DNA of 64,000 nt from Planctomycetota bacterium (lineage in GTDB: Bacteria; Planctomycetota; Planctomycetia; Pirellulales; Lacipirellulaceae), in assembly GCA_029259915.1 (NCBI GenBank), contig JAJDED010000039.1, positions 1-64,000 on the forward strand, written 5' to 3'. Both the position numbers and the translations under genes were made by a program. Under the pieces are notes generated by a model that made no database searches, had not been told where the DNA came from, and worked only from the letters and a program-made list of their open reading frames with translations. This document shows, one piece after another, positions 1 to 64,000 of this stretch; the stretch's first letter is position 1; each line of letters begins with the position of its first letter.

Positions 1-330
1 GCTTGCTTCGCAGCAGCAGCGATTCTTACGCTTGAACAACTTGCTCAAGAAACAGCTTCGCTTCTTTTTGCAGCAGCACTTGCTGGCACAGCCACAGCTG
101 GCTTCGCAGCAGTTGTCACCACAGCAGCCATCGCCGCAGCAACCGTCGTCACAACAGTTGTCGCCGCAGCAATCGTCGGCACATCCACAAGATTTTTCAC
201 AACAACACTGCGGTTCGCACGAGTCGCAACCGCAGCCACATCCAAGCATCGTGTCCAACAAACCATATCCATAGCTCGGGCCTGTCAGACACACGCCTAC
301 GATGAGCGCTCCTAATACGTTCCACTTCAT
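1..330 (-). CDS. Cys-rich secreted protein, 3' truncated by window edge
   Basis: Reverse strand from CAT at 328-330 reads MKWNVLGALIVGVCLTGPSYGYGLLDTMLGCGCGCDSCEPQCCCEKSCGCADDCCGDNCCDDGCCGDGCCGDNCCEASCGCASKCCCKKKRSCFLSKLFKRKNRCCCEAS, open to position 1; signal-like N-terminus; absent from ORF track because no stop lies inside the window. Confidence 0.8.
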   Translation of the reverse strand, partial: MKWNVLGALIVGVCLTGPSYGYGLLDTMLGCGCGCDSCEPQCCCEKSCGCADDCCGDNCCDDGCCGDGCCGDNCCEASCGCASKCCCKKKRSCFLSKLFKRKNRCCCEAS

Positions 331-1066
331 CGAATAACGTCTCCTATTCGTTGGGGACGACTGCGCAAACACAGCTAACCTGTGTTCCGGCGTCTGGAAT
401 CGCCACACCTTCCCTGGCATTGGTCGCGATGACGTGTAACTTGGGCGTGTGCCCGGATGACTTGCGGGGGGTAAGGAAGGCGGGTGTTCCGGATTTGCCG
501 GAGGGGTCAAGGGGGGTTGCAATCGTGTCCCACGGTCAGGCGTCAACACCAGTCGAGCCAATCCATGACTCGAAGTAGTACAGGCCGGTTTGTCGACGCG
601 CTAAACAGCGGTTCGTCGCGTAAACACCTGAGTGCTTTGCTTGCGACATCAACTCGTATCGGTTGGGCCTGTAAGAACGCTTGAGGACTCAGAAGTAATT
701 TTCCCCAAGTGGTTTAGGTCAACCGTTAGGCAAAATATAGCGGCCACGGAAGCTTGCTTGCTGGTGCCGATTGTAGACGCAAAATCGCGTCCATTGCTCA
801 TAGCTGGGATATTGAAAACTTGCTATGTTAACAGGGAAATAATGCGGAATGACCGTGCGATCGTGTAGCGTTCGGAAAGCTGATCTGCAAAGTTTCCCGG
901 TTCACAAAACCCACCCTGGTCGTCAAACTTTACTAAGCTTCACACCCGGTCATCCGGCAGGTTCCCTCCCCATTCGCCCACCATCCAGGTTACCTCTGAG
1001 CTGCGTTCCCAGAAAAGCCTCGCCATTTTATCAGTTGGTTCAATTCGTCGGTTCGCCTCACCGTTA

Positions 1067-3373
1067 ATGGGCGATATGAAATTCCCTTCCGTTTCGAGGT
1101 TCTCGACAATGACCCGTACTGCATGTCGTCTGTTGTTGGTGCTGCACCTGTTCGCCGGAAGCACGGCGCATGCCAACCAAAGCTATGCCGATAGCGCCAT
1201 GGATTGGCCCAATTGGCGCGGGCCGAGGCAAAACAACTCCTCTACCGAGAAGGGACTGATCGACCACTGGGACCCCAACGGAGGACCGGGAAGCAACCTG
1301 CTTTGGAAAAACGAAGAACTAGGCGGACGCTCCACGCCGATCGTCATGCGCGGGAAACTCTTCACCATTGTTCGCGACCAGCCGGGAACGCCCACCGAAG
1401 CGGCAAAGGTCGTCTGCGTGGATGCCGCCTCGGGCGAGAAGCTTTGGCAACATCGTTTTAATGTCTATTTGAGCGACGTGCCTGATACACGCGTAGGTTG
1501 GTCCTGCTGCGCAGGCGATCCGGAAACAGGTCGCATCTATGCGCAAAGCGTATCGGGATATTTTTGTTGCTTGGAAGGCGACACCGGCAAACTGGTTTGG
1601 CAGCGCAGTCTCCACGAAGAGTTTGGCCTGCTCAGCACCTATGGCGGACGAACCAATGTACCTTTGGTTTTCGAAGACTTGATTCTCGTCAGCGGGGTCG
1701 TCATCGGTTGGGGCGACTCTCCCGACTGGGGGTCACTTGCCAAGCCGGCCCATCGGTTCCTGGCCTTCGACAAATTCACCGGCGAACTACGCTGGATCAA
1801 TGGCACGAATATCTCCCCCTACGACACGACCTACAGCACGCCGACGATTACGACCTTGGGCGGACAAGCTGCCATGGTTTTCGCCTCGGGCGACGGCGGA
1901 TTGTGGGCCCTGCAACCGCGAACCGGAAAACGGTTGTGGAACTATCCGTTTTCGCGCCGCGGGATCAATGTGTCGCCATTGGTTGTTGGCAACACCGTTT
2001 ACCTTTCGCACGGCGAAGAAAATGTCGTGGGTAGCGCGATGGGTTCTTTGGTCGCAATCGACGGAACCCAATCGGGCAATCTCACCGGAAAAGAAAATTG
2101 GCAAACGTTTCAAGTCATGGCCGGCAAGAGTTCGCCAATTATGGTGGACGGAAAATTGTGGGTTGTTAGCGACGGGGCAAAACTCGGCATCTTCGATCCG
2201 ACAACCGGTGAACAGATCGCACGCAAAGCGTTGGGCCGCACGATGCGAAGCACCCCGCTCTACGCCGACGGCAAGGTTTACTTATGTACCAACGAAGGCG
2301 TGTGGGTAATCCTTCAGCCAACCGATAGTGGTGTGAAAGTCTTGCAGAAGTTGCGGCTGCCTGGCGAAGCGAGCGATGGATCTCCCATAGTTTCGCTTGG
2401 CCGGATTTACCTACCAACATCGCGCGCGATTTATTGTCTTGGCGACGAATCACACAATCCGTCCGCCGAGCCACTTCCTACGCTGCCAAAAGAAACACCT
2501 GTGGCCGAAGATCCAGCTCCGGCACAGTTGCAAATCGTTCCCTACGACATTCTGTTGAAGCCCGGACAGCAGCAAAAATACCTCGCACGGGTTTTCAATG
2601 CCCGCGGCCAGTTACTCCGTGAAGTTCCTGCCAGCGAAGTTGCATTTCAAGTCGAGGGACCCGGTTCGATTTCCGCAGAAGGCAATTACACGGCAAGCAA
2701 CCACAATGCACACGAGGCGGCACGCGTTGTTTGTCGCGTTGGAGAATTGCAAGGCACCGCCCGAGTGCGCATCGTGCCGCCGCTGCCTTGGGAATTTGAT
2801 TTCTATACCGGCGACAAAGTGCCGCTCACCTGGGTAGGCGGACGCGTGCGGTATGTTTTGCGAGAAGTCGATGGGGAGAAAATTGCCGTGAAACGCGACG
2901 TACTACCCACGCCGCGCAATCCTCATAACAAACTCGGCACACGCAGTCGATTGTGGATGGGGCCGATCGATCTGTCGAATTACACCATCCAAGCCGACGT
3001 GAAGCTAACCGAAAAGAACGGCAAACTGCCAGACATCGGTCTCATTAACAGCCGCTATACAATGACCGTGCGGTCGATGAATCGCAAATTGCGAATCTAT
3101 AGCTGGAGCCCGCACGATACTCGGGCATTTGCAGAGGTCGAATATGCTCCTTCACCAAATACTTGGGTGACGATGAAGCTACGCGTCGAATCCGATGGCG
3201 ACCAAGCCGTTGTGCGCGGCAAGCTCTGGCAACGCGGACACGAAGAACCTGACGAATGGACCGTCTCGATGGTCGATCCTTCGCCCAATCTCTTTGGTAG
3301 CCCCGGCTTGTATGGCAATGCTCAAGAAGCGGAGATTCACATAGACAATATCTCTGTAACACCAAACCAGTAG
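1067..3373 (+). CDS. PQQ-like beta-propeller repeat protein, secreted
   Basis: 768 aa; signal peptide; WPNWRGPRQNNSS start of propeller, repeated GK..W / VYLS strands, C-terminal lectin-like region. Confidence 0.85.
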   Translation: MGDMKFPSVSRFSTMTRTACRLLLVLHLFAGSTAHANQSYADSAMDWPNWRGPRQNNSSTEKGLIDHWDPNGGPGSNLLWKNEELGGRSTPIVMRGKLFTIVRDQPGTPTEAAKVVCVDAASGEKLWQHRFNVYLSDVPDTRVGWSCCAGDPETGRIYAQSVSGYFCCLEGDTGKLVWQRSLHEEFGLLSTYGGRTNVPLVFEDLILVSGVVIGWGDSPDWGSLAKPAHRFLAFDKFTGELRWINGTNISPYDTTYSTPTITTLGGQAAMVFASGDGGLWALQPRTGKRLWNYPFSRRGINVSPLVVGNTVYLSHGEENVVGSAMGSLVAIDGTQSGNLTGKENWQTFQVMAGKSSPIMVDGKLWVVSDGAKLGIFDPTTGEQIARKALGRTMRSTPLYADGKVYLCTNEGVWVILQPTDSGVKVLQKLRLPGEASDGSPIVSLGRIYLPTSRAIYCLGDESHNPSAEPLPTLPKETPVAEDPAPAQLQIVPYDILLKPGQQQKYLARVFNARGQLLREVPASEVAFQVEGPGSISAEGNYTASNHNAHEAARVVCRVGELQGTARVRIVPPLPWEFDFYTGDKVPLTWVGGRVRYVLREVDGEKIAVKRDVLPTPRNPHNKLGTRSRLWMGPIDLSNYTIQADVKLTEKNGKLPDIGLINSRYTMTVRSMNRKLRIYSWSPHDTRAFAEVEYAPSPNTWVTMKLRVESDGDQAVVRGKLWQRGHEEPDEWTVSMVDPSPNLFGSPGLYGNAQEAEIHIDNISVTPNQ

Positions 3374-3389
3374 CACTGAAATAGGTTTA

Positions 3390-3430
3390 CCCGCGAAACC
3401 GCAAGCGGCCGTCGCTTGCGGTTTCGCGGG
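3390..3430. terminator. Perfect 18-bp stem-loop between two PQQ genes
   Basis: CCCGCGAAACCGCAAGCG-GCCGT-CGCTTGCGGTTTCGCGGG; no clear U-tract, so could be a REP rather than a terminator. Confidence 0.6.
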
Positions 3431-3447
3431 CAAAGAATGAATTTTCA

Positions 3448-5181
3448 ATGGATCTCACAATGAACAGAGCATGGCGAATTGTTGGTATCTTGGTGGCTGC
3501 ACTATTGGGCTGGTCGCTGGGTAATGCTGGGGCAGTGACGAATAGCGCAGAACCAAACGTCAACTGGTCCCAGTGGGGCGGCAATTCGATGCGCAATAAT
3601 ACGCCTGTCGGACACGGTATCCCCGTCGACTGGAATGTGGGAAAATTCGATTACCGCACCGGAGAGTGGAATCCTGCGAACGCGAAAAATATCAAATGGG
3701 TCGCCCGGCTGGGCTCCCAGTCTTATGGTAACGCCGTGATCGCCGACGGCAGAATCTTTGTCGGCACCAACAACAGTGGCGGTTGGCTGGAGCGGTATCC
3801 CGCAAACGTTGACTTGGGTTGCTTACTCTGTTTTGATAGCGAATTGGGAGAATTCCTCTGGCAACACAGTAGCGAAAAACTCCCCTCCGGACGCGTCCAC
3901 GATTGGCCCCTCCAGGGCATTTGTTGCGCCCCGTTGGTCGAAGGAAATCGACTTTGGTTTGTCACCAGCCGCGGCGAAGTGCGCTGCCTCGACACCGAAG
4001 GGTTCCGGGACGGCGAAAACGACGGGCCGTTCACGCAAGAAGAAATCCAAACTGAACAGGAAGCCGACGTTGTTTGGAGCTTCAACATGATGGAGCAGCT
4101 CGGTATTTCGCAGCACAACATGTGCAGTTGCTCGGTCACCGCTGCGGGTGACATTCTGTTGGTCAATACGTCGAACGGTGTCGACGTCGAACATAATTAC
4201 ATCCCCGCTCCCGAGGCTCCCAGCTTTTTCGCCATGAATAAAAACACGGGCGAGGTGTTATGGACCGACAACTCGCCAGGGCTAAACATTTTGCATGGCC
4301 AATGGTCTTCGCCCACGGTTGCGGAACTTGCCGGGCACACCCAAGCGATCTTCGGCGGCGGCGATGGTTGGGTTTACAGTTTCGACGTTGCCGGGTCGCC
4401 CGATGGCAAATCCCGCTTACTGTGGAAATTCGATGCCAATCCCAAAACGTCGAAGTGGGAATTAGGTGGTCGCGGCACGCGAAACAACATCATTGCCACA
4501 CCGGTGGTTTACGAGGGACACGTGTATGTCGCGGTAGGACAGGATCCCGAACATGGCGAGGGCATCGGACATTTGTGGTGCATCGACCCTGCGAAGCGAG
4601 GCGACGTCAGCCCCGAACTGGCATTCAATGCCGCGAATCCAGAAAAACCGATTCCTCATAAACGTGTTCAGGCGGTGATCCCCGAAGAAGGCGACCTCAC
4701 ACGCCCCAATCCCAACTCCGCGGCCGTTTGGCACTATAGCCAGTTCGATCAGAACGGAGACGGAAACGTCGATTTCGAAGAAACCATGCACCGCAGTTGC
4801 GGCACCGTGGCCATCCGCGACGGTGTGTTGTACATCGCCGACTTCAGCGGGCTGTTTCACTGCCTTGATGCAGCCACCGGCCAAGTCCACTGGACCTACG
4901 ATATGCTCTCGGCAGCATGGGGATCACCGCTTCTAGTCGAAGACAAAGTCTACATCGGCGACGAGGACGGCGAAGTGGCCATCTTCCGTCACTCGGCAGA
5001 TCGTGCAAAGGCGATGCGCGAAGTCGACGGCGAATGGCAACCCTTTTATGGAACACGTGAAATGGGAAACAGCGTTTACAGCACACCGATCGTCGCCGAC
5101 AATGTACTCTACATTTCCAATCGCACCCATTTGTTTGCGATTGTTAATTCCGAAAGTTCAACCGAGGCTACCGATGACTAA
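3448..5181 (+). CDS. PQQ-like beta-propeller repeat protein with embedded EF-hand-like loop
   Basis: 577 aa; NWSQWGGNSMRNN; FDQNGDGNVDFEETM is a Ca-binding-type loop. Confidence 0.85.
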   Translation: MDLTMNRAWRIVGILVAALLGWSLGNAGAVTNSAEPNVNWSQWGGNSMRNNTPVGHGIPVDWNVGKFDYRTGEWNPANAKNIKWVARLGSQSYGNAVIADGRIFVGTNNSGGWLERYPANVDLGCLLCFDSELGEFLWQHSSEKLPSGRVHDWPLQGICCAPLVEGNRLWFVTSRGEVRCLDTEGFRDGENDGPFTQEEIQTEQEADVVWSFNMMEQLGISQHNMCSCSVTAAGDILLVNTSNGVDVEHNYIPAPEAPSFFAMNKNTGEVLWTDNSPGLNILHGQWSSPTVAELAGHTQAIFGGGDGWVYSFDVAGSPDGKSRLLWKFDANPKTSKWELGGRGTRNNIIATPVVYEGHVYVAVGQDPEHGEGIGHLWCIDPAKRGDVSPELAFNAANPEKPIPHKRVQAVIPEEGDLTRPNPNSAAVWHYSQFDQNGDGNVDFEETMHRSCGTVAIRDGVLYIADFSGLFHCLDAATGQVHWTYDMLSAAWGSPLLVEDKVYIGDEDGEVAIFRHSADRAKAMREVDGEWQPFYGTREMGNSVYSTPIVADNVLYISNRTHLFAIVNSESSTEATDD

Positions 5182-5557
5182 ACAAGTGCTTGACGTCGGC
5201 AATTGCGGACCCGATTTTTCGTCGATCCATGGTTTTCTTACTAGTCGGTTCGAATGCAAAGTGGTGCAATGCCATGGCCTCGACGACACGCTCGACGCGC
5301 TGCGCAAAGGCGAATATGCCCTCGTGCTCATCAACCGAAAACTCGATCGCGATTACACCGACGGCATCGAAATCGTCAAGCAGATGAAGTCGGATCCTGA
5401 ACTGAAAGACGTGCCGGTGATGTTGATCACCAACTTCACCGAGCACCAAGACACCGCCGTCGAGGCCGGGGCCGAGCGCGGTTTCGGCAAACTAGATTTC
5501 GACAAACCAGAAACGGTGGAACGTGTCCGCCCATTTCTGGAACCGGTAGGCGCGTAA
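5174..5557 (+). CDS. Response-regulator receiver-like domain, degenerate phosphoacceptor
   Basis: ATG at 5174 overlaps stop of upstream gene; MTKQVLDVGNCGPDFSSI...YALVLINRKLDRD...VPVMLITNFTEHQDTAVEAGAERGFGK. Confidence 0.75.
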   Translation: MTKQVLDVGNCGPDFSSIHGFLTSRFECKVVQCHGLDDTLDALRKGEYALVLINRKLDRDYTDGIEIVKQMKSDPELKDVPVMLITNFTEHQDTAVEAGAERGFGKLDFDKPETVERVRPFLEPVGA

Positions 5558-5805
5558 TACTACTGCGCTGGGTTGAAACCACAACGGCACGACGAGCACA
5601 ACGAGATGCTAGCCAGTCAAATTGGAATTCCAAAGCGATAAACACACAATCTCGTGTCACCAAAAAATCGTTTGACTTTTGGAACAGGTTGGGAAGCTTG
5701 TAGCGCCTATTTGTAGTTTCTTTCGTCGTGTCCGTTGTGTCGTTGTGGTTCAACAAACTTTGTGCTGTAGCACTCCACAGACAAAGAGATAGCCGCAAAC
5801 CACAT

Positions 5806-6132
5806 TCAGCCTTCGATAGCTTCTTTCACAGGCTGAACGAAGTGGGGCGACTTGCCGCTCTTGGAGAGTTCTTGGGCCTTTTTGTCGGCCAGTTTGCGCT
5901 CGCTGAATTCAAACAGCGCTATACGGCGGAGCGATTGGTTGAACACGCCCCAATAGGCCTTGAGCCGGATCTCTTTGGCTGCGCGGCTGCGCGGTTTTTT
6001 CTTCTTGGGCTCAGCCGCCTTTTTCTTGGCGGGGGCCTTCTTTTTCGTGGCCGCAGCTTTCTTGGTGGCGGCCTTTTTGGTCGTAGCCGCCTTCTTGGCC
6101 GGGGCCTTCTTTTTTGCAGTCTTTTTGGCCAT
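5806..6132 (-). CDS. Histone H1-like Lys/Ala-rich protein
   Basis: MAKKTAKKKAPAKKAATTKKAATKKAAATKKKAPAKKKAAEPKKKKPRSRAAKEIRLKAYWGVFN... Confidence 0.75.
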   Translation of the reverse strand: MAKKTAKKKAPAKKAATTKKAATKKAAATKKKAPAKKKAAEPKKKKPRSRAAKEIRLKAYWGVFNQSLRRIALFEFSERKLADKKAQELSKSGKSPHFVQPVKEAIEG

Positions 6133-6298
6133 AACCCATACGAAAAAGAGAGAAATACTGGTTCCCAATCGACAATTACGCCAAATCATACCTGATCGGG
6201 GGGCAGTTGGCTACCGCTACCAAGTCTCCATTCTGCAAATGGGCAAATGGAGATTCTCGCGGAACTCTAGCGGTTTTCCGGCCTATCCCTACGCAGTT

Positions 6299-6691
6299 TC
6301 AGAGAGCCACGCCAATTCGCTTGGCCTGCTGTGTGAGGGCAGGCTGAAAATAGACCATCGGTCGCAATCGGCGTGTCGGGCTCTTTCGCACGGCCCGATC
6401 GCGCGACCAGAAAAACGTGCTATCCACCAACCGCCTTGGCAGTTTGCCTTGTTCCACTTGAACAACCACTTTGTCGATAAACGCAAGATCTGCCTTAGTC
6501 TTCGCTTTGAGCCCCGCCGTGAGTTGATCGCGCAGCGTGACCTTGCGACCCTGGCCCGTGGAGGGACTGGTCGATTGTTGAGCGAACGCGGGCAGCATAC
6601 CCGCGACAACCAGCGCAGCCAGTATCAGCAAACCTAAAGATCGTGTGCCGATTATCGGAAACGAACTTCGAATTGTCATGCGAAACTCCAA
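6299..6691 (-). CDS. Hypothetical secreted protein
   Basis: 130 aa with hydrophobic N-terminus ending AFAQQ. Confidence 0.55.
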   Translation of the reverse strand: MEFRMTIRSSFPIIGTRSLGLLILAALVVAGMLPAFAQQSTSPSTGQGRKVTLRDQLTAGLKAKTKADLAFIDKVVVQVEQGKLPRRLVDSTFFWSRDRAVRKSPTRRLRPMVYFQPALTQQAKRIGVAL

Positions 6692-6751
6692 AATACTTAA
6701 ACTGAAAAGAGAAACCGCATAATCGATAACACTACACGATTAGAAAAAAGG

Positions 6752-6817
6752 GAACACTAATTTTCGCTAATCCCCACTAATCAGATTTTTAGCGAAGATT
6801 AGCGTGGATAAGTGTTC
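6752..6817. repeat. Intergenic inverted repeat, GATTAGCG/GTGTTC word type
   Basis: Arms GAACACTAATTTTCGCTAATC / GATTAGCGTGGATAAGTGTTC; related words recur near 14460-14490. Confidence 0.65.
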
Positions 6818-7315
6818 AAAAAAATATCGTAAATCTGTACACACTGGCATCTGAGATCGGGGTGGATTTGTACGGCCCCCCCGTAGCTGTCACAAGCCCA
6901 ATTCCAGTGCTGAAGCACCGCTGTCAACCTCTGGCACTAAAGTAATGGCAAAAACAAGGGTTCTTAAAAATTGTTGAACCGCAACCGATTTCGGCATGCG
7001 TTTTGCTCAACAAAAAAACATGCTCGCAACCCTATTTCGCAAGGTAGAATTATCATGTAGTCTTCTGCTCCGCCGCTTGGTTTGCGGTGGAGTGATTGGC
7101 CCAGATGGCCGATGAAAGAATTCGCCGAAGTACCTTACCGCTGCCAAAGTGGTCGCGGTGTTACAAAACAAACTTCCTGGTCACAATTCCGTCGGGAGGA
7201 CCAAATTTTTGGATTTGCCCGGGTCGATACTATGGCAGCGCGCAGCGCTGTCCGACACGCGCTTTTCTTCCAGCGACTCCACACCGTCGCAATTAGACCG
7301 GAAGTTTGACTTAAA

Positions 7316-7367
7316 GAAAAAGGGTCGCTGGTATGCCTCAAGGCTTACCGCGGCCCTTTTTTCTTTT
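7316..7367 (-). terminator. Likely intrinsic terminator of the 7390-9057 gene (possibly bidirectional)
   Basis: AAAAAGGGTCGCTGGTATGCC-TCAA-GGCTTACCGCGGCCCTTTTTTCTTTTT. Confidence 0.7.
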
Positions 7368-7389
7368 TGCACACTGTTTTGTTTCAGAC

Positions 7390-9057
7390 CTACCGCACTT
7401 TTCTGTAACGGGCTGTCGAAAACCAAACGCTTGCCAAAGCAACAAAAGCCATCGACGTTGGCTCGGGCACAGCGTTTATTGCTGACAGCGGAGGAGGCGA
7501 GCCGTACTGGGCTTTCCATACGTCCAGGTCGTTGTTGTCAACGTCTCCGTCGTTTTCCGCATCGCCCTGATTCTGCAGCGTGCCACTGCCAACGTTCTGT
7601 TGCCAGATCAGAAAATCAGCTCCATCGACGACGCCGTCACCATTGAAATCGGCGTTATCCTTCGCTGCAAAAGGGTTGATCAGCACGGAAAGCGAAGCGG
7701 TACCCTGGCTGGCGGTCAGCATAACGCTGCCAGGGTTGTATCCGACGAGATCCGAGATGTCGATTATCCCCGTGCTTTCGGTGGCGCCGACCGTATTGCC
7801 GATAAGCGTCAAGTCGCTACCGTCGGGAGCGTTCATCCAAATCTCACCGTGACTGCTATCCTCGTTGACGAAGATCAGTCCGTCGGGATAAGCCGTGCCA
7901 TTGATAACCGTGGGGGCCGACCATTCGACGTTGTCGGGATCGCCAAAAGTGCCGGCGACGCCAGTGACGTCGTTTTGGATCTTTGTGATCGAGAAATCAG
8001 AGGTTGCCGGGTTAAAACTCCCACTCCCAAAATCTAAATTGAAATCGAACGTAAAAAGCCCGAAGTTTTGGTTGCCTAGGACAGCACGCGTGGGATCGCT
8101 AGGGCTCGTGTCTACATCCTCCAGTTTGCTGGCGACCAGGGCGCCGGCAGTGGTGGTATCAAACGTTCCATCGGCTGAGGTTCCGCTACCTGGTAACGTG
8201 TCGTTGAGATAATAATAGCTGCCGTATGCCAAGCCGTTGCGAGCCAGAAAATCGTTGGATGGGTTCCCGTTGGCATCTTTGCCTTTCTCGCCGATGTACA
8301 TCTTCATCGTCGAGGTTCCACCGTCTGGCGAAAGCAACAGAGCCACGTGATCCGTTTCCCCCGTGTCGAGCAGTGCAGCATTCTCCCATGAGTCTCTAGG
8401 CATGCCGCCGATACCGCCTGTGGCGCTGCCTGCCACGTCGCTAAGCTGATAGAAGTCGCGGTTGTCGAGATCCAAGGCAAACAGCCGATTGGTGGCAAAG
8501 TTGTTGAAGCCCTCCTCGCCGGTGATGTAGACGTTGTCGACAAAGCCCCGACCAGCACCAAACGTATTGGGGAGATACGATTGGCCGGAACAAAAGCGAT
8601 TGAAACTCGTGTTGGAAATATCGCTCGTGTTGGTCCAGCTTGCCCCACCATCGCTTGACCAGCGATCATAAGCTTGCCTGGCGGAGTTGACGAAGCTAAC
8701 TCCAGGAGTTCCGCTACTGATGGTATTGGTAATCGCCGTCTTAAGGTTTGCCAAGTTGAGATTCACCTCGCTGATCGTCGTATCGGATGTAATCTCGTGG
8801 TTCACCTGCACGCGTAGGGTAGAAGGATCTGAAAGCGTAGCGCCAAGACCATCGAAAGCGGCCGGCATAGCCCAACTAAAACCATCCCCTGCTGGATCCT
8901 CGCCGATGGAGATCACCTCAAACGCTTTCCAGCCGTTGAGAGGATTTATCTGCAGCGTACCGCCATCCAACGCCAAACTATCAGGGACGCAAACCGTAAG
9001 AGACAAACCGAGAACTACCAACAGAGCCCGTCCACTGCATTTGTAAGAAAAGTACAT
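7390..9057 (-). CDS. DUF839/PhoX-like secreted protein with dockerin-type repeats and PEP-CTERM sorting signal
   Basis: ATG at 9057 preceded by GGAAGG; FNGDGVVDGADFLIWQQNVG dockerin-like; C-terminal VPEPTSMAFVALASVWFSTARYRKVR. Confidence 0.8.
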   Translation of the reverse strand: MYFSYKCSGRALLVVLGLSLTVCVPDSLALDGGTLQINPLNGWKAFEVISIGEDPAGDGFSWAMPAAFDGLGATLSDPSTLRVQVNHEITSDTTISEVNLNLANLKTAITNTISSGTPGVSFVNSARQAYDRWSSDGGASWTNTSDISNTSFNRFCSGQSYLPNTFGAGRGFVDNVYITGEEGFNNFATNRLFALDLDNRDFYQLSDVAGSATGGIGGMPRDSWENAALLDTGETDHVALLLSPDGGTSTMKMYIGEKGKDANGNPSNDFLARNGLAYGSYYYLNDTLPGSGTSADGTFDTTTAGALVASKLEDVDTSPSDPTRAVLGNQNFGLFTFDFNLDFGSGSFNPATSDFSITKIQNDVTGVAGTFGDPDNVEWSAPTVINGTAYPDGLIFVNEDSSHGEIWMNAPDGSDLTLIGNTVGATESTGIIDISDLVGYNPGSVMLTASQGTASLSVLINPFAAKDNADFNGDGVVDGADFLIWQQNVGSGTLQNQGDAENDGDVDNNDLDVWKAQYGSPPPLSAINAVPEPTSMAFVALASVWFSTARYRKVR

Positions 9058-9333
9058 CCGCCACCTTCCAGGGTTAAAAATTATCGGTATGAAGAGACTA
9101 CAAACTCGTACCCTGCGACCCTCCATCTTAGTCGCTTTTCGCCGAGAAAACAATCATTTTGGTCGCGGTCTGCCGAGAGCCACCAACTAACCCTTGCATG
9201 CTTATAAGACGCACCACGGCCGATCTGGACAGAAACAATACTCTATTCTACCGCAAGGTGATTTCCTTAGAATGACAGGGCCTTTGATTCAGGGGCACGC
9301 TGTTACCGAATCACCTCCGCCTGCGAGCCTTTC

Positions 9334-10512
9334 ATGCGAATTGCCTATCTCGATTGTGCCAGCGGCATAAGCGGCGACATGATGCTCGGTGCGCTGATCG
9401 ACGCGGGCGTCGAGCTGGACGCCGTGCAGGCGGGCATCGATTCGCTCGGGCTGCCCAGTTGCCGGCTTGTTTGCACAGAAGTCCAAAAATGTTGCTTCCG
9501 GGCTAACCAACTCACGGTCGTGCACGAACCGGAACATGCCCACCGACATCTGCACCATATTGCCGCGATGATCGAGGGCAGCGCGCTTTCCAAAGCCCAG
9601 CGGGAACTCGCACTGCGGATTTTTCGTCGGCTCGCCGAAGCCGAGGCCAAAGTGCATGGCACGACAATCGAGAAGGTGCATTTCCACGAAGTGGGGGCGG
9701 TCGACTCGATTGCCGACATCGTAGGCACGGCCATCGCCTGGGATCTGTTGGGGGTAGAGCGATTGGTCTGCTCGCCAGTTCCCACTGGCACGGGGTTTAT
9801 AGAAATTGCCCACGGCCGCTGCGCTATTCCCGCACCGGCAACAGGAGAACTTCTGCGCGGAGTACCGTTGGCTGCCAGCGATGTCGAGGGAGAACTCACC
9901 ACACCCACTGGCGCGGCAATCGTTTCCACTTTGGCAAGCGAGTTTGGCTCTCTGCCGGCAATGACTATCGATGCCATTGGCTACGGCGCTGGGCAGAAGG
10001 ACTTCGAGCATCCCAATCTGTTGCGGTTGTTAGTGGGTGAAAGTGCCGAGCAAGCTGCCGGCGCATCGCAGACCGACGCTATCGTGCTGCTGGAAACCAA
10101 TCTCGATGACGCCCCCGGCGAGATGGTTGGACACTGCACCGAACAATTGTGGCAAGCGGGGGCGTTGGACGTGGCGACATTCCCCTTGCAAATGAAAAAA
10201 GGGCGACCGGGCATCTGCTTGAGCGTGCAATGCCGACCGGCTGAGGCCGACCGGTTGGCCGAAATCATTTTTCGTGAAACGACCACCTTGGGCCTCAGGC
10301 GCTCGACGCTCGAACGGCTCGTTTTGCCCCGACGGACGGTTACCGTGGAGACGCCCTGGGGAAAGGTTGACGGTATTGCGGCCCAATTACCGGATCAAAC
10401 CGTGCGATTCTCCCCCGAGTACGCCTCATGCAGTCGGCTTGCCGATAAACATCAGATGCCGCTCGGGGAAGTGCAAGCCGCTGCCCGACGGGCGTTTAAC
10501 GTGGAGACGTAA
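9334..10512 (+). CDS. larC: Nickel pincer cofactor biosynthesis protein LarC (DUF111)
   Basis: MRIAYLDCASGISGDMMLGALIDAGV; VHFHEVGAVDSIADIVG; LETNLDDAPGEMVG. Confidence 0.92.
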   Translation: MRIAYLDCASGISGDMMLGALIDAGVELDAVQAGIDSLGLPSCRLVCTEVQKCCFRANQLTVVHEPEHAHRHLHHIAAMIEGSALSKAQRELALRIFRRLAEAEAKVHGTTIEKVHFHEVGAVDSIADIVGTAIAWDLLGVERLVCSPVPTGTGFIEIAHGRCAIPAPATGELLRGVPLAASDVEGELTTPTGAAIVSTLASEFGSLPAMTIDAIGYGAGQKDFEHPNLLRLLVGESAEQAAGASQTDAIVLLETNLDDAPGEMVGHCTEQLWQAGALDVATFPLQMKKGRPGICLSVQCRPAEADRLAEIIFRETTTLGLRRSTLERLVLPRRTVTVETPWGKVDGIAAQLPDQTVRFSPEYASCSRLADKHQMPLGEVQAAARRAFNVET

Positions 10513-10535
10513 CGTAGTTTCCACTCGGAAAACTC

Positions 10536-10913
10536 ATGACTTTACTTGCAAATATAAATGCCGTTTGGATGTTCCTGGCTGGCGTCGGACTGCTGTCATT
10601 CATTTTGCTAAAGCGATCGTACCGCTACTTCGGCAGACGAAGTCGTAAGCGAAACGAACCTGCCATCGAGCGTATACCGCGTCCCACAAACGCCTGGGAC
10701 GGAGTCCAACGCGATTCGATGGCACATATCGAACGCCAAAAAGTCGAGATGTTCGACATGGCGCGCGAGCTGAATGGTCAGCTTAGCTCGCGCATTGTCA
10801 TTCTGGAAAAACTGATCGGTGACAGCCAGCGACAGATCGAGCGCATGGAACAACTGCTCGAACAGATGGATGATGCGCAGGTCACAACCGAGGCTTCTTC
10901 GTCAATCGAATAA
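10536..10913 (+). CDS. Hypothetical membrane-anchored coiled-coil protein
   Basis: 125 aa; N-terminal TM, C-terminal heptad-like region. Confidence 0.6.
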
Positions 10914-12977
10914 TCGCTCGGGCATGAGCTCGTCGAGCGCATGTTCGATTTCTTGCTGCCCTTGGGCGGGCGCTTGGCAGGTGAATCCCTCGCAGATGTA
11001 AAGCGTCGGCGAATTGCCAAGCATGGTCTTTCCGCGCAGCAGCTCACCCAATGCGGCGGGAGTTTCCGAATTCGCTTGGGCCGTGGCTAGCACCTTGTTG
11101 GGCAAAAAACGTTCTCTTGCCATGATAAGCGCGTCGCGACCGTCTTGTTCGGACAAATCACAGGCCAACACCATTTCGTAGGTTGGCCCCAGAAACAAAT
11201 CGTTTGCCAGCAACATCTGTCCCGTCGCAGTCGGCGCGCGACGCATCAAATCCACCGCATGCCGCATCGTTGCCTGTGCCGCGTCGAGCAACTCTTGCCG
11301 TCCCGTGAATTTGCCAAGTCGCACCAAAGCCATTGCCGCCATGGCATTGCCGCTGGGAACCGCGTTGTCGGTAAAATCCTTGCCGCGAACGATCAACGCT
11401 TCGTGATCGTCGGCCGTGTAATAAAACCCTCCCTGCTTTTGGTCGGCAAAGTGCGTGAGCACTACATCCATCAAGGCCATCGCTTCGTCGAAAAATCGGC
11501 TTTCAAAAGTTGCCTCGTACAACGAAATCAGCCCGTTCGCCAAACAAGTGTAATCATCCAGATAGGCGTTAAGTTTTGCGGTCCCCTTGCGCCAAGTATG
11601 CAACAATCGACCGCCCTCGGTACGGAGCTCTCGCAATAGAAAATCGGCCGCTTTGGCCGCGGCCTCGGTATAACGATCGTCGCCGAGTACCGCGCCGGCA
11701 CGCGCAAGCGCGTCGATCATTAGCCCATTCCAGGCGACGATGACTTTGTCGTCCTTATGAGGATGAACTCTCTTCTCGCGAACAGCAAACAGCTTGGCCC
11801 GACTGGCCGCCAATTCAACTTTCAACCCCTTGTGGTCGCGTCCAAGGCGTTTCGCCTCCTGAGTAATCGTGTGAGGCAGGTTGAGAATGCTTTGCCCATG
11901 CTCAAAATTGCCTGCCTGGCTGACGTCGTACACCTGGGCAAATGTGTCGGCAGCTTCGTCGCCCAACACGGCACGCAGCTCGTCGAGCGTCCACGTATAA
12001 AACTTTCCCTCCACGCCTTCGCTATCGGCATCCTCGGTGCTGGTGAAACCACCCGCTGGGTCGGTCATGTCGCGGAGCACATAGTCGAGCGTCTCGCGCA
12101 CCACACGCTCGTAGTCGGCATGGCCGGTTGCCTGAAACGCCTCTAAATAGGTCACGGCGAGTTGGGCATTGTCGTACAGCATTTTTTCGAAGTGCGGAAC
12201 AAGCCAACGTTCGTCGACAGAATAGCGGGCAAACCCACCGCCCAAGTGATCGTAGATTCCGCCGGCAGCCATCCGATCGAGCGTCACTCGAACCATACTG
12301 AGTACGTTCGATTCGCGACGACGGTGCCACCAACGAAGCAAAAGCTGTAGGGCCATGGGTGCCGGAAATTTCGGCGCGCTGCCAAATCCCCCAAACGTAC
12401 CGTCGAACGATTGCCGAAGACGCGCCACAGCATCCTCGATAATCTCGACCGCAAGTTCTCCCTTGGAAGCACTCTGATCGAGTTTGGCCATTTCGCTAGT
12501 CAGTTGGCCCGCCATTTTTTCGGCTTCTGCGCGATTGGTCGCCCAGGCGTTGGCCACCGAGGCAACCACCTGGTCGAACCCCGGCATGCCTCGCGAGGCG
12601 TGCGGCGGCCAGTACGTGCCCGCGTAAAACGGTTTTAGCTCCGGCGTGAGAAACACACTCATCGGCCAGCCGCCACGGCCGGTCATCATCTGCACGGCAT
12701 TCATGTAAATCTGATCGAGGTCGGGGCGTTCTTCGCGATCGACTTTGATGCAAACAAAATTTTCGTTAAGCGATTTGGCAATTTCCTTGTCTTCAAAACT
12801 TTCGTGCTCCATCACGTGGCACCAGTGACATGCCGAGTAACCAATCGAAAGGAAAATCGGCTTTTCTTCGCGCTTCGCTCGTTCCAATGCCTCAGCGCCC
12901 CACGGATACCAATCGACCGGGTTGTTTTGGTGCTGGAGCAGATAGGGGCTCGTCTCTTTGGCAAGTCGATTGGGCAT
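10902..12977 (-). CDS. Thioredoxin domain-containing protein, YyaL/DUF255 family
   Basis: [27 protein letters not shown]...[20 protein letters not shown]. Confidence 0.93.
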
Positions 12978-13305
12978 GTCGCACTCGAGAAATCGGTTGG
13001 GGAGGTTTTTTCAAAAGCCGCGAAACGGCGCCGGCCTGCTAGTAATGCAAGCATCGGGTTTTGCAGGGCAGGCAATGACGCGGTCTCACAAGTACAACAT
13101 AACAATTCCTGCAATCTGCTGTCAGGTACTCGGCGAGATGGCACAGTTATCCTAAACGACACAAAAATCGATCGCTATTGCTGAAAAAAGCAGAATTCTG
13201 TATTTGATCATCTGTCGAAAAACGGTTTGCTGCCGATGAAAATAACTAAAACACTCTGTTCGCGAGAACCTGCAAATAGCGACACTCGATAAGAAGGTCA
13301 AACCA

Positions 13306-13623
13306 ATGGATCAAGACTACCCTGCAAAAGATTCCTGTAATCGACTACTCGACGAAGTTGAACAACTGATCTGGAGCCTGCTGGACGACCGCATCACAGA
13401 CGCCGATGCCGAGCGGTTGGAAGCACTGATCAAAAGCGATCAGCAAGTGCAGCAGCGCTATCTGGAATGCGTGCAATTGCACACCGATCTGTTCAGCCAA
13501 CTCGGCAGCATTCCTGAGACAAACCCCGAAGAACTCTCCGCAAAAAAGCCCCGTTCTCCCGTGCTGGGTTCTCTCGGTGATTTGACACCGGGGATCGAAA
13601 ACGGCCCCCCCGTTGCCGATTGA
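13306..13623 (+). CDS. Small protein resembling the N-terminus of planctomycete FecR/anti-sigma-type proteins
   Basis: LIWSLLDDRITDADAERLEALIKSDQQVQQRYLECVQLHTDL; no TM or FecR domain follows. Confidence 0.5.
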   Translation: MDQDYPAKDSCNRLLDEVEQLIWSLLDDRITDADAERLEALIKSDQQVQQRYLECVQLHTDLFSQLGSIPETNPEELSAKKPRSPVLGSLGDLTPGIENGPPVAD

Positions 13624-13662
13624 AAACTCTCTTTCTACACAATCGCCGCTTGCGGCTTAGCC

Positions 13663-13692
13663 CCGGTGCGACCCATGGCACCGGTTTCTTTT
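13663..13692 (+). terminator. Intrinsic terminator
   Basis: CCGGTGC-GACCCATG-GCACCGG followed by TTTCTTTT. Confidence 0.65.
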
Positions 13693-13752
13693 GTGCGCTC
13701 GCTAAGCTATTCTGCTAGTGCTGTGTCAGACCAGAAGCTTAGGGTTCACAAC

Positions 13753-13814
13753 TGAGCCGACGGCGCTAGCCGCGGGTTTTCCCTGGTTCACCCGACGCTA
13801 GCGCGTTCGGCTCA
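13753..13814. repeat. REP-like inverted repeat, GAGCCGA..GCTAGC..GGGT family
   Basis: TGAGCCGACGGCGCTAGCCGCGGGT ... ACCCGACGCTAGCGCGTTCGGCTCA; same element at 44801-44863 and one arm at 24788-24813. Confidence 0.8.
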
Positions 13815-13889
13815 CTCTAAATTCAGCTTTGACAAAGCACGTAGGTTGGTTAACGCATTCACGACCCTTCTCATTCGGAGGCACAAGCC

Positions 13890-14375
13890 ACGGCCAAGAA
13901 AAGCAAAGACAAAGCGAGCGACGATAAAAACGAACGCGTCATCGCCCAGAACCGAAAAGCGAGGCACAATTACCAGGTACTCGATACCCTGGAGTGCGGA
14001 ATCGTGCTTACGGGCAGCGAGGTGAAAAGCCTGCGCAATGGGCTGCTTTCTCTGGAAGAAGCATACGGGCGGGTCGACAAGGACGAGGTGTGGCTGGTGG
14101 GCTGCGATATTCAGGAATACTCGTTCGCCCATAAGTTGAACCACATCCCCAAACGTCGCCGCAAACTGTTGATGCATCGTCGCGAAATCCACAAATTCGC
14201 CAATCAAGCGATGGAGAACAACCTGACGCTCGTGCCGCTAAAGATGTACTTCAAACGGGGCCGAGCCAAAGTTCTCATGGGCATCTGCCGTGGCAAAAAA
14301 CAATTTGACAAGCGAGAATCGCTCAAGAAAAAAGACATGCAGCGCGATATCGACCGAGCGATGCGCTGCGGCTAA
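13890..14375 (+). CDS. smpB: SsrA-binding protein SmpB, apparent ACG start
   Basis: (M)AKKSKDKASDDKNERVIAQNRKARHNYQVLDTLECGIVLTGSEVKSLRNG...; GGAGG at 13877-13881, ACG at 13890; ORF track starts at an internal GTG (14004) inside the conserved core. Confidence 0.85.
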   Translation, partial: TAKKSKDKASDDKNERVIAQNRKARHNYQVLDTLECGIVLTGSEVKSLRNGLLSLEEAYGRVDKDEVWLVGCDIQEYSFAHKLNHIPKRRRKLLMHRREIHKFANQAMENNLTLVPLKMYFKRGRAKVLMGICRGKKQFDKRESLKKKDMQRDIDRAMRCG

Positions 14376-14397
14376 GCGTAATTGTTTCTTATAAAAC

Positions 14398-14527
14398 TTA
14401 CCACAAAGACACGGAGGCACGAAGAAAAGAACACGCATCTGCGCTGATCTGAAGTGATTAGCGAAGACTAGCGCAGATAAGTGTTCAAAATGTTTCTTCT
14501 CTGTGTTCTCCGTGCCTCTGTGGTTAA
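14398..14527. repeat. Nested intergenic inverted repeat
   Basis: Outer arms TTACCACAAAGACACGGAGGCACG / CTCTGTGTTCTCCGTGCCTCTGTGGTTA; inner arms GAACACGCATCTGCGCTGATC / GACTAGCGCAGATAAGTGTTC. Confidence 0.75.
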
Positions 14528-14563
14528 AAATCCTAGGGAATCAACCAGGAGGATAACATTTCT

Positions 14564-15220
14564 ATGACGCAGCAAGCGGTGATTTTTGATGTCGACGGCG
14601 TATTGGTCGATTCCTACCAGGCCCATTTTCACAGTTTTCAAAAGCTGCTCGGCGAACTGGGATGCGAGTTCACCGAACCCGAGTTCCGCGTCACCTTCGG
14701 CCGCACCACCCGCGACATTGTCGCCAAGCTTTATGGCGACAAGCTAACCGACCAGGAAATCCTGCAATTCGACGATCGCAAGGAAACGCTGTTCCGCGAA
14801 ATTCTCCGGGAAGATTTCCCCGCAATCGACGGCGCTGCAGAATTGGTCCAAGCTCTGGCCGACGCCGGTTTTCACCAAGCGGTAGGTTCTTCAGGCCCAC
14901 CAGAAAATGTGGCCCTGGCACTCGATAGCTTGGCGTGCGGCAAGCATTTCACGGCGCGAGTCACCGGCGGCGACGTCACCCGCGGCAAGCCCGACCCGCA
15001 GGCTTTTCTGTTGGCTGCTGAAAAGCTGGGCGTTGCACCGCAACAATGTGCCGTGGTGGAAGACGCCCCGGCAGGTGTCGAAGCGGCCAACCGCGCCGAA
15101 ATGGCCAGCATCGCACTCACCGGCACCGCCACCCGGGAGCAACTCTCCCACGCACGCCTGGTGGTCGACAGCTTGCGCGAATTATCGCCCGAGTGTATTG
15201 CAACCTTGATCGAGAACTGA
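14564..15220 (+). CDS. HAD-family hydrolase (beta-phosphoglucomutase-like)
   Basis: VIFDVDGVLVDSYQAHFHSF; GGDVTRGKPDPQAFLLAAEKLG; VVEDAPAGVEAA. Confidence 0.88.
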   Translation: MTQQAVIFDVDGVLVDSYQAHFHSFQKLLGELGCEFTEPEFRVTFGRTTRDIVAKLYGDKLTDQEILQFDDRKETLFREILREDFPAIDGAAELVQALADAGFHQAVGSSGPPENVALALDSLACGKHFTARVTGGDVTRGKPDPQAFLLAAEKLGVAPQQCAVVEDAPAGVEAANRAEMASIALTGTATREQLSHARLVVDSLRELSPECIATLIEN

Positions 15221-15306
15221 TTAAAGAACCGCTCAGATCCGCGAAAAAATGCGCGCTAAGCCGCTTCGGTGTTTCACTCTGGTGCTAGTTAGCTTCTGAC
15301 CGAAAG

Positions 15307-15444
15307 TGCATCGGCCTGGTACGCCGACGCGGGTTAGCGAGATGCCAAAATCCCAATAATTGGGGGCAAAAGTGCGATTTTTCCCATGGAGTTCAGATTC
15401 ACCCTGCACCTTCGGCTCAGGGGCTTGGTACAGAGGTCAGATAC
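15307..15444. repeat. 138-nt inverted repeat, copy A
   Basis: Reverse complement closely matches 20583-20720 (shared CAATTATTGGGATTTTGGCA, CTCGCTAA, CGCGTCGG, AGGCCGATGCA, GAGCCGAAGGT, GTATCTGAC). Confidence 0.85.
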
Positions 15445-15641
15445 TCCGCACTGTGGGGACATGGTATTTCCAGTATTAAGTAGAAGCAACGTTGCACTAA
15501 ACTCTGTTTTTTTCAGGAAATTGGTGAAACGACGCGGAGCATGAGTGATACACATAAATCCCTTTACTGCAGTCACTTTCGAGCTTAGCATAAGTAATCC
15601 AAATCTAATCTGTAATGCATCTCACCCGCAGAAGGTGGCTC

Positions 15642-17252
15642 ATGTACCGATGGATTCAAAAGGCACTATTCGCAACTCTAATCTTGCTGCAATTATCCAG
15701 TAGCAATTTAGGCTTTGGTTATAGTATCGAGGCGAATAATAAACTGGGCTTGGGCTTACCAGATCAGACGGTAAGCTTTTCGGGTGATGCTGCTGACGCC
15801 CCTCCTGCTATTTGGAGTGTATTTAATCCTGGTGGTCGTTGTAGTGTAACTGCCGCTGGAGCAGGATTCTCTTACAGTCATAGCAGAACGAATGGAGTGT
15901 CCGGTTTACTTTCTGGAGTTGCGTCGACGCAAGGCGCAGAGTTCAATTTAGTAGATAACCTAAATCTCCTGAATGCGGCTAATTCTGGTGCAAATACATT
16001 TGAATTTCTTGTGCATTTTGAAACTAAAGTTTCGACTTACGCTCCTGATCGTCCCGGTTTTGGGTCTTTCGACGATGCACAAGTGCTTTTGGATGTCAAT
16101 GTTTATGGGCCAGGTTTTTCCAATAGTGAGACAGGATTTCACTCGCTAAGCGAGGGGAGTTTGGAAAGCCAAAGTGGTCTGTATGTTGGTTTACCCGATG
16201 CTGGTGGCGAACTAGACTTTACAGTTCCCGGGTCTATTACTGTGACGGGCAGCGGGAGTACGATTAACTTTGGGATTGATACGTGGGTTTTCACTCAGTC
16301 TCGTGGGTCTGGAAACGCAGGAGTTTACGTGCAACTTGCCGATGTTCCAATCACACGCTCAGATGGGACGACACTAGAAAGTCTAGGAATCAGTCATAAC
16401 TTTATCCCTGATCCAATATCGGCGAATGGGTTTGCATGCAACCTCGGATTTAATTTATGGGATGTCGCAGCTCTTACCATTAATCCTATCGTCTTTGCTG
16501 GAGGCGGAAATATCGCATCCGCCAATCTATTTGGTGTAGGGGATGGTGGTTTTAGTAGCGTGGGTGTGTTTGATGTTGATGCAAACGGTGAGGTACTAGC
16601 GCCAATTACGACTGAAGTGGTAGAATCTTCAACAGATGGCCTAACCATACTTGGTACGGATTTAGACGGCAACTTGCTTCTTTCGGCACCAACAGGGACG
16701 ATAACAGCTGGAGTCACTCTTGAGAGCCTCTTTAGTTCTTGGACTGTAGCAGGAGCATTAGACACACCAGAAAACTTTCTGCTGGACCCCACAGTACAAG
16801 CAGTGTTGCTTCAACCCATCCCACCGATGGGGTCAACGGCAGTTTTAGATATCGAGCTCTTTTCTTTTGATCTATTTTCTGGCGTTTCATCTGTTTTCGG
16901 AGGTGCTGAACTGTATGAAACACATGCTGGTGATTTTGACTTAGATGGCGATGTTGACGAGGTAGATCTTCAAACCTGGGAAAGTGGATACGGGGATACG
17001 CCCTTCGCAGCCTATCAAGACGGAGACTCAAACGCTGATGGCTCAATCGATGGTTTCGATTTTCTGATTTGGCAAAGGAATTTTGGGATTCCACTTCCTA
17101 CTGTGGCTGCTTCAGCTAGTGTACCAGAGCCCTCTACGCTACTGCTGGCTAGCCTCTCAGGGTGCACTTTCTTACAACGAAGACGACGAGGTTACCTCGC
17201 TGAGGTTGCACCTACCTCAGCGAGTTCGGGGGTGACTTTTCTGGGGGTGTGA
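15642..17252 (+). CDS. Secreted PEP-CTERM/dockerin-type protein, paralog of 18844-20394
   Basis: MYRWIQKALFATLILLQLSSSNLGFG signal; DFDLDGDVDEVDLQTW and DSNADGSIDGFDFLIWQRNFG; SVPEPSTLLLASLSGCTFLQRRRR. Confidence 0.8.
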   Translation: MYRWIQKALFATLILLQLSSSNLGFGYSIEANNKLGLGLPDQTVSFSGDAADAPPAIWSVFNPGGRCSVTAAGAGFSYSHSRTNGVSGLLSGVASTQGAEFNLVDNLNLLNAANSGANTFEFLVHFETKVSTYAPDRPGFGSFDDAQVLLDVNVYGPGFSNSETGFHSLSEGSLESQSGLYVGLPDAGGELDFTVPGSITVTGSGSTINFGIDTWVFTQSRGSGNAGVYVQLADVPITRSDGTTLESLGISHNFIPDPISANGFACNLGFNLWDVAALTINPIVFAGGGNIASANLFGVGDGGFSSVGVFDVDANGEVLAPITTEVVESSTDGLTILGTDLDGNLLLSAPTGTITAGVTLESLFSSWTVAGALDTPENFLLDPTVQAVLLQPIPPMGSTAVLDIELFSFDLFSGVSSVFGGAELYETHAGDFDLDGDVDEVDLQTWESGYGDTPFAAYQDGDSNADGSIDGFDFLIWQRNFGIPLPTVAASASVPEPSTLLLASLSGCTFLQRRRRGYLAEVAPTSASSGVTFLGV

Positions 17253-17396
17253 CGACCAACGGAACAGAATCATACGCTAAGCACGTTTCCAGGCTGAACT
17301 TTCCCGAAAACGATGCATGATGATGCCGTCACACCTATAAAAAACGCCGAGGATTTCAGTCCACAGCGTTTGAAACTTTCCCTAAAAGGGTCATTC

Positions 17397-18017
17397 CTAG
17401 GAAAGTCTGCGTCTGACACTTACTCCCAGTCCTGACGCCATTAGCAAGAGGCACCAGGTCGATGGCTCTGGAATAACGTTGAACTGAAAGTTAGGAGCAG
17501 TGAAATCTGTTCCGCCTGTCTGTACATTTGGCGCGGGAAAAACAAAACCAGGTCCGTCGCCTGCTCTGCCGCTATATTCCACAAAAGGGTCGGTCGTTAT
17601 TGAAGTGCTACCTTGCAAAAAGAGGTCAAGGCTACCATCGCCAAAATGGGCACCGACAACATAACTACCAACAGGTAGCTGTACGCTCGGTACATTGACG
17701 TAGCGGTAATTGCCCAGTAGTGAGCCACTTGTCCCACTTGGTACAGTTGCAGAAGCTACTAAATCTCCTGCGGATGTCCAGATTCCTACGTCGTGAGCTT
17801 CAGCTAGTCCATCTTGGTTAGAATCGAAGAAACCAAGTCTTCCCAATGTTACCTCTGTATTTAGGTCGAATGCCCAGCCTAAGGTCTGGTTAAACTGAGA
17901 GTTCTGCAGGGTGCCTCCTGTTTCGCTCACTAAAGCTTCCGTCGCGTATGCACTCAGAGGTGTCAAGCAGAGTGAAGCGAAAAGCACGGTTAGTGCTAAA
18001 ATGCGAAGATGTGTCAT
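17397..18017 (-). CDS. PEP-CTERM sorting domain protein
   Basis: Signal peptide; C-terminal VIPEPSTWCLLLMASGLGVSVRRRLS. Confidence 0.8.
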   Translation of the reverse strand: MTHLRILALTVLFASLCLTPLSAYATEALVSETGGTLQNSQFNQTLGWAFDLNTEVTLGRLGFFDSNQDGLAEAHDVGIWTSAGDLVASATVPSGTSGSLLGNYRYVNVPSVQLPVGSYVVGAHFGDGSLDLFLQGSTSITTDPFVEYSGRAGDGPGFVFPAPNVQTGGTDFTAPNFQFNVIPEPSTWCLLLMASGLGVSVRRRLS

Positions 18018-18287
18018 CTGTGTCTCCGGATGCTAAGTCATAGTCCTAGGCGAAAGAGAAGAGTACCGAACGTAATCGCCAGTTATCGGACGAAAGCCCT
18101 CGGCGATGTGGAACCCAGATTGTAAGGGCGGGACTCTGGCAAATCAAGTAATCTGGGAAAGCCTTGATTCCTAGAGGTTTCCGGGGTTCTCAGGCCTTAG
18201 CGTATAACCCTGTTCCGTTGGTCGTCGCACCCCTTCTGTGGTCGGCTGTGCACGCCGCCGCACGAAAACGGACGATACAGCGGGGCT

Positions 18288-18600
18288 TTATCGAGCCGCA
18301 ATCCGCCGTCTGCTCATTACCAAGCAGAAGGCGGCTAGGGCTAGAGTGCAGGCGGTCGGCTCTGGCACCGAAGCAGCACTCAGAAAGTTTGGATCTGGAG
18401 CCCAAGCATCTAGCAGGATGCCCAAGTCGAGGCCGTCTACTGGGTCGCTGCTGTTGAGTTCGCCGCCGGAGGGTGGAAGCCAATGCCATCCCAGTTGATC
18501 AGCAGGATGCCGAGGTCGAGGCCATCGACGAAACCGTCCGTGTTTAGGTCGGGCCACGCGGGTGTCGATGTCGTTACGGTCAACAGCGTGTAACCTGTTA
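18288..18600 (-). pseudogene. Frameshifted remnant of a dockerin/PEP-CTERM protein C-terminus
   Basis: One frame reads WPDLNTDGFVDGLDLGILLINWDGIGFHPPA; the next continues NSSDPVDGLDLGILLDAWAPDPNFLSAASVPEPTACTLALAAFCLVMSRRR. Confidence 0.7.
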
Positions 18601-18843
18601 AATCGTATGCGGTGAGGTAGCTTAGAGTGTAGTCATGATTTGACAGGCGAAAATGTTCTCCGTGAGTATCCGGCGTCTCTGCAATGTCGCAAGTGCAAGA
18701 AGGAATGTTGGGCGACAGAGATCAAATAGGTTGAAGCTCTTTGGTTTCTTTTTGCAGGTCATTGTCTACAGCTGCTTGGTTGTAGGTTGGGGCAATGAAA
18801 GAAGAGGGAGGGGCTCGGCCCCTATGCAACTTGTCTGATGGCC

Positions 18844-20394
18844 TTATCTCTGGCTGCATCTCGCATAGCTTAAAGCGACAATACTGAAACAAGCAAGACA
18901 TAACGCAGTTGGTTCAGGAACGACGGTCGATGTGGCTACAATAGACTGTGTTAAACCAAAGTTTCTTTGCCAAGACAGGAAATCAATTCCGTCTACTACA
19001 CCATCAACGTTAGCATCCCCATCTTGGAAGGTGGCGTACGGCTGCTTCCCATAGTTGCTTGCCCACGTATCCAAGTCTATTTCGTCGACATCGCCATCCA
19101 AGTCGAAATCTGCTTCAATCGCTTCAGTTACCGTTCCATCTCCAAATGTGGAAGCTAGTTCTGTTGCTTGGTTGAATGAATAAATCTCAACATCTAGGGG
19201 AATGCCAGAGCCCATTACCGGTAACTGTGATAGTAGAACAGTCTGAACTAGAGGGTCTAACAGAAAATCAACAGGTGAAGTTAGAGCATCGACCACTGTC
19301 CAGGTTCCGAAAAGAGAAGAGAATGAATCTCCATTGCTGACCGCACCTGCTGGGACGGACAAAAGAAGATCACCATTTAGGTCAGTACCGAATACTACAA
19401 GTCCATCCGATGCTGCTTCAGCTAAGTCCGTGGGTATTGGGACAGTAACCTCACCATTTGTGTCGACATCCAATATACTCAAGCTATTTAAACCACTTGT
19501 CCCAAAAGTGAATAGGTCAGCTGATCGCATATTACCACCGTTTGAAAACACGAACGGATTTACCTGTATCTTCATCACATCCCACAAATTGAATCCACTT
19601 CCACTGCCGCAACCAGGCAGCGCATCTATTGATACCGGAGGGGGAACGAACTCGTAGCTGATGCCAAGACTCTCCAGCATGGCTCCGTCTGAGCGAGTGA
19701 TGGGAACGTTTGCCAGTTGCACATAGATTCCTGCGTGTCCAGTTCCTTGGCTCCACGCTTGGGTGAATACATTTGTAGAGACAGTCAATGAACTGCCGCT
19801 CCCGGTCGAGGTCAGTGAACCAGGCATTGTTACATCTAACGAACCTCCATTCAAGGGTAGCCCGATAAACGTTCCCGATTGATCAAAAATCATGCCATTA
19901 TGAAGGTCTTGCTGCCCAGATTCTTCATTACTAAAGTCGGCGCCAGTAACGTTGATAGACATTCCTGCGATGGCAGCATCAAAGCCCTGGCCATCTGGAG
20001 CTTGCGTCTCCATGTAGACTTCAAAGTGCATTAGGAAGTTGAATTGATTAGAACCGGTTTCAATTGACGTAAGCAAATTAAAGTCATCAATAATTCTCAA
20101 CTCAGCCCATCTTGATGTTGCATTCCCGTCTATGAGGCCGGGCTGACCTGCTGAATGGCTGATGCTGGAAGAAAAACCGGCTCCTGCACCATTGATAACA
20201 CACCTGCCGTTACTATCGCTTTTACGATGTCCCAGCGCAACAGGAGCATCTGCAACATCACCGGAATACAACACAGTATCATATGTAATAGTACCAACTC
20301 TGGAATTTGCCTGTATCTGGTAAGCATGAACAGGGGCGCTAGACAGAACCAAGGTCAATACTGCAAGTGTTGCTGAGGAGGATTGGCGAGTCAT
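18844..20394 (-). CDS. Secreted PEP-CTERM/dockerin-type protein, paralog of 15642-17252
   Basis: Shared blocks GDVADAP, VYVQLANVPITRSDG.LESLGIS, GFNLWDV, FDLDGDVDE.DL.TW, DGIDFLSWQRNFG, VVPEPT. Confidence 0.8.
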   Translation of the reverse strand: MTRQSSSATLAVLTLVLSSAPVHAYQIQANSRVGTITYDTVLYSGDVADAPVALGHRKSDSNGRCVINGAGAGFSSSISHSAGQPGLIDGNATSRWAELRIIDDFNLLTSIETGSNQFNFLMHFEVYMETQAPDGQGFDAAIAGMSINVTGADFSNEESGQQDLHNGMIFDQSGTFIGLPLNGGSLDVTMPGSLTSTGSGSSLTVSTNVFTQAWSQGTGHAGIYVQLANVPITRSDGAMLESLGISYEFVPPPVSIDALPGCGSGSGFNLWDVMKIQVNPFVFSNGGNMRSADLFTFGTSGLNSLSILDVDTNGEVTVPIPTDLAEAASDGLVVFGTDLNGDLLLSVPAGAVSNGDSFSSLFGTWTVVDALTSPVDFLLDPLVQTVLLSQLPVMGSGIPLDVEIYSFNQATELASTFGDGTVTEAIEADFDLDGDVDEIDLDTWASNYGKQPYATFQDGDANVDGVVDGIDFLSWQRNFGLTQSIVATSTVVPEPTALCLACFSIVALSYARCSQR

Positions 20395-20582
20395 ATCAAT
20401 TCCTTGTTACTTATAGCGAGATTTCCCATTTGGAATTGCCTGGAACTACTCCAGGCACGGAATGTCGCCTATTACAACAGCACGTCCCTAGTATCCGCGA
20501 AATGCCCGGATGATGCCAGCAAGTTTACCTGCATTGGAGGGCGCAAACACCCAAATTCGGCCAAACGCTAACGGACAGCGGT

Positions 20583-20720
20583 GTATCTGACTTCAGCAGA
20601 TAGCCCCCGAGCCGAAGGTACAGAGGTGATTCCGACCGCCATGGGAATGTCGCATATTTGCCCTCAATTATTGGGATTTTGGCACCTCGCTAAGACGCGT
20701 CGGAGTACAAGGCCGATGCA
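20583..20720. repeat. 138-nt inverted repeat, copy B
   Basis: See copy A at 15307-15444. Confidence 0.85.
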
Positions 20721-20991
20721 GATTGGGAAATTCGCTAAATCCCCTCGGATTCATCGTCCTGGGCACTTTGAGTGCCGCTACAAATCCACAAAACGTCCGT
20801 ATTGGGACACTTCTCATGCTGGCCACCCCGTAAACACTTACTTCAGCGCGACACATCTAAATTGGCCACCGTTTTCCTTAAAGCTGTTGACACACACAAA
20901 CCAATATGTTACTTTTTAGTCACGTATTGGCGGCGGCCGTTGGAGGCTGTTTTTTTGCTTGTTTTACGATGTTTGTTATGAGGCACGGTTT

Positions 20992-21420
20992 ATGAATCTT
21001 GAAGAATTAACCCTGGATATCGAACAACACATTGACGTGAATGCCCCGATTGGCGAGGTGTTCGATGGCGTCGTGAAGCAGTTCGGCGAGCGGAGTGCCA
21101 CACCCGACGGCAGCCCGATGCCGCTGGTGCTCGAAGAATTTCCCGGCGGACGCTGGTTTCGCGATTTGGGTGGCAACACGGGCCACTTTTGGGGCACAGT
21201 CCAGGTGATCAAACCGCCACAACTGCTCGAGATCAGCGGGCCGATGTTTATGTCGTATCCGGCAGCCAATCACATCCAGGTTCGCCTGGAAGAGCAGGGC
21301 GGTGGCACCCGCGTCACACTTCGGCATCGGGCACTGGGACTTATCGAAGAAAATCACCGCACGGGCGTGAACAGCGGCTGGCAAAACTATTTAGTAAGGA
21401 TCAAATCCCATTGCGAATAA
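20992..21420 (+). CDS. SRPBCC / AHSA1-like domain protein
   Basis: MNLEELTLDIEQHIDVNAPIGEVFDGVVKQFGE...FPGGRWFRDLGGNTGHFWGTVQVIKPP. Confidence 0.8.
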   Translation: MNLEELTLDIEQHIDVNAPIGEVFDGVVKQFGERSATPDGSPMPLVLEEFPGGRWFRDLGGNTGHFWGTVQVIKPPQLLEISGPMFMSYPAANHIQVRLEEQGGGTRVTLRHRALGLIEENHRTGVNSGWQNYLVRIKSHCE

Positions 21421-21460
21421 ACGTTCGCAGAAGATTAAACATTCACAAAAGCTTGAGGCC

Positions 21461-21781
21461 ATGGACGATTCTCTCGAAGCGGTGTGGAAGGCACTCAGCG
21501 ACGCCACGCGGCGCGAGATTCTCGATCTATTGCGGACGGGCCCCAAAACTACTTCGGAGATCGTCGAGCAGTTTTCGCATCTGACACGCTTCGGGGTGAT
21601 GAAACACCTGGACGTGCTGCGGACCGCCGGCTTGGTCAATACGCGAGCCGAGGGCCGACGACGAATCAACTCGCTCAATGCCGTGCCAATACGACAAATT
21701 TACGAGCGTTGGGTCAGCAAATTCGAAGAACAGTGGGCTATCCAACTGATCGCCCTGAAAGATTCGTTAGAAAAAAAGTAG
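21461..21781 (+). CDS. ArsR-family winged-helix regulator
   Basis: VWKALSDATRREILDLLRTGPKTTSEIVEQFSHLTRFGVMKHLDVLRTAGLV. Confidence 0.88.
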   Translation: MDDSLEAVWKALSDATRREILDLLRTGPKTTSEIVEQFSHLTRFGVMKHLDVLRTAGLVNTRAEGRRRINSLNAVPIRQIYERWVSKFEEQWAIQLIALKDSLEKK

Positions 21782-21816
21782 CCCAAATAGTACACAAGCG
21801 TTCAGTTCAGAAAGAT

Positions 21817-21955
21817 AAGAACCACGGATGACACGAGTTTTCACGGATCAAGCGCTCTGTTGAACGTACCCTGTCGTTCATTAGACGAATGCGAGACCAA
21901 GGAATGTATTTATACCTGGAATCCGTGAATATCTGTGTGATCCGTGGTCGCAACC
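21817..21955. repeat. Intergenic inverted repeat, ACCACGGATGACACG word type
   Basis: AACCACGGATGACACGAGTTTTCACGGATC ... GAATCCGTGAATATCTGTGTGATCCGTGGTC. Confidence 0.75.
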
Positions 21956-22019
21956 TTTTGTAAACGTACTAATTCTTACTACAAGTTTCCCTTCCACCAC
22001 TTTTTTGAGGCATGAAGAA

Positions 22020-22517
22020 ATGAACACAAGAGACTTTATCAAACTGTCGCTAGAAATGAGCAAAGGCTGGATTTCCGGTTTGCTGGCTGACATGCAAGAC
22101 CAGCCGACAACGCAGCCGACATCCAACGGAGGCAACCATCCGCTCTGGATTCTCGGCCACGTGGTGCAAGCCGAGTCGTTTCTGCTCGACGAATGTATTC
22201 AGGGCAAACCGAATCGCTTCCCAGAACTCAAAGAGCTCTGCGGCATCGGCAGCGTGCCCCAAACCGATGCGTCGAAGTATCCGTCGATGGACGACATGTT
22301 CGCATCATTCGAACAAGTGCGCGGCGACGTAATTGCGTTGCTCGACACGATTGGCGAAGACGACCTGGACAAAGCGACAGCCGCCCCCACGGAATTTGCG
22401 GATTGGTTTGGCACCTACGGCCAATGCTTTTCCGCTATGATCGTCCATCCCTCGTTCCACGCCGGACAAGTTTCCGACGCCCGCCGCGCGGCAGGACGCG
22501 GTCCGCTGATGATGTAG
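22020..22517 (+). CDS. DinB superfamily protein
   Basis: MNTRDFIKLSLEMSKGWISGLLADMQ...HPLWILGHVVQAESFLLD; MIVHPSFHAGQVSDARRAAGR. Confidence 0.85.
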   Translation: MNTRDFIKLSLEMSKGWISGLLADMQDQPTTQPTSNGGNHPLWILGHVVQAESFLLDECIQGKPNRFPELKELCGIGSVPQTDASKYPSMDDMFASFEQVRGDVIALLDTIGEDDLDKATAAPTEFADWFGTYGQCFSAMIVHPSFHAGQVSDARRAAGRGPLMM

Positions 22518-22542
22518 AGGGAAAAAATTGAAGCACGGCTTG

Positions 22543-23430
22543 TTAGCGCCGGCCAAAACGGTTCGGCGCTAACCAAGCCATGAGCAATGCAATCGACCCG
22601 CAAAGCGACATGGTTCCAGGTTCCGGCACGACCGTAAAACCAATATCTCGCAAGGATTGGACCGTCGTGTTGCTCAAAAAGGGCTCGCCAAAGTCGGGGT
22701 CGAGCGCGCCGGTCATCAATTCCAATGCCGAATCGCGGCCCATGGGATCTAAAATCCCCGTGCGCGGATCGAGGCTCCAGGGATCGCTAGGATTGCCCTC
22801 CTGGCTGCTGCTGCGCATCAATTGATTCCAGTGTGTATTCTGTGTGCCGCTGCTGCCGGCTAATTCCACCGGCACAAAGGTTGCCGCGGCGTCGAACTCG
22901 CCCTGGTAAGCGGCCACGCCAAATGGCCCCGTGTACTGGCCAGTCGTGACCACATAAACACCGTTGGCCGTCCACTGCGTGCCGATGCCCAACACGTGGC
23001 CCATCTCGTGTGCCACAATATCGTCGAGAAAATTGGCGCCCTGAAATTCCGTATTGGGCGGCGTCGGCCCCGAGCCGTCCCAACTGAAAAAAGTATCGAC
23101 CACTGCCGGATTGACAAACAGATTGCCAGCCGTGGAAAGCAGAAACCCACCCTGCGAGGTACTCGCGCTGGGCGACGCGGCAGCAAAAGCTGATCCTGCC
23201 TGCACATTGATGGAAATCCCAGTGAGACTGATCCCCGGTTGATAACCGGTGACAGCATTTTCCCAAAGCACTTCGGCGCTAGCCAAAGCCACGCCAAGCT
23301 TCTGCTGTTGGCTAACTGTGAAACCGGTGGGATTGATGGTGAATGTCAAATCGAACTGGCCACGCACCGTGGGCGCGTAGCCAAGCAAAATAAGTAGTGT
23401 TGTGCAACATGAAATTGAATATCGAAACAT
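22543..23430 (-). CDS. PEP-CTERM-anchored zinc metalloprotease-like protein
   Basis: DDIVAHEMGHVLGIGTQW (HExxH); C-terminal VPEPGTMSLCGSIALLMAWLAPNRFGRR. Confidence 0.82.
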   Translation of the reverse strand: MFRYSISCCTTLLILLGYAPTVRGQFDLTFTINPTGFTVSQQQKLGVALASAEVLWENAVTGYQPGISLTGISINVQAGSAFAAASPSASTSQGGFLLSTAGNLFVNPAVVDTFFSWDGSGPTPPNTEFQGANFLDDIVAHEMGHVLGIGTQWTANGVYVVTTGQYTGPFGVAAYQGEFDAAATFVPVELAGSSGTQNTHWNQLMRSSSQEGNPSDPWSLDPRTGILDPMGRDSALELMTGALDPDFGEPFLSNTTVQSLRDIGFTVVPEPGTMSLCGSIALLMAWLAPNRFGRR

Positions 23431-23841
23431 CGGGGGACTCCCTAATGGCAGTGAGGGTTAAAAAACAGCGCATCGGGAGTCCAAAGAACACCCGGCGAAA
23501 ATCTCCACGACAAGTTCCACCGTGGAGGCTGAAAAGAAGGGCACACAGAGATTCCGTGTGTTGTGTGCCGACTAAGAGTTTTTTCGCACGAGCAAAAAAC
23601 CTGATTTCGTCTATTGTGCCCCAAATATTGACTTGCTTCTATTGTATTTTGAAATCACACGTTCGGCAAGAAAATAGTGGAAAACAAGCATTTCAGGCGA
23701 TTCTCGCCCGCGATTTGCAGGAAAAACTGCTCAAACACGAAAGATGGGTGCCGCCGTAGGATGGTGCCGCTAGGCCCATTGTTCCGAGGGATTCTGAACC
23801 GAACGAATCAATGGGCCGCCGCTTCGCTTTGGCCCACTCGA

Positions 23842-24354
23842 CTATTGTATCGTAAACCAAGCCCCCGTAGGCGACCTAGCAAATGTAACGAGTATACCAA
23901 GCGCTACTGAAAATAGAGCCGTTGCGATGAACATCGAACGCAAACTGAATCGCCACTTTATCCAGGAGAAAGATATGGAGATCGCGGTCAGCAGTACGGG
24001 GAACCAATGTGGTATCGCTATGAACCGGAGTCCGGACGAAGACAAGCTAAGATGAAAACCGAAGATAGTACTTTCACCGAGATTTTGTTGCAGCCAAAAT
24101 GCTTTACTGATCGGATAGCTATCCACAAACCATTTTGCCAATTGGCAACTGTCACCAATAATCTCTATGGAATGCACGGTGAGCACACCGTTCATTGATC
24201 CTGCAACGAAGCCTCTCTTATCAGTGATGCCCCACACCAGCCCTTCCTGCCACGAATAACTTCGTACCCATAATACTATCAACACACTGCACACAATCAG
24301 ACACACCGCAGACACGAAGAATTGCAAAACTCGGAGAAATCGTATCCGAAACAT
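23842..24354 (-). CDS. Hypothetical membrane protein with planctomycete-type RFSLRSMFIATALFSVALGI segment
   Basis: 170 aa, several TM segments. Confidence 0.6.
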   Translation of the reverse strand: MFRIRFLRVLQFFVSAVCLIVCSVLIVLWVRSYSWQEGLVWGITDKRGFVAGSMNGVLTVHSIEIIGDSCQLAKWFVDSYPISKAFWLQQNLGESTIFGFHLSLSSSGLRFIAIPHWFPVLLTAISISFSWIKWRFSLRSMFIATALFSVALGILVTFARSPTGAWFTIQ

Positions 24355-24654
24355 TTTGTTTGCTGTTCAAATGTGCTTGATTCCTGGCCAAGAGATTGTC
24401 GCATTAAACACCCGACACTGGAAACTGTCCGAGAAGGTGCATTACCGACGAACTCGCTGATACAGAATACTTTGTATACCACAACAAGAGTTACGGCCCT
24501 AGGTCTGGTTGCGAAGTGCCGTCGGGTGCGGGTGTCAGCGACAGTCGTTCGAGGTTGACGTTGCCACCGAGTGAGCATATTCGAGCGATTGTCAGTCCGC
24601 CGCGGCGGAAGAGGGAAACACGGTCGTTTCAGAGATTTGCCTCCTGTCGCAAGC

Positions 24655-24720
24655 GACACCGACACGTGTCCGACGACGCCAATCCGATGGCAAAGCTGGT
24701 TGCGGACAAGTGTCGGTGCT
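24655..24720. repeat. Inverted repeat upstream of gluQRS
   Basis: GACACCGACACGTGTCCG ... CGGACAAGTGTCGGTGCT. Confidence 0.65.
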
Positions 24721-24787
24721 ATCCTACCCGATTGCAGAATGCGGAATGATTGCTGGTCACTCTGCGTCCCCAAATCCGAATCCCATT

Positions 24788-24813
24788 CACCCGACGCTAG
24801 CGCGTTCGGCTCA
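24788..24813. repeat. Single arm of GAGCCGA/GCTAGC REP-like family
   Basis: CACCCGACGCTAGCGCGTTCGGCTCA ends 13 nt before gluQRS ATG. Confidence 0.7.
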
Positions 24814-24826
24814 CGATTGATCGCCC

Positions 24827-25771
24827 ATGCCCCGCACACGTCTTGCCCCTTCGCCAACCGGTGCTCTGCACCTGGGGAATGCTCGCACCTTTCTGGTGAA
24901 TTGGGCCCTGGCTCGGCAGCGGGGTTGGCAGATTGTGTTGCGGATCGAAGATCTTGATGGGCCGCGGTTCAAAGAGGGTGCTGCCGAGCGGGCGATTGAG
25001 TTGCTCGGTTGGCTCGGCATGGATTGGGACGAGGGGCCATACTTTCAGCGATACGATCTTGCGCCCTACCAAGAGGCAACTGTTCGGCTGGCAAACGCAC
25101 GGCAGGTTTATCCTTGTCGATGCACGCGGAAAGAAATCGAGCTGGCAAGTCTCTCCGCACCCCATGGCGATCAACACGAGTTGCACTACCCGGGCACCTG
25201 CCGACCAGATTCAGACGTTCCGGTTAATACCGACCTGCTGGGCACAACTGGCGTTGCCTGGCGAGTGCGGGTGCCGTCGGGGGCTACGAATTTTGTCGAT
25301 GCGTTTTGCGGCGCGTATGAATACGACGTTGGCAAAACGGTCGGCGATTTTCTCGTCGGCACAAAACTCGCTTTGCCCAGCTATCAGTTGGCGGTAGTGG
25401 TCGACGATGCCCGACAAAGGATCGATGAAGTAGTTCGTGGCGATGATCTGCTCTCGTCGACTCCCCGACAAATGCTGCTCTACAAACTGCTCGGCATTGG
25501 CCCGTTGCCAACCTATACGCATTTGCCGCTGGTTGTTGGTCCGGATGGAAATCGGCTCGCCAAGCGGCATGGCGACAGCCGGATCGCGCATTATCGTGAG
25601 GAAGGAATCACAGCGGAACGGATTGTTGGATTGCTTGCCGAGTGGTGCGGCTGCGGACCGCGCCGAGAAATGATCTCCGGCGAGTTTCTCGCTTCGTTCG
25701 ATCTGGCAAAAATGCCCACGGAGCAAATCACCTTTACGCCAGCGGACGAGGCCTGGCTTACAGAGAACTAG
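24827..25771 (+). CDS. gluQRS: tRNA glutamyl-Q(34) synthetase GluQRS
   Basis: TRLAPSPTGALHLGNARTFLVNWALARQRGWQIVLRIEDLDGPR; YPCRCTRKEIE; RLAKRHGD; no anticodon-binding domain. Confidence 0.92.
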   Translation: MPRTRLAPSPTGALHLGNARTFLVNWALARQRGWQIVLRIEDLDGPRFKEGAAERAIELLGWLGMDWDEGPYFQRYDLAPYQEATVRLANARQVYPCRCTRKEIELASLSAPHGDQHELHYPGTCRPDSDVPVNTDLLGTTGVAWRVRVPSGATNFVDAFCGAYEYDVGKTVGDFLVGTKLALPSYQLAVVVDDARQRIDEVVRGDDLLSSTPRQMLLYKLLGIGPLPTYTHLPLVVGPDGNRLAKRHGDSRIAHYREEGITAERIVGLLAEWCGCGPRREMISGEFLASFDLAKMPTEQITFTPADEAWLTEN

Positions 25772-25985
25772 AGTATTGGTAATAATTCAGCCGAATGGGA
25801 GCAATAGAACGCGGATGCACACTGATTGAGCGGATCAACGCAGATTCGCAAGATATTTTGTTATTCTTTAAGCCGACTTTGGTCGCCAGAGTTCATCTCG
25901 GTTCGGTCGTTCAAATCCGTGAAGATCGGCCTAATCGGCGTTTATCCGTGTTCTACTCCTGCAGTCGGCTGAAGTGTCACGAATT

Positions 25986-27107
25986 TTATTTTTGGCTGTT
26001 TGCGCGGGCGGTGCGCCAGAGAGTTGCCAACACGCCGATTAGCGAGTTGGCGCTGCACTTTCGGTAGGGAGAATCGGCCGGCAGGTCGCGCATCAATCGG
26101 CGATGGGCGGTGGGCAGCGCGTGGTAGGGCATCGTGGGAAAAATATGGTGCAACGCGTGATAACGCAGCCCAACCGGTGCCCAAAGTTCGCCCGAAAATG
26201 GGTTCTTTGGGAAATCGACCGAATCGAGCATCTGCTCAACAAACGTCATTTGTGTGCCGTCGTTCGTCCACCGATGGGCCCCCAGTGTGCGGACGTTGTT
26301 GATCGCCACAATAAACACGCCCGTCAAATACGCGTGCAACAAAAAGGTGAGTGGCATCGGCTCGTCGAATACCAATCCAAACGAAGTCGTCATCCGCAAG
26401 CCGAGAAACCAGATCCACACAAAGCAGCCAAATTCCTGCAGCTTCATAATCCGCCGCGTGCGCAGCGTCGGCAATGGTCGAATGTAGGTCGGGTCCATGA
26501 TCATCGACGAAGCGTGTTGATGCACCCACACTCGCAGCCGAGGACTAAACCATGTCAGCGGCGTCAGCACTCCGAACCGCACGATGGCCAAGATCGGAAT
26601 CACCAGCACTTGCGAGAGGTAGAACACAATCTGCCAGGCCGGCAATCGTGCCAATGGAATGTATTCCCCATCTTCCTTCGTGCCATAGTGCTTGCGGCGA
26701 TGGTGATCGATATGCGTGTAGTAAACGAACGTCGGCACTAAAAAAGGAATCCCGCAGAGTAAATTCCACACAATGCGGAAGACGGTAAACTCCCCGGCAC
26801 GGATGTGGATGAGCTCGTGGATAAACAGCGCGCAACGATAATAGAGCAACGAGGAAACCACAAAGCAGACGATTCGCAGGGGCCAATGCCAAGCCGGATC
26901 AGCAATAAGATTCTGCGGAAACTCGACTAAGGTGAACGCCGCCACGCCAATCGTCCAACTCAAGAGAAAGTCGGTCCAGTAGATCCAAGGATTGGGTGTA
27001 AAGAAGTCGCCCACAATACTGCGGGCCTCGGAAAGCGAGAATTCCCCGGGGCCAGCTTCCTGAGTGGTCGCGGACGATTCCATGGATGGTTCGACAGTTT
27101 GCGACAC
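25986..27107 (-). CDS. Fatty acid desaturase family protein
   Basis: HELIHIR, HIDHHRRKHYG, HALHHIFPTMPYH His boxes, multiple TM. Confidence 0.88.
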   Translation of the reverse strand: MSQTVEPSMESSATTQEAGPGEFSLSEARSIVGDFFTPNPWIYWTDFLLSWTIGVAAFTLVEFPQNLIADPAWHWPLRIVCFVVSSLLYYRCALFIHELIHIRAGEFTVFRIVWNLLCGIPFLVPTFVYYTHIDHHRRKHYGTKEDGEYIPLARLPAWQIVFYLSQVLVIPILAIVRFGVLTPLTWFSPRLRVWVHQHASSMIMDPTYIRPLPTLRTRRIMKLQEFGCFVWIWFLGLRMTTSFGLVFDEPMPLTFLLHAYLTGVFIVAINNVRTLGAHRWTNDGTQMTFVEQMLDSVDFPKNPFSGELWAPVGLRYHALHHIFPTMPYHALPTAHRRLMRDLPADSPYRKCSANSLIGVLATLWRTARANSQK

Positions 27108-27320
27108 CTCGGTCTTCTCCCGCAGCTTGAAATATCAGAGTACGCGCCGAGGCCAGCAGCACGATTTTTGGCAAGCAAAAGCGATCGACCCGAACGTACC
27201 TCTTGGGGTCGCTTAAGCAAATCTTCCCTCGGGAACCGAGTTTATCGCGAAAGGTGATCCGTGGCTAGTCAAACAACCGGTAGATGGTGTCCTAAGAGGT
27301 ATGTTGTCGCTCGCCTGAGG

Positions 27321-27393
27321 AATGACCAAGCCCTAATGACCAATGCCCAATGCGGAGATTTCTTGGTCATTGGACATTGGGTTTTGGTCATTT
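27321..27393. repeat. Intergenic inverted repeat, AATGACCAA word type
   Basis: AATGACCAAGCCCTAATGACCAATGCCCAATG ... TTGGTCATTGGACATTGGGTTTTGGTCATT. Confidence 0.7.
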
Positions 27394-27561
27394 TTTGCTC
27401 GCAACATATCAACTGGGAAACTACCAACCCGCCAGGCAGCTTGTTGCTCTGCAACAGGGGGGATAAACTGAGTGGTCCTAAACACTGTTCCCTGCTTTAT
27501 TCGCTGCTCTGACTTACTCCCCATGGCAAGAGTCCAGCCGACCTGACCAGAAGTTTTTCTC

Positions 27562-28815
27562 GTGCACGAAGTCGTCATCACCGGAATCGGAATTGCCTGC
27601 CCGCTGGGCCTGGGCCGCGAGGCGGTTTGTGCGGCAATCGCGGAAGGCCGCAGCGGAGTGCGCAGATTGCCTTGGCTCGTTGAGGCAGAATATCCGATTC
27701 CCATCGGCAGCGAAGTCCCCGAATTCGAGCCTAAGCAGTACGTCAAACCGCGAAAAAGCTTGAAGGTGATGTCCCGCGAAACCCAATTGGGCTTCACCGC
27801 AACGGAATTGGCTTGGTCCGATGCTCGGCTGGAAAGCGATGCGATCGACCCCGAGCGACTGGGAGTCATCTCCGGCGCCAACATGTTTCGCGCGGAACTC
27901 GGCGAATTGATCGATACCTACAAAGCGACAAACAACCAGGAGTCGTTTGATTTCAGTCGCTGGGACAAGGGAATGCGGGAGATGTTTCCGCTCTGGTTGC
28001 TCAAGTATCTGCCGAATATGGCGGCCTGCCATATCGGAATCGCACACGACGCCCGGGGGCCGGTAAATTCGATTGTCGAGGGCGACGTTTCCTCGTTGCT
28101 GGCCCTTATCGAAGCAACCGACGTGATCGCCCGAGGCCATGCCGACGTGATGCTTACCGGCGCGACCAGTACGATGCTCTCGCCAGTCGACTTGGCCTGG
28201 CACGCCGGCGCGCGGATGTCGCGCAATGTCGAACATCCTGCCAAGGCGTGTCGTCCTTTCGACGCGGCGCGCGACGGAACCGTGGGAGGCGAAGGAGCAG
28301 TCATGTTCGTCCTCGAAAGCCGCTCCCATGCCGAAAGCCGTGGCGCCAAAATCCAAGGACGCGTGCTGGGTTACGGCCGGCGCTGCGAGCCATGCATCAA
28401 CGGCAAAAAGCCCACCGGTCGTGCAATCGGGCAATCGATCGAAGCAGCCCTAGCGATGAGCCATGTCCCCGCTGCTGAAATTGGACACGTCAATGCCCAT
28501 GGCCTCGGCACGGTAGAAGACGACGTGATCGAAGCCCGCGCGATTCGAGACACTTTGGGAGACGTGCCGGTCACGGCCCCGAAAAGCTTTTTCGGAAATC
28601 TGGGCGCGGCCGGCGGCGGGGTCGAGTTGGCCGTGAGCCTGCTGGCGTTCGAACAGGGATTCGTGCCACCCACGTTGAACTACACTCAGCCCGATCCCGA
28701 ATGTCCGGTCAATGTAGTTGCTGCGTCCGAGCCGCCCCGATCGCCTGCGGTGTTGGCGTTGAATCACAAACTCACGGGTCAAGCGGTTGCGCTGCTGATC
28801 TCCGCGGACTCGTAA
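27562..28815 (+). CDS. Beta-ketoacyl synthase family protein lacking canonical Cys (FabF/CLF-like fold)
   Basis: VVITGIGIACPLGLGREAV; GPVNSIVEGDVSSLLALIEA where GP...STACATG is expected; VNAHGLGT; KSFFGNLGAAGGG; GTG start. Confidence 0.85.
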   Translation: MHEVVITGIGIACPLGLGREAVCAAIAEGRSGVRRLPWLVEAEYPIPIGSEVPEFEPKQYVKPRKSLKVMSRETQLGFTATELAWSDARLESDAIDPERLGVISGANMFRAELGELIDTYKATNNQESFDFSRWDKGMREMFPLWLLKYLPNMAACHIGIAHDARGPVNSIVEGDVSSLLALIEATDVIARGHADVMLTGATSTMLSPVDLAWHAGARMSRNVEHPAKACRPFDAARDGTVGGEGAVMFVLESRSHAESRGAKIQGRVLGYGRRCEPCINGKKPTGRAIGQSIEAALAMSHVPAAEIGHVNAHGLGTVEDDVIEARAIRDTLGDVPVTAPKSFFGNLGAAGGGVELAVSLLAFEQGFVPPTLNYTQPDPECPVNVVAASEPPRSPAVLALNHKLTGQAVALLISADS

Positions 28816-28827
28816 GGCACGCATCCA

Positions 28828-29766
28828 ATGCAACCACGACGCAAACTACCTCGCGAAGACCAGTGGGGGGAGCTTTATCCCTTTGCGTCGCATTTCCTGG
28901 AGCAAGACGACGGCCAGTTGCATTACGTCGACGAGTTGCCCGGCGACCAGTCGACGAATGAGTTGCCAACGCTGTTATTTGTGCATGGCAATCCGACTTG
29001 GTCGTTCCACTGGCGGAAGCTGATTCTTGCCTGTCGCGAACAATTTCGGTGCGTTGCGCCCGATCATCGGGGCTGCGGGTTCAGCGATTTGCAATCCAGG
29101 CCGCTACGGCTGGAAGATCATATCGACAACCTCGTGCAACTGATCGATTCGCTCGACTTACAGCGCATCACCTTGGTGGCACACGACTGGGGCGGGGCGA
29201 TTGGTTTGGGGGCCGCATTGCAGTGTGCCAATCGGTTTGAGCGGCTGGTGCTGACGAACACGGGTGCGTTCAAACCTTGGTTTATTCCCTGGCGGATTCG
29301 CGTTTGCCGAACCCCCATCCTGGGAAGATTGGCAGTGCAGGGGGCCAACGCGTTTTCCCGAGCCGCGCTGCGAATGACCTTGTCCCGCAGGGCGCGGCTC
29401 GACCCGCGAATCGAGTCCGCCTATTTGGCGCCCTACCACGATTGGAAACACCGCGAAGCCGTCTACCAATTCGTGCGTGATATCCCCCTTTCTTCCCGAC
29501 ACCCCACTTGGAAAACTTTGGCCAATATCGAAGCCAACCTGCCCCGATTTGCGGATTGGCCTAAGCTGTTGATTTGGGGAATGCGCGATTGGTGCTTCAC
29601 GCCGGAATGCCTCGAAAAATTTGCCGAAGTCTGGCCTGCGGCGGAAATCTGTCGACTCGACGACGTCGGCCATTGGGTCGTGGAAGACGCTCCGGAAGAA
29701 ACCGAGGCAGCCCTTTGTCGTTTTCTCGCACAAACGGGCAAGACTGCTGCGAGCACCTCGCCATGA
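28828..29766 (+). CDS. Alpha/beta hydrolase, haloalkane dehalogenase/OleB-like
   Basis: LLFVHGNPTWSFHWRKLI; VAPDHRGCGFSDLQSRPLRLEDHIDNL; LVAHDWGGAIGLGAAL; AYLAPYHDWKHR; VGHWVVEDAPEE. Confidence 0.85.
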   Translation: MQPRRKLPREDQWGELYPFASHFLEQDDGQLHYVDELPGDQSTNELPTLLFVHGNPTWSFHWRKLILACREQFRCVAPDHRGCGFSDLQSRPLRLEDHIDNLVQLIDSLDLQRITLVAHDWGGAIGLGAALQCANRFERLVLTNTGAFKPWFIPWRIRVCRTPILGRLAVQGANAFSRAALRMTLSRRARLDPRIESAYLAPYHDWKHREAVYQFVRDIPLSSRHPTWKTLANIEANLPRFADWPKLLIWGMRDWCFTPECLEKFAEVWPAAEICRLDDVGHWVVEDAPEETEAALCRFLAQTGKTAASTSP

Positions 29767-30623
29767 TCTCGCTCGATACCTGCGTCACCTTGGCCTGCGA
29801 TTGGGAAACCACCGCCCCCAAGCCGGGAAACGTCACCCGCGGCGCAGACTTTCACGATCTCACTTATGTCGATTTTCTGGTCAGCGCAGCGGTTATCGGA
29901 CCAATTCTCGATGAAGCAAACGAACAGGGCGTGGGCCGCACGTTGCTGGCTGCGGTACAGGCAACACGAGCTGCCGTGGGAACAAACACGAATTTGGGAA
30001 TCCTGCTACTGCTAACGCCACTATGCGCAGTGCCGCTTAACAAACCGTTGGCAACTGGGGTTTGCGGGATTCTCGGTTCGCTGACTAGCAAAGACACAAA
30101 ACTCGCCTATCAAGCCATTAGCACTGCCCAACCGGGCGGCCTGGGTAAGGTCGACCAGGCCGACGTAAATTGCTCCGAGCCACCTTCTATTTCCTTGGTC
30201 GAGGCAATGCACATGGCTGCCGAGCGCGATCTGATCGCCAGGCAATACACCAACGGTTTCCAGCAAGTGTTTCAAATGGCCGATTGGATCGAGTCGGGCA
30301 CTCGGCAAGATTGGTCTCTAAGCGAGGCGATTGTCCACGCCTTTCTGCAATTGCTGGCCGAGTATCCCGACAGCCTGATTGCCCGCAAACAGGGCGACGA
30401 CCTTGCCCGGCAGGTGTCGCTCCGCGCTGCTTCCGTTTTGGCATCGGGCAACCCCGGCGAAGAGCCCTACCGGCAAGCTGTGGCAGATTTGGACTTCTGG
30501 CTACGAAGCGATACCCAATCTCGCAACCCGGGCACGTCTGCCGACTTCGTTGCCGCGGGTCTGTTCGTACTATTACGCGAGGAACGTCTGGCTCTTCCCG
30601 TACAGTTTTATCCACAGGAATAA
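29763..30623 (+). CDS. Triphosphoribosyl-dephospho-CoA synthase (CitG/MdcB) family protein
   Basis: ATGA overlap with upstream stop; ACDWETTAPKPGNVTRGADFHDLTYVDFLVSA; GTNTNLGILLLLTPL. Confidence 0.85.
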   Translation: MISLDTCVTLACDWETTAPKPGNVTRGADFHDLTYVDFLVSAAVIGPILDEANEQGVGRTLLAAVQATRAAVGTNTNLGILLLLTPLCAVPLNKPLATGVCGILGSLTSKDTKLAYQAISTAQPGGLGKVDQADVNCSEPPSISLVEAMHMAAERDLIARQYTNGFQQVFQMADWIESGTRQDWSLSEAIVHAFLQLLAEYPDSLIARKQGDDLARQVSLRAASVLASGNPGEEPYRQAVADLDFWLRSDTQSRNPGTSADFVAAGLFVLLREERLALPVQFYPQE

Positions 30624-30757
30624 AACCGCCAAGGACGCTAAGGAGTTGTTTATTAATTCTATAAGTCTTTACTCCCCGTCGCTTTTCAGTGGCAGTTCGT
30701 TTACTTGGACAATAAATTTCCCTAGTATTTCTTGGCGCTCTTGGCGGTTCTCTTTTT
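30621..30757. repeat. Intergenic inverted repeat, AACCGCCAAGGACGC word type
   Basis: AAAACCGCCAAGGACGCTAAGGA ... TTTCTTGGCGCTCTTGGCGGTT; another single arm near 39973-39996. Confidence 0.65.
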
Positions 30758-30819
30758 CAGTTTTAGTAATAATCAATCGGCATTTGCCCCCGAACAGGCT
30801 TATCCCCTAAGATTTCCCC

Positions 30820-31311
30820 ATGAAAGAAACTTATCACATCCGCATCGAGAAGCCGCACCTTGTTTTCAGCGCGGCACACTTCATCACCTTTGACGGCGAT
30901 GTGTGTGAACGACTCCATGGGCACAACTACCATGTGACCGCCGAACTCCATGGCCCATTGGACGAAAATCACTACGTGGCTGACTTCATTGCCGTACGTG
31001 ATGCGCTGCAAACGATCGTTGCTGCCCTCGACCACCGAATGTTGCTGCCAACAAAACATCAAACGATTCATGTCATTGAGCAAGAACGCGAAATCGTAGT
31101 TTCGCATGGCGAACGTCGCTGGGTCTTTCCAAAAGAGGATTGCGTACTGCTCCCTGTTGCCAACACGACAGCCGAATTGTTGGCGCGCTATTTGGGCGAG
31201 CAATTGCTAGAGGCGCTTCGACAACGTCTGGGTTTTTCCCCCCAGAAGATTCAAATCGCCGTCGACGAATGCGACGGCCAGTGGGGCGTTTGCGAGCGGG
31301 TTGATCCTTAA
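30820..31311 (+). CDS. 6-pyruvoyl/6-carboxy-tetrahydropterin synthase (QueD/PTPS) family
   Basis: FSAAHFITFDGDVCERLHGHNYHVTAELHG; Zn-ligand histidines and Cys in CERLHGHNY. Confidence 0.88.
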   Translation: MKETYHIRIEKPHLVFSAAHFITFDGDVCERLHGHNYHVTAELHGPLDENHYVADFIAVRDALQTIVAALDHRMLLPTKHQTIHVIEQEREIVVSHGERRWVFPKEDCVLLPVANTTAELLARYLGEQLLEALRQRLGFSPQKIQIAVDECDGQWGVCERVDP

Positions 31312-31491
31312 ATCAGCGAAATCTGTGGCGCAATCGGTACAACCATACCTCACTGCAAAACTTGGGTATATCCTTGGTTTGACCCCCGCAGTAGGTAACC
31401 TAACCTTTGAAGAGTCGCCCACCGAGACACTCCGCTTGGCACTTGGCACCAAGGTTATCTTGTTGGCTTAGAGATCAGGAAAACAGAGACC

Positions 31492-31968
31492 ATGAAAGCT
31501 GAACACATCAATCCATTTTTGCGGTCGGTAGTCAACACTTTTAGCACCATGCTCAGCTGCGAAGCACGGCGTGGTGAAATAACACTTGCGAAGTCAAATA
31601 CGCAATCCTATCCCATCAGCGGCGTCATCGGTCTCTCGGGAAAAGCAGCCGGCACCGTGGTGATCAACTTGTCTCAAGAAGTTGCACTCAAAGCAGCCTC
31701 AGCCATGTTGATGACTGAATTGACCTCGCTCGACGACGATGTGATCGACGCGGTTGGCGAGCTAGCCAACATGGTAGCAGGCCAGGCCAAAGCAGAACTG
31801 GAAGAGTACGAACTCAGCGTGAGCTTGCCCAACGTGATTACCGGCGGAGGCCATGAAATTCGATTCCCCTCCGATGCCCAGCCGATCACTGTGCCGTTCG
31901 ACACCGATTTCGGACCCCTCTTGCTCGTGGTAGGTTTGATGCCTGTCTGCGAGCCAGTCAGTGCCTAG
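31492..31968 (+). CDS. Chemotaxis protein CheX-like
   Basis: MKAEHINPFLRSVVNTFSTML...GVIGLSGKAAGTVVINLSQEVALKAASAML...DAVGELANMVAGQAKAELEEYELSVSLPNVITG. Confidence 0.88.
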   Translation: MKAEHINPFLRSVVNTFSTMLSCEARRGEITLAKSNTQSYPISGVIGLSGKAAGTVVINLSQEVALKAASAMLMTELTSLDDDVIDAVGELANMVAGQAKAELEEYELSVSLPNVITGGGHEIRFPSDAQPITVPFDTDFGPLLLVVGLMPVCEPVSA

Positions 31969-32207
31969 GGCTGCTTGTCTGCCTGACTGCAGTCGAAATC
32001 ATTATCGAGTGCTAGCGTCAGCGGTAGATGCTTGCAGATCTGCCGCGCCCACCGAACGTCGGCATCGGCAAAGCCTGCTCAAGTTTCCCATTCTTATCGA
32101 CCGATTCTTTCTACCAGGTGCAATACTCCAACTTGCGCCCGATCACTGTGCGCATCGAGACCCTACCCAGGGACGCAACCACGAACCTCGTTGAAGTCAG
32201 AGAATAA

Positions 32208-33200
32208 ATGTCCGATCTTCATAAAGCTGCGATCCTGCTAACTTCGCTTCCTGAAGAAGAGGCCGTATCCCTGATGGGGCGTCTCGATCCTAAGATGGTC
32301 GAACAGGTTTCGATCGAAATCGCTCGGCTGAAGTCCGTTTCGGCGGATGAGGAACAACAGGTCATTACGCAGTTTGCAGAATCAAACCCTTCTGCCACCG
32401 GTTCCCATTCAGGCGGGCTCGATCGGGCAAAATCGCTAGTGCAAATGGCACTCGGCAAAAATGCCAGCGCGGCTTTGGACAACATCCGGCAATCGATCGA
32501 AGCGGTTCCATTTTCGTTCTTGCGCAACGTCGATAGTCAGAACATTCTCACTTACGTGATCGACGAACACCCTCAAACGATTGCCCTGGTGCTGTCGCAT
32601 TTGCCTGCCTCCGCAAGTGCGGAAATCTTGGCTGGCTTACCTTCCGAAAGACAACTCTCCGTGGTGCAACGGATTGCTTCGATGGGCCAAACCAACCCGG
32701 AAATCATCGAAGAAGTCGAAAAGGGGCTCGAACGCCGCATGTCGAGCGTGATGAGCCAAAGCTTTGAAAACGCCGGCGGCGTCGGTGCGGTGGCGGAAAT
32801 GCTCAACGTCTCCGATCGCGCTACCGAGCGCACCTTGCTGGAAAATTTGGCGCAGGACGATCCCGAGCTTGTCGAAGAGATTCGACGACTGATGTTCGTG
32901 TTCGAAGATATCGCACGGTTCAACGACAAGGACATGCAAGTGGTACTCAAAAACGTCGAGAATTCCCAATGGGGCATGGCACTCAAGGGAGCCAGTGCCG
33001 AACTCAAAGAGAAAGTCTTCGGCAATATGTCGCAGCGCGCAGGAGACATGCTGCGTGAAGAAATGGAATTCATGGGCGCTGTCAAAATTTCCGCCGTCGA
33101 GGCCAAGCAACAAGAAATCGTCGATATCATCCGCCGTCTGGAAGACTCCGGCGAATTGGAACTCAATACCAATGACGAAGACGAAGAGTTGATCCAATAA
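32208..33200 (+). CDS. fliG: Flagellar motor switch protein FliG
   Basis: KAAILLTSLPEEEAVSLMGRL; HPQTIALVLSHLPASASAEILAGLP; MFVFEDIARFNDKDMQVVLKNV. Confidence 0.93.
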   Translation: MSDLHKAAILLTSLPEEEAVSLMGRLDPKMVEQVSIEIARLKSVSADEEQQVITQFAESNPSATGSHSGGLDRAKSLVQMALGKNASAALDNIRQSIEAVPFSFLRNVDSQNILTYVIDEHPQTIALVLSHLPASASAEILAGLPSERQLSVVQRIASMGQTNPEIIEEVEKGLERRMSSVMSQSFENAGGVGAVAEMLNVSDRATERTLLENLAQDDPELVEEIRRLMFVFEDIARFNDKDMQVVLKNVENSQWGMALKGASAELKEKVFGNMSQRAGDMLREEMEFMGAVKISAVEAKQQEIVDIIRRLEDSGELELNTNDEDEELIQ

Positions 33201-33262
33201 ATGTGTGGATTGTGACGACAGTTCCGACGTTTGCGACTTTTCTTATTCCTCAAAGTGAAAAA

Positions 33263-33407
33263 AGAACCACGGATTACACAGATAAACACGGATAATTGGT
33301 GAAAAGCGATTTGGTAGGATTGCTCTTTCAAGTGAAAGTTTTTTCGGTGGAATTGAGCTGAAATCCACTACTATCAGTGTAAATCTGTGCTATCCGTGGT
33401 TAGTTCT
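33263..33407. repeat. Intergenic inverted repeat, ACCACGGATTACACAG word type
   Basis: GAACCACGGATTACACAGATAAACACGGATAA ... GTGTAAATCTGTGCTATCCGTGGTTAGTTC. Confidence 0.75.
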
Positions 33408-33490
33408 ATTTTTAGCCTGAAGTTATTCGCTCCCCCTTGAGCGACGCTCGATGCTTCGGCTAGCATGAACCGCTGACCACTCCAGCGGAG

Positions 33491-36178
33491 ATGCGCACGA
33501 TGCCCCCCACGCCAATGATGCAACAGTACCACGAGGCCAAACAGGCCGCGGGAGATGCGCTGTTGTTGTTCCGCATGGGCGACTTCTACGAGCTTTTTTT
33601 TGAAGACGCCAAAACGGCCGCGCGCGTGCTGGGCCTCTCGCTCACCAGTCGCGACAAAGGCGAAAACCCCATACCGATGGCAGGGTTCCCGCACCATCAG
33701 CTTGATGGGTACTTGGCAAAAATTATTTCCGCAGGGCTCCGCGCAGCAGTCTGCGAACAAATGGAAGACGCGCGGCAAGCCAAAGGACTGGTCAAACGCA
33801 ACATCACCCGCATCGTCAGTCGCGGCACGATTACCGACGACGCACTGCTCGATCCGCAATCGTGCAATTTTCTGCTGGCCCTGGTCCCCGGCGAGCGTTG
33901 CGGATTGGCCTGGATCGATCTTTCCACCGGCCGATTCGAAGCAACCGTCGTACCGCAAGAAAAGCTAGGCGACGAATTGGCCCGTGTCGGCCCCGTGGAA
34001 ATCGTGTTGAGCGAATCAGCCGACCCACTGCCTGCCGAGTGGACCGACGGACGCATGATCACGGTCCGCCCCGCTTGGGCGTTCGGCAGAGAGTCGGCAA
34101 CCGCCGCTCTGGCCAAACATTTCGGCACGCAATCACTCGAAGGTTTCGGTTTTGTGTGCGAACCGTCGCCAACCGACGATGGCCCCGCGCTGCAAGCTGC
34201 CGGGGCTGTGCTCGACTATCTCAACGAAACGCAAAAGTCGTCGCTCTCGCATATCGATCGACTTGTGCCTTATCGTTCGACCGCGCGGTTAAAAATCGAC
34301 GAAGCAACTCGCCGCAGCTTGGAAATCACACGAACCTTGCGCGACGGACGCCGTGAGGGTTCCTTGTTGGGGGTGATCGATCGTACGGTCACTTCGATGG
34401 GAGCCCGACTGTTGGGCGATTGGCTGGCCAATCCTCTGACTGAAGTGGCGACTATCGACGCCCGACTCGACGCGGTGGAAGAGCTGCATGCCCAGCCCTC
34501 ATTAACTGCCGAGCTGCGCGAAGCGCTGCGAGCGATCTATGACGTCGAACGGCTGTTGGGCCGCGTGACCACAGGTCGGGCAACGCCCCGCGATTTGAGT
34601 TTTGTGGCCCGCACCTTGCGTTGCCTGCCCAAGGTAAAGGCCAAATTGGCTGGCAGAAAATCCTCACGACTTGCGCAGTTGGAGTCGCGCATCGATCTCT
34701 GTGCCGACGTGCGCGGCAAACTGGAGGCGGCGCTCGAAGACGATTGTCCGCTGACCAGCCGCGAAGGGGGTTACATTCGCGATGGTTTTCACGCTGAACT
34801 AGATGCCCAACGTGAACTGATGCGCGGCGGCAAACAGTGGATGGCCCACTACCAGGCCGAGGCAGTCGAGCGTACGGGGATCGCAAATATCAAAATCGGC
34901 TTCAACAAAGTGTTTGGCTATTACCTGGAAGTCACCCACGCCCATCGAGACAAGATTCCCGAAGATTTTATCCGCAAGCAGACGCTCAAAAATGCGGAGC
35001 GCTACATCACGCCAGAACTAAAAGAGCATGAAGAAAAAGTGCTCGCTGCCGAGGAGCTTGCTCAGAATTTAGAATTCGAACTGTTCGTCGAGCTGCGCGA
35101 ATTGGTCGCCACCGCCGCACGCCGCTTGCAGGCGACCGCCGGCGCACTGGCCGAGTTGGACGTCCTGGCGTCGCTCGCCGAGCTAGCCCGCGCAAGAAAT
35201 TACGTTCGCCCCCAAATGCTCGCCGAGCCGGTGCTGGAAATTTTCGAAGGTCGCCATCCAGTGCTCGACATCACCGAACCCCAAGGAACCTTCGTCCCCA
35301 ACGGCGTCCAATGCGCAGCAGGCCCCTCACCCCTCGCCCCTCACCCCTCAATCCTCCTGCTGACCGGCCCCAACATGGCGGGCAAAAGCACCTACATCCG
35401 TCAGGTAGCACTGATCACTTGCCTCGCCCAAATCGGTAGCTTTGTTCCCGCAAGCCGCGCCACGATTGGCGTGGCCGATCGTATTTTTGCCCGCGTCGGC
35501 GCAAGCGACGATCTCTCGCGGGGCCGCAGTACGTTCATGGTCGAAATGACCGAAACAGCCCGCATCCTCAACACGGCCACCGAACGAAGTTTGGTAATCC
35601 TCGACGAAATCGGCCGCGGCACCAGCACCTACGACGGACTCTCGCTGGCGTGGGCGGTGGTCGAACATTTGCACGAGGCGATCGGCTGCCGCACGCTGTT
35701 TGCCACGCACTACCACGAATTGACCGACTTGGAATCAACACTCCCGGGACTAGCCAACCTGAACGTGGCAGTCAAGGAATGGGAAGGCCAGGTGGTGTTC
35801 CTGCACCAAATCGTCCCCGGCGCCGCCGACAAAAGCTACGGCATCCACGTTGCAGAACTCGCCGGCGTACCGCGCGCAGTAAACCAACGCGCCAAAGAAA
35901 TCCTCGCGCAGCTCGAAGCGCAACACCAGAAAAGTGAGAAAGCAGAAGTGAGAAGTGAGAAGGAAAACAACCTTCCCCCTTCCGCCTTCCCACTTCCACC
36001 TTCCTCTCTCCCCCTTCCGCCTTTGCAAATGACGCTGTTCGAAACCATTGATCATCCGCTGATCGAAGAAATCCGCCAAACAGACCTCAACACCAAGACA
36101 CCGCTAGAAGTGCAGCAGCTTGTGCAACAGTGGCAACAACAGTTGGCCGAAGCAAACGCACAAAGCAAACCGCGGTAG
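33491..36178 (+). CDS. mutS: DNA mismatch repair protein MutS
   Basis: MMQQYHEAKQAAGDALLLFRMGDFYELFFEDA; LLTGPNMAGKSTYIRQVALI; ILDEIGRGTSTYDGLSLAWAVVEHL. Confidence 0.95.
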   Translation: MRTMPPTPMMQQYHEAKQAAGDALLLFRMGDFYELFFEDAKTAARVLGLSLTSRDKGENPIPMAGFPHHQLDGYLAKIISAGLRAAVCEQMEDARQAKGLVKRNITRIVSRGTITDDALLDPQSCNFLLALVPGERCGLAWIDLSTGRFEATVVPQEKLGDELARVGPVEIVLSESADPLPAEWTDGRMITVRPAWAFGRESATAALAKHFGTQSLEGFGFVCEPSPTDDGPALQAAGAVLDYLNETQKSSLSHIDRLVPYRSTARLKIDEATRRSLEITRTLRDGRREGSLLGVIDRTVTSMGARLLGDWLANPLTEVATIDARLDAVEELHAQPSLTAELREALRAIYDVERLLGRVTTGRATPRDLSFVARTLRCLPKVKAKLAGRKSSRLAQLESRIDLCADVRGKLEAALEDDCPLTSREGGYIRDGFHAELDAQRELMRGGKQWMAHYQAEAVERTGIANIKIGFNKVFGYYLEVTHAHRDKIPEDFIRKQTLKNAERYITPELKEHEEKVLAAEELAQNLEFELFVELRELVATAARRLQATAGALAELDVLASLAELARARNYVRPQMLAEPVLEIFEGRHPVLDITEPQGTFVPNGVQCAAGPSPLAPHPSILLLTGPNMAGKSTYIRQVALITCLAQIGSFVPASRATIGVADRIFARVGASDDLSRGRSTFMVEMTETARILNTATERSLVILDEIGRGTSTYDGLSLAWAVVEHLHEAIGCRTLFATHYHELTDLESTLPGLANLNVAVKEWEGQVVFLHQIVPGAADKSYGIHVAELAGVPRAVNQRAKEILAQLEAQHQKSEKAEVRSEKENNLPPSAFPLPPSSLPLPPLQMTLFETIDHPLIEEIRQTDLNTKTPLEVQQLVQQWQQQLAEANAQSKPR

Positions 36179-36236
36179 CCTTGCTGGTGTGTACGAGGTA
36201 TAATTGCTCAGGGTACCATTCTAATCGGGGATAGTC

Positions 36237-36440
36237 ATGTCGTCTGTGGAAGATCGTCTGAACGCTCTAGAGTCCGAAATCGATGTTTTGCGCCGTGAGC
36301 TCAAACACAATGTCGATTGGGTTACGCGCATATCTGGTTCCATGCGGGACTTTCCGGAGTTCGAAGATGTTCTCCGATTTGGTCGCGACTTGCGCCGATC
36401 CAACAACGGGACAGAACAATCTGACAACAATGGGCGTTGA
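36237..36440 (+). CDS. Small putative antitoxin upstream of PIN-domain gene
   Basis: 67 aa, N-terminal coiled-coil; overlaps the downstream start region. Confidence 0.55.
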   Translation: MSSVEDRLNALESEIDVLRRELKHNVDWVTRISGSMRDFPEFEDVLRFGRDLRRSNNGTEQSDNNGR

Positions 36441-36868
36441 GCGTGTATCTTCTTGACACCGATCACATAAGCATCATTCAGCGTCAAACCGAACCTGAAT
36501 TCTCACGGTTCACAGCTCGAATTGAGTCACATCACTTGACCGATTTCTTTGTTCCAATTATCAGCTTTCATGAGCAGATCGTTGGTTGGAATTCCTATTT
36601 GAATCGTGCAACGAAACCTGAGGCAGTGGTTCGGGCATACGCTATGTTTCAAAACATCCTTGCAGACTTCTCTGCGATGAGGGTTGCGAGTTTTGATACC
36701 CCATCAGCGGAGCAATTCGAGATTCTCCGCTCAGCAAAAATTCGTGTCGGAACCATAGACTTGCGAATTGCCTCGATCGCACTAGCGAACCGCTGGACGT
36801 TATTAACTCGTAACACGGTTGATTTTGAGAAGATACCTGGCTTGCCAATAGAAGATTGGACACAATAG
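36437..36868 (+). CDS. PIN-domain (VapC-like) ribonuclease toxin
   Basis: VYLLDTDHISIIQ; IGTIDLRIASIALANRWTLLTRNTVDFEKIPGL acidic PIN residues; start TTG 36437 or GTG 36443. Confidence 0.82.
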   Translation: MSVYLLDTDHISIIQRQTEPEFSRFTARIESHHLTDFFVPIISFHEQIVGWNSYLNRATKPEAVVRAYAMFQNILADFSAMRVASFDTPSAEQFEILRSAKIRVGTIDLRIASIALANRWTLLTRNTVDFEKIPGLPIEDWTQ

Positions 36869-36967
36869 TCAAATCAAGTGTCGGTGGATTGTGCAACACA
36901 TCCACCTTCCCCATATCAGCATAGCAGAGTTGGTGTTGGCTAAAACACTGTTGGGCAACATCGAACC

Positions 36968-37237
36968 GTGATGAACTCCAAATCCTCAATTTGCTTGTAT
37001 CTGTGTGGGCTTTTTCTTTTTGCTTTGCTTGCTACCAGTGCAATTACTGTCGCGCCCGGCGGAGAGAGTGAATTAGCAGGCTTGATGGCGTTCAATGGCT
37101 TCTGCTTAGTCCTCTTTGGTTTTTTGGTGTTCGTTTTTCGGGGAAACAAGCCTCAGCAACCAAGCTGGGGATTGCGAGTATTCCAAGGAGTTGCTGTCGT
37201 GGCAACTTTCTTTGTATTGCTTGTTTGCATTGGTTGA
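36968..37237 (+). CDS. Small membrane protein
   Basis: 89 aa, three hydrophobic segments. Confidence 0.45.
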   Translation: MMNSKSSICLYLCGLFLFALLATSAITVAPGGESELAGLMAFNGFCLVLFGFLVFVFRGNKPQQPSWGLRVFQGVAVVATFFVLLVCIG

Positions 37238-37288
37238 TTATTGCCTAACAATGCATGGTCGCTACAGAAAAAGTAGTGACTGCCGCCC

Positions 37289-38008
37289 CTATTCGCCAGA
37301 AACTGCCGGAGCTTCTTCTTCCGCAGTCAGCACCGCGAGCGTCTGCTGTAGTTCGCGGCGGGTGGCTTCGCTGTATTCGATGTCAAACCAGACGATTTTT
37401 CCAGCGGGATCGAGTACATAGATTCTCGGCAGGGCAACGCTGCCGACGGTGGCCAGCGCTTTGCCGTTGCTGTCGAGAAACGTGGGGAAGGTCGCTTTCG
37501 CGCGGTTGAGCGCCGTTTGAACTGCCCCCGCTGGCTGACGGACGGCTATGCCAAGAATGGCAACCTGCTCGGGATCGTGTTTTTCGGTTCCGTAGGCAAT
37601 GAGATCTTCCATCGCGGAGCGCGCCATCCAGCGGTCGGGTTGCCAGAACAGTACGACGGTTGCTTGCTTGCCGTACAAGCTTGGCAACTTAGTCGAAGCA
37701 CCGCCCAATTGGGGAAGTTCCAGCGCCGGCAGCAGCGCATCCACGCCGATCGTACACCACTGGCCGTGATACTTGGAAAGCCAAACCTGCGGAATCGTCG
37801 GCTGCGGCTCTTCGACAACCTCTTTACGCACGACATGCGGTTGTGGAAATGCAGCGACCGCAAGATCCGAAGAATCGTCACGCAATTCAGAAACCTCTAC
37901 TTGGCCATCAGTCAAATCCAAGCGGCTCGGCACAGCAGACGACCTCGTACAACCCAAGCAAAGAGCGCACATCCCCAGCAACAAATTGAACCGACGCGAG
38001 CAGGTCAT
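37289..38008 (-). CDS. Redoxin/TlpA-like lipoprotein without CxxC
   Basis: Lipobox LCLGC; KLPSLYGKQATVVLFWQPDRWMARSAMEDL...LPRIYVLDPAGKIVWFDIEYS. Confidence 0.7.
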   Translation of the reverse strand: MTCSRRFNLLLGMCALCLGCTRSSAVPSRLDLTDGQVEVSELRDDSSDLAVAAFPQPHVVRKEVVEEPQPTIPQVWLSKYHGQWCTIGVDALLPALELPQLGGASTKLPSLYGKQATVVLFWQPDRWMARSAMEDLIAYGTEKHDPEQVAILGIAVRQPAGAVQTALNRAKATFPTFLDSNGKALATVGSVALPRIYVLDPAGKIVWFDIEYSEATRRELQQTLAVLTAEEEAPAVSGE

Positions 38009-38066
38009 TCCTTTGATCAATGCAATCTCCCCTAACAACCAATCTCTTTATATCGGAAGGAATTTT

Positions 38067-38165
38067 AATAGCCACAAGAAACACAAAAATCACAAAAACA
38101 AACAGAAATCTATCGGAGTCAAGTCTTCATCCTCTTCGTGCCTCTTCGTGTTTTTTGTGGCCATT
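38067..38165. repeat. Intergenic inverted repeat, GCCACAAGAAACACAAAA word type
   Basis: AGCCACAAGAAACACAAAAATCAC ... CTCTTCGTGCCTCTTCGTGTTTTTTGTGGCC. Confidence 0.6.
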
Positions 38166-38177
38166 TCCACACACCCG

Positions 38178-39944
38178 TTAAGCGTCGATCTTCACACCGA
38201 GTTCTTTAAGCTGCTTTGCATCGACCGTGCCTGGGGCTTCGGTCATCAAATCGGTTGCTTTTTGCGTTTTGGGAAAAGCAATACAGTCGCGAATGTTTTC
38301 TAGTTCGCCAAACAGCATCACCCAACGATCGATGCCCAAGGCAATTCCGCCGTGCGGCGGCGCACCATACTGGAGTGCGTCGAGCAGAAAGCCGAACCGC
38401 TCTTTGGCCGTCGCTTCGTCGATTCCCAACAGCGAAAACACCTTTTGCTGAATTTCGGCATCGTGGATACGAATCGTGCCGCCGCCCGCTTCGCTGCCGT
38501 TGATCACCAGATCGTAGGCCTGCGCGCGACACTTGCCTGGATCGTCCTCCAGGTGGGCCAAGTCGCGCTCCAGCGGTGCGGTAAACGGATGATGCATCGC
38601 TTGCCAGCGCTGCTCGTCCTCGTCGAAATCAAACATGGGAAATTCCTCAACCCAGGAAAAGTGCATCTCCCCTGGCTTGGTGAGTTTCATCTCGCGAGCA
38701 ATTTTGGTACGCAGCGCGTGCAACACTCGGCAGGTTGCCGCGAACTGGTCGGCGGAAAACAGGATCAAGTCGCCCGGCTCCGCCGCCATCCGCCCTCCAA
38801 ACTCCGCGAGCAGTTCCTCACTGAAAAACTTCGCAATCGAGCCGCCCAGTTTGCCGTCCTCTTCCGCACGGAACCAGGCCAATCCCTTGGCGCCAAATTC
38901 TTTGACAAACTCGGTCAGCGCGTCGATCCCACGCCGGCTGTATTGGCTCAAACCATTCTTCACGTTGATCGCACGCACTCGGCCGCCGCTTTTGGCCACA
39001 TTTTTGAACACGCCAAAATCGCTCTTGGCCGCCAGGTCGGTGCATTCGATAATTTCCAAACCGAAACGCAAGTCAGGCGCATCGTGGCCAAAACGCTCCA
39101 TGGCCTCGTCGTACGTCATCCGCGGCAACGGCGTAGGGACATCGAGCCCAAGCTCTTCTTTGGCCAATCGGGCGACCAAGCCATCGATCACGCCAATCAC
39201 GTCGTCGCTGTCGACAAACGACATCTCCAAGTCCAACTGCGTAAACTCCGGCTGGCGGTCGGCGCGTAAGTCTTCGTCGCGAAAACAGCGGGCTACCTGC
39301 ATGTAACGGTCGAAGCCGGCAACCATCAGTATTTGCTTGTAGAGTTGCGGCGATTGAGGCAATGCGTAAAACGTGCCTTGGTTCACCCGGCTGGGGACCA
39401 GATAGTCGCGCGCCCCTTCGGGAGTGCTGCGGCCCAAGACGGGTGTTTCGATGTCGACGAATCCCTGCTGCGTGCAATGATCGCGCATGGTCTTGATCAT
39501 GCGGGCGCGAAGCATCATGATGCGCTGCATTGCTGGACGTCGAAGATCGAGGTACCGATGTTTCAGCCGTAAATCCTCGCCGGGCAATTCTTGGCCATTG
39601 GGCACCACGGGCGGAACAAGGCTTTTGTTGAGAATTTGAAATTCTGTGACACGAACCTCTATCGCCCCTGTTGCCAACTTGGGATTGGCCATCCCCTCGG
39701 GGCGTTCGGCAACGTTGCCCACGGCTTTGATTACGAACTCCGACCGAAGTCCCTTGCTCGCCTCGATCGCATCAACAGGCGTATCGGGCGGGTTGAACAC
39801 CACCTGCGTCACGCCATATCGGTCGCGCAAGTCGACAAACAACCCGCCACCATGATCGCGATAGCTATCGACCCAACCGCAAAGTGTAACGCTCTGGCCA
39901 CATTGTTGTTCGGAAAGTTCGCCGCAAGTATGTGTTCGTAACAC
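38178..39944 (-). CDS. aspS: Aspartate--tRNA ligase
   Basis: MLRTHTCGELSEQQCGQSVTLCGWVDSYRDHGGGLFVDLRDRYGVTQVVF; RCFRDEDLRADRQPEFTQLDLEMSF. Confidence 0.96.
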   Translation of the reverse strand: MLRTHTCGELSEQQCGQSVTLCGWVDSYRDHGGGLFVDLRDRYGVTQVVFNPPDTPVDAIEASKGLRSEFVIKAVGNVAERPEGMANPKLATGAIEVRVTEFQILNKSLVPPVVPNGQELPGEDLRLKHRYLDLRRPAMQRIMMLRARMIKTMRDHCTQQGFVDIETPVLGRSTPEGARDYLVPSRVNQGTFYALPQSPQLYKQILMVAGFDRYMQVARCFRDEDLRADRQPEFTQLDLEMSFVDSDDVIGVIDGLVARLAKEELGLDVPTPLPRMTYDEAMERFGHDAPDLRFGLEIIECTDLAAKSDFGVFKNVAKSGGRVRAINVKNGLSQYSRRGIDALTEFVKEFGAKGLAWFRAEEDGKLGGSIAKFFSEELLAEFGGRMAAEPGDLILFSADQFAATCRVLHALRTKIAREMKLTKPGEMHFSWVEEFPMFDFDEDEQRWQAMHHPFTAPLERDLAHLEDDPGKCRAQAYDLVINGSEAGGGTIRIHDAEIQQKVFSLLGIDEATAKERFGFLLDALQYGAPPHGGIALGIDRWVMLFGELENIRDCIAFPKTQKATDLMTEAPGTVDAKQLKELGVKIDA

Positions 39945-40019
39945 TTTGAATCCTTATTTATTTATCCAGAGTAAAAACCGCCAAGGACGCCAAGGGATTG
40001 TCCTTTGATTCCGAATATT

Positions 40020-40147
40020 TACCACAGAGTCACGGAGAGCACGGAGACTAAAAAGGATTTTTGATTTATGAATTTGTAGAGTCCAACGTTTCATACATAA
40101 ATCAGAAGTCATAAATCAAAACTCCGTGCTCTCCGTGACTCTGTGGT
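40020..40147. repeat. Nested intergenic inverted repeat between aspS and oleD-like gene
   Basis: TACCACAGAGTCACGGAGAGCACGGAG ... CTCCGTGCTCTCCGTGACTCTGTGGTTA; inner arms TTTTGATTTATGA / TCATAAATCAAAA. Confidence 0.85.
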
Positions 40148-40200
40148 TAAAATCCAGGCCAAATCAAACTAGCGATTGTAGTTGTCATGTCGCCGAGCGA

Positions 40201-41217
40201 CTAGGCTTCTCCACGGAGCCATAGGCCGAGACGCTGCATGCCTTGCTCTGTCGAAATACGCGGCTGATAGCCGAAATCTTGTCGGGCTGCGGAGATGTCG
40301 AACCAATGAGATGTGGCTAATTGTGCTGCTAAGAAGCGTGTCATGGGTGGTTCGCTCTTTAGGCGAAGTACTCGATAAACAGCCTCGCAGAGCTTCCCCA
40401 ATCGCCAGGCGGTCGGAAAAGAAACCGATTTTCCCACCGGCGGTAGGTCGGCCAGTGCCAGAATTTCGTCGATCCACTGCCAACAATTCACCGGCTCGCT
40501 CTGGCTGAGGAAGTACGCCTTGCCGTCCACGGGAGAATTCTCCACAGCCAACGCGTCGGCAGCCTGCAAGTGCGCCTCGGCAGCATTTTCCACGTAAATT
40601 GTATCAACCAAATTTTGACCGTCGCCCACGCGCCTCAGCCGACCGCTGCGAGCGCGGGCAATCAATCGCGGAATCAAATGTTGATCGTGCGGACCCCAGA
40701 TGAGATGGGGCCGCAACGCACACGTTGCAAGGCGGCCCGGTTTGTGCGCCTGAAGCACTTCCTGCTCGGCCAGCGCCTTACTACGGGAATAGTGCCCGCC
40801 ATTTTTCTTGAGCCAAGCAATTCCATAATCCACACTTTCGTCCACACCGCATTGGTCCTTGCCTGCAAACACGGCGCTGGGGCTGCTGGTCAGCACCAGC
40901 CGCGGAACCCGATACCGACGACACATCTCAATCACTTGACGTGTCCCCAGAACATTGGTTTCAAAATAATCGTGCCAACGCACCCCAATGCCCGGGCACG
41001 CAGCAGCATGAAATACGCAATCGATGCTTTCTCCCTCGAACGCAGTGGCCAGCGCATCGAGATCGCGCAAATCCCCGCGAACAACTTCCGCACCGAGCGT
41101 TTCCAATTCCGGATAGGCTCCACGACTAAAGCTGCGCACACGGTCCCCACGGGCCAACAGTTGTTCGACAATGGCACGGCCGAGAAATCCACCGCCGCCA
41201 GTCACAAGGGTTTGCAT
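40201..41217 (-). CDS. NAD-dependent epimerase/dehydratase family, OleD-like
   Basis: MQTLVTGGGGFLGRAIVEQLLARGDRVRSFSRGAYPELETLGAEVVRGDLRD; YSRSKALAEQEVLQAH. Confidence 0.82.
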   Translation of the reverse strand: MQTLVTGGGGFLGRAIVEQLLARGDRVRSFSRGAYPELETLGAEVVRGDLRDLDALATAFEGESIDCVFHAAACPGIGVRWHDYFETNVLGTRQVIEMCRRYRVPRLVLTSSPSAVFAGKDQCGVDESVDYGIAWLKKNGGHYSRSKALAEQEVLQAHKPGRLATCALRPHLIWGPHDQHLIPRLIARARSGRLRRVGDGQNLVDTIYVENAAEAHLQAADALAVENSPVDGKAYFLSQSEPVNCWQWIDEILALADLPPVGKSVSFPTAWRLGKLCEAVYRVLRLKSEPPMTRFLAAQLATSHWFDISAARQDFGYQPRISTEQGMQRLGLWLRGEA

Positions 41218-41230
41218 GAGGTGCTAGGAG

Positions 41231-42922
41231 TTAGGGGCTAGGAATTAGGGAACTCTGTTGAGCTGCCCATTCGGCGAGCTGCTCACGGTTGATTTTTGAG
41301 TTGTGCCGGACGTCGACCGGCAGTGACGGATGAAACAGGATTGTACCGATCGGTTCGCAGACAGGATGCTCGGCCGCCAGTTGCAGAAGTTCTGATTGAA
41401 GCTGATGGTATCGGGCATGCGACCAATCTTTGCCGTAAGGCTTGAGCAGTGCGGCGGCAGGTTGCACCACCAAGAGCGGCGTCTGCTGACCGGGAGGACC
41501 GATGCCTACGACCGCCGAGCGGGCAACCTCTTGGGGGGTATTGAACACCGCCTCGGCTGGAACGGTAAACACCGGTCCATCGACGGTCTCCACACGCTGT
41601 GACTTCCGACCGCAGTACCAAAACCGCTTTTCAGAATCGAAATACCCAACGTCACCGGTGCGATGCCAAATCGCATCTCCCTCGGCGATTTTGGAACGTG
41701 CGTTCGCCGTGCCATCAGCCGGTACGACATAAGCAGGAGAAACCTGCGGCCCACGGACGATCAGTTCGCCGATCTCGCCGGTTGGCATCTCTTCCGTTTC
41801 GCCGAGTGTTGCAATCGGCTCGTCGGTGATGCGAATCACGCGCCAGTCGATCGTCGAAAATTTTCGGCCCACACAAACCCCCGCACCACGGTTGGTTTGC
41901 TCGGCCGTTTCGGAAAATACTTCCTCTGCCGATATCGTGGCGACCGGCAAACACTCGGTCGCTCCGTAAGGCGTGTGCATCTTAGCCTCGGGATGAACAT
42001 ACGCAAGCGTCTGCTCAAGCACGCGAGCTGGCACCGGGGCGCCGCAGGAAAAAATCTTGCGGAGCGTCGGAATCTGCAGGTCAAACTTTGCGCAGTATTG
42101 GCTCAGCTTGTCCCACACCGCGGGCGAAGCAAAGGCTTGGGTCACTTGCCAATCGTGGGCGGCGGAAAGCAATTTTTTGGGATCGGCAGACGCAGGGCGC
42201 GAAAAATCCATTTGGGGAAACACCGTCGTCACACCCATTGCCGAATTGAAGAGTCCGAACAAGGCAAAACAAGCCAGATCGGCGCCGCCCGGTTGGATGC
42301 CGTACATCTGTTGGATTTCGTCAACCTGCGTGACAAACATCCGCTGCGTGATCAACACCCCCTTGGGCGGGCCGGTGCTGCCGCTGGTAAAAATGATTGC
42401 CGCCGGGTCGTCGGCGTCGGTCGTTGGTAGGTCGATGCGCGACTGCCGGCCAATGTGCAGCAATTGTCGGTAGGACGCGCCACCCCAAAACCAGCGGCGC
42501 CCCACCGTCACATTTTTTGTCGCCCGGGGAAAACGGTGCCGCATAACGGTTCGCACTGCCTGGGCAGGACTGATCGCGACAAATCCTTCCGGATCGGCTG
42601 CCGACAGACAATCGATCAAATGGCGGCGCCCCATGCCCGGATCGATCAACACGGTGGTCGCACCACTCCGCAGCAAAGCAAACACCAGTTTCACGAATGC
42701 GATGCCCGGCCGCACCAGCAACACGATTCGCGTACCGCGACCTATTCCGATTTCAGCCAGTCCACGGGCCAGCGCCGTGGCGTCTCGCTCCAGCTCGCCA
42801 AATGTACAGGTGGCGTAGCAATTTTTCCCGGCCACGTCGCCCCGACCAGGGCAGGCCACCGCAGGCAACTCGGGCATCCGTTCTGCAAACGGGGTCAATC
42901 GCTCCGCAACATTCAGATGCAT
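41231..42922 (-). CDS. AMP-dependent ligase, OleC-like beta-lactone synthetase
   Basis: LIDPGMGRRHLIDCLSAADPEGFVAIS; IIFTSGSTGPPKGVLITQ; CGAPVPARVLEQTLAYVHPEAKMHTPYGATECLPVA; HRTGDVGYFD. Confidence 0.83.
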   Translation of the reverse strand: MHLNVAERLTPFAERMPELPAVACPGRGDVAGKNCYATCTFGELERDATALARGLAEIGIGRGTRIVLLVRPGIAFVKLVFALLRSGATTVLIDPGMGRRHLIDCLSAADPEGFVAISPAQAVRTVMRHRFPRATKNVTVGRRWFWGGASYRQLLHIGRQSRIDLPTTDADDPAAIIFTSGSTGPPKGVLITQRMFVTQVDEIQQMYGIQPGGADLACFALFGLFNSAMGVTTVFPQMDFSRPASADPKKLLSAAHDWQVTQAFASPAVWDKLSQYCAKFDLQIPTLRKIFSCGAPVPARVLEQTLAYVHPEAKMHTPYGATECLPVATISAEEVFSETAEQTNRGAGVCVGRKFSTIDWRVIRITDEPIATLGETEEMPTGEIGELIVRGPQVSPAYVVPADGTANARSKIAEGDAIWHRTGDVGYFDSEKRFWYCGRKSQRVETVDGPVFTVPAEAVFNTPQEVARSAVVGIGPPGQQTPLLVVQPAAALLKPYGKDWSHARYHQLQSELLQLAAEHPVCEPIGTILFHPSLPVDVRHNSKINREQLAEWAAQQSSLIPSP

Positions 42923-42937
42923 GTTAATTCCCTGTTC

Positions 42938-42990
42938 CTAGCCGCTGGCGGAAGCCAGTCGTCCACCGGCCTAGCGCCGGTGGCTAATAA
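42938..42990. repeat. REP-like element related to the RAYT-flanking repeats
   Basis: CTAGCCGCTGGCGGAAGCCAGTCGTCCACCGGCCTAGCGCCGGTGGCTAATAA; compare CTAGCCGTCGGCGGAAGCCGATGG and GGCTAATAA near 61364-61444. Confidence 0.65.
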
Positions 42991-43116
42991 GTAAGTGCTT
43001 CGTCGTGATCGGAAATCTTTCGCTTGCCAACTCTGATCCTGACAGGAAGAATAGAAGCAGAAATTCCTTTGCCAAAGGGATCCGTCCAATTTTTTTCTTT
43101 GCGAAGTCAGATCACG

Positions 43117-43332
43117 ATGCCTTTATACGAATTTGTCTGCCAGCAGTGCCAACGCGAGCAGGAATTGTTGCTTTTTGGCAACGACGTCCCCAAGTGCCAG
43201 GCCTGCGGAAGCACGGAGCTGACGAAGCTCCTGAGCGTTCCGGCAGCCCACAGCGTGGAAAAATCGGCTCTCCCGGGTAGTACGAAGCCTGAGGGGCCTT
43301 GTGGCTCGGGCTGCGGCTGTTTTCCGGGCTGA
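43117..43332 (+). CDS. FmdB-family zinc ribbon protein
   Basis: MPLYEFVCQQCQREQELLLFGNDVPKCQACGSTELTKLLSVPA. Confidence 0.88.
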   Translation: MPLYEFVCQQCQREQELLLFGNDVPKCQACGSTELTKLLSVPAAHSVEKSALPGSTKPEGPCGSGCGCFPG

Positions 43333-43737
43333 GCCACGGCTCGGTGGCATGGGCTCTTGTCAAAACCGGCAAAATCGGTGCGCGATATCCTGGCACCCCC
43401 CATTTTGCCCACTCGGAAGTTTGACACTGTTTTCACAGCCTGATTATACTGCCACTAGAGGAATTATCTCCAGTGCTGGCATGAGTGCTTTGTCATAACT
43501 AATTCCAAGAGTTGTCAAAGCACTAGGTTGGGGGCAAATTGTTTCCGCAGCGGGTTCTTGTTGCGTAGCCTCCCTTGATTGCCAACGCTTAGGTCGTAAA
43601 CCCCCCGAGCATCGGAAGCTCCCCAAAAAACGGAACATGCACGTCGCGGACGGCTGATCGAGTTGGTTTGGCAACATTTGGATGCCGCGCTCAGTCCCCC
43701 GGCAGACGTCGCAGGTTCAATAAGAGGAAGTGATTCG

Positions 43738-44577
43738 ATGAATTTCTTTGGCAAAATACTGACCGGTCTGATCTGCATTGTCTCGCTGTTTTTGATGTGG
43801 GTCTCGATCATGGTCTACGCGACGCACAAAAACTGGAAAGATGACGCCGCCCAGCTTACAAAAGATTTGAATCAGGCGACCGCCAAAAACAATCAGCTGG
43901 AAAGCAGTTTGCGTAGCCTCGAAAGCCAGTTGACAGCGGAAGTGGAAGCGTCGCAACAAGAAGTCCGCAAGCTCGAAAGCGAGCGCGTGACTTTACTCGC
44001 ACAGAACACCTCGATTCAAAAAGAGCTCGACCAGCTTCGGCAACAGGAACGCGCCAACACGGCAGCGGTTGCTTCGACACAAGCCAACAACGAAAAACTT
44101 ACTGACGATGTCGAATCGCTGCGGGGACAAATTCGCGAAAATCAGCAAGCCCGCAACAACGCATTTGCCACCATGATCAAAGCAACCGACGAGTTGCACC
44201 AAGCCCAAGGCAATCTTGCTACCGTACGCGAACGCAATATGCAGCTCGTGCAGGAATTGGGCACCACCACCAGCCTGCTAAGAGACAACGGCATCGACCC
44301 GAGCACCGACCCCGAGGCCATCGTCCCGCAGGTGCGCGGCTTGGTCAGTGCTACCCATCGCAGTGCGGGAAGCCAGCTGATCGAAATCACCGTGGGTGCC
44401 GACGATGGCCTGAAACCGGGCCACACCGTGGAGATCTACCGCGGCGAGCGCTATTTGGGACGGGCTGAGATTCTGCGGACTGAGCCCGACCGGGCGGTGG
44501 GGCGCGTCTTGCGTCGATTCCAACAAGGGCAGATCCAAGAGGACGACAATGTCGCAACCAAACTTAGAATCGGTTAG
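43738..44577 (+). CDS. Membrane-anchored coiled-coil protein
   Basis: MNFFGKILTGLICIVSLFLMWVSIMVYATHKNWKDDAAQLTKDLNQATAKNNQLESSLRS... Confidence 0.75.
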   Translation: MNFFGKILTGLICIVSLFLMWVSIMVYATHKNWKDDAAQLTKDLNQATAKNNQLESSLRSLESQLTAEVEASQQEVRKLESERVTLLAQNTSIQKELDQLRQQERANTAAVASTQANNEKLTDDVESLRGQIRENQQARNNAFATMIKATDELHQAQGNLATVRERNMQLVQELGTTTSLLRDNGIDPSTDPEAIVPQVRGLVSATHRSAGSQLIEITVGADDGLKPGHTVEIYRGERYLGRAEILRTEPDRAVGRVLRRFQQGQIQEDDNVATKLRIG

Positions 44578-44773
44578 AGCCCCCAGCATTCTGGCCAAAA
44601 AACCGCAGATGAACGTCTACATGGTGATGCTGATCATCGCCCTGTTGTCGCTGCTGTTCGCCTGCCTGTTCTTGTATCTGGAAATTCGCGAGTACGGCGG
44701 TTGGGGTGCCGAAAAGGGCAAAGTCTCGGCGATGGTTCAGCCGTGGGATCAGGCTTCTTCAATGTGGGCATAG
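44549..44773 (+). CDS. Small single-TM protein overlapping upstream coiled-coil gene
   Basis: 74 aa; MLIIALLSLLFACLFLYLEI. Confidence 0.65.
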   Translation: MSQPNLESVRAPSILAKKPQMNVYMVMLIIALLSLLFACLFLYLEIREYGGWGAEKGKVSAMVQPWDQASSMWA

Positions 44774-44800
44774 TGCTTGGTCGCTGCTTGATTCTCGGTT

Positions 44801-44863
44801 TAGCCGAACGCGCTAGCGTCGGGTTTTCTCGACAATTCACCCGCGGCTAGCGCCGTCGGCTCA
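44801..44863. repeat. REP-like inverted repeat, GAGCCGA/GCTAGC family
   Basis: TAGCCGAACGCGCTAGCGTCGGGT ... ACCCGCGGCTAGCGCCGTCGGCTCA; reverse orientation of 13753-13814. Confidence 0.8.
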
Positions 44864-45128
44864 TATAGGCCATGATGGTTCATAAATCTGTTAGGGTAAT
44901 GCGCGCATTGCTGGCACTTTTCTCAAGGCAAGCGGTCAAGATGGTGCGAGTACCTACAAGACTGTTTTCTCGGTGCCTCTGTGGCGAGAAATCCGGCCTA
45001 GTTGGGACCCGGACCGATTGCTATGATCCCCGCCCTTATTAGCTCCGGGCATAGGTCGGGGCATTTGATCACCCGCTGCAAGTCTTGCGATCGGCAAATT
45101 GCGCCCGATCCCACGCGCGAGAAATACG

Positions 45129-46148
45129 ATGGCTGCATCTTCACCGATAAAACTTTTCACAACCCTGGCGATTGCCTGCCTGTTCGGTCCGTCGGCACAT
45201 GCCCAAAAGCAGTCGGCGCCCGCGGGACAAACAGCCATCATGTCGACGGCAGCCGAAGTGACACCGCCAGCCGATGCACTAGGCGCTCCGCTGGCCCAGG
45301 TAGCTCAACTTCCAAACCAGCCAGGACATGCCGGCGCACCGATCGCAGCCACCGGGCCCGTGGGAGCGCCGTTCCAACTTTCGCCGGTGGAACAACAGTT
45401 TGTCGACCAGATCCTTCAGATGTGGGAAAACGAAGGCGCTAAAATCAAAACCTTTGATTGCCGCTTCGAACGCTGGGAATACGATCCTGTGTTCGGCCCA
45501 GGCGACGATACTCCTGCCATCAAAAGCTTCGGGCAATTGACCTATTCCAAACCGGATCGGGGAAGCTTCAAGATCGACGAAATCCATCGATACGTCCAGC
45601 AAGACGCCAACCAGCCGGGCGAGTACATCCTGCAAAAGCACGAAGTGGGCGAGCACTGGGTTTGCGACGGCAAAGCCATCTTCGAATACAAGCACGACAA
45701 AAAACAACTCGTCGTCCAGCCATTGCCCCCCGAGATGCGTGGCACAGCGATTGTCGACGGCCCGCTGCCGTTTTTGTTTGGCGCCGAAGCAGATAAATTA
45801 AAACGCCGCTATTGGATTCGCAGCAAGCAGTCGAATGCCGAAAGCATTTGGCTCGAAGCCTTTCCTCGCCATCAAGCCGATGCGGCGAACTATCACCACG
45901 TGGAGGTGATGCTCGAACGCAAGACGATGATGCCCACCGCGATTCAAGTCCACATGCCCAACGGACGCAGTCGAGCGGTTTACATGTTCCAAGACCCGAC
46001 GGTCAACGGCACCATGAACCAACTGTTCGGATCACTTTTCAACTCGCCGCGCACGCCGCTAGGCTGGAAACGGGTCGTGCAAGAAGCGCCCGCCGAATCC
46101 CCGCCGGGACCGCAGGCAACTCAACCACAGGACACGACGCAGAGGTGA
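45129..46148 (+). CDS. TIGR03009-like secreted planctomycete protein
   Basis: Signal peptide; LSPVEQQFVDQILQMWENEGAKIKTFDCRFERWEYDPVFG. Confidence 0.75.
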   Translation: MAASSPIKLFTTLAIACLFGPSAHAQKQSAPAGQTAIMSTAAEVTPPADALGAPLAQVAQLPNQPGHAGAPIAATGPVGAPFQLSPVEQQFVDQILQMWENEGAKIKTFDCRFERWEYDPVFGPGDDTPAIKSFGQLTYSKPDRGSFKIDEIHRYVQQDANQPGEYILQKHEVGEHWVCDGKAIFEYKHDKKQLVVQPLPPEMRGTAIVDGPLPFLFGAEADKLKRRYWIRSKQSNAESIWLEAFPRHQADAANYHHVEVMLERKTMMPTAIQVHMPNGRSRAVYMFQDPTVNGTMNQLFGSLFNSPRTPLGWKRVVQEAPAESPPGPQATQPQDTTQR

Positions 46149-46188
46149 GGGGTGAGGATCTAGGATCGAGAGGCGAGGGAATGGCGAG

Positions 46189-47400
46189 TCATTCGTCATT
46201 CGTCAATCTACATTTGTCTAACACGCTGCCGTAGACTTCTGCGACGTCGGCAGCCATCGCCCGGGCTGAAAAGCACTCGGCATGCCGCTGTCTGACGCTT
46301 TGGCTCATTGCGGTGTAGTCGGATTCATTCTTACCTTCGACTAGCGACTCGATTGCCAAGGTGAGTTGACTTACGCTGCCCGGTTCGCACAAAAGGCCGT
46401 CTTCGCGGTGACGAATCGCCTCGGGCACTCCTTCCACACGACTGGCGACAACCGGCACGCCCGCCGCCATGGCTTCCAAGACCACCATCGGCAAGCCCTC
46501 GCCAAACAGGCTCGGCAGCACAAATAAGTCGATTTGCTCAAGCTCCGCGGGAACATCTTCAACAAAGCCCGTCCAGTCGATGGCATCGTCGATGCCAAGT
46601 CGAATCGCGAGTTGGTACACTTCACGCTGATACAAGGACGTTTCAAACGGCCCCACAGCCCGCAGTCGGACATCGATACCCCGCGATCGAAGCGCCGCCA
46701 GTGCTTCGATAAGCACCTCGACACCTTTTCTCGGTCGAAACAGTGCGGCCATTCCCAGTGTCCATGTTCCCTGGGGCTCTTGACGCTCTGGACCAAAGAT
46801 TTCCGGTACGCCATTGGGCACATAAACCACCTGCTCCGATTCAAACCCCTGCGTGCGCATCCATTGCCGCAAACTGGGCGAAACCGTGATGAGACGGTCC
46901 GCACGACGAAGGCTCCAGCGCTCGAGCTTCGCGTTCACAAAGTTTTGCATCCGCCGTGTCGAATCGCGTGCCGTGGGACTGTGTACGTGGTAAACCAACG
47001 GCACTCCAGCACGGTGGGCGGCTAGGCTGCCGACCAGGACCGAACGCGGTGTGTGTGCGTGGACTAATGCATAGTTTTCATCGTGGATCAATCTTGTAAG
47101 CCGACGCACGCAACCGAAGTCGAACCGCCCCCGCATCGGAGTCTCGTGCAAAACGGCTTGCTGGGCGTGCCGAGCCGAGGGAAATCGGTCGGGCTTGACG
47201 CACGCAAAACCGACTTCAAACCCGAATTCAGGCAGACCCTGCGCGAGCAAATCTTGAACACGCTCCGCTCCCGAGTAATGTTCGCCGTTGATCACATGCA
47301 ATACGCGTACAGAATCGACGCTAGTCGGCAGCGATCCCGGTACAACAATCGGAACCGTTACGGGCAGCGTGCTATTACTGTTGGTGAGTAAATCAGACAT
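46189..47400 (-). CDS. Glycosyltransferase family 4 protein
   Basis: VLHVINGEHYSGAERVQDLLAQGL; VYVPNGVPEIFGP; FVLPSLFGEGLPMVVLEAMAAGVPVVASRVEGVPEAI. Confidence 0.92.
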   Translation of the reverse strand: MSDLLTNSNSTLPVTVPIVVPGSLPTSVDSVRVLHVINGEHYSGAERVQDLLAQGLPEFGFEVGFACVKPDRFPSARHAQQAVLHETPMRGRFDFGCVRRLTRLIHDENYALVHAHTPRSVLVGSLAAHRAGVPLVYHVHSPTARDSTRRMQNFVNAKLERWSLRRADRLITVSPSLRQWMRTQGFESEQVVYVPNGVPEIFGPERQEPQGTWTLGMAALFRPRKGVEVLIEALAALRSRGIDVRLRAVGPFETSLYQREVYQLAIRLGIDDAIDWTGFVEDVPAELEQIDLFVLPSLFGEGLPMVVLEAMAAGVPVVASRVEGVPEAIRHREDGLLCEPGSVSQLTLAIESLVEGKNESDYTAMSQSVRQRHAECFSARAMAADVAEVYGSVLDKCRLTNDE

Positions 47401-47568
47401 GGCGGATATCTAGAAGATGGGGGCAACCGAAGGACCCTGCTCTTGTCGCGTTACCCCACAGAAACAAGTCTACTTCGCACCATTGCCAAGTTTGCTTGAG
47501 AGGTCGCCCGTTACCAACGATCGGCATCTCGCGAAACGATTGTGCAGGTTATGGCAATTCTTTCGGCA

Positions 47569-48837
47569 TCAGCCAAACAGCTCGCCGATCACTTTGCCGC
47601 CATCCGCGATCTTCATGGGGCGGCCGTTGTTGGCTGTGAATAGGGTTTCCAGCGAAATCCCCATCGCCCGGCAGACCGTGGCCATCAAATCTTCGGAACT
47701 GTAGGGATCGGAAGTGACGCGCGTTCCGTCTTCGTTGGTGTCGCCAACCACACGTCCCCCGACAAGCCCGCCGCCACCGGCGACAACGCTCCAACTGCGT
47801 GCCCAATGGTCGCGACCCGCGTCGCCGTTGATCCGCGGAGTGCGGCCGAATTCGCCCATCCACAGCACGACCGTACTTTCCAACAAGCCACGCGTGGCCA
47901 GATCTTCGATCAAGGCGCTCATGGCCTGATCCATCTCGGGCAACTTATTCTGCAACTGATTAAAACAATCTTGGTGCAAATCCCAACCGCCCAGGTTCAC
48001 CTCAACGAAGGGAACGCCCGTTTCCACCAGCCGGCGCGCCATCAAACAGCCACGGCCAAAATTCGAATTGCCATACGACTCCTGAACCGTTTGCTGTTCG
48101 CTCCGCACTTGAAAGGCCTGCATTTGCTGGCTGGTTAAGAGCGAAAGCGTACTTTTGAGAACCTTGGCATGCTCGGCTGCTGCGGGGCCACGATTTTCTC
48201 CCACGAACCGGCGCTCCAACAATCCGAGCAGCTCCACGCGATCCATCATCCGCGTTTCTTCCACCGATGCCTTGGCATCGCGAACCCGTCCGTTGGAATC
48301 AACCTGGAACGGCGCGTATGCCATCCCCAAAAAGCCGGGCCCCTCGCTCGGTCCACCAATGGAAACAAATGGTGGAATCTCCAAATCTTGCAGTTTGCCG
48401 GCCAACTCGTGAGCGATCACCGAGCCGTAGCTGGGATGCTCGACGTTGGGATTCGGCACGTAGCCAGTGTGCATGTAGTAGCGCCCACGCTCGTGATCGG
48501 CTTCGCGGGTGCTCATCGAACGGACAATCGAAAGCCGGTGCATTTGCTTGGCCAGCTTGGGCAGCAGTTCGGTGATTTGCCCCTCGCCCGTGGTGCTGAT
48601 CGGTTTGAACTGTCCGCCAGTCGGGGCGTCGGGCTTCATGTCCCAAATATCAATCGAGGGCGGACCGCCACCCATCCACAGCAAGATGCACGATTTGTGG
48701 TTCCGTTTCAAACCTGCCGCATTGGCGGAAAGCGCCTGGGTGAGCGCCAACGCAGGGCCAGCCAGCCCTGCAGAACCCGCCAGATGCGAAAGAAAATGCC
48801 GTCGGCTCATGCCGCGAGGTGTGAAAAGATTGTTCAT
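47569..48837 (-). CDS. DUF1501 domain-containing protein
   Basis: MSRRHFLSHLAGSAGLAG Tat-like; SCILLWMGGGPPSIDIWDMKPDAP; WMGEFGRTPRINGDAGRDHWARSW. Confidence 0.92.
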   Translation of the reverse strand: MNNLFTPRGMSRRHFLSHLAGSAGLAGPALALTQALSANAAGLKRNHKSCILLWMGGGPPSIDIWDMKPDAPTGGQFKPISTTGEGQITELLPKLAKQMHRLSIVRSMSTREADHERGRYYMHTGYVPNPNVEHPSYGSVIAHELAGKLQDLEIPPFVSIGGPSEGPGFLGMAYAPFQVDSNGRVRDAKASVEETRMMDRVELLGLLERRFVGENRGPAAAEHAKVLKSTLSLLTSQQMQAFQVRSEQQTVQESYGNSNFGRGCLMARRLVETGVPFVEVNLGGWDLHQDCFNQLQNKLPEMDQAMSALIEDLATRGLLESTVVLWMGEFGRTPRINGDAGRDHWARSWSVVAGGGGLVGGRVVGDTNEDGTRVTSDPYSSEDLMATVCRAMGISLETLFTANNGRPMKIADGGKVIGELFG

Positions 48838-48867
48838 GGGGTTTCGCTTTCTGAATGACAAAGCGGT

Positions 48868-48920
48868 TAGCTTACAGCGGTCAGCGATCAGCATTTTCTG
48901 GCTGACTGCTGATCGCTATT
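48868..48920. repeat. Intergenic inverted repeat, CAGCGATCAGCA word type
   Basis: GCGGTCAGCGATCAGCATTTTCTGGCTGACTGCTGATCGCTA. Confidence 0.65.
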
Positions 48921-48923
48921 ACC

Positions 48924-50765
48924 CTAATGAATCAAAATAAACTCGTTACTGTTGAGCACCGCCCACCAAATATCTTGCAGGCTACCGACAACATCGCCAC
49001 CGCGCGATGCCAATAGCGCATTGCACACGTCAGTCTCTTGCTTCGAAGGCAATCTGGCCAAGGCGGCACGGTACAAGTGGAATATCTTTTCGCGATTGGA
49101 AAGCTGCGAATCATTCGCGATTCGATCCAAAAAACTGCCACTTCCTGTGCTACATGCCCGCCGGATCAAGTCGCCATTCATCATCGTCAGCACCTGGGGA
49201 ATTGATCCGTCGAAAGAAGTTGCCTCAGCCCCATCGTCGGTGCCAAAGGCCATGCTGAATTGCCGCAGCCACTGCTGTTTCATCGCGCCGCGCTGTGCTT
49301 CTGCGATCGTGGCGTCAGCCTGGGTCGCCACGAGTAACGATTCGTAAAGCTGCTCCGCCTGCATCTGACGAACATAAAAACGGCTAAACTGCGGTGGGCG
49401 GCCCAGGGCCGGGTCGTCTTGCCGGTTTCCACGACTGACTCGACTACTCAGCGAGTAAGGTTCACTCAACACGATCCAGCGCATCAACGATTTCAAGTCG
49501 AACCCTGAAGTGCGAAACGCTTGCCCCAGCACATCCAGCAGTTCCGGATGCGAAGGCGGATTGTGAGGGCCCATGTCGTCCACCGGCTTAGTAAAACCAC
49601 GCCCCAGAAAATGGGCCCAAAGCCGATTGGCAATCGCCCGATCGAACTGGCGATCGGCCAGGATCAGCTTGGCCAGTTCCTCGCGACGATTCACTTGCGC
49701 CAGTCGACCACTATTGCCATGCGTGAAACCCCGCTCGTCGAACACGTCGACCAATGCCAACCCATCGACATACACCGGGTAGGCCACCTGAAGTTGGCCA
49801 TTGCGGAGCTCGTAGTAGATTGGCGCATCTTTCTGGTGTACGGAGGCTTGGTCGACCAGTTTGCCGTCCCGCTGTTCGAGAAAGATTTCGCCGCGCGTGT
49901 CGAACCCCACGCCGCGGCCTTCCCCCGCAAAGTCGCGATCGACCACACTTCCCAGCCGCCGGTTTTCTCGCTCTGGATCGCGCTTTCTTTGCACACGCGC
50001 CTGACGGAAAAACGCGTTGAGCTCCCAAAATTGGTTCTGGCGATACGCATTGAATGGGTGATTGTGACACTGCGTGCATTGCACGGCCGACCCGAGAAAA
50101 ATTTGCGCCGACTTTGCCGTGGCCTGCACTCCGTCTTCGTCGAGTTTTTCCAGCAGGAAATTTACCGCCCCATTGAAATTTTCCTCCTCGGGATCGGCGC
50201 TGCCCGTGGCTGTGATCAGTTCGTAGGTGAGTTGGCCATAATTTCTGCCTTCCAGCAGTGCACTCCGCAGATAATCTTCCAAAGCGCCGCGGTTGGTGAT
50301 CGATCGACGCTGCTGGCCTCCCGTGCGTCCGATCAGCACATTGGTCCAAATCGTCGTCCAGTTGCGTGCGAACTCCTCAAGATAGTCGGGCCCCAAAAGT
50401 TGCTCGACCAGATCGCGTTGTTTGGTAGCGGAATTGCCCGAGGTGTAAGCTTCCAGCTCCGCCACGGTGGGCACTCGGCCGATTAGATCGAGAAACAGCC
50501 GGCGGCACCACTCGGCATCGGTCGCCTGAACCGCGGGTCGTAACTCGTGTTCCTGCCAAGACTGTCTGATCCGCTCGTTAATGTCGTTAACGACAACAAC
50601 ATCGCTCTCAGACGAAAGTGGCGGCAAACTTTCTGTAGGCTGCGACTCATCGGACCGTGCTGCGCTACTGAGACTCGCAGCGAAAAGCAGCACAACAAGA
50701 ACCGTAGACGAACCGATGCGGGTGGCATGTCTTCTCGATCGGCAGTAACTAGCGCACTGTGCCAT
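48924..50765 (-). CDS. DUF1549 domain-containing protein
   Basis: EWCRRLFLDLIGRVPTVAELEAY; QCTQCHNHPFNAYRQNQFWELNAFF; FLGRGFTKPVDDMGPHNPPSHPELLDVLG. Confidence 0.92.
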   Translation of the reverse strand: MAQCASYCRSRRHATRIGSSTVLVVLLFAASLSSAARSDESQPTESLPPLSSESDVVVVNDINERIRQSWQEHELRPAVQATDAEWCRRLFLDLIGRVPTVAELEAYTSGNSATKQRDLVEQLLGPDYLEEFARNWTTIWTNVLIGRTGGQQRRSITNRGALEDYLRSALLEGRNYGQLTYELITATGSADPEEENFNGAVNFLLEKLDEDGVQATAKSAQIFLGSAVQCTQCHNHPFNAYRQNQFWELNAFFRQARVQRKRDPERENRRLGSVVDRDFAGEGRGVGFDTRGEIFLEQRDGKLVDQASVHQKDAPIYYELRNGQLQVAYPVYVDGLALVDVFDERGFTHGNSGRLAQVNRREELAKLILADRQFDRAIANRLWAHFLGRGFTKPVDDMGPHNPPSHPELLDVLGQAFRTSGFDLKSLMRWIVLSEPYSLSSRVSRGNRQDDPALGRPPQFSRFYVRQMQAEQLYESLLVATQADATIAEAQRGAMKQQWLRQFSMAFGTDDGAEATSFDGSIPQVLTMMNGDLIRRACSTGSGSFLDRIANDSQLSNREKIFHLYRAALARLPSKQETDVCNALLASRGGDVVGSLQDIWWAVLNSNEFILIH

Positions 50766-51016
50766 CTCAAGGAAACCTGGGTTTGAGAAATCTGCCTGAA
50801 CCCGCCACGAGCATCGCGCCCTGGTGGCCAATCTGTTGCATGAACTCCACCAATACAACCCACTGGAGCGGAGGAAGTGTCTATTGCATCAATCGCTCTG
50901 AAACAAGATTTCTTGGAAGCGACCCTTTTTCAGTTTTGTGAAGAGCCTAATAGAAAAGGTAATGGATGCTGCAAAATTGCACAAATGTATCATTTCAATA
51001 CACCACTAATGCAACA

Positions 51017-51054
51017 AGCGAGCCGGAAACTTGGTATTAAGCTTCCGACTCGCT
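51017..51054. repeat. Hairpin AGCGAGCCGGAA / TTCCGACTCGCT
   Basis: 12-nt arms, one mismatch. Confidence 0.6.
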
Positions 51055-51067
51055 CGCGTGTTTTCGA

Positions 51068-51145
51068 CCCTATGGCAACAACAATTGGCGACTATTGGGG
51101 AGGGATAAGCCGCCAAATGTTGCTACCTCGTATAGGTTTAGGGTC
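51068..51145. repeat. Second adjacent inverted repeat
   Basis: CCTATGGCAACAACAATTGGCG ... CCGCCAAATGTTGCTACCTCGTATAGG. Confidence 0.5.
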
Positions 51146-51527
51146 TCTCTGCATGTGCCTCTTCGCTAACCGACCCCAGTGCTTGCCTCTATTCTGTTCC
51201 GGCCCAGTCAAGCTTCTCGTTCCTGTCTGAGCGACACTGTGAATCAGTCACGGTGGAAGCTAAACGCATATTCCGTGCCAAAGTTAGAATCGTACTCCTC
51301 GCCGTCGGGGACCATCTGTTCTCAGACCGATAGGGCGCGCAGTCACTCGTGCGGCGCTCTGCCCGGCCAAACTCCTTGGTGAGACTCTTGCGACGAGCCA
51401 GAAACCGTTGCACCGCAAGCGCTTAGATCGCCGCCCGGAGTGACGGCCCGTGTATGGTACGCCGATTGCAAATTGGAGGGACAAAGTGCGAATCCACCAC
51501 TATCCCCAACGAACAGAGCAGCAGGCA

Positions 51528-51809
51528 ATGGATATTTTAGCGAGCGTATTGATCGGAGCCCTGGCGGGCGGTTTGATAATCTTGGTCACCAAATCCGGCC
51601 GTGGCGGCCCCATGGCACCGCTGGCTGTGGGCATCTTGGGAGCCCTGCTGGGACTGACGACGCACATTTGGATTGGTTCGAGCAGTCTGATCGGCGTCGA
51701 ATCGTGTCAATACACCGCCAGCGTCACAGGCACGGTTTTATCGCTGCTGCTGTGGGCGGTGGCGCAGCGGTTGTTTCTCAGTACACCAACCCGTGCTGGA
51801 CACGACTGA
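51528..51809 (+). CDS. Small membrane protein (GlsB/YeaQ-like topology)
   Basis: MDILASVLIGALAGGLIILVTKSGRGGPMAPLAVGILGALLGL. Confidence 0.6.
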   Translation: MDILASVLIGALAGGLIILVTKSGRGGPMAPLAVGILGALLGLTTHIWIGSSSLIGVESCQYTASVTGTVLSLLLWAVAQRLFLSTPTRAGHD

Positions 51810-51815
51810 GTGTGC

Positions 51816-52820
51816 TCAGACTTCTTTCTCGTCGATCCACGACATCAGCTTGCGCAGTTCCAAGCCGATCTGCTCGACCGGATGGTCCCGCTCGCGTCGG
51901 CGTGTGGCCTTGAATGCGGGAGCGCCTGCCTTGTTTTCCAGAATCCACTGGCGGGCGAATTCGCCGTTTTGGATCTCGGTGAGGATCCGCTTCATTTCGG
52001 CCTTGGTCTCGTCGGTAACGATGCGAGGGCCACGCGTGTAATCGCCATACTCCGCGGTGTTCGACACGCTGTAACGCATGTAATTCAAACCGCCCTGATA
52101 AAAGAGATCGACAATCAATTTCAATTCGTGCATACACTCGAAGTAAGCCATCTCGGGCTGATAACCGGCTTCGACCAGCGTTTCGAACCCTGCTTTGACC
52201 AATGCGGCAGCACCGCCGCATAAGACAGCTTGCTCGCCGAACAGATCGGTCTCGGTCTCCTCGGCAAAAGTCGTGCGAATCACACCGCCACGCGTGCCGC
52301 CGAGACCCTTGGCATAAGCCAAGCCGATTTTGAACGTGGTGTCGCTGGCATCATCGCTCGTGGCAATCAAGCAGGGAACCCCGCCGCCACCGACGAATTC
52401 ACTCCGCACCAAATGCCCCGGCCCCTTGGGTGCCACAAGCAGCAAATCAACGCTGCGTGGTGCTTCGACCTGGCCGAAATGGACGTTGAAACCGTGGGAA
52501 CACATCAGCACATTGCCGGGCGAAAGCTGATCGCGAACCTGATTGCGGTAGATGTCGGCCTGCACTTCGTCGGGGAGCAAGATATTCACCACGTCGGCTT
52601 GTTGGGTTGCCTCTTCCAAAGGAAGCGGTTCAAAACCGTGGCTGACGGCCAGTTCGTAATTGGCGCTACCGGGGCGTTGACCCACAATCACGTTCACGCC
52701 GCTGTCGCGTAGGTTTTGGGCATGGGCGTGCCCCTGGGAACCATAGCCAAGAATGGCCACGGTCTTGCCCTCCAGTGCTTTCGAATCGGCGTCTTTGTCG
52801 TAGTAAATAGTTGCTGCCAT
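51816..52820 (-). CDS. ilvC: Ketol-acid reductoisomerase
   Basis: [75 protein letters not shown]. Confidence 0.96.
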
Positions 52821-52892
52821 GGCAGGGAATTCTCCTGTGATTCTTGGCTTGATAAACCTTGGTTGGATAATTCTTGGTTTGAAATAGATGCT

Positions 52893-53429
52893 CTAGCTCT
52901 TCTGAACCGTTTCTTCAGCGACAGGCCGAATCGAACCTTCGTCGTTGCCGCGGTTCACGCCGCGCACCATCGCAATCCGTCCGGTGCGCACTAGCTCCAC
53001 GATGCCGAAAGGTCGCATCAGATCGATAAACGCTTCGATCTTTTTCTCCTGGCCGGAAATTTCGACGACCACTTGCTGAGGCGCCACGTCGACCACGCGA
53101 CCGCGAAATATCTGGACCAACTCGCGGATTTCAGCACGATTCCCGTTGCCGCAGTTTACTTTGAGCAGCATCAAGTCGCGCTCGACAAATTCCTGCGAAC
53201 TGATGTCGTCCACGCGCACGACGGTCACAATTTTCTGAAGCTGTTTGCGCACCTGCTCCAACACACTGTCGTCGCCGACGACCACAAAGGTCATCCGCGA
53301 GAGGTGCGGCTCTTCGGTCTCGCCCACGGCAAGGCTATCGATGTTGTACCCGCGCGAGGCGAACATCCCCGCGACGTGGGCCAGCACTCCAGGCACGTTC
53401 TGCACCAAAGCAGAAAGGACGTGTCGCAT
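52893..53429 (-). CDS. ilvN: Acetolactate synthase small subunit
   Basis: MRHVLSALVQNVPGVLAHVAGMFASRGYNIDSLAVGETEEPHLSRMTFVV. Confidence 0.94.
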   Translation of the reverse strand: MRHVLSALVQNVPGVLAHVAGMFASRGYNIDSLAVGETEEPHLSRMTFVVVGDDSVLEQVRKQLQKIVTVVRVDDISSQEFVERDLMLLKVNCGNGNRAEIRELVQIFRGRVVDVAPQQVVVEISGQEKKIEAFIDLMRPFGIVELVRTGRIAMVRGVNRGNDEGSIRPVAEETVQKS

Positions 53430-53620
53430 GATTACCAACTCCAAAAGTAACGAAACCCTCGATCATAGTCTGGGTCGAGCGCTCCCACAAGCAGCCCAGA
53501 TTCGAGGTAGTGGGGTAAGAGGTTGACGCATGCTGGGAAGGCGATGTTCGTCAAAATCTCTGCGAGCCGCAAATTACGGCTAGAACGCCCTATTTTGCAC
53601 ATGCGCCGGGCGAAATCTGC

Positions 53621-54520
53621 TTAACCTGCGCTCTTGGGCTTGGCTTTCTGAAAGTGCTCGTCGGGCATTGTCATCGAACTCAAGCGGAAGCCGAACTTGT
53701 CGCCGATCTTGACCGCCTCGCCCTCGGCAACACGCTGATTCCCGACATACAGATGCAGCGGCTCGTCGCACCCTTTTTCGAATTTGATGATGGTTCCCGC
53801 GGCCAGTTCAACAACATTTTTTAGGCTTTCCTTGTGCGACGCCAAAACCACGTGTACGGGAACCCTGACCTTCAGAAGGCTGCGCGAATAGGGTGGCAAA
53901 CCGGCAAATGTGCTCGGACGTGGGGGGGGTGGACCCGCACTACTCGTACTTACCTCAGCAGCAGCCTCTTCGGCAGCGGGTTCTTCTTCCGCTTCGACTT
54001 CTGGCGTTGCGACTTCTGGAAAGAGTTTGTCCGGCGAAGCTAATGGCCAAATCAAACTGAGCGTTCCCGACTTCTCGCCCGATTTTATTTCCAACGGCAC
54101 GGTCGCCGCGTCTTCGGCAACCTGGGCCGCCGACAAGACCGCATCGATCTGGCTGACGGAAGCTGCCTCGAACACATCGGCCATCAATGTTTCGGGCACC
54201 AACAGCATGCTGAGCTCTTGAGCCAACGTGCTAAGCTTGCTCTCGCCGGTGGGATCCGGATCTTCAATCCACTCGGGCAACAATTCGCTCGACTGGGGCA
54301 AAATCGCCGCCAAGCCGACGTCGCCGAATTTCAACAGCACCGCCAGTCCCGCCCCGTCAAAACCCTCCGGGGCATTCTCGGGGTCGTAGCTAGCAGATTC
54401 GCCAACAGAAAGCGTAAACTCGCCATCGAGCCCTCGACTCAGCGCACCGGCAGCCTCTTCCGCACCTTCCTTGCAGGCGGCAACCACTTCGTCGACAATT
54501 TCTGGTGTCAGTTCGCTCAC
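53621..54520 (-). CDS. FliN/FliM-type (SpoA C-terminal domain) flagellar switch protein
   Basis: RSLLKVRVPVHVVLASHKESLKNVVELAAGTIIKFEKGCDEPLHLYVGNQRVAEGEAVKIGDKFGFRLSSM. Confidence 0.85.
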   Translation of the reverse strand: MSELTPEIVDEVVAACKEGAEEAAGALSRGLDGEFTLSVGESASYDPENAPEGFDGAGLAVLLKFGDVGLAAILPQSSELLPEWIEDPDPTGESKLSTLAQELSMLLVPETLMADVFEAASVSQIDAVLSAAQVAEDAATVPLEIKSGEKSGTLSLIWPLASPDKLFPEVATPEVEAEEEPAAEEAAAEVSTSSAGPPPPRPSTFAGLPPYSRSLLKVRVPVHVVLASHKESLKNVVELAAGTIIKFEKGCDEPLHLYVGNQRVAEGEAVKIGDKFGFRLSSMTMPDEHFQKAKPKSAG

Positions 54521-54730
54521 TAAGCTCTGTTCGTATATTTGGAAGTTTAAGTGGAGGTTTTCCGCAAGCTAACTGCTAACAGCTAATGGCAAACAGCTTA
54601 AAGTGGTATCGGCTCGCGGGACCGTCAAACTTTGCCCAGTTCGTCTTGTCGACTTGGTGCCTGCATGGCAAAGGCCTATAATGATGCTGCTTAGCTAGCA
54701 CTTTCATCCTACAAACTGTTCTGATTCGCC

Positions 54731-55867
54731 ATGAGCATTGCCATCCCACCCGCCAAGTTTGACTTGCAAGAGATAAAGTCGCTGGAAAACGACCAACTCG
54801 CGGCTCGCATTCAAGCAGTGCGCGATTCGCTGGGGCCGCAACTGATGATCCTTGGTCATCATTATCAACAGGATGAGGTGATAGCGTTGGCCGACCTGCG
54901 CGGCGACAGCTATCAACTTAGCCAGTCGGCTGCCAACAGCACCGATTGCCGCCACATTGCTTTTTGCGGTGTGCATTTCATGGCCGAGACGGCCGACATC
55001 CTCGCCAACCGGCCCGAAAAACTTGCCGAACGCTCGGGAGAACGGGTTCGCGTGATTCTGCCCGACATGGCTGCCGGGTGTTCGATGGCCGACATGGCGG
55101 CTATCGAACAAATCGAAGATGCCTGGGACCAACTTGCCGAAGTGCTCGACACAGAAGACATCACCCCGGTGACCTACATCAATTCTGCCGCCAGCTTAAA
55201 AGCATTCGTCGGCCAACATGGTGGAATCGTCTGTACGTCGAGCAACGCCAAAGCGGCGCTCGAGTGGGCATTTGCCCGTACGAGCCGTGTCATGTTCTTT
55301 CCCGATCAACATTTGGGTCGCAATACCGCGCTGGGAATGGGAATCACCGAAAGCCAGATGCCAGTGTGGGATCCTTTTGCGGACGAGTTAGGCGGCAACG
55401 AGCGCGAGGCACTCGAGCGTAGCAAGGTCCTGCTTTGGAAGGGCCATTGCAGCGTGCATCAGATGTTCCGGCCCGAGCACGTGGCAATGTTCCGCGAACA
55501 ACACGCCAGCATCAAAATTTTGGTCCACCCGGAATGCCCGCGCGAAGTGTTCGAGTTGGCCGACGAATCGGGTTCCACAGGCAAGATCATCAAAACGGTC
55601 GAAGCCGCCCCCCCCGGCACCAAATGGGCCATCGGCACAGAACTGCATTTGGTCAATCGATTGAAGCAGGAACACCCCGAGCAGGAAATCTATTTTCTCT
55701 CGCCCGTGGTTTGTATGTGCGCAACGATGTACCGCATCGATCTGGCGCATCTCTGCTGGAGCCTAGAAAACCTCTCCGCAGGGACGCCCGTCAACACGAT
55801 CGAAGTCGACGAAGAAACGGCCCGTTGGTCGCTCGTGGCGTTGGAACGGATGCTCGAAGTACGCTGA
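54731..55867 (+). CDS. nadA: Quinolinate synthase
   Basis: LMILGHHYQQDEVIALADLRGDSYQLSQSAA; VVTYINSAASLKAF-type; WKGHCSVHQMF; HPECPREVFELADESGSTGKII; CMCATMYRI. Confidence 0.95.
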   Translation: MSIAIPPAKFDLQEIKSLENDQLAARIQAVRDSLGPQLMILGHHYQQDEVIALADLRGDSYQLSQSAANSTDCRHIAFCGVHFMAETADILANRPEKLAERSGERVRVILPDMAAGCSMADMAAIEQIEDAWDQLAEVLDTEDITPVTYINSAASLKAFVGQHGGIVCTSSNAKAALEWAFARTSRVMFFPDQHLGRNTALGMGITESQMPVWDPFADELGGNEREALERSKVLLWKGHCSVHQMFRPEHVAMFREQHASIKILVHPECPREVFELADESGSTGKIIKTVEAAPPGTKWAIGTELHLVNRLKQEHPEQEIYFLSPVVCMCATMYRIDLAHLCWSLENLSAGTPVNTIEVDEETARWSLVALERMLEVR

Positions 55868-55868
55868 A

Positions 55869-56023
55869 GCGCCGGCGATCTGTCAGATCGCGGCTATTGG
55901 GATAGTGAACTTTTGAGGTAGTGTACTTTTGTTCACATACCCTACTGCGCTGCCGCACTTGATGCGAGAGACTTTTTGTCCGAACAAAGCAATAGCCGCG
56001 ATGCGATGCATCGCCGGGGCGCC
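55869..56023. repeat. BIME-like bipartite inverted repeat after nadA
   Basis: GCGCCGGCGATCTGTCAGATCGCGGCTATTG ... CAATAGCCGCGATGCGATGCATCGCCGGGGCGCC; each arm is itself near-palindromic. Confidence 0.75.
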
Positions 56024-56024
56024 G

Positions 56025-56681
56025 CTACTGCGCATCCTTCTCGCGGCAGTAAGCAACCATTTCGTCGACGCTCATCGATGACCTGTCGACTTTGACGACG
56101 TCGCCCGCGGCTGGCGAAGCTTCGGCAACCGGTGCCGGAGTTGCAGCTGGAGCTTCCGCCGTGGCCGACGCACCAGATTTCTCGCCGCGCGCGGCAGCAA
56201 GCATGTCGGCAACCGACATCTTGGAACGGTCCGTTTTTGCCGCGGAGCCATTGGCCGTCGACTGGGCTTTCTCGACGGTGGGCTCGATTTTCTTAGCCGG
56301 GGCGGCAGCACCTTTGCCGCCAGCTCCCTGCATGCGGGCCATTTCCAGCGGGGAGAGTTTTTTCTCGCCTCCAGCAGCCGGGGCCTTTTTCGCCGCCGGT
56401 TTGGCAGCCGGCTTTTTCGCCGCCGGTTTCTTTTCCTTCGGCTCGGGCTTGTCGACCACTTTTAGATAATCGAGATCAATATCAATCCAGCCGGTGTTCA
56501 GATGATAGTCCATAAACTCGACTAGCGCCCGACCGCTCATGTTCACAGTTTTCACCTGGCCCACGTACTCCCCGAAGCGGGCCAACTCCGGCTGCTGGGC
56601 ATCGACCACCACATATTTGTCGGTGTACTGCTGTTTGACTCTGTCGATTTGCTCCGGGATCATATCCGGGGTCTCTCTCAT
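56025..56681 (-). CDS. Hypothetical protein, small N-terminal domain plus Lys/Ala/Pro-rich linker
   Basis: MIPEQIDRVKQQYTDKYVVVDAQQPELARFGEYVGQVKTVNMSGRALVEFMDYHLNTGWIDIDLDYLKVV then KKPAAK repeats, repeated M.VDEMVA-like segments. Confidence 0.65.
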   Translation of the reverse strand: MRETPDMIPEQIDRVKQQYTDKYVVVDAQQPELARFGEYVGQVKTVNMSGRALVEFMDYHLNTGWIDIDLDYLKVVDKPEPKEKKPAAKKPAAKPAAKKAPAAGGEKKLSPLEMARMQGAGGKGAAAPAKKIEPTVEKAQSTANGSAAKTDRSKMSVADMLAAARGEKSGASATAEAPAATPAPVAEASPAAGDVVKVDRSSMSVDEMVAYCREKDAQ

Positions 56682-56885
56682 GCAAAAAAACGGGGGCGAA
56701 TAAGGAACCAACGGTGAACAACGAATTTTGCCGCAAAATGGCCCGTTTGACAATGACTACTGTTCGCCAATCCCATGCGGCGTTTCTTGCGATCACTCGA
56801 TAAATCGACGATAATCACACGGAAAACCTTCCTGAACCGGTCGATTCGTTCGACAAAAAGCCATTTCACGCGGAGAAACCTCGCC

Positions 56886-57734
56886 ATGCCTATGCTCTCA
56901 GTCCAGATTCAGCGGCAGCTACACACCACGGGGTCATTCGTTTGTTGTGCATTGGGTTGGGCCCTTGCTGTCAATCATTGCCTGGCTCAAGAGGTCGAAT
57001 ATCTTCCCGGGATCGAATGGCCCGAGCCCGCCGTGGTTTCCCCCGGAGTCGGCAACTCGGCCGCGCCTTCCGACGCTATCGTCTTGTTCGACGGCAAGGA
57101 TCTTTCGGCTTGGGAGAATGGCGAGAGTTGGCTTGTGGAAAATGGGATTGCGATCGTCAACGGCAGCGCAATTCACACGAAACAAAAATTCGGCGACTGC
57201 CAACTCCACGTCGAATGGTCGGCACCCACGCTAGCCGCCGGCGAGGGCCAGGGCCGTGGCAATAGTGGCATTTTTCTTATGGACACCTACGAAATACAGG
57301 TGCTCGATTCGTTCGGTAGCAAAACCTATCCCGACGGCCAAGCGGGGGCGATTTACAAGCAAACGCCGCCGATGGTCAATGCAATGCGACCACCCGGCGA
57401 GTGGAACACTTACGACATCCTTTTCACCGCTCCGCGATTCCAAAAGGACGGCTCGCTTCAGTCACCCGCGTTCATCACGGCAATTCACAACGGCGTGCTG
57501 ATTCTGAACCATTTTGAAATCCAAGGCGACACCCCCTGGCATCGCCCCGCGCAGTACAACAAGCATCCCTCCAAGATGCCCATCTCAATCCAGGACCACG
57601 GCAACCCGGTGCGGTTCCGCAACATCTGGATTCGGGAAATCGCGCCGATCGTCGGCCGCCAAGCCCGCGAACCGATGTTCCACGACCACAGCACGGGCAA
57701 AGAATGGCCTGTTGAAGAGTCGGTAGGCGAATAG
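56886..57734 (+). CDS. DUF1080 (3-keto-disaccharide hydrolase-like) secreted protein
   Basis: IVLFDGKDLSAWENGESWLVENGIAIVNGSAIHTKQKFGDCQLHVEWSAP; GNSGIFLMDTYEIQVLDSF. Confidence 0.9.
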   Translation: MPMLSVQIQRQLHTTGSFVCCALGWALAVNHCLAQEVEYLPGIEWPEPAVVSPGVGNSAAPSDAIVLFDGKDLSAWENGESWLVENGIAIVNGSAIHTKQKFGDCQLHVEWSAPTLAAGEGQGRGNSGIFLMDTYEIQVLDSFGSKTYPDGQAGAIYKQTPPMVNAMRPPGEWNTYDILFTAPRFQKDGSLQSPAFITAIHNGVLILNHFEIQGDTPWHRPAQYNKHPSKMPISIQDHGNPVRFRNIWIREIAPIVGRQAREPMFHDHSTGKEWPVEESVGE

Positions 57735-57744
57735 GACGCAATAG

Positions 57745-58353
57745 TTAGCGCGGCACAAGAAACAGTCCGTAGCGCCAACGGAGCGTCTGCGGGGGCGAAT
57801 CGGAAAAGTCTGTTTCGCAATTGAACCGGACAAGATTTGTATCCACTTCCATCCGACATGGTTGTGGAACACCCGGCTCTTCTGCGGCAATTGGTCGCAA
57901 AACACAATCGCCCAAGAAAGTGCCCAATTCAAGCGAATTGTGTGTCTGCTCGACCTTCACCCGATCCGCAATTTTGTAGGTGCTCGACAAACTGGGCGGC
58001 AACGATTTCACGCGACAGGCAACGTCGAACATCAGCCCGCAAGGTATCTCGCTTCGCTCCACGGTAAGCGACCAATGACCGGCGCCCGCTGCGCCAATCA
58101 GCATTGCCGCGGACACTTCTTCGGAATCGCAACAGCTATTCAGACTTTGCAAGATCGGGCTTTGAGGCCAGGAAAGATGAAAATTGCCTTCGACCGATTC
58201 GATCAGATTCATCGACTGACCGTCGCGGGCAACGGCAACCACACGATGTGCAAAGCAATCGCCAACGGACAAGAAATCTACTCTCAAACCGCGGTCGTTT
58301 TTATCGAAGATCGTGAGTGCCGGGATTGGCGTTTTACTCGGCGCGGAGGTCAC
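57745..58353 (-). CDS. Hypothetical protein, overlaps prfB stop
   Basis: 202 aa; start overlaps prfB termination by 4 nt. Confidence 0.6.
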   Translation of the reverse strand: MTSAPSKTPIPALTIFDKNDRGLRVDFLSVGDCFAHRVVAVARDGQSMNLIESVEGNFHLSWPQSPILQSLNSCCDSEEVSAAMLIGAAGAGHWSLTVERSEIPCGLMFDVACRVKSLPPSLSSTYKIADRVKVEQTHNSLELGTFLGDCVLRPIAAEEPGVPQPCRMEVDTNLVRFNCETDFSDSPPQTLRWRYGLFLVPR

Positions 58354-59472
58354 GATACCGTCTCCTCGATCGGTTGGCCCGCGCGCCAGCGTAGCACCGC
58401 GTCGAGAAAACCTTGAATGTCGCCGTCGAGTACCGCGTTGAAATTTCCCATCTGGAATTTTGTGCGGGCATCTTTCACCCGCTGGTCAGGATGCAGAAAA
58501 TAATTGCGGATTTGCGATCCGAAACCCGTTTTGGCCTGTTTCTGATACTTGGCCGCCTCCTCGGCTTCGCGTTGCTCCTCTTCGAGCCGTGCCAATCGGG
58601 CCCGCAACATTTTCCAGGCGGTCGCGCGATTCTTGTGTTGGCTGCGTTCGTTCTGGCACTGCACGACAATACCCGACGGTGCGTGGGTCAGCCGGATCGC
58701 GCTGTCGGTTTTGTTCACATGCTGTCCGCCTGCGCCGCTTGCTCGATATGTGTCGACGCGCACGTCGGCTTCGTCGATCTTCACATCCACCGCATCAGAA
58801 ATCTCCGGCGACACGTCAACCGCAGCAAAAGACGTTTGTCGCTTGCCTTCCGAATTGAACGGGCTGATCCGCACCAGACGGTGCATGCCGGACTCGCCGC
58901 GTAGGTAGCCATAAGCCATCGGGCCGCGAATCGCGATCGTGGCGTTGTTGATCCCGGCTTCCTCGTTATCTTGCCGATCGATCAGCTCGGTCGAGTAATC
59001 GTTTTTCTGCGCCCACTGCAAATACATTCGCAGCAGCATCTCGGCCCAGTCGTTGGCATCGGTTCCACCATCGCGGGCGTTGATGGTGAGAATAGCGCCC
59101 GAGGCGTCGTGCTTTCCACTCAACAAAGCTTGCAGCTTAAGTGACTCGACCACTTCCTCGAGCCGCGCGACTTCGCCCGGCACTTCGGCGGCGAATGATT
59201 CATCTTCGTTTGCCATTTCGAGCATCGCTGCCAGATCGTCACTCGCCGAAACGGCCTCGTCGAGCGGTTTGACCAAGACTACTAGCGACTTGCGTTCGTT
59301 GACCGTCTCTTGGGCTCGCTCCTGGTTGTCCCAGAAACCTGCGGCAGCCATCTTGATGTCGATCGCCGCGATGCGCTCCGATTTTGCAGCACAGTCAAAG
59401 GGAGTCCCGCAACTGGAGCAATGCCGTGCGTATCGCTTCGGCGCGATCGAACCACTCTTTTTCCAGTGCCAT
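58350..59472 (-). CDS. prfB: Peptide chain release factor 2 with programmed +1 frameshift
   Basis: Frame 0 from ATG 59472: MALEKEWFDRAEAIRTALLQLRDSL-TGA (59395-59397); +1 frame resumes DCAAKSERIAAIDIKMAAAGFWD...; SPF and GGQ motifs present. Confidence 0.92.
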
Positions 59473-59589
59473 GTCGGGACTCCAGCGTCAAACGAACAAA
59501 AAGAATCGAGGTGGGCATTATACGCGTTTGGACGCGAGGCGACGAGCCCTCTCTTGTCCCCCAATGATGGCGGTCATACACTCAAATCC

Positions 59590-60720
59590 ATGGCGCGCGT
59601 GGTGTTAGCAATGTCGGGAGGAGTCGATTCGAGCGTGGCGGCCCATCTGCTCCGCGAGCAAGGGCACGACGTGATTGGTGTCTTTATGCGCCATGGCCAT
59701 CAATCGCCCGTAGCGTGTGCCACGACTTCTACCGAAGGCCCCGGCGATGCTCTTCCCATTATCAGCTCTTCGGAAACTGCAAGACTCGATCACAAACAAG
59801 GATGCTGCACCGCGGCCGATGCGGAAGATGCCCGTCGGGTTGCCGACAAATTGGATATTCCATTCTACGCGCTGAATCTCGATGAGGAATTTAGCCGGAT
59901 CATCGACTATTTCGTCGACGAATACACCGCAGGCCGCACGCCGAATCCGTGCGTGCAGTGCAACAATTGGATCAAATTTGGCAAGTTGTTCGACTATGCC
60001 GACAGTGTGGAAGCAGAGTTTGTTGCCACCGGGCACTACGCACGGCTTGAACCCGACGCCGGCGGCGAAACCGCGCTGCTGCGTGGCCAAGATGCGGGCA
60101 AAGATCAATCGTATGTGCTCTTTGGCATCAAGCGGCACTACTTGCAGCGAATGCTGCTGCCAGTGGGGGATTACGAAAAATCTGAGATTCGCAGATTGGC
60201 GACGAAGCTTGGAATGAACGTGGCGGACAAAAAAGACAGTCAGGAAATCTGTTTTGTGACGCAAGGACGGTACGACGAATTTGTACGCAATCATCGCACG
60301 GAAAACGACACTGCCGGCGAACTAGTGACCACCGACGGCACAGTGGTCGGCCAGCACCGCGGAATCGAAGGTTTTACCGTCGGACAGCGCAAACGCTTGG
60401 GCGTGGCGCTGGGCGAACCGAAGTATGTGGTGAGCATCCAGCGCGATACACGCCGGGTGGTCTTAGGCGACCGCGACGAGTTGGCGCGTCCCACGCTAAC
60501 CGCCGCCGGAACCAATTGGCTAGTCGACTCGGCCGAGATTCCCGAGCGCTGTGAGGTGCAGATTCGCTACAACGCCCCGCCTGTTGCGGCAACCATCACA
60601 CTGCTGACTCAGCAACGTCTTGAAGCGGTTTTTGACGAACCGCAATTTGGCGTTGCACCTGGGCAAGCGGTTGTTTGTTACTCGGGAGAGCGAACACTCG
60701 GCGGCGGCTGGATCGAGTGA
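59590..60720 (+). CDS. mnmA: tRNA 2-thiouridine(34) synthase MnmA
   Basis: ARVVLAMSGGVDSSVAAHLLREQGHDVIGVFMRH; TPNPCVQCNNWIKFG; ATGHYAR; KDQSYVLF; ORF-track start at 59053 runs antisense through prfB. Confidence 0.95.
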   Translation: MARVVLAMSGGVDSSVAAHLLREQGHDVIGVFMRHGHQSPVACATTSTEGPGDALPIISSSETARLDHKQGCCTAADAEDARRVADKLDIPFYALNLDEEFSRIIDYFVDEYTAGRTPNPCVQCNNWIKFGKLFDYADSVEAEFVATGHYARLEPDAGGETALLRGQDAGKDQSYVLFGIKRHYLQRMLLPVGDYEKSEIRRLATKLGMNVADKKDSQEICFVTQGRYDEFVRNHRTENDTAGELVTTDGTVVGQHRGIEGFTVGQRKRLGVALGEPKYVVSIQRDTRRVVLGDRDELARPTLTAAGTNWLVDSAEIPERCEVQIRYNAPPVAATITLLTQQRLEAVFDEPQFGVAPGQAVVCYSGERTLGGGWIE

Positions 60721-60726
60721 TCTCCG

Positions 60727-60818
60727 ACCATCGGCTCCCGCCGACGGCTATTAAAAGAAAGTAGGGGAGAAATGCTCCTTTCAAATCTCTTTCCTAGCCG
60801 TCGGCGGGAGCCGATGGT
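60727..60818. repeat. REP/BIME hairpin, left of RAYT gene
   Basis: ACCATCGGCTCCCGCCGACGGCTA / TAGCCGTCGGCGGGAGCCGATGGT, perfect 24-bp arms. Confidence 0.92.
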
Positions 60819-61306
60819 AGCTCGGGCAGTGCATCGCCTTCTCGCCATACCAAACCGCGATGCCTAGGCAGATACTGCCGCATCAAATGATCGAAATGCC
60901 GACGATCTCGCACACGCTTACGGCTGCCTTCGTCGCTAAACCATCGATAGCCTGGTAACGCAAGCTGTCGACCTAGCTCGCGAGCCATCAAGTTCTTGAG
61001 TTTGCCGCGAACTCGCTGCCACGGATCGAATTCATGCCAGCTGACAAGCAGGTGGATGTGGGACGGTTCGCAGGCGACAAAATGGAGCCGCCAGTTGCGT
61101 CGCCGACAAGCATCCCAAACAATCCCTAGCAAAATCTGCTGATGAACCGGCATGAACAAAACTGGCGCTTGCTTTGCCAGGCTGTCGTAGATGCGCGCTT
61201 GGGCAATGTCTGGCATGAGAACGCCTCGCCCTTTTTGAACATAGCCGCGAGGATCGTCGGCGTTCCAACTACGGTAGGCATGCAAAGTGAAAAGGTAAGC
61301 GGTCAT
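60794..61306 (-). mobile_element. REP-associated tyrosine transposase (RAYT, Y1/IS200-like)
   Basis: MTAYLFTLHAYRSWNADDPRGYVQKG...FVACEPSHIHLLVSWHEFDPWQRVRGKLKNLMARELG; HxH motif; flanked by REP hairpins. Confidence 0.88.
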
Positions 61307-61363
61307 GTCGAGTAGTATACATATGAATATGTCTTGCACAAGAGAATTTTTTCGTGGATCAGT

Positions 61364-61444
61364 CCATCGGCTCCCGCCGACGGCTAATAAAGAAATTCGA
61401 TGCAACGCCACCACCCCATACTAGCCGTCGGCGGAAGCCGATGG
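61364..61444. repeat. REP/BIME hairpin, right of RAYT gene
   Basis: CCATCGGCTCCCGCCGACGGCTA ... TAGCCGTCGGCGGAAGCCGATGG. Confidence 0.9.
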
Positions 61445-61447
61445 TTC

Positions 61448-62398
61448 TCACGGTTGATAATTGAGATAAGGATTCGCTTCGCTTTCGGTTTGCGTAGCGG
61501 CAAACTCTCGCGCTGCAGGCACGAGAGCCATCGCAAGAGCCGCGAGGCAAATCGCGATTCGCAATGCAGAGCGTATTCGCGGCGCAGGCTTTTTCTCTGT
61601 GCCTAGCCAGCCGACGGCACTCGTCAACGCCAGTAGCAACAGCAGCGCGGTGGCAGTTGCTAGTTCCTGATAAAGAAGAAACCGGGCGATCACTAGCACG
61701 CCACCAATAACGCTCAGCAACGGTCCCGCCGCCGACTCGGGCCCCGATTCAAGCCGCAACCATGCCGCCACGATTCCGCAGCCAACCATCGCCGCCGCCA
61801 ACGCACCCAGCAATTGTGCGGTCGTCAACGAACCCGACATAGCAATGGTTGCCGACGTCCCCACCAAAGCAATCGTGCCAAGCGTGGAGCGCAGTCGAAC
61901 ATCAGGGTTTTTCACACCAAATCGAACGACAATCCCCGCCACGGCCAACAAACCGCCCACCGCGCCGAGCCAGCCAACCGCTTCCCAGGTCGACCAGGCG
62001 CCGGTGTCAAAACCAGCAGGCTGTGCATCTACTGGCAAATAAACACTGCCCCGCAATAGACACCAGGGCAAAATAAAAATAAGCCCAAGCCGCAGGGACC
62101 AAGTCAGCCAGCCATGTTTCGTCACGATTCTAGAAATCGCGTCGATGGTCGTCGCGACGAGAATCAAAATGGGAAGCCAATCGCGCGCTTCGTGTGGGCG
62201 AATCATCTTGGCAAGCGCAGCGAGCAATCCTACGCCACGTGCATCAAGCCCCCAGTGGCCCGACAGATATCCTACAGCAATGGCAATCGACCACGCGGCT
62301 GCCGAGGATTGTGTTCGTTTGAACACAGCAACCATGGTGACCGCAGCAACAAGTGCGGGCAGAACACCACCTAAGAGAAAGCCCACCAGATCGATCAC
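61448..62398 (-). CDS. Hypothetical multi-TM membrane protein
   Basis: 316 aa, many hydrophobic segments. Confidence 0.65.
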   Translation of the reverse strand: MIDLVGFLLGGVLPALVAAVTMVAVFKRTQSSAAAWSIAIAVGYLSGHWGLDARGVGLLAALAKMIRPHEARDWLPILILVATTIDAISRIVTKHGWLTWSLRLGLIFILPWCLLRGSVYLPVDAQPAGFDTGAWSTWEAVGWLGAVGGLLAVAGIVVRFGVKNPDVRLRSTLGTIALVGTSATIAMSGSLTTAQLLGALAAAMVGCGIVAAWLRLESGPESAAGPLLSVIGGVLVIARFLLYQELATATALLLLLALTSAVGWLGTEKKPAPRIRSALRIAICLAALAMALVPAAREFAATQTESEANPYLNYQP

Positions 62399-62443
62399 GG
62401 CGTCCTCAGCGTTCGAGGTTTACTTGATTCCGAAGCAGCACGA

Positions 62444-63154
62444 CTAGCGCGCTCCGCTGCCGCCACCTTGTTGTTTCTCGGCAGAACCACTGCCAGCCGG
62501 TTGTGCCGCGGGGGCACTCGCCGTGCCGCTACCCTCTTTTGGTGCAGAACTACTCCCTGCCGGGGCGCTCTGCCGCAAGCCTTCGAAGCTGACGGTGATT
62601 GCCACCTCATCGCCAATCATGGGAATCATGTTGGTCATGCCAAACTCACTGCGCTTCAAATTGGTTTGGCAGAGAAAACCTGTTCGGTAGTTGCCGGCGG
62701 GACCGTTGCCTTCATCTAGTTTCTGCACAGGCAATGTCACCGGACGTGTGACACCATGGATCGTCAGGTTCCCTGTTACCTGGTAAATGGTTTTATTATC
62801 CGTTTGCTGGGGGGTGACCCTCGTGCTTTGGAAGCTAATCACCGGAAACTGCTTCACGTTGAAAAAATCGGGCCCTTTCAAATGCTCGTCTCGCTTTTGA
62901 TCGTTCGAATCAATGCTCGCCGCGTCGATAGTCAGTTGAAACTGAGACGCGGCCGGATTGGCGCGATCGAGCACGTAGGCACCGCTGAGTTTATTGAATC
63001 GTCCATACGTATAGCTGTAGCCCATGTGGCTCACTCCAAAGACCACTGACGTGTGGGATCCATCGACCATGTAGTGCTCCGCACCTTGGACTTGGCCTCC
63101 TGCGACAAGACTGCAAACGGTTAGGGCAAACGCGAATTTCTTGGCGAGTTTCAC
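62444..63154 (-). CDS. YceI-family protein
   Basis: Signal peptide; YMVDGSHTSVVFGVSHMGYSYTYGRFNKLSGAYVLD; VTGNLTIHGVTRPVTLPV. Confidence 0.92.
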   Translation of the reverse strand: MKLAKKFAFALTVCSLVAGGQVQGAEHYMVDGSHTSVVFGVSHMGYSYTYGRFNKLSGAYVLDRANPAASQFQLTIDAASIDSNDQKRDEHLKGPDFFNVKQFPVISFQSTRVTPQQTDNKTIYQVTGNLTIHGVTRPVTLPVQKLDEGNGPAGNYRTGFLCQTNLKRSEFGMTNMIPMIGDEVAITVSFEGLRQSAPAGSSSAPKEGSGTASAPAAQPAGSGSAEKQQGGGSGAR

Positions 63155-63484
63155 TTGGTTGGCTCCTTAACGGTGGAATTTCATGAACGGCCCAATCAGC
63201 CTCAAAGCCAGACATTGTACGCCTCGGGCCAAGCTGATTTCCGTGAAATCTCGTACCATCCTGCTTATTTTCTGACGTTCTGGCAACTGCCACCCAATCG
63301 CGAGTGCCGGCCGGAAACCAAGAATTAAAGTCCCAGAACAACATCGGGCGGGTGACAGTGGGCTCAAGGATTGTCTATCATGGCAAACTGCGTAAGCTGC
63401 TGGTAGATGCCCTCCGGGGTGTCGCCCGATTCGCCGATTCGGAATTCGCAGACCAGGAAAAATTCTTCAAGGAGCCACCGAGCC

Positions 63485-64000
63485 ATGATTTCTCACGGGC
63501 TGTCGCTGATTGGCACTTTGGCATTGCCAGCTGTAATCCTCGCAGAGTTGGACTTCAAAGGAATCCTACTGCTTGCGCTTGGAGCGTTCCTGGTTTTGCT
63601 GGGAATCCTGTTTTTTGTTTTCTTTGCCAAGTATTTCACACTGTGGCTGCAAGCTTATATGTCCAATGCCCGGGTGGGTCCGTTGAGCCTCATCTGGATG
63701 GGACTCCGCCAGGTGAAGCCCGGTATTATCGTCGAAGGAAAAATCATGGCGATGCAGGCCGGCGTGGGAACCGATCCCGACACGGGCATTACCACCCAAC
63801 GACTCGAAGCGCATTACCTCGCAGGCGGTGACGTCCCTCGCGTGATCAATGCCATCATCGCCGCACAGCGGGCCGACATCGATTTGGATTTCGACCGTGC
63901 CGCGGCAATCGACCTCGCGGGTCGCGATGTGTTCGACGCGGTGCGCACGAGCGTTTATCCCAAAGTGATCGATTGCCCCGATCCCGATAAATCTTCGAAG
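63485..64000 (+). CDS. floA: Flotillin-like protein FloA, 3' truncated by window edge
   Basis: ATG 63485, open to window end: MISHGLSLIGTLALPAVILAEL...FAKYFTLWLQAYMSNARVGPLSLIWMGLRQVKPGIIVEGKIMAMQAGVGTDPDTGITTQRLEAHYLAGGDVPRVINAIIAAQRADIDLDF. Confidence 0.88.
   Translation, partial: MISHGLSLIGTLALPAVILAELDFKGILLLALGAFLVLLGILFFVFFAKYFTLWLQAYMSNARVGPLSLIWMGLRQVKPGIIVEGKIMAMQAGVGTDPDTGITTQRLEAHYLAGGDVPRVINAIIAAQRADIDLDFDRAAAIDLAGRDVFDAVRTSVYPKVIDCPDPDKSSK

Follow-up and report, generated by a model that had tools for sequence, protein, structure and literature searches.

Inverted non-coding repeats upstream of two PEP-CTERM/dockerin genes as likely inner parts of the ends of a decayed, Tn3-derived element in a planctomycete-like genus

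Introduction

The stretch of planctomycete DNA analysed here (64,000 nucleotides, called the window as a whole) contains two paralogous genes for PEP-CTERM/dockerin proteins, each of which is preceded by one copy of an inverted, non-coding repeat of 138 nt. The locus raises the question of how two non-coding blocks came to be more alike than the genes that they precede. A preliminary description of the locus had offered three answers: the ends of a mobile unit or cassette, a co-duplicated regulatory element and a gene-conversion tract. Planctomycetes have very many PEP-CTERM proteins, which vary widely.

The repeat pair and the paralogs

Repeat copy 1 was found at 15307-15449 on the plus strand and copy 2 at 20578-20720 on the minus strand. 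In the global alignment of 15307-15449 with 20720-20578, 119 of the 142 aligned columns were identical (83.8%) and the copies differed by two compensating 1-nt gaps; the pair thus proved to be real, with both copies in place and above the 65% identity that had been set as its lower limit. A BLAST search of the own genome with 15290-15460 as the query recovered copy 2 at 20578-20720 on the minus strand (83%, E 2.6e-34), whereas an inverted-repeat search split the pair into the arms 15289-15384/20643-20738 and 15404-15449/20578-20623 (80% each) with a short arm of 83% between them. The full unit was present in two copies only in the own 4.2-Mb genome (BLAST), and neither the full unit nor its inner part of about 98 nt upstream of other genes was matched in any of the 297 genomes of the order, so that the genome-wide dispersal named beforehand as counter-evidence was not found for the full unit.

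The 138-nt unit was found to be composite. It contained the inner hairpin of an array, followed by about 65 nt confined to this pair and then by the start of the leader region; each copy as a whole comprised this hairpin and about 98 nt common to the two copies only (83-84% identity). The outer 40 nt or so of the unit, together with the outer flanks of both copies, belonged to a genus-wide family of two-hairpin arrays. A conserved small ORF in the unit was ruled out, since the 1-nt gaps between the copies left no frame that was kept. The folds of either copy on either strand were not significantly better than those of shuffles (z 0.51, 0.38, -1.82 and 0.30), and nothing in Rfam matched either copy over 15200-20850, the one sub-threshold match lying elsewhere (17336-17415); the idea of a structured RNA was accordingly given up. 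The longest identical run between the copies was 20 nt. An exact 20-nt core had three matches in public genomes, in unrelated Gammaproteobacteria, which were judged to be chance, and was absent from the viral contigs searched. A similarity of 18-19 nt to IS110 was also set aside as chance.

Paralog 1 (15642-17252, plus strand, alternative start at 15615) encoded 536 aa with dockerin-like repeats and PEP-CTERM (PF07589 above cut-off), and its stop codon fell within the 38-nt repeat of the inner element described below. Paralog 2 (18844-20394, minus strand) encoded 516 aa with dockerin-like repeats and a PEP-CTERM-like C-terminus. The repeat was present upstream of each gene, as had been described, but the genes are not divergent as had been thought: they converge, with the plus-strand gene on the left and the minus-strand gene on the right. 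The two proteins were identical at 50.2% of positions and the genes at 57/73/34% of the three codon positions, which makes the third positions near-random. The non-coding repeat was therefore indeed better conserved than the coding sequence (83.8% against 50.2% in protein and 34% at third codon positions), from which it follows that the repeat block is younger than the genes, or was homogenised, or is constrained.

Full-length homologues of the paralogs were found in 0 of the 297 genomes of the order, with one weak partial match in G223 when a shortened query was used. The shortened query was the better test, because the family-level search with the whole protein was crowded by dockerin/PEP-CTERM matches, with only 34 candidates scored per genome. 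Two degenerate peptide patterns recovered no homologue in the genome contigs, and a viral match, located in a tail-fibre-like protein, was attributed to chance.

The island and its ends

In the relatives G004 and G006 the gene order was HAD, protease, TPR gene, DUF2089-like gene and GluQ, with the HAD gene adjoining the protease gene, whereas the two were separated by 7.3 kb in the window. This gap was found to hold the AHSA1/ArsR/DinB operon and, between that operon and the HAD gene, an island from 15223 to about 20803. The HAD-protease spacer of 60-90 nt in relatives was too distant to align for placing the island ends by an empty site. The AHSA1 - ArsR - DinB-like operon (20959-22517) was likewise inserted between the HAD and protease genes in comparison with relatives, and the AHSA1 gene itself was patchy in distribution. 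An inverted repeat of 82% (ACCACGGATGACACGAGTTTTCACGGAT; 21821-21848 / 21921-21948) was observed downstream of the ArsR gene.

The left end of the island contained a degenerate 38-nt Tn3-type terminal inverted repeat of subtype B (AAAGAACCGCTCAGATCCGCGAAAAAATGCGCGCTAAG; 15223-15260, plus strand), which began 2 nt past the HAD stop codon and lacked the outer GGGG. A subtype-B profile, built from the ends of four relatives plus the Tn501 repeat and with the window excluded, gave 15228-15260 as its sole significant match in 64 kb (E 1.7e-4). Subtype B is the repeat of the G007:C657 element, and the L115 example of the subtype has a perfect target duplication. In an ungapped comparison with the Tn501 repeat the left end reached 20/38, which was not above background, and only the profile of the relatives' ends was significant. 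The repeat profiles found no recognisable 38-nt repeat at the right end, nor was an inner inverted repeat found at 15449 or 20578 by eye or by the profiles. The target-site duplications proposed for the flanks did not materialise for the island: TGATT, the 5 nt at the left end, was absent from 20700-22600. In outline the island resembles a Tn3-derived non-autonomous element, but for this reason it is called Tn3-like in make-up and is not filed as a member of that class.

Each end was found to contain a hairpin array inwards of its edge. The left array of two hairpins (15258-15336, plus strand; iterated profile, E 1.5e-13) and the right array (20691-20769, minus strand; E 7.4e-16) were inverted relative to each other, and the left array had a relative in the own genome (L007, E 1.2e-8). 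Among the fetched loci, paired arrays were convergent in 7/7 cases (the window, L115, L116, L119, L120, L146 and L147), a small sample in which some second members are partial; the loci had been fetched for one array each, so that array orientation was not selected. The pairs bracketed one or few genes, several of them PEP-CTERM, including DUF7453/PEP-CTERM genes in G010 and G002, where the left arrays were 81% identical in DNA, the bracketed proteins were 36% identical and the flanks differed. The similarity between paired arrays reached less far inwards elsewhere than in the island. The view of the repeat copies as ends of a mobile unit or cassette thus stands in part: the copies lie inside inverted end modules that bracket an accessory island, but the 138-nt unit is not itself a terminus.

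A candidate eighth pair was observed in the own genome (L171, about 95-3869; G000:C48), where two arrays and one subtype-B repeat surround two genes, norB for nitric oxide reductase and one that is cupin-like. An intergenic motif (GTACCTTTGTACGG) was also present about 100-150 nt from array hairpins in L113 (about 500-760) and L014 (G000:C41, G002:C192).

The inner element and the 38-nt repeat family

An inner element was found at 17244-18233, at the 3' end of paralog 1. It contained a 38-nt Tn3-type inverted repeat at its left end (17244-17281, plus strand; 27/38 to the Tn3 repeat) and another at its other end (18196-18233, minus strand; 23/38), complementary to each other at 89%, and the duplicated target TTCTG was present on both sides (17239-17243 and 18234-18238). 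When both strands of the window were ranked against the Tn3 repeat, 17244 came first and its partner 18233 third. The single substantial ORF was a passenger gene (17397-18017, minus strand) for 206 aa with PEP-CTERM (PF07589 above cut-off) and a weak DUF4082 (PF13313 below cut-off), and no transposase gene was present. In its repeats, its 5-bp duplication and its lack of a transposase, the inner element shows the features of Tn3-derived non-autonomous elements for which it was tested. The reference sequences of the Tn3 and Tn501 repeats were found at 100% in thousands of plasmid records, the Tn3 repeat beside blaTEM; the 38-mer of the inner element, compared along its full length, was up to 87% identical to plasmid sequences.

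The 38-nt repeat family was present across the genus. The repeat adjoined the array in L118 and L146 and lay outside the array in L115 and L147. Perfect 5-bp target duplications (TTCTG, TGATT, TCAAC and TATCA) were found in four transposase-less elements, namely the inner element of the window, G012:C211, G007:C530 and G007:C657, and a fifth element, which carries a Y1_Tnp gene, had a duplication of 4/5. No Tn3 transposase was found in the own genome (93% complete); one was found in the genus, on a 3-kb contig that carried no matching repeat.

The transposase-less Tn3-type element of G007:C530 (L148, 7275-11674; 4.4 kb; TCAAC) contained a gene with an AbiTii domain, a phage-defence family. The locus L147 (5524-9754; G007:C632) contained Tn3-type ends and internal arrays and encoded a Y1_Tnp (IS200-like/RAYT-like) protein. 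At about 6885 of G004:C16 (L121, L143), a 38-nt Tn3-type end was seen by eye immediately past a short ORF that looks like the beginning of a dihydrofolate-reductase-like gene (GRVTYE), seemingly cut by the insertion.

Leaders and alternative explanations

That the 138-nt pair is the distal part of a regulatory region, co-duplicated with the gene and maintained by purifying selection during the divergence of the coding sequence, is a possible explanation, though not the likely one. The two copies agree in their distance from the paralogs and in their orientation upstream of them, and both leaders were found to carry ATAAGTAA immediately before the start. Upstream of unrelated genes in G012, in G002 and, in part, in G006, both the unit's 3' end (GTCAGATACACCGC) and the adjoining leader recurred, and on this account the earlier suggestion of a co-duplicated regulatory element keeps some support. 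In G012 and G002, the leader of paralog 2 (20416-20599, minus strand) was matched (71% over 182 nt) by that of a gene of another kind, which encodes a PEP-CTERM metalloprotease. The leader core (20486-20416, minus strand) contained a -10-like box followed by two small hairpins with weak covariation; it recurred upstream of many genes, and the genus search gave leader matches in 9 of the 14 genomes. The mismatches between the repeat copies, however, were unclustered (p 0.38 and 0.49), and this even spread, which is not in blocks, fits constrained sites less well than a block of later origin than the genes. Also opposed to regulation are the outer 40 nt, which are part of a mobile-looking array, the about 98 nt, which precede no other gene in the 297 genomes, and the lack of a significant RNA fold.

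A genus-wide upstream element, GTTACAATRGGCGAC...GCCTGGAGTGGTTCCAGGC-AATTCCAAATGGGAAATCCCG, was observed at 20486-20416 (minus strand) of the window and in L151-L163. It precedes many genes for exported proteins (PEP-CTERM, DUF1559-like, DUF1501-like and others), had no match in Rfam and was read as a promoter plus possible hairpins of the 5' UTR.

Gene conversion between the two inverted copies, by which the block would have been homogenised after an old inverted duplication with the coding sequences too different to convert, is improbable. The evenly spread mismatches are consistent with it, as are the location of both inverted copies in a single locus, at a distance of 5.1 kb, and the abrupt edges on both sides, where the homology ended: the 85 nt outside and the approximately 165 nt inside the pair aligned no better than shuffles (320/500 and 205/500 as good, respectively). 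The block is short, however, with its longest identical run at only 20 nt, and the outer flanks of the copies do not form a pair of decayed duplicates, each being closer to array members elsewhere. For the inner 98 nt or so, constraint or gene conversion is possible. That the pair is due to chance, or is a dispersed repeat with no relation to the genes, is very improbable, and for the full 138-nt unit it was refuted. The array part is scattered through the genus, but the E value of the match, the presence of only two full copies in the genome and their matching places upstream of the paralogs oppose this explanation.

Proposed origin of the repeat pair

The explanation preferred here, and held to be somewhat probable, is that the two repeat copies form the inner part of a pair of inverted ends, which belong to a decayed, Tn3-derived and transposase-less element carrying passengers. 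The island would be such an accessory Tn3-type element, with a single end module of about 226 nt present at its two ends in inverted orientation. Each module would contain, from the outside inwards, the 38-nt Tn3-type repeat (recognisable on the left only), the two-hairpin array and about 98 nt reaching into the upstream region of the passenger; the 138-nt pair would be the best preserved inner part of both modules. As the about 98 nt are confined to this pair, they are not a general part of the ends. The passengers would be the PEP-CTERM/dockerin surface-protein genes, transcribed inwards, and the better preserved inner element would be a second element of like kind, inserted later at the 3' end of paralog 1. 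The whole island may have moved as one element, presumably by a Tn3-family transposase acting in trans, and its ends may be more alike than its genes because the end modules were copied or homogenised independently of the passengers.

A remnant of the 3' end of a PEP-CTERM metalloprotease-type gene was found at 18243-18464 (minus strand; 71% identity along 224 nt, E 5.7e-32, in comparison with the end of the G012:C211 gene on its 3' side). This remnant, paralog 2 and 20420-20599 were collinear in order with both ends of the metalloprotease cassette of G012, as though paralog 2 had taken the place of most of a metalloprotease-type gene. A broader scheme, put forward tentatively and considered unlikely, is a genus-wide cassette exchange in which Tn3-type elements that lack a transposase and have standard end modules, some of these with a promoter/leader, take up ORFs for surface proteins and others and swap them between genomic sites. 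If it were true, ends and leaders would keep their likeness while passengers diverge or are replaced; one such swap would be paralog 2, which has the leader of a metalloprotease cassette on one side and its 3' remnant on the other.

Such a cassette would be akin to a little-noticed family of transposase-less mobile elements of Tn3 type, by which surface-protein and other genes are carried about in this planctomycete-like genus. A family of transposase-less cassettes with 5-bp target duplications would be a concrete vehicle for the spread of PEP-CTERM genes that annotation pipelines overlook. Cassette ends also offer a way, with no appeal to regulation, in which non-coding DNA can be more conserved than an adjacent gene.

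Comparison with known systems

Such cassettes were not described in the parts consulted of the literature on PEP-CTERM with transposons and on Planctomycetes with miniature inverted-repeat elements. Mobile insertion cassettes (MICs) have IS231-type ends. The elements of this genus resemble them in having transposon ends around a passenger and no transposase, but their ends are Tn3-type. The REP/REPIN sequences with RAYT (Y1 transposase) are similar in that short extragenic palindromes occur in arrays, and one array-bracketed Y1_Tnp element was found, in G007 only; unlike REP/REPIN, the arrays here sit inside 38-nt inverted repeats.

The closest likeness was found with TIMEs, which contain 38-nt Tn3-type repeats and 5-bp duplications and no transposase, and with TIME-COMP, in which passengers lie between such ends and some ends are inverse (PMC4133298, PMC13367494), as here. 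TIME and TIME-COMP were described mainly from Pseudomonas and Enterobacteriaceae and mostly on plasmids (PMC4133298, PMC13367494), whereas the present elements lie on chromosomal contigs of a planctomycete-like genus. The ends of TIME-COMP are complete miniature elements with their own inverted repeats at both ends, whereas the modules of the island contained no inner inverted repeat and its recognisable 38-nt repeat was present on the left only. The elements of this genus further differ in their passengers, which are PEP-CTERM and other genes, and in the hairpin arrays that lie within their ends. Judged by their sequence features, the elements would thus be of the known TIME/TIME-COMP-like kind, here with hairpin arrays and PEP-CTERM passengers.
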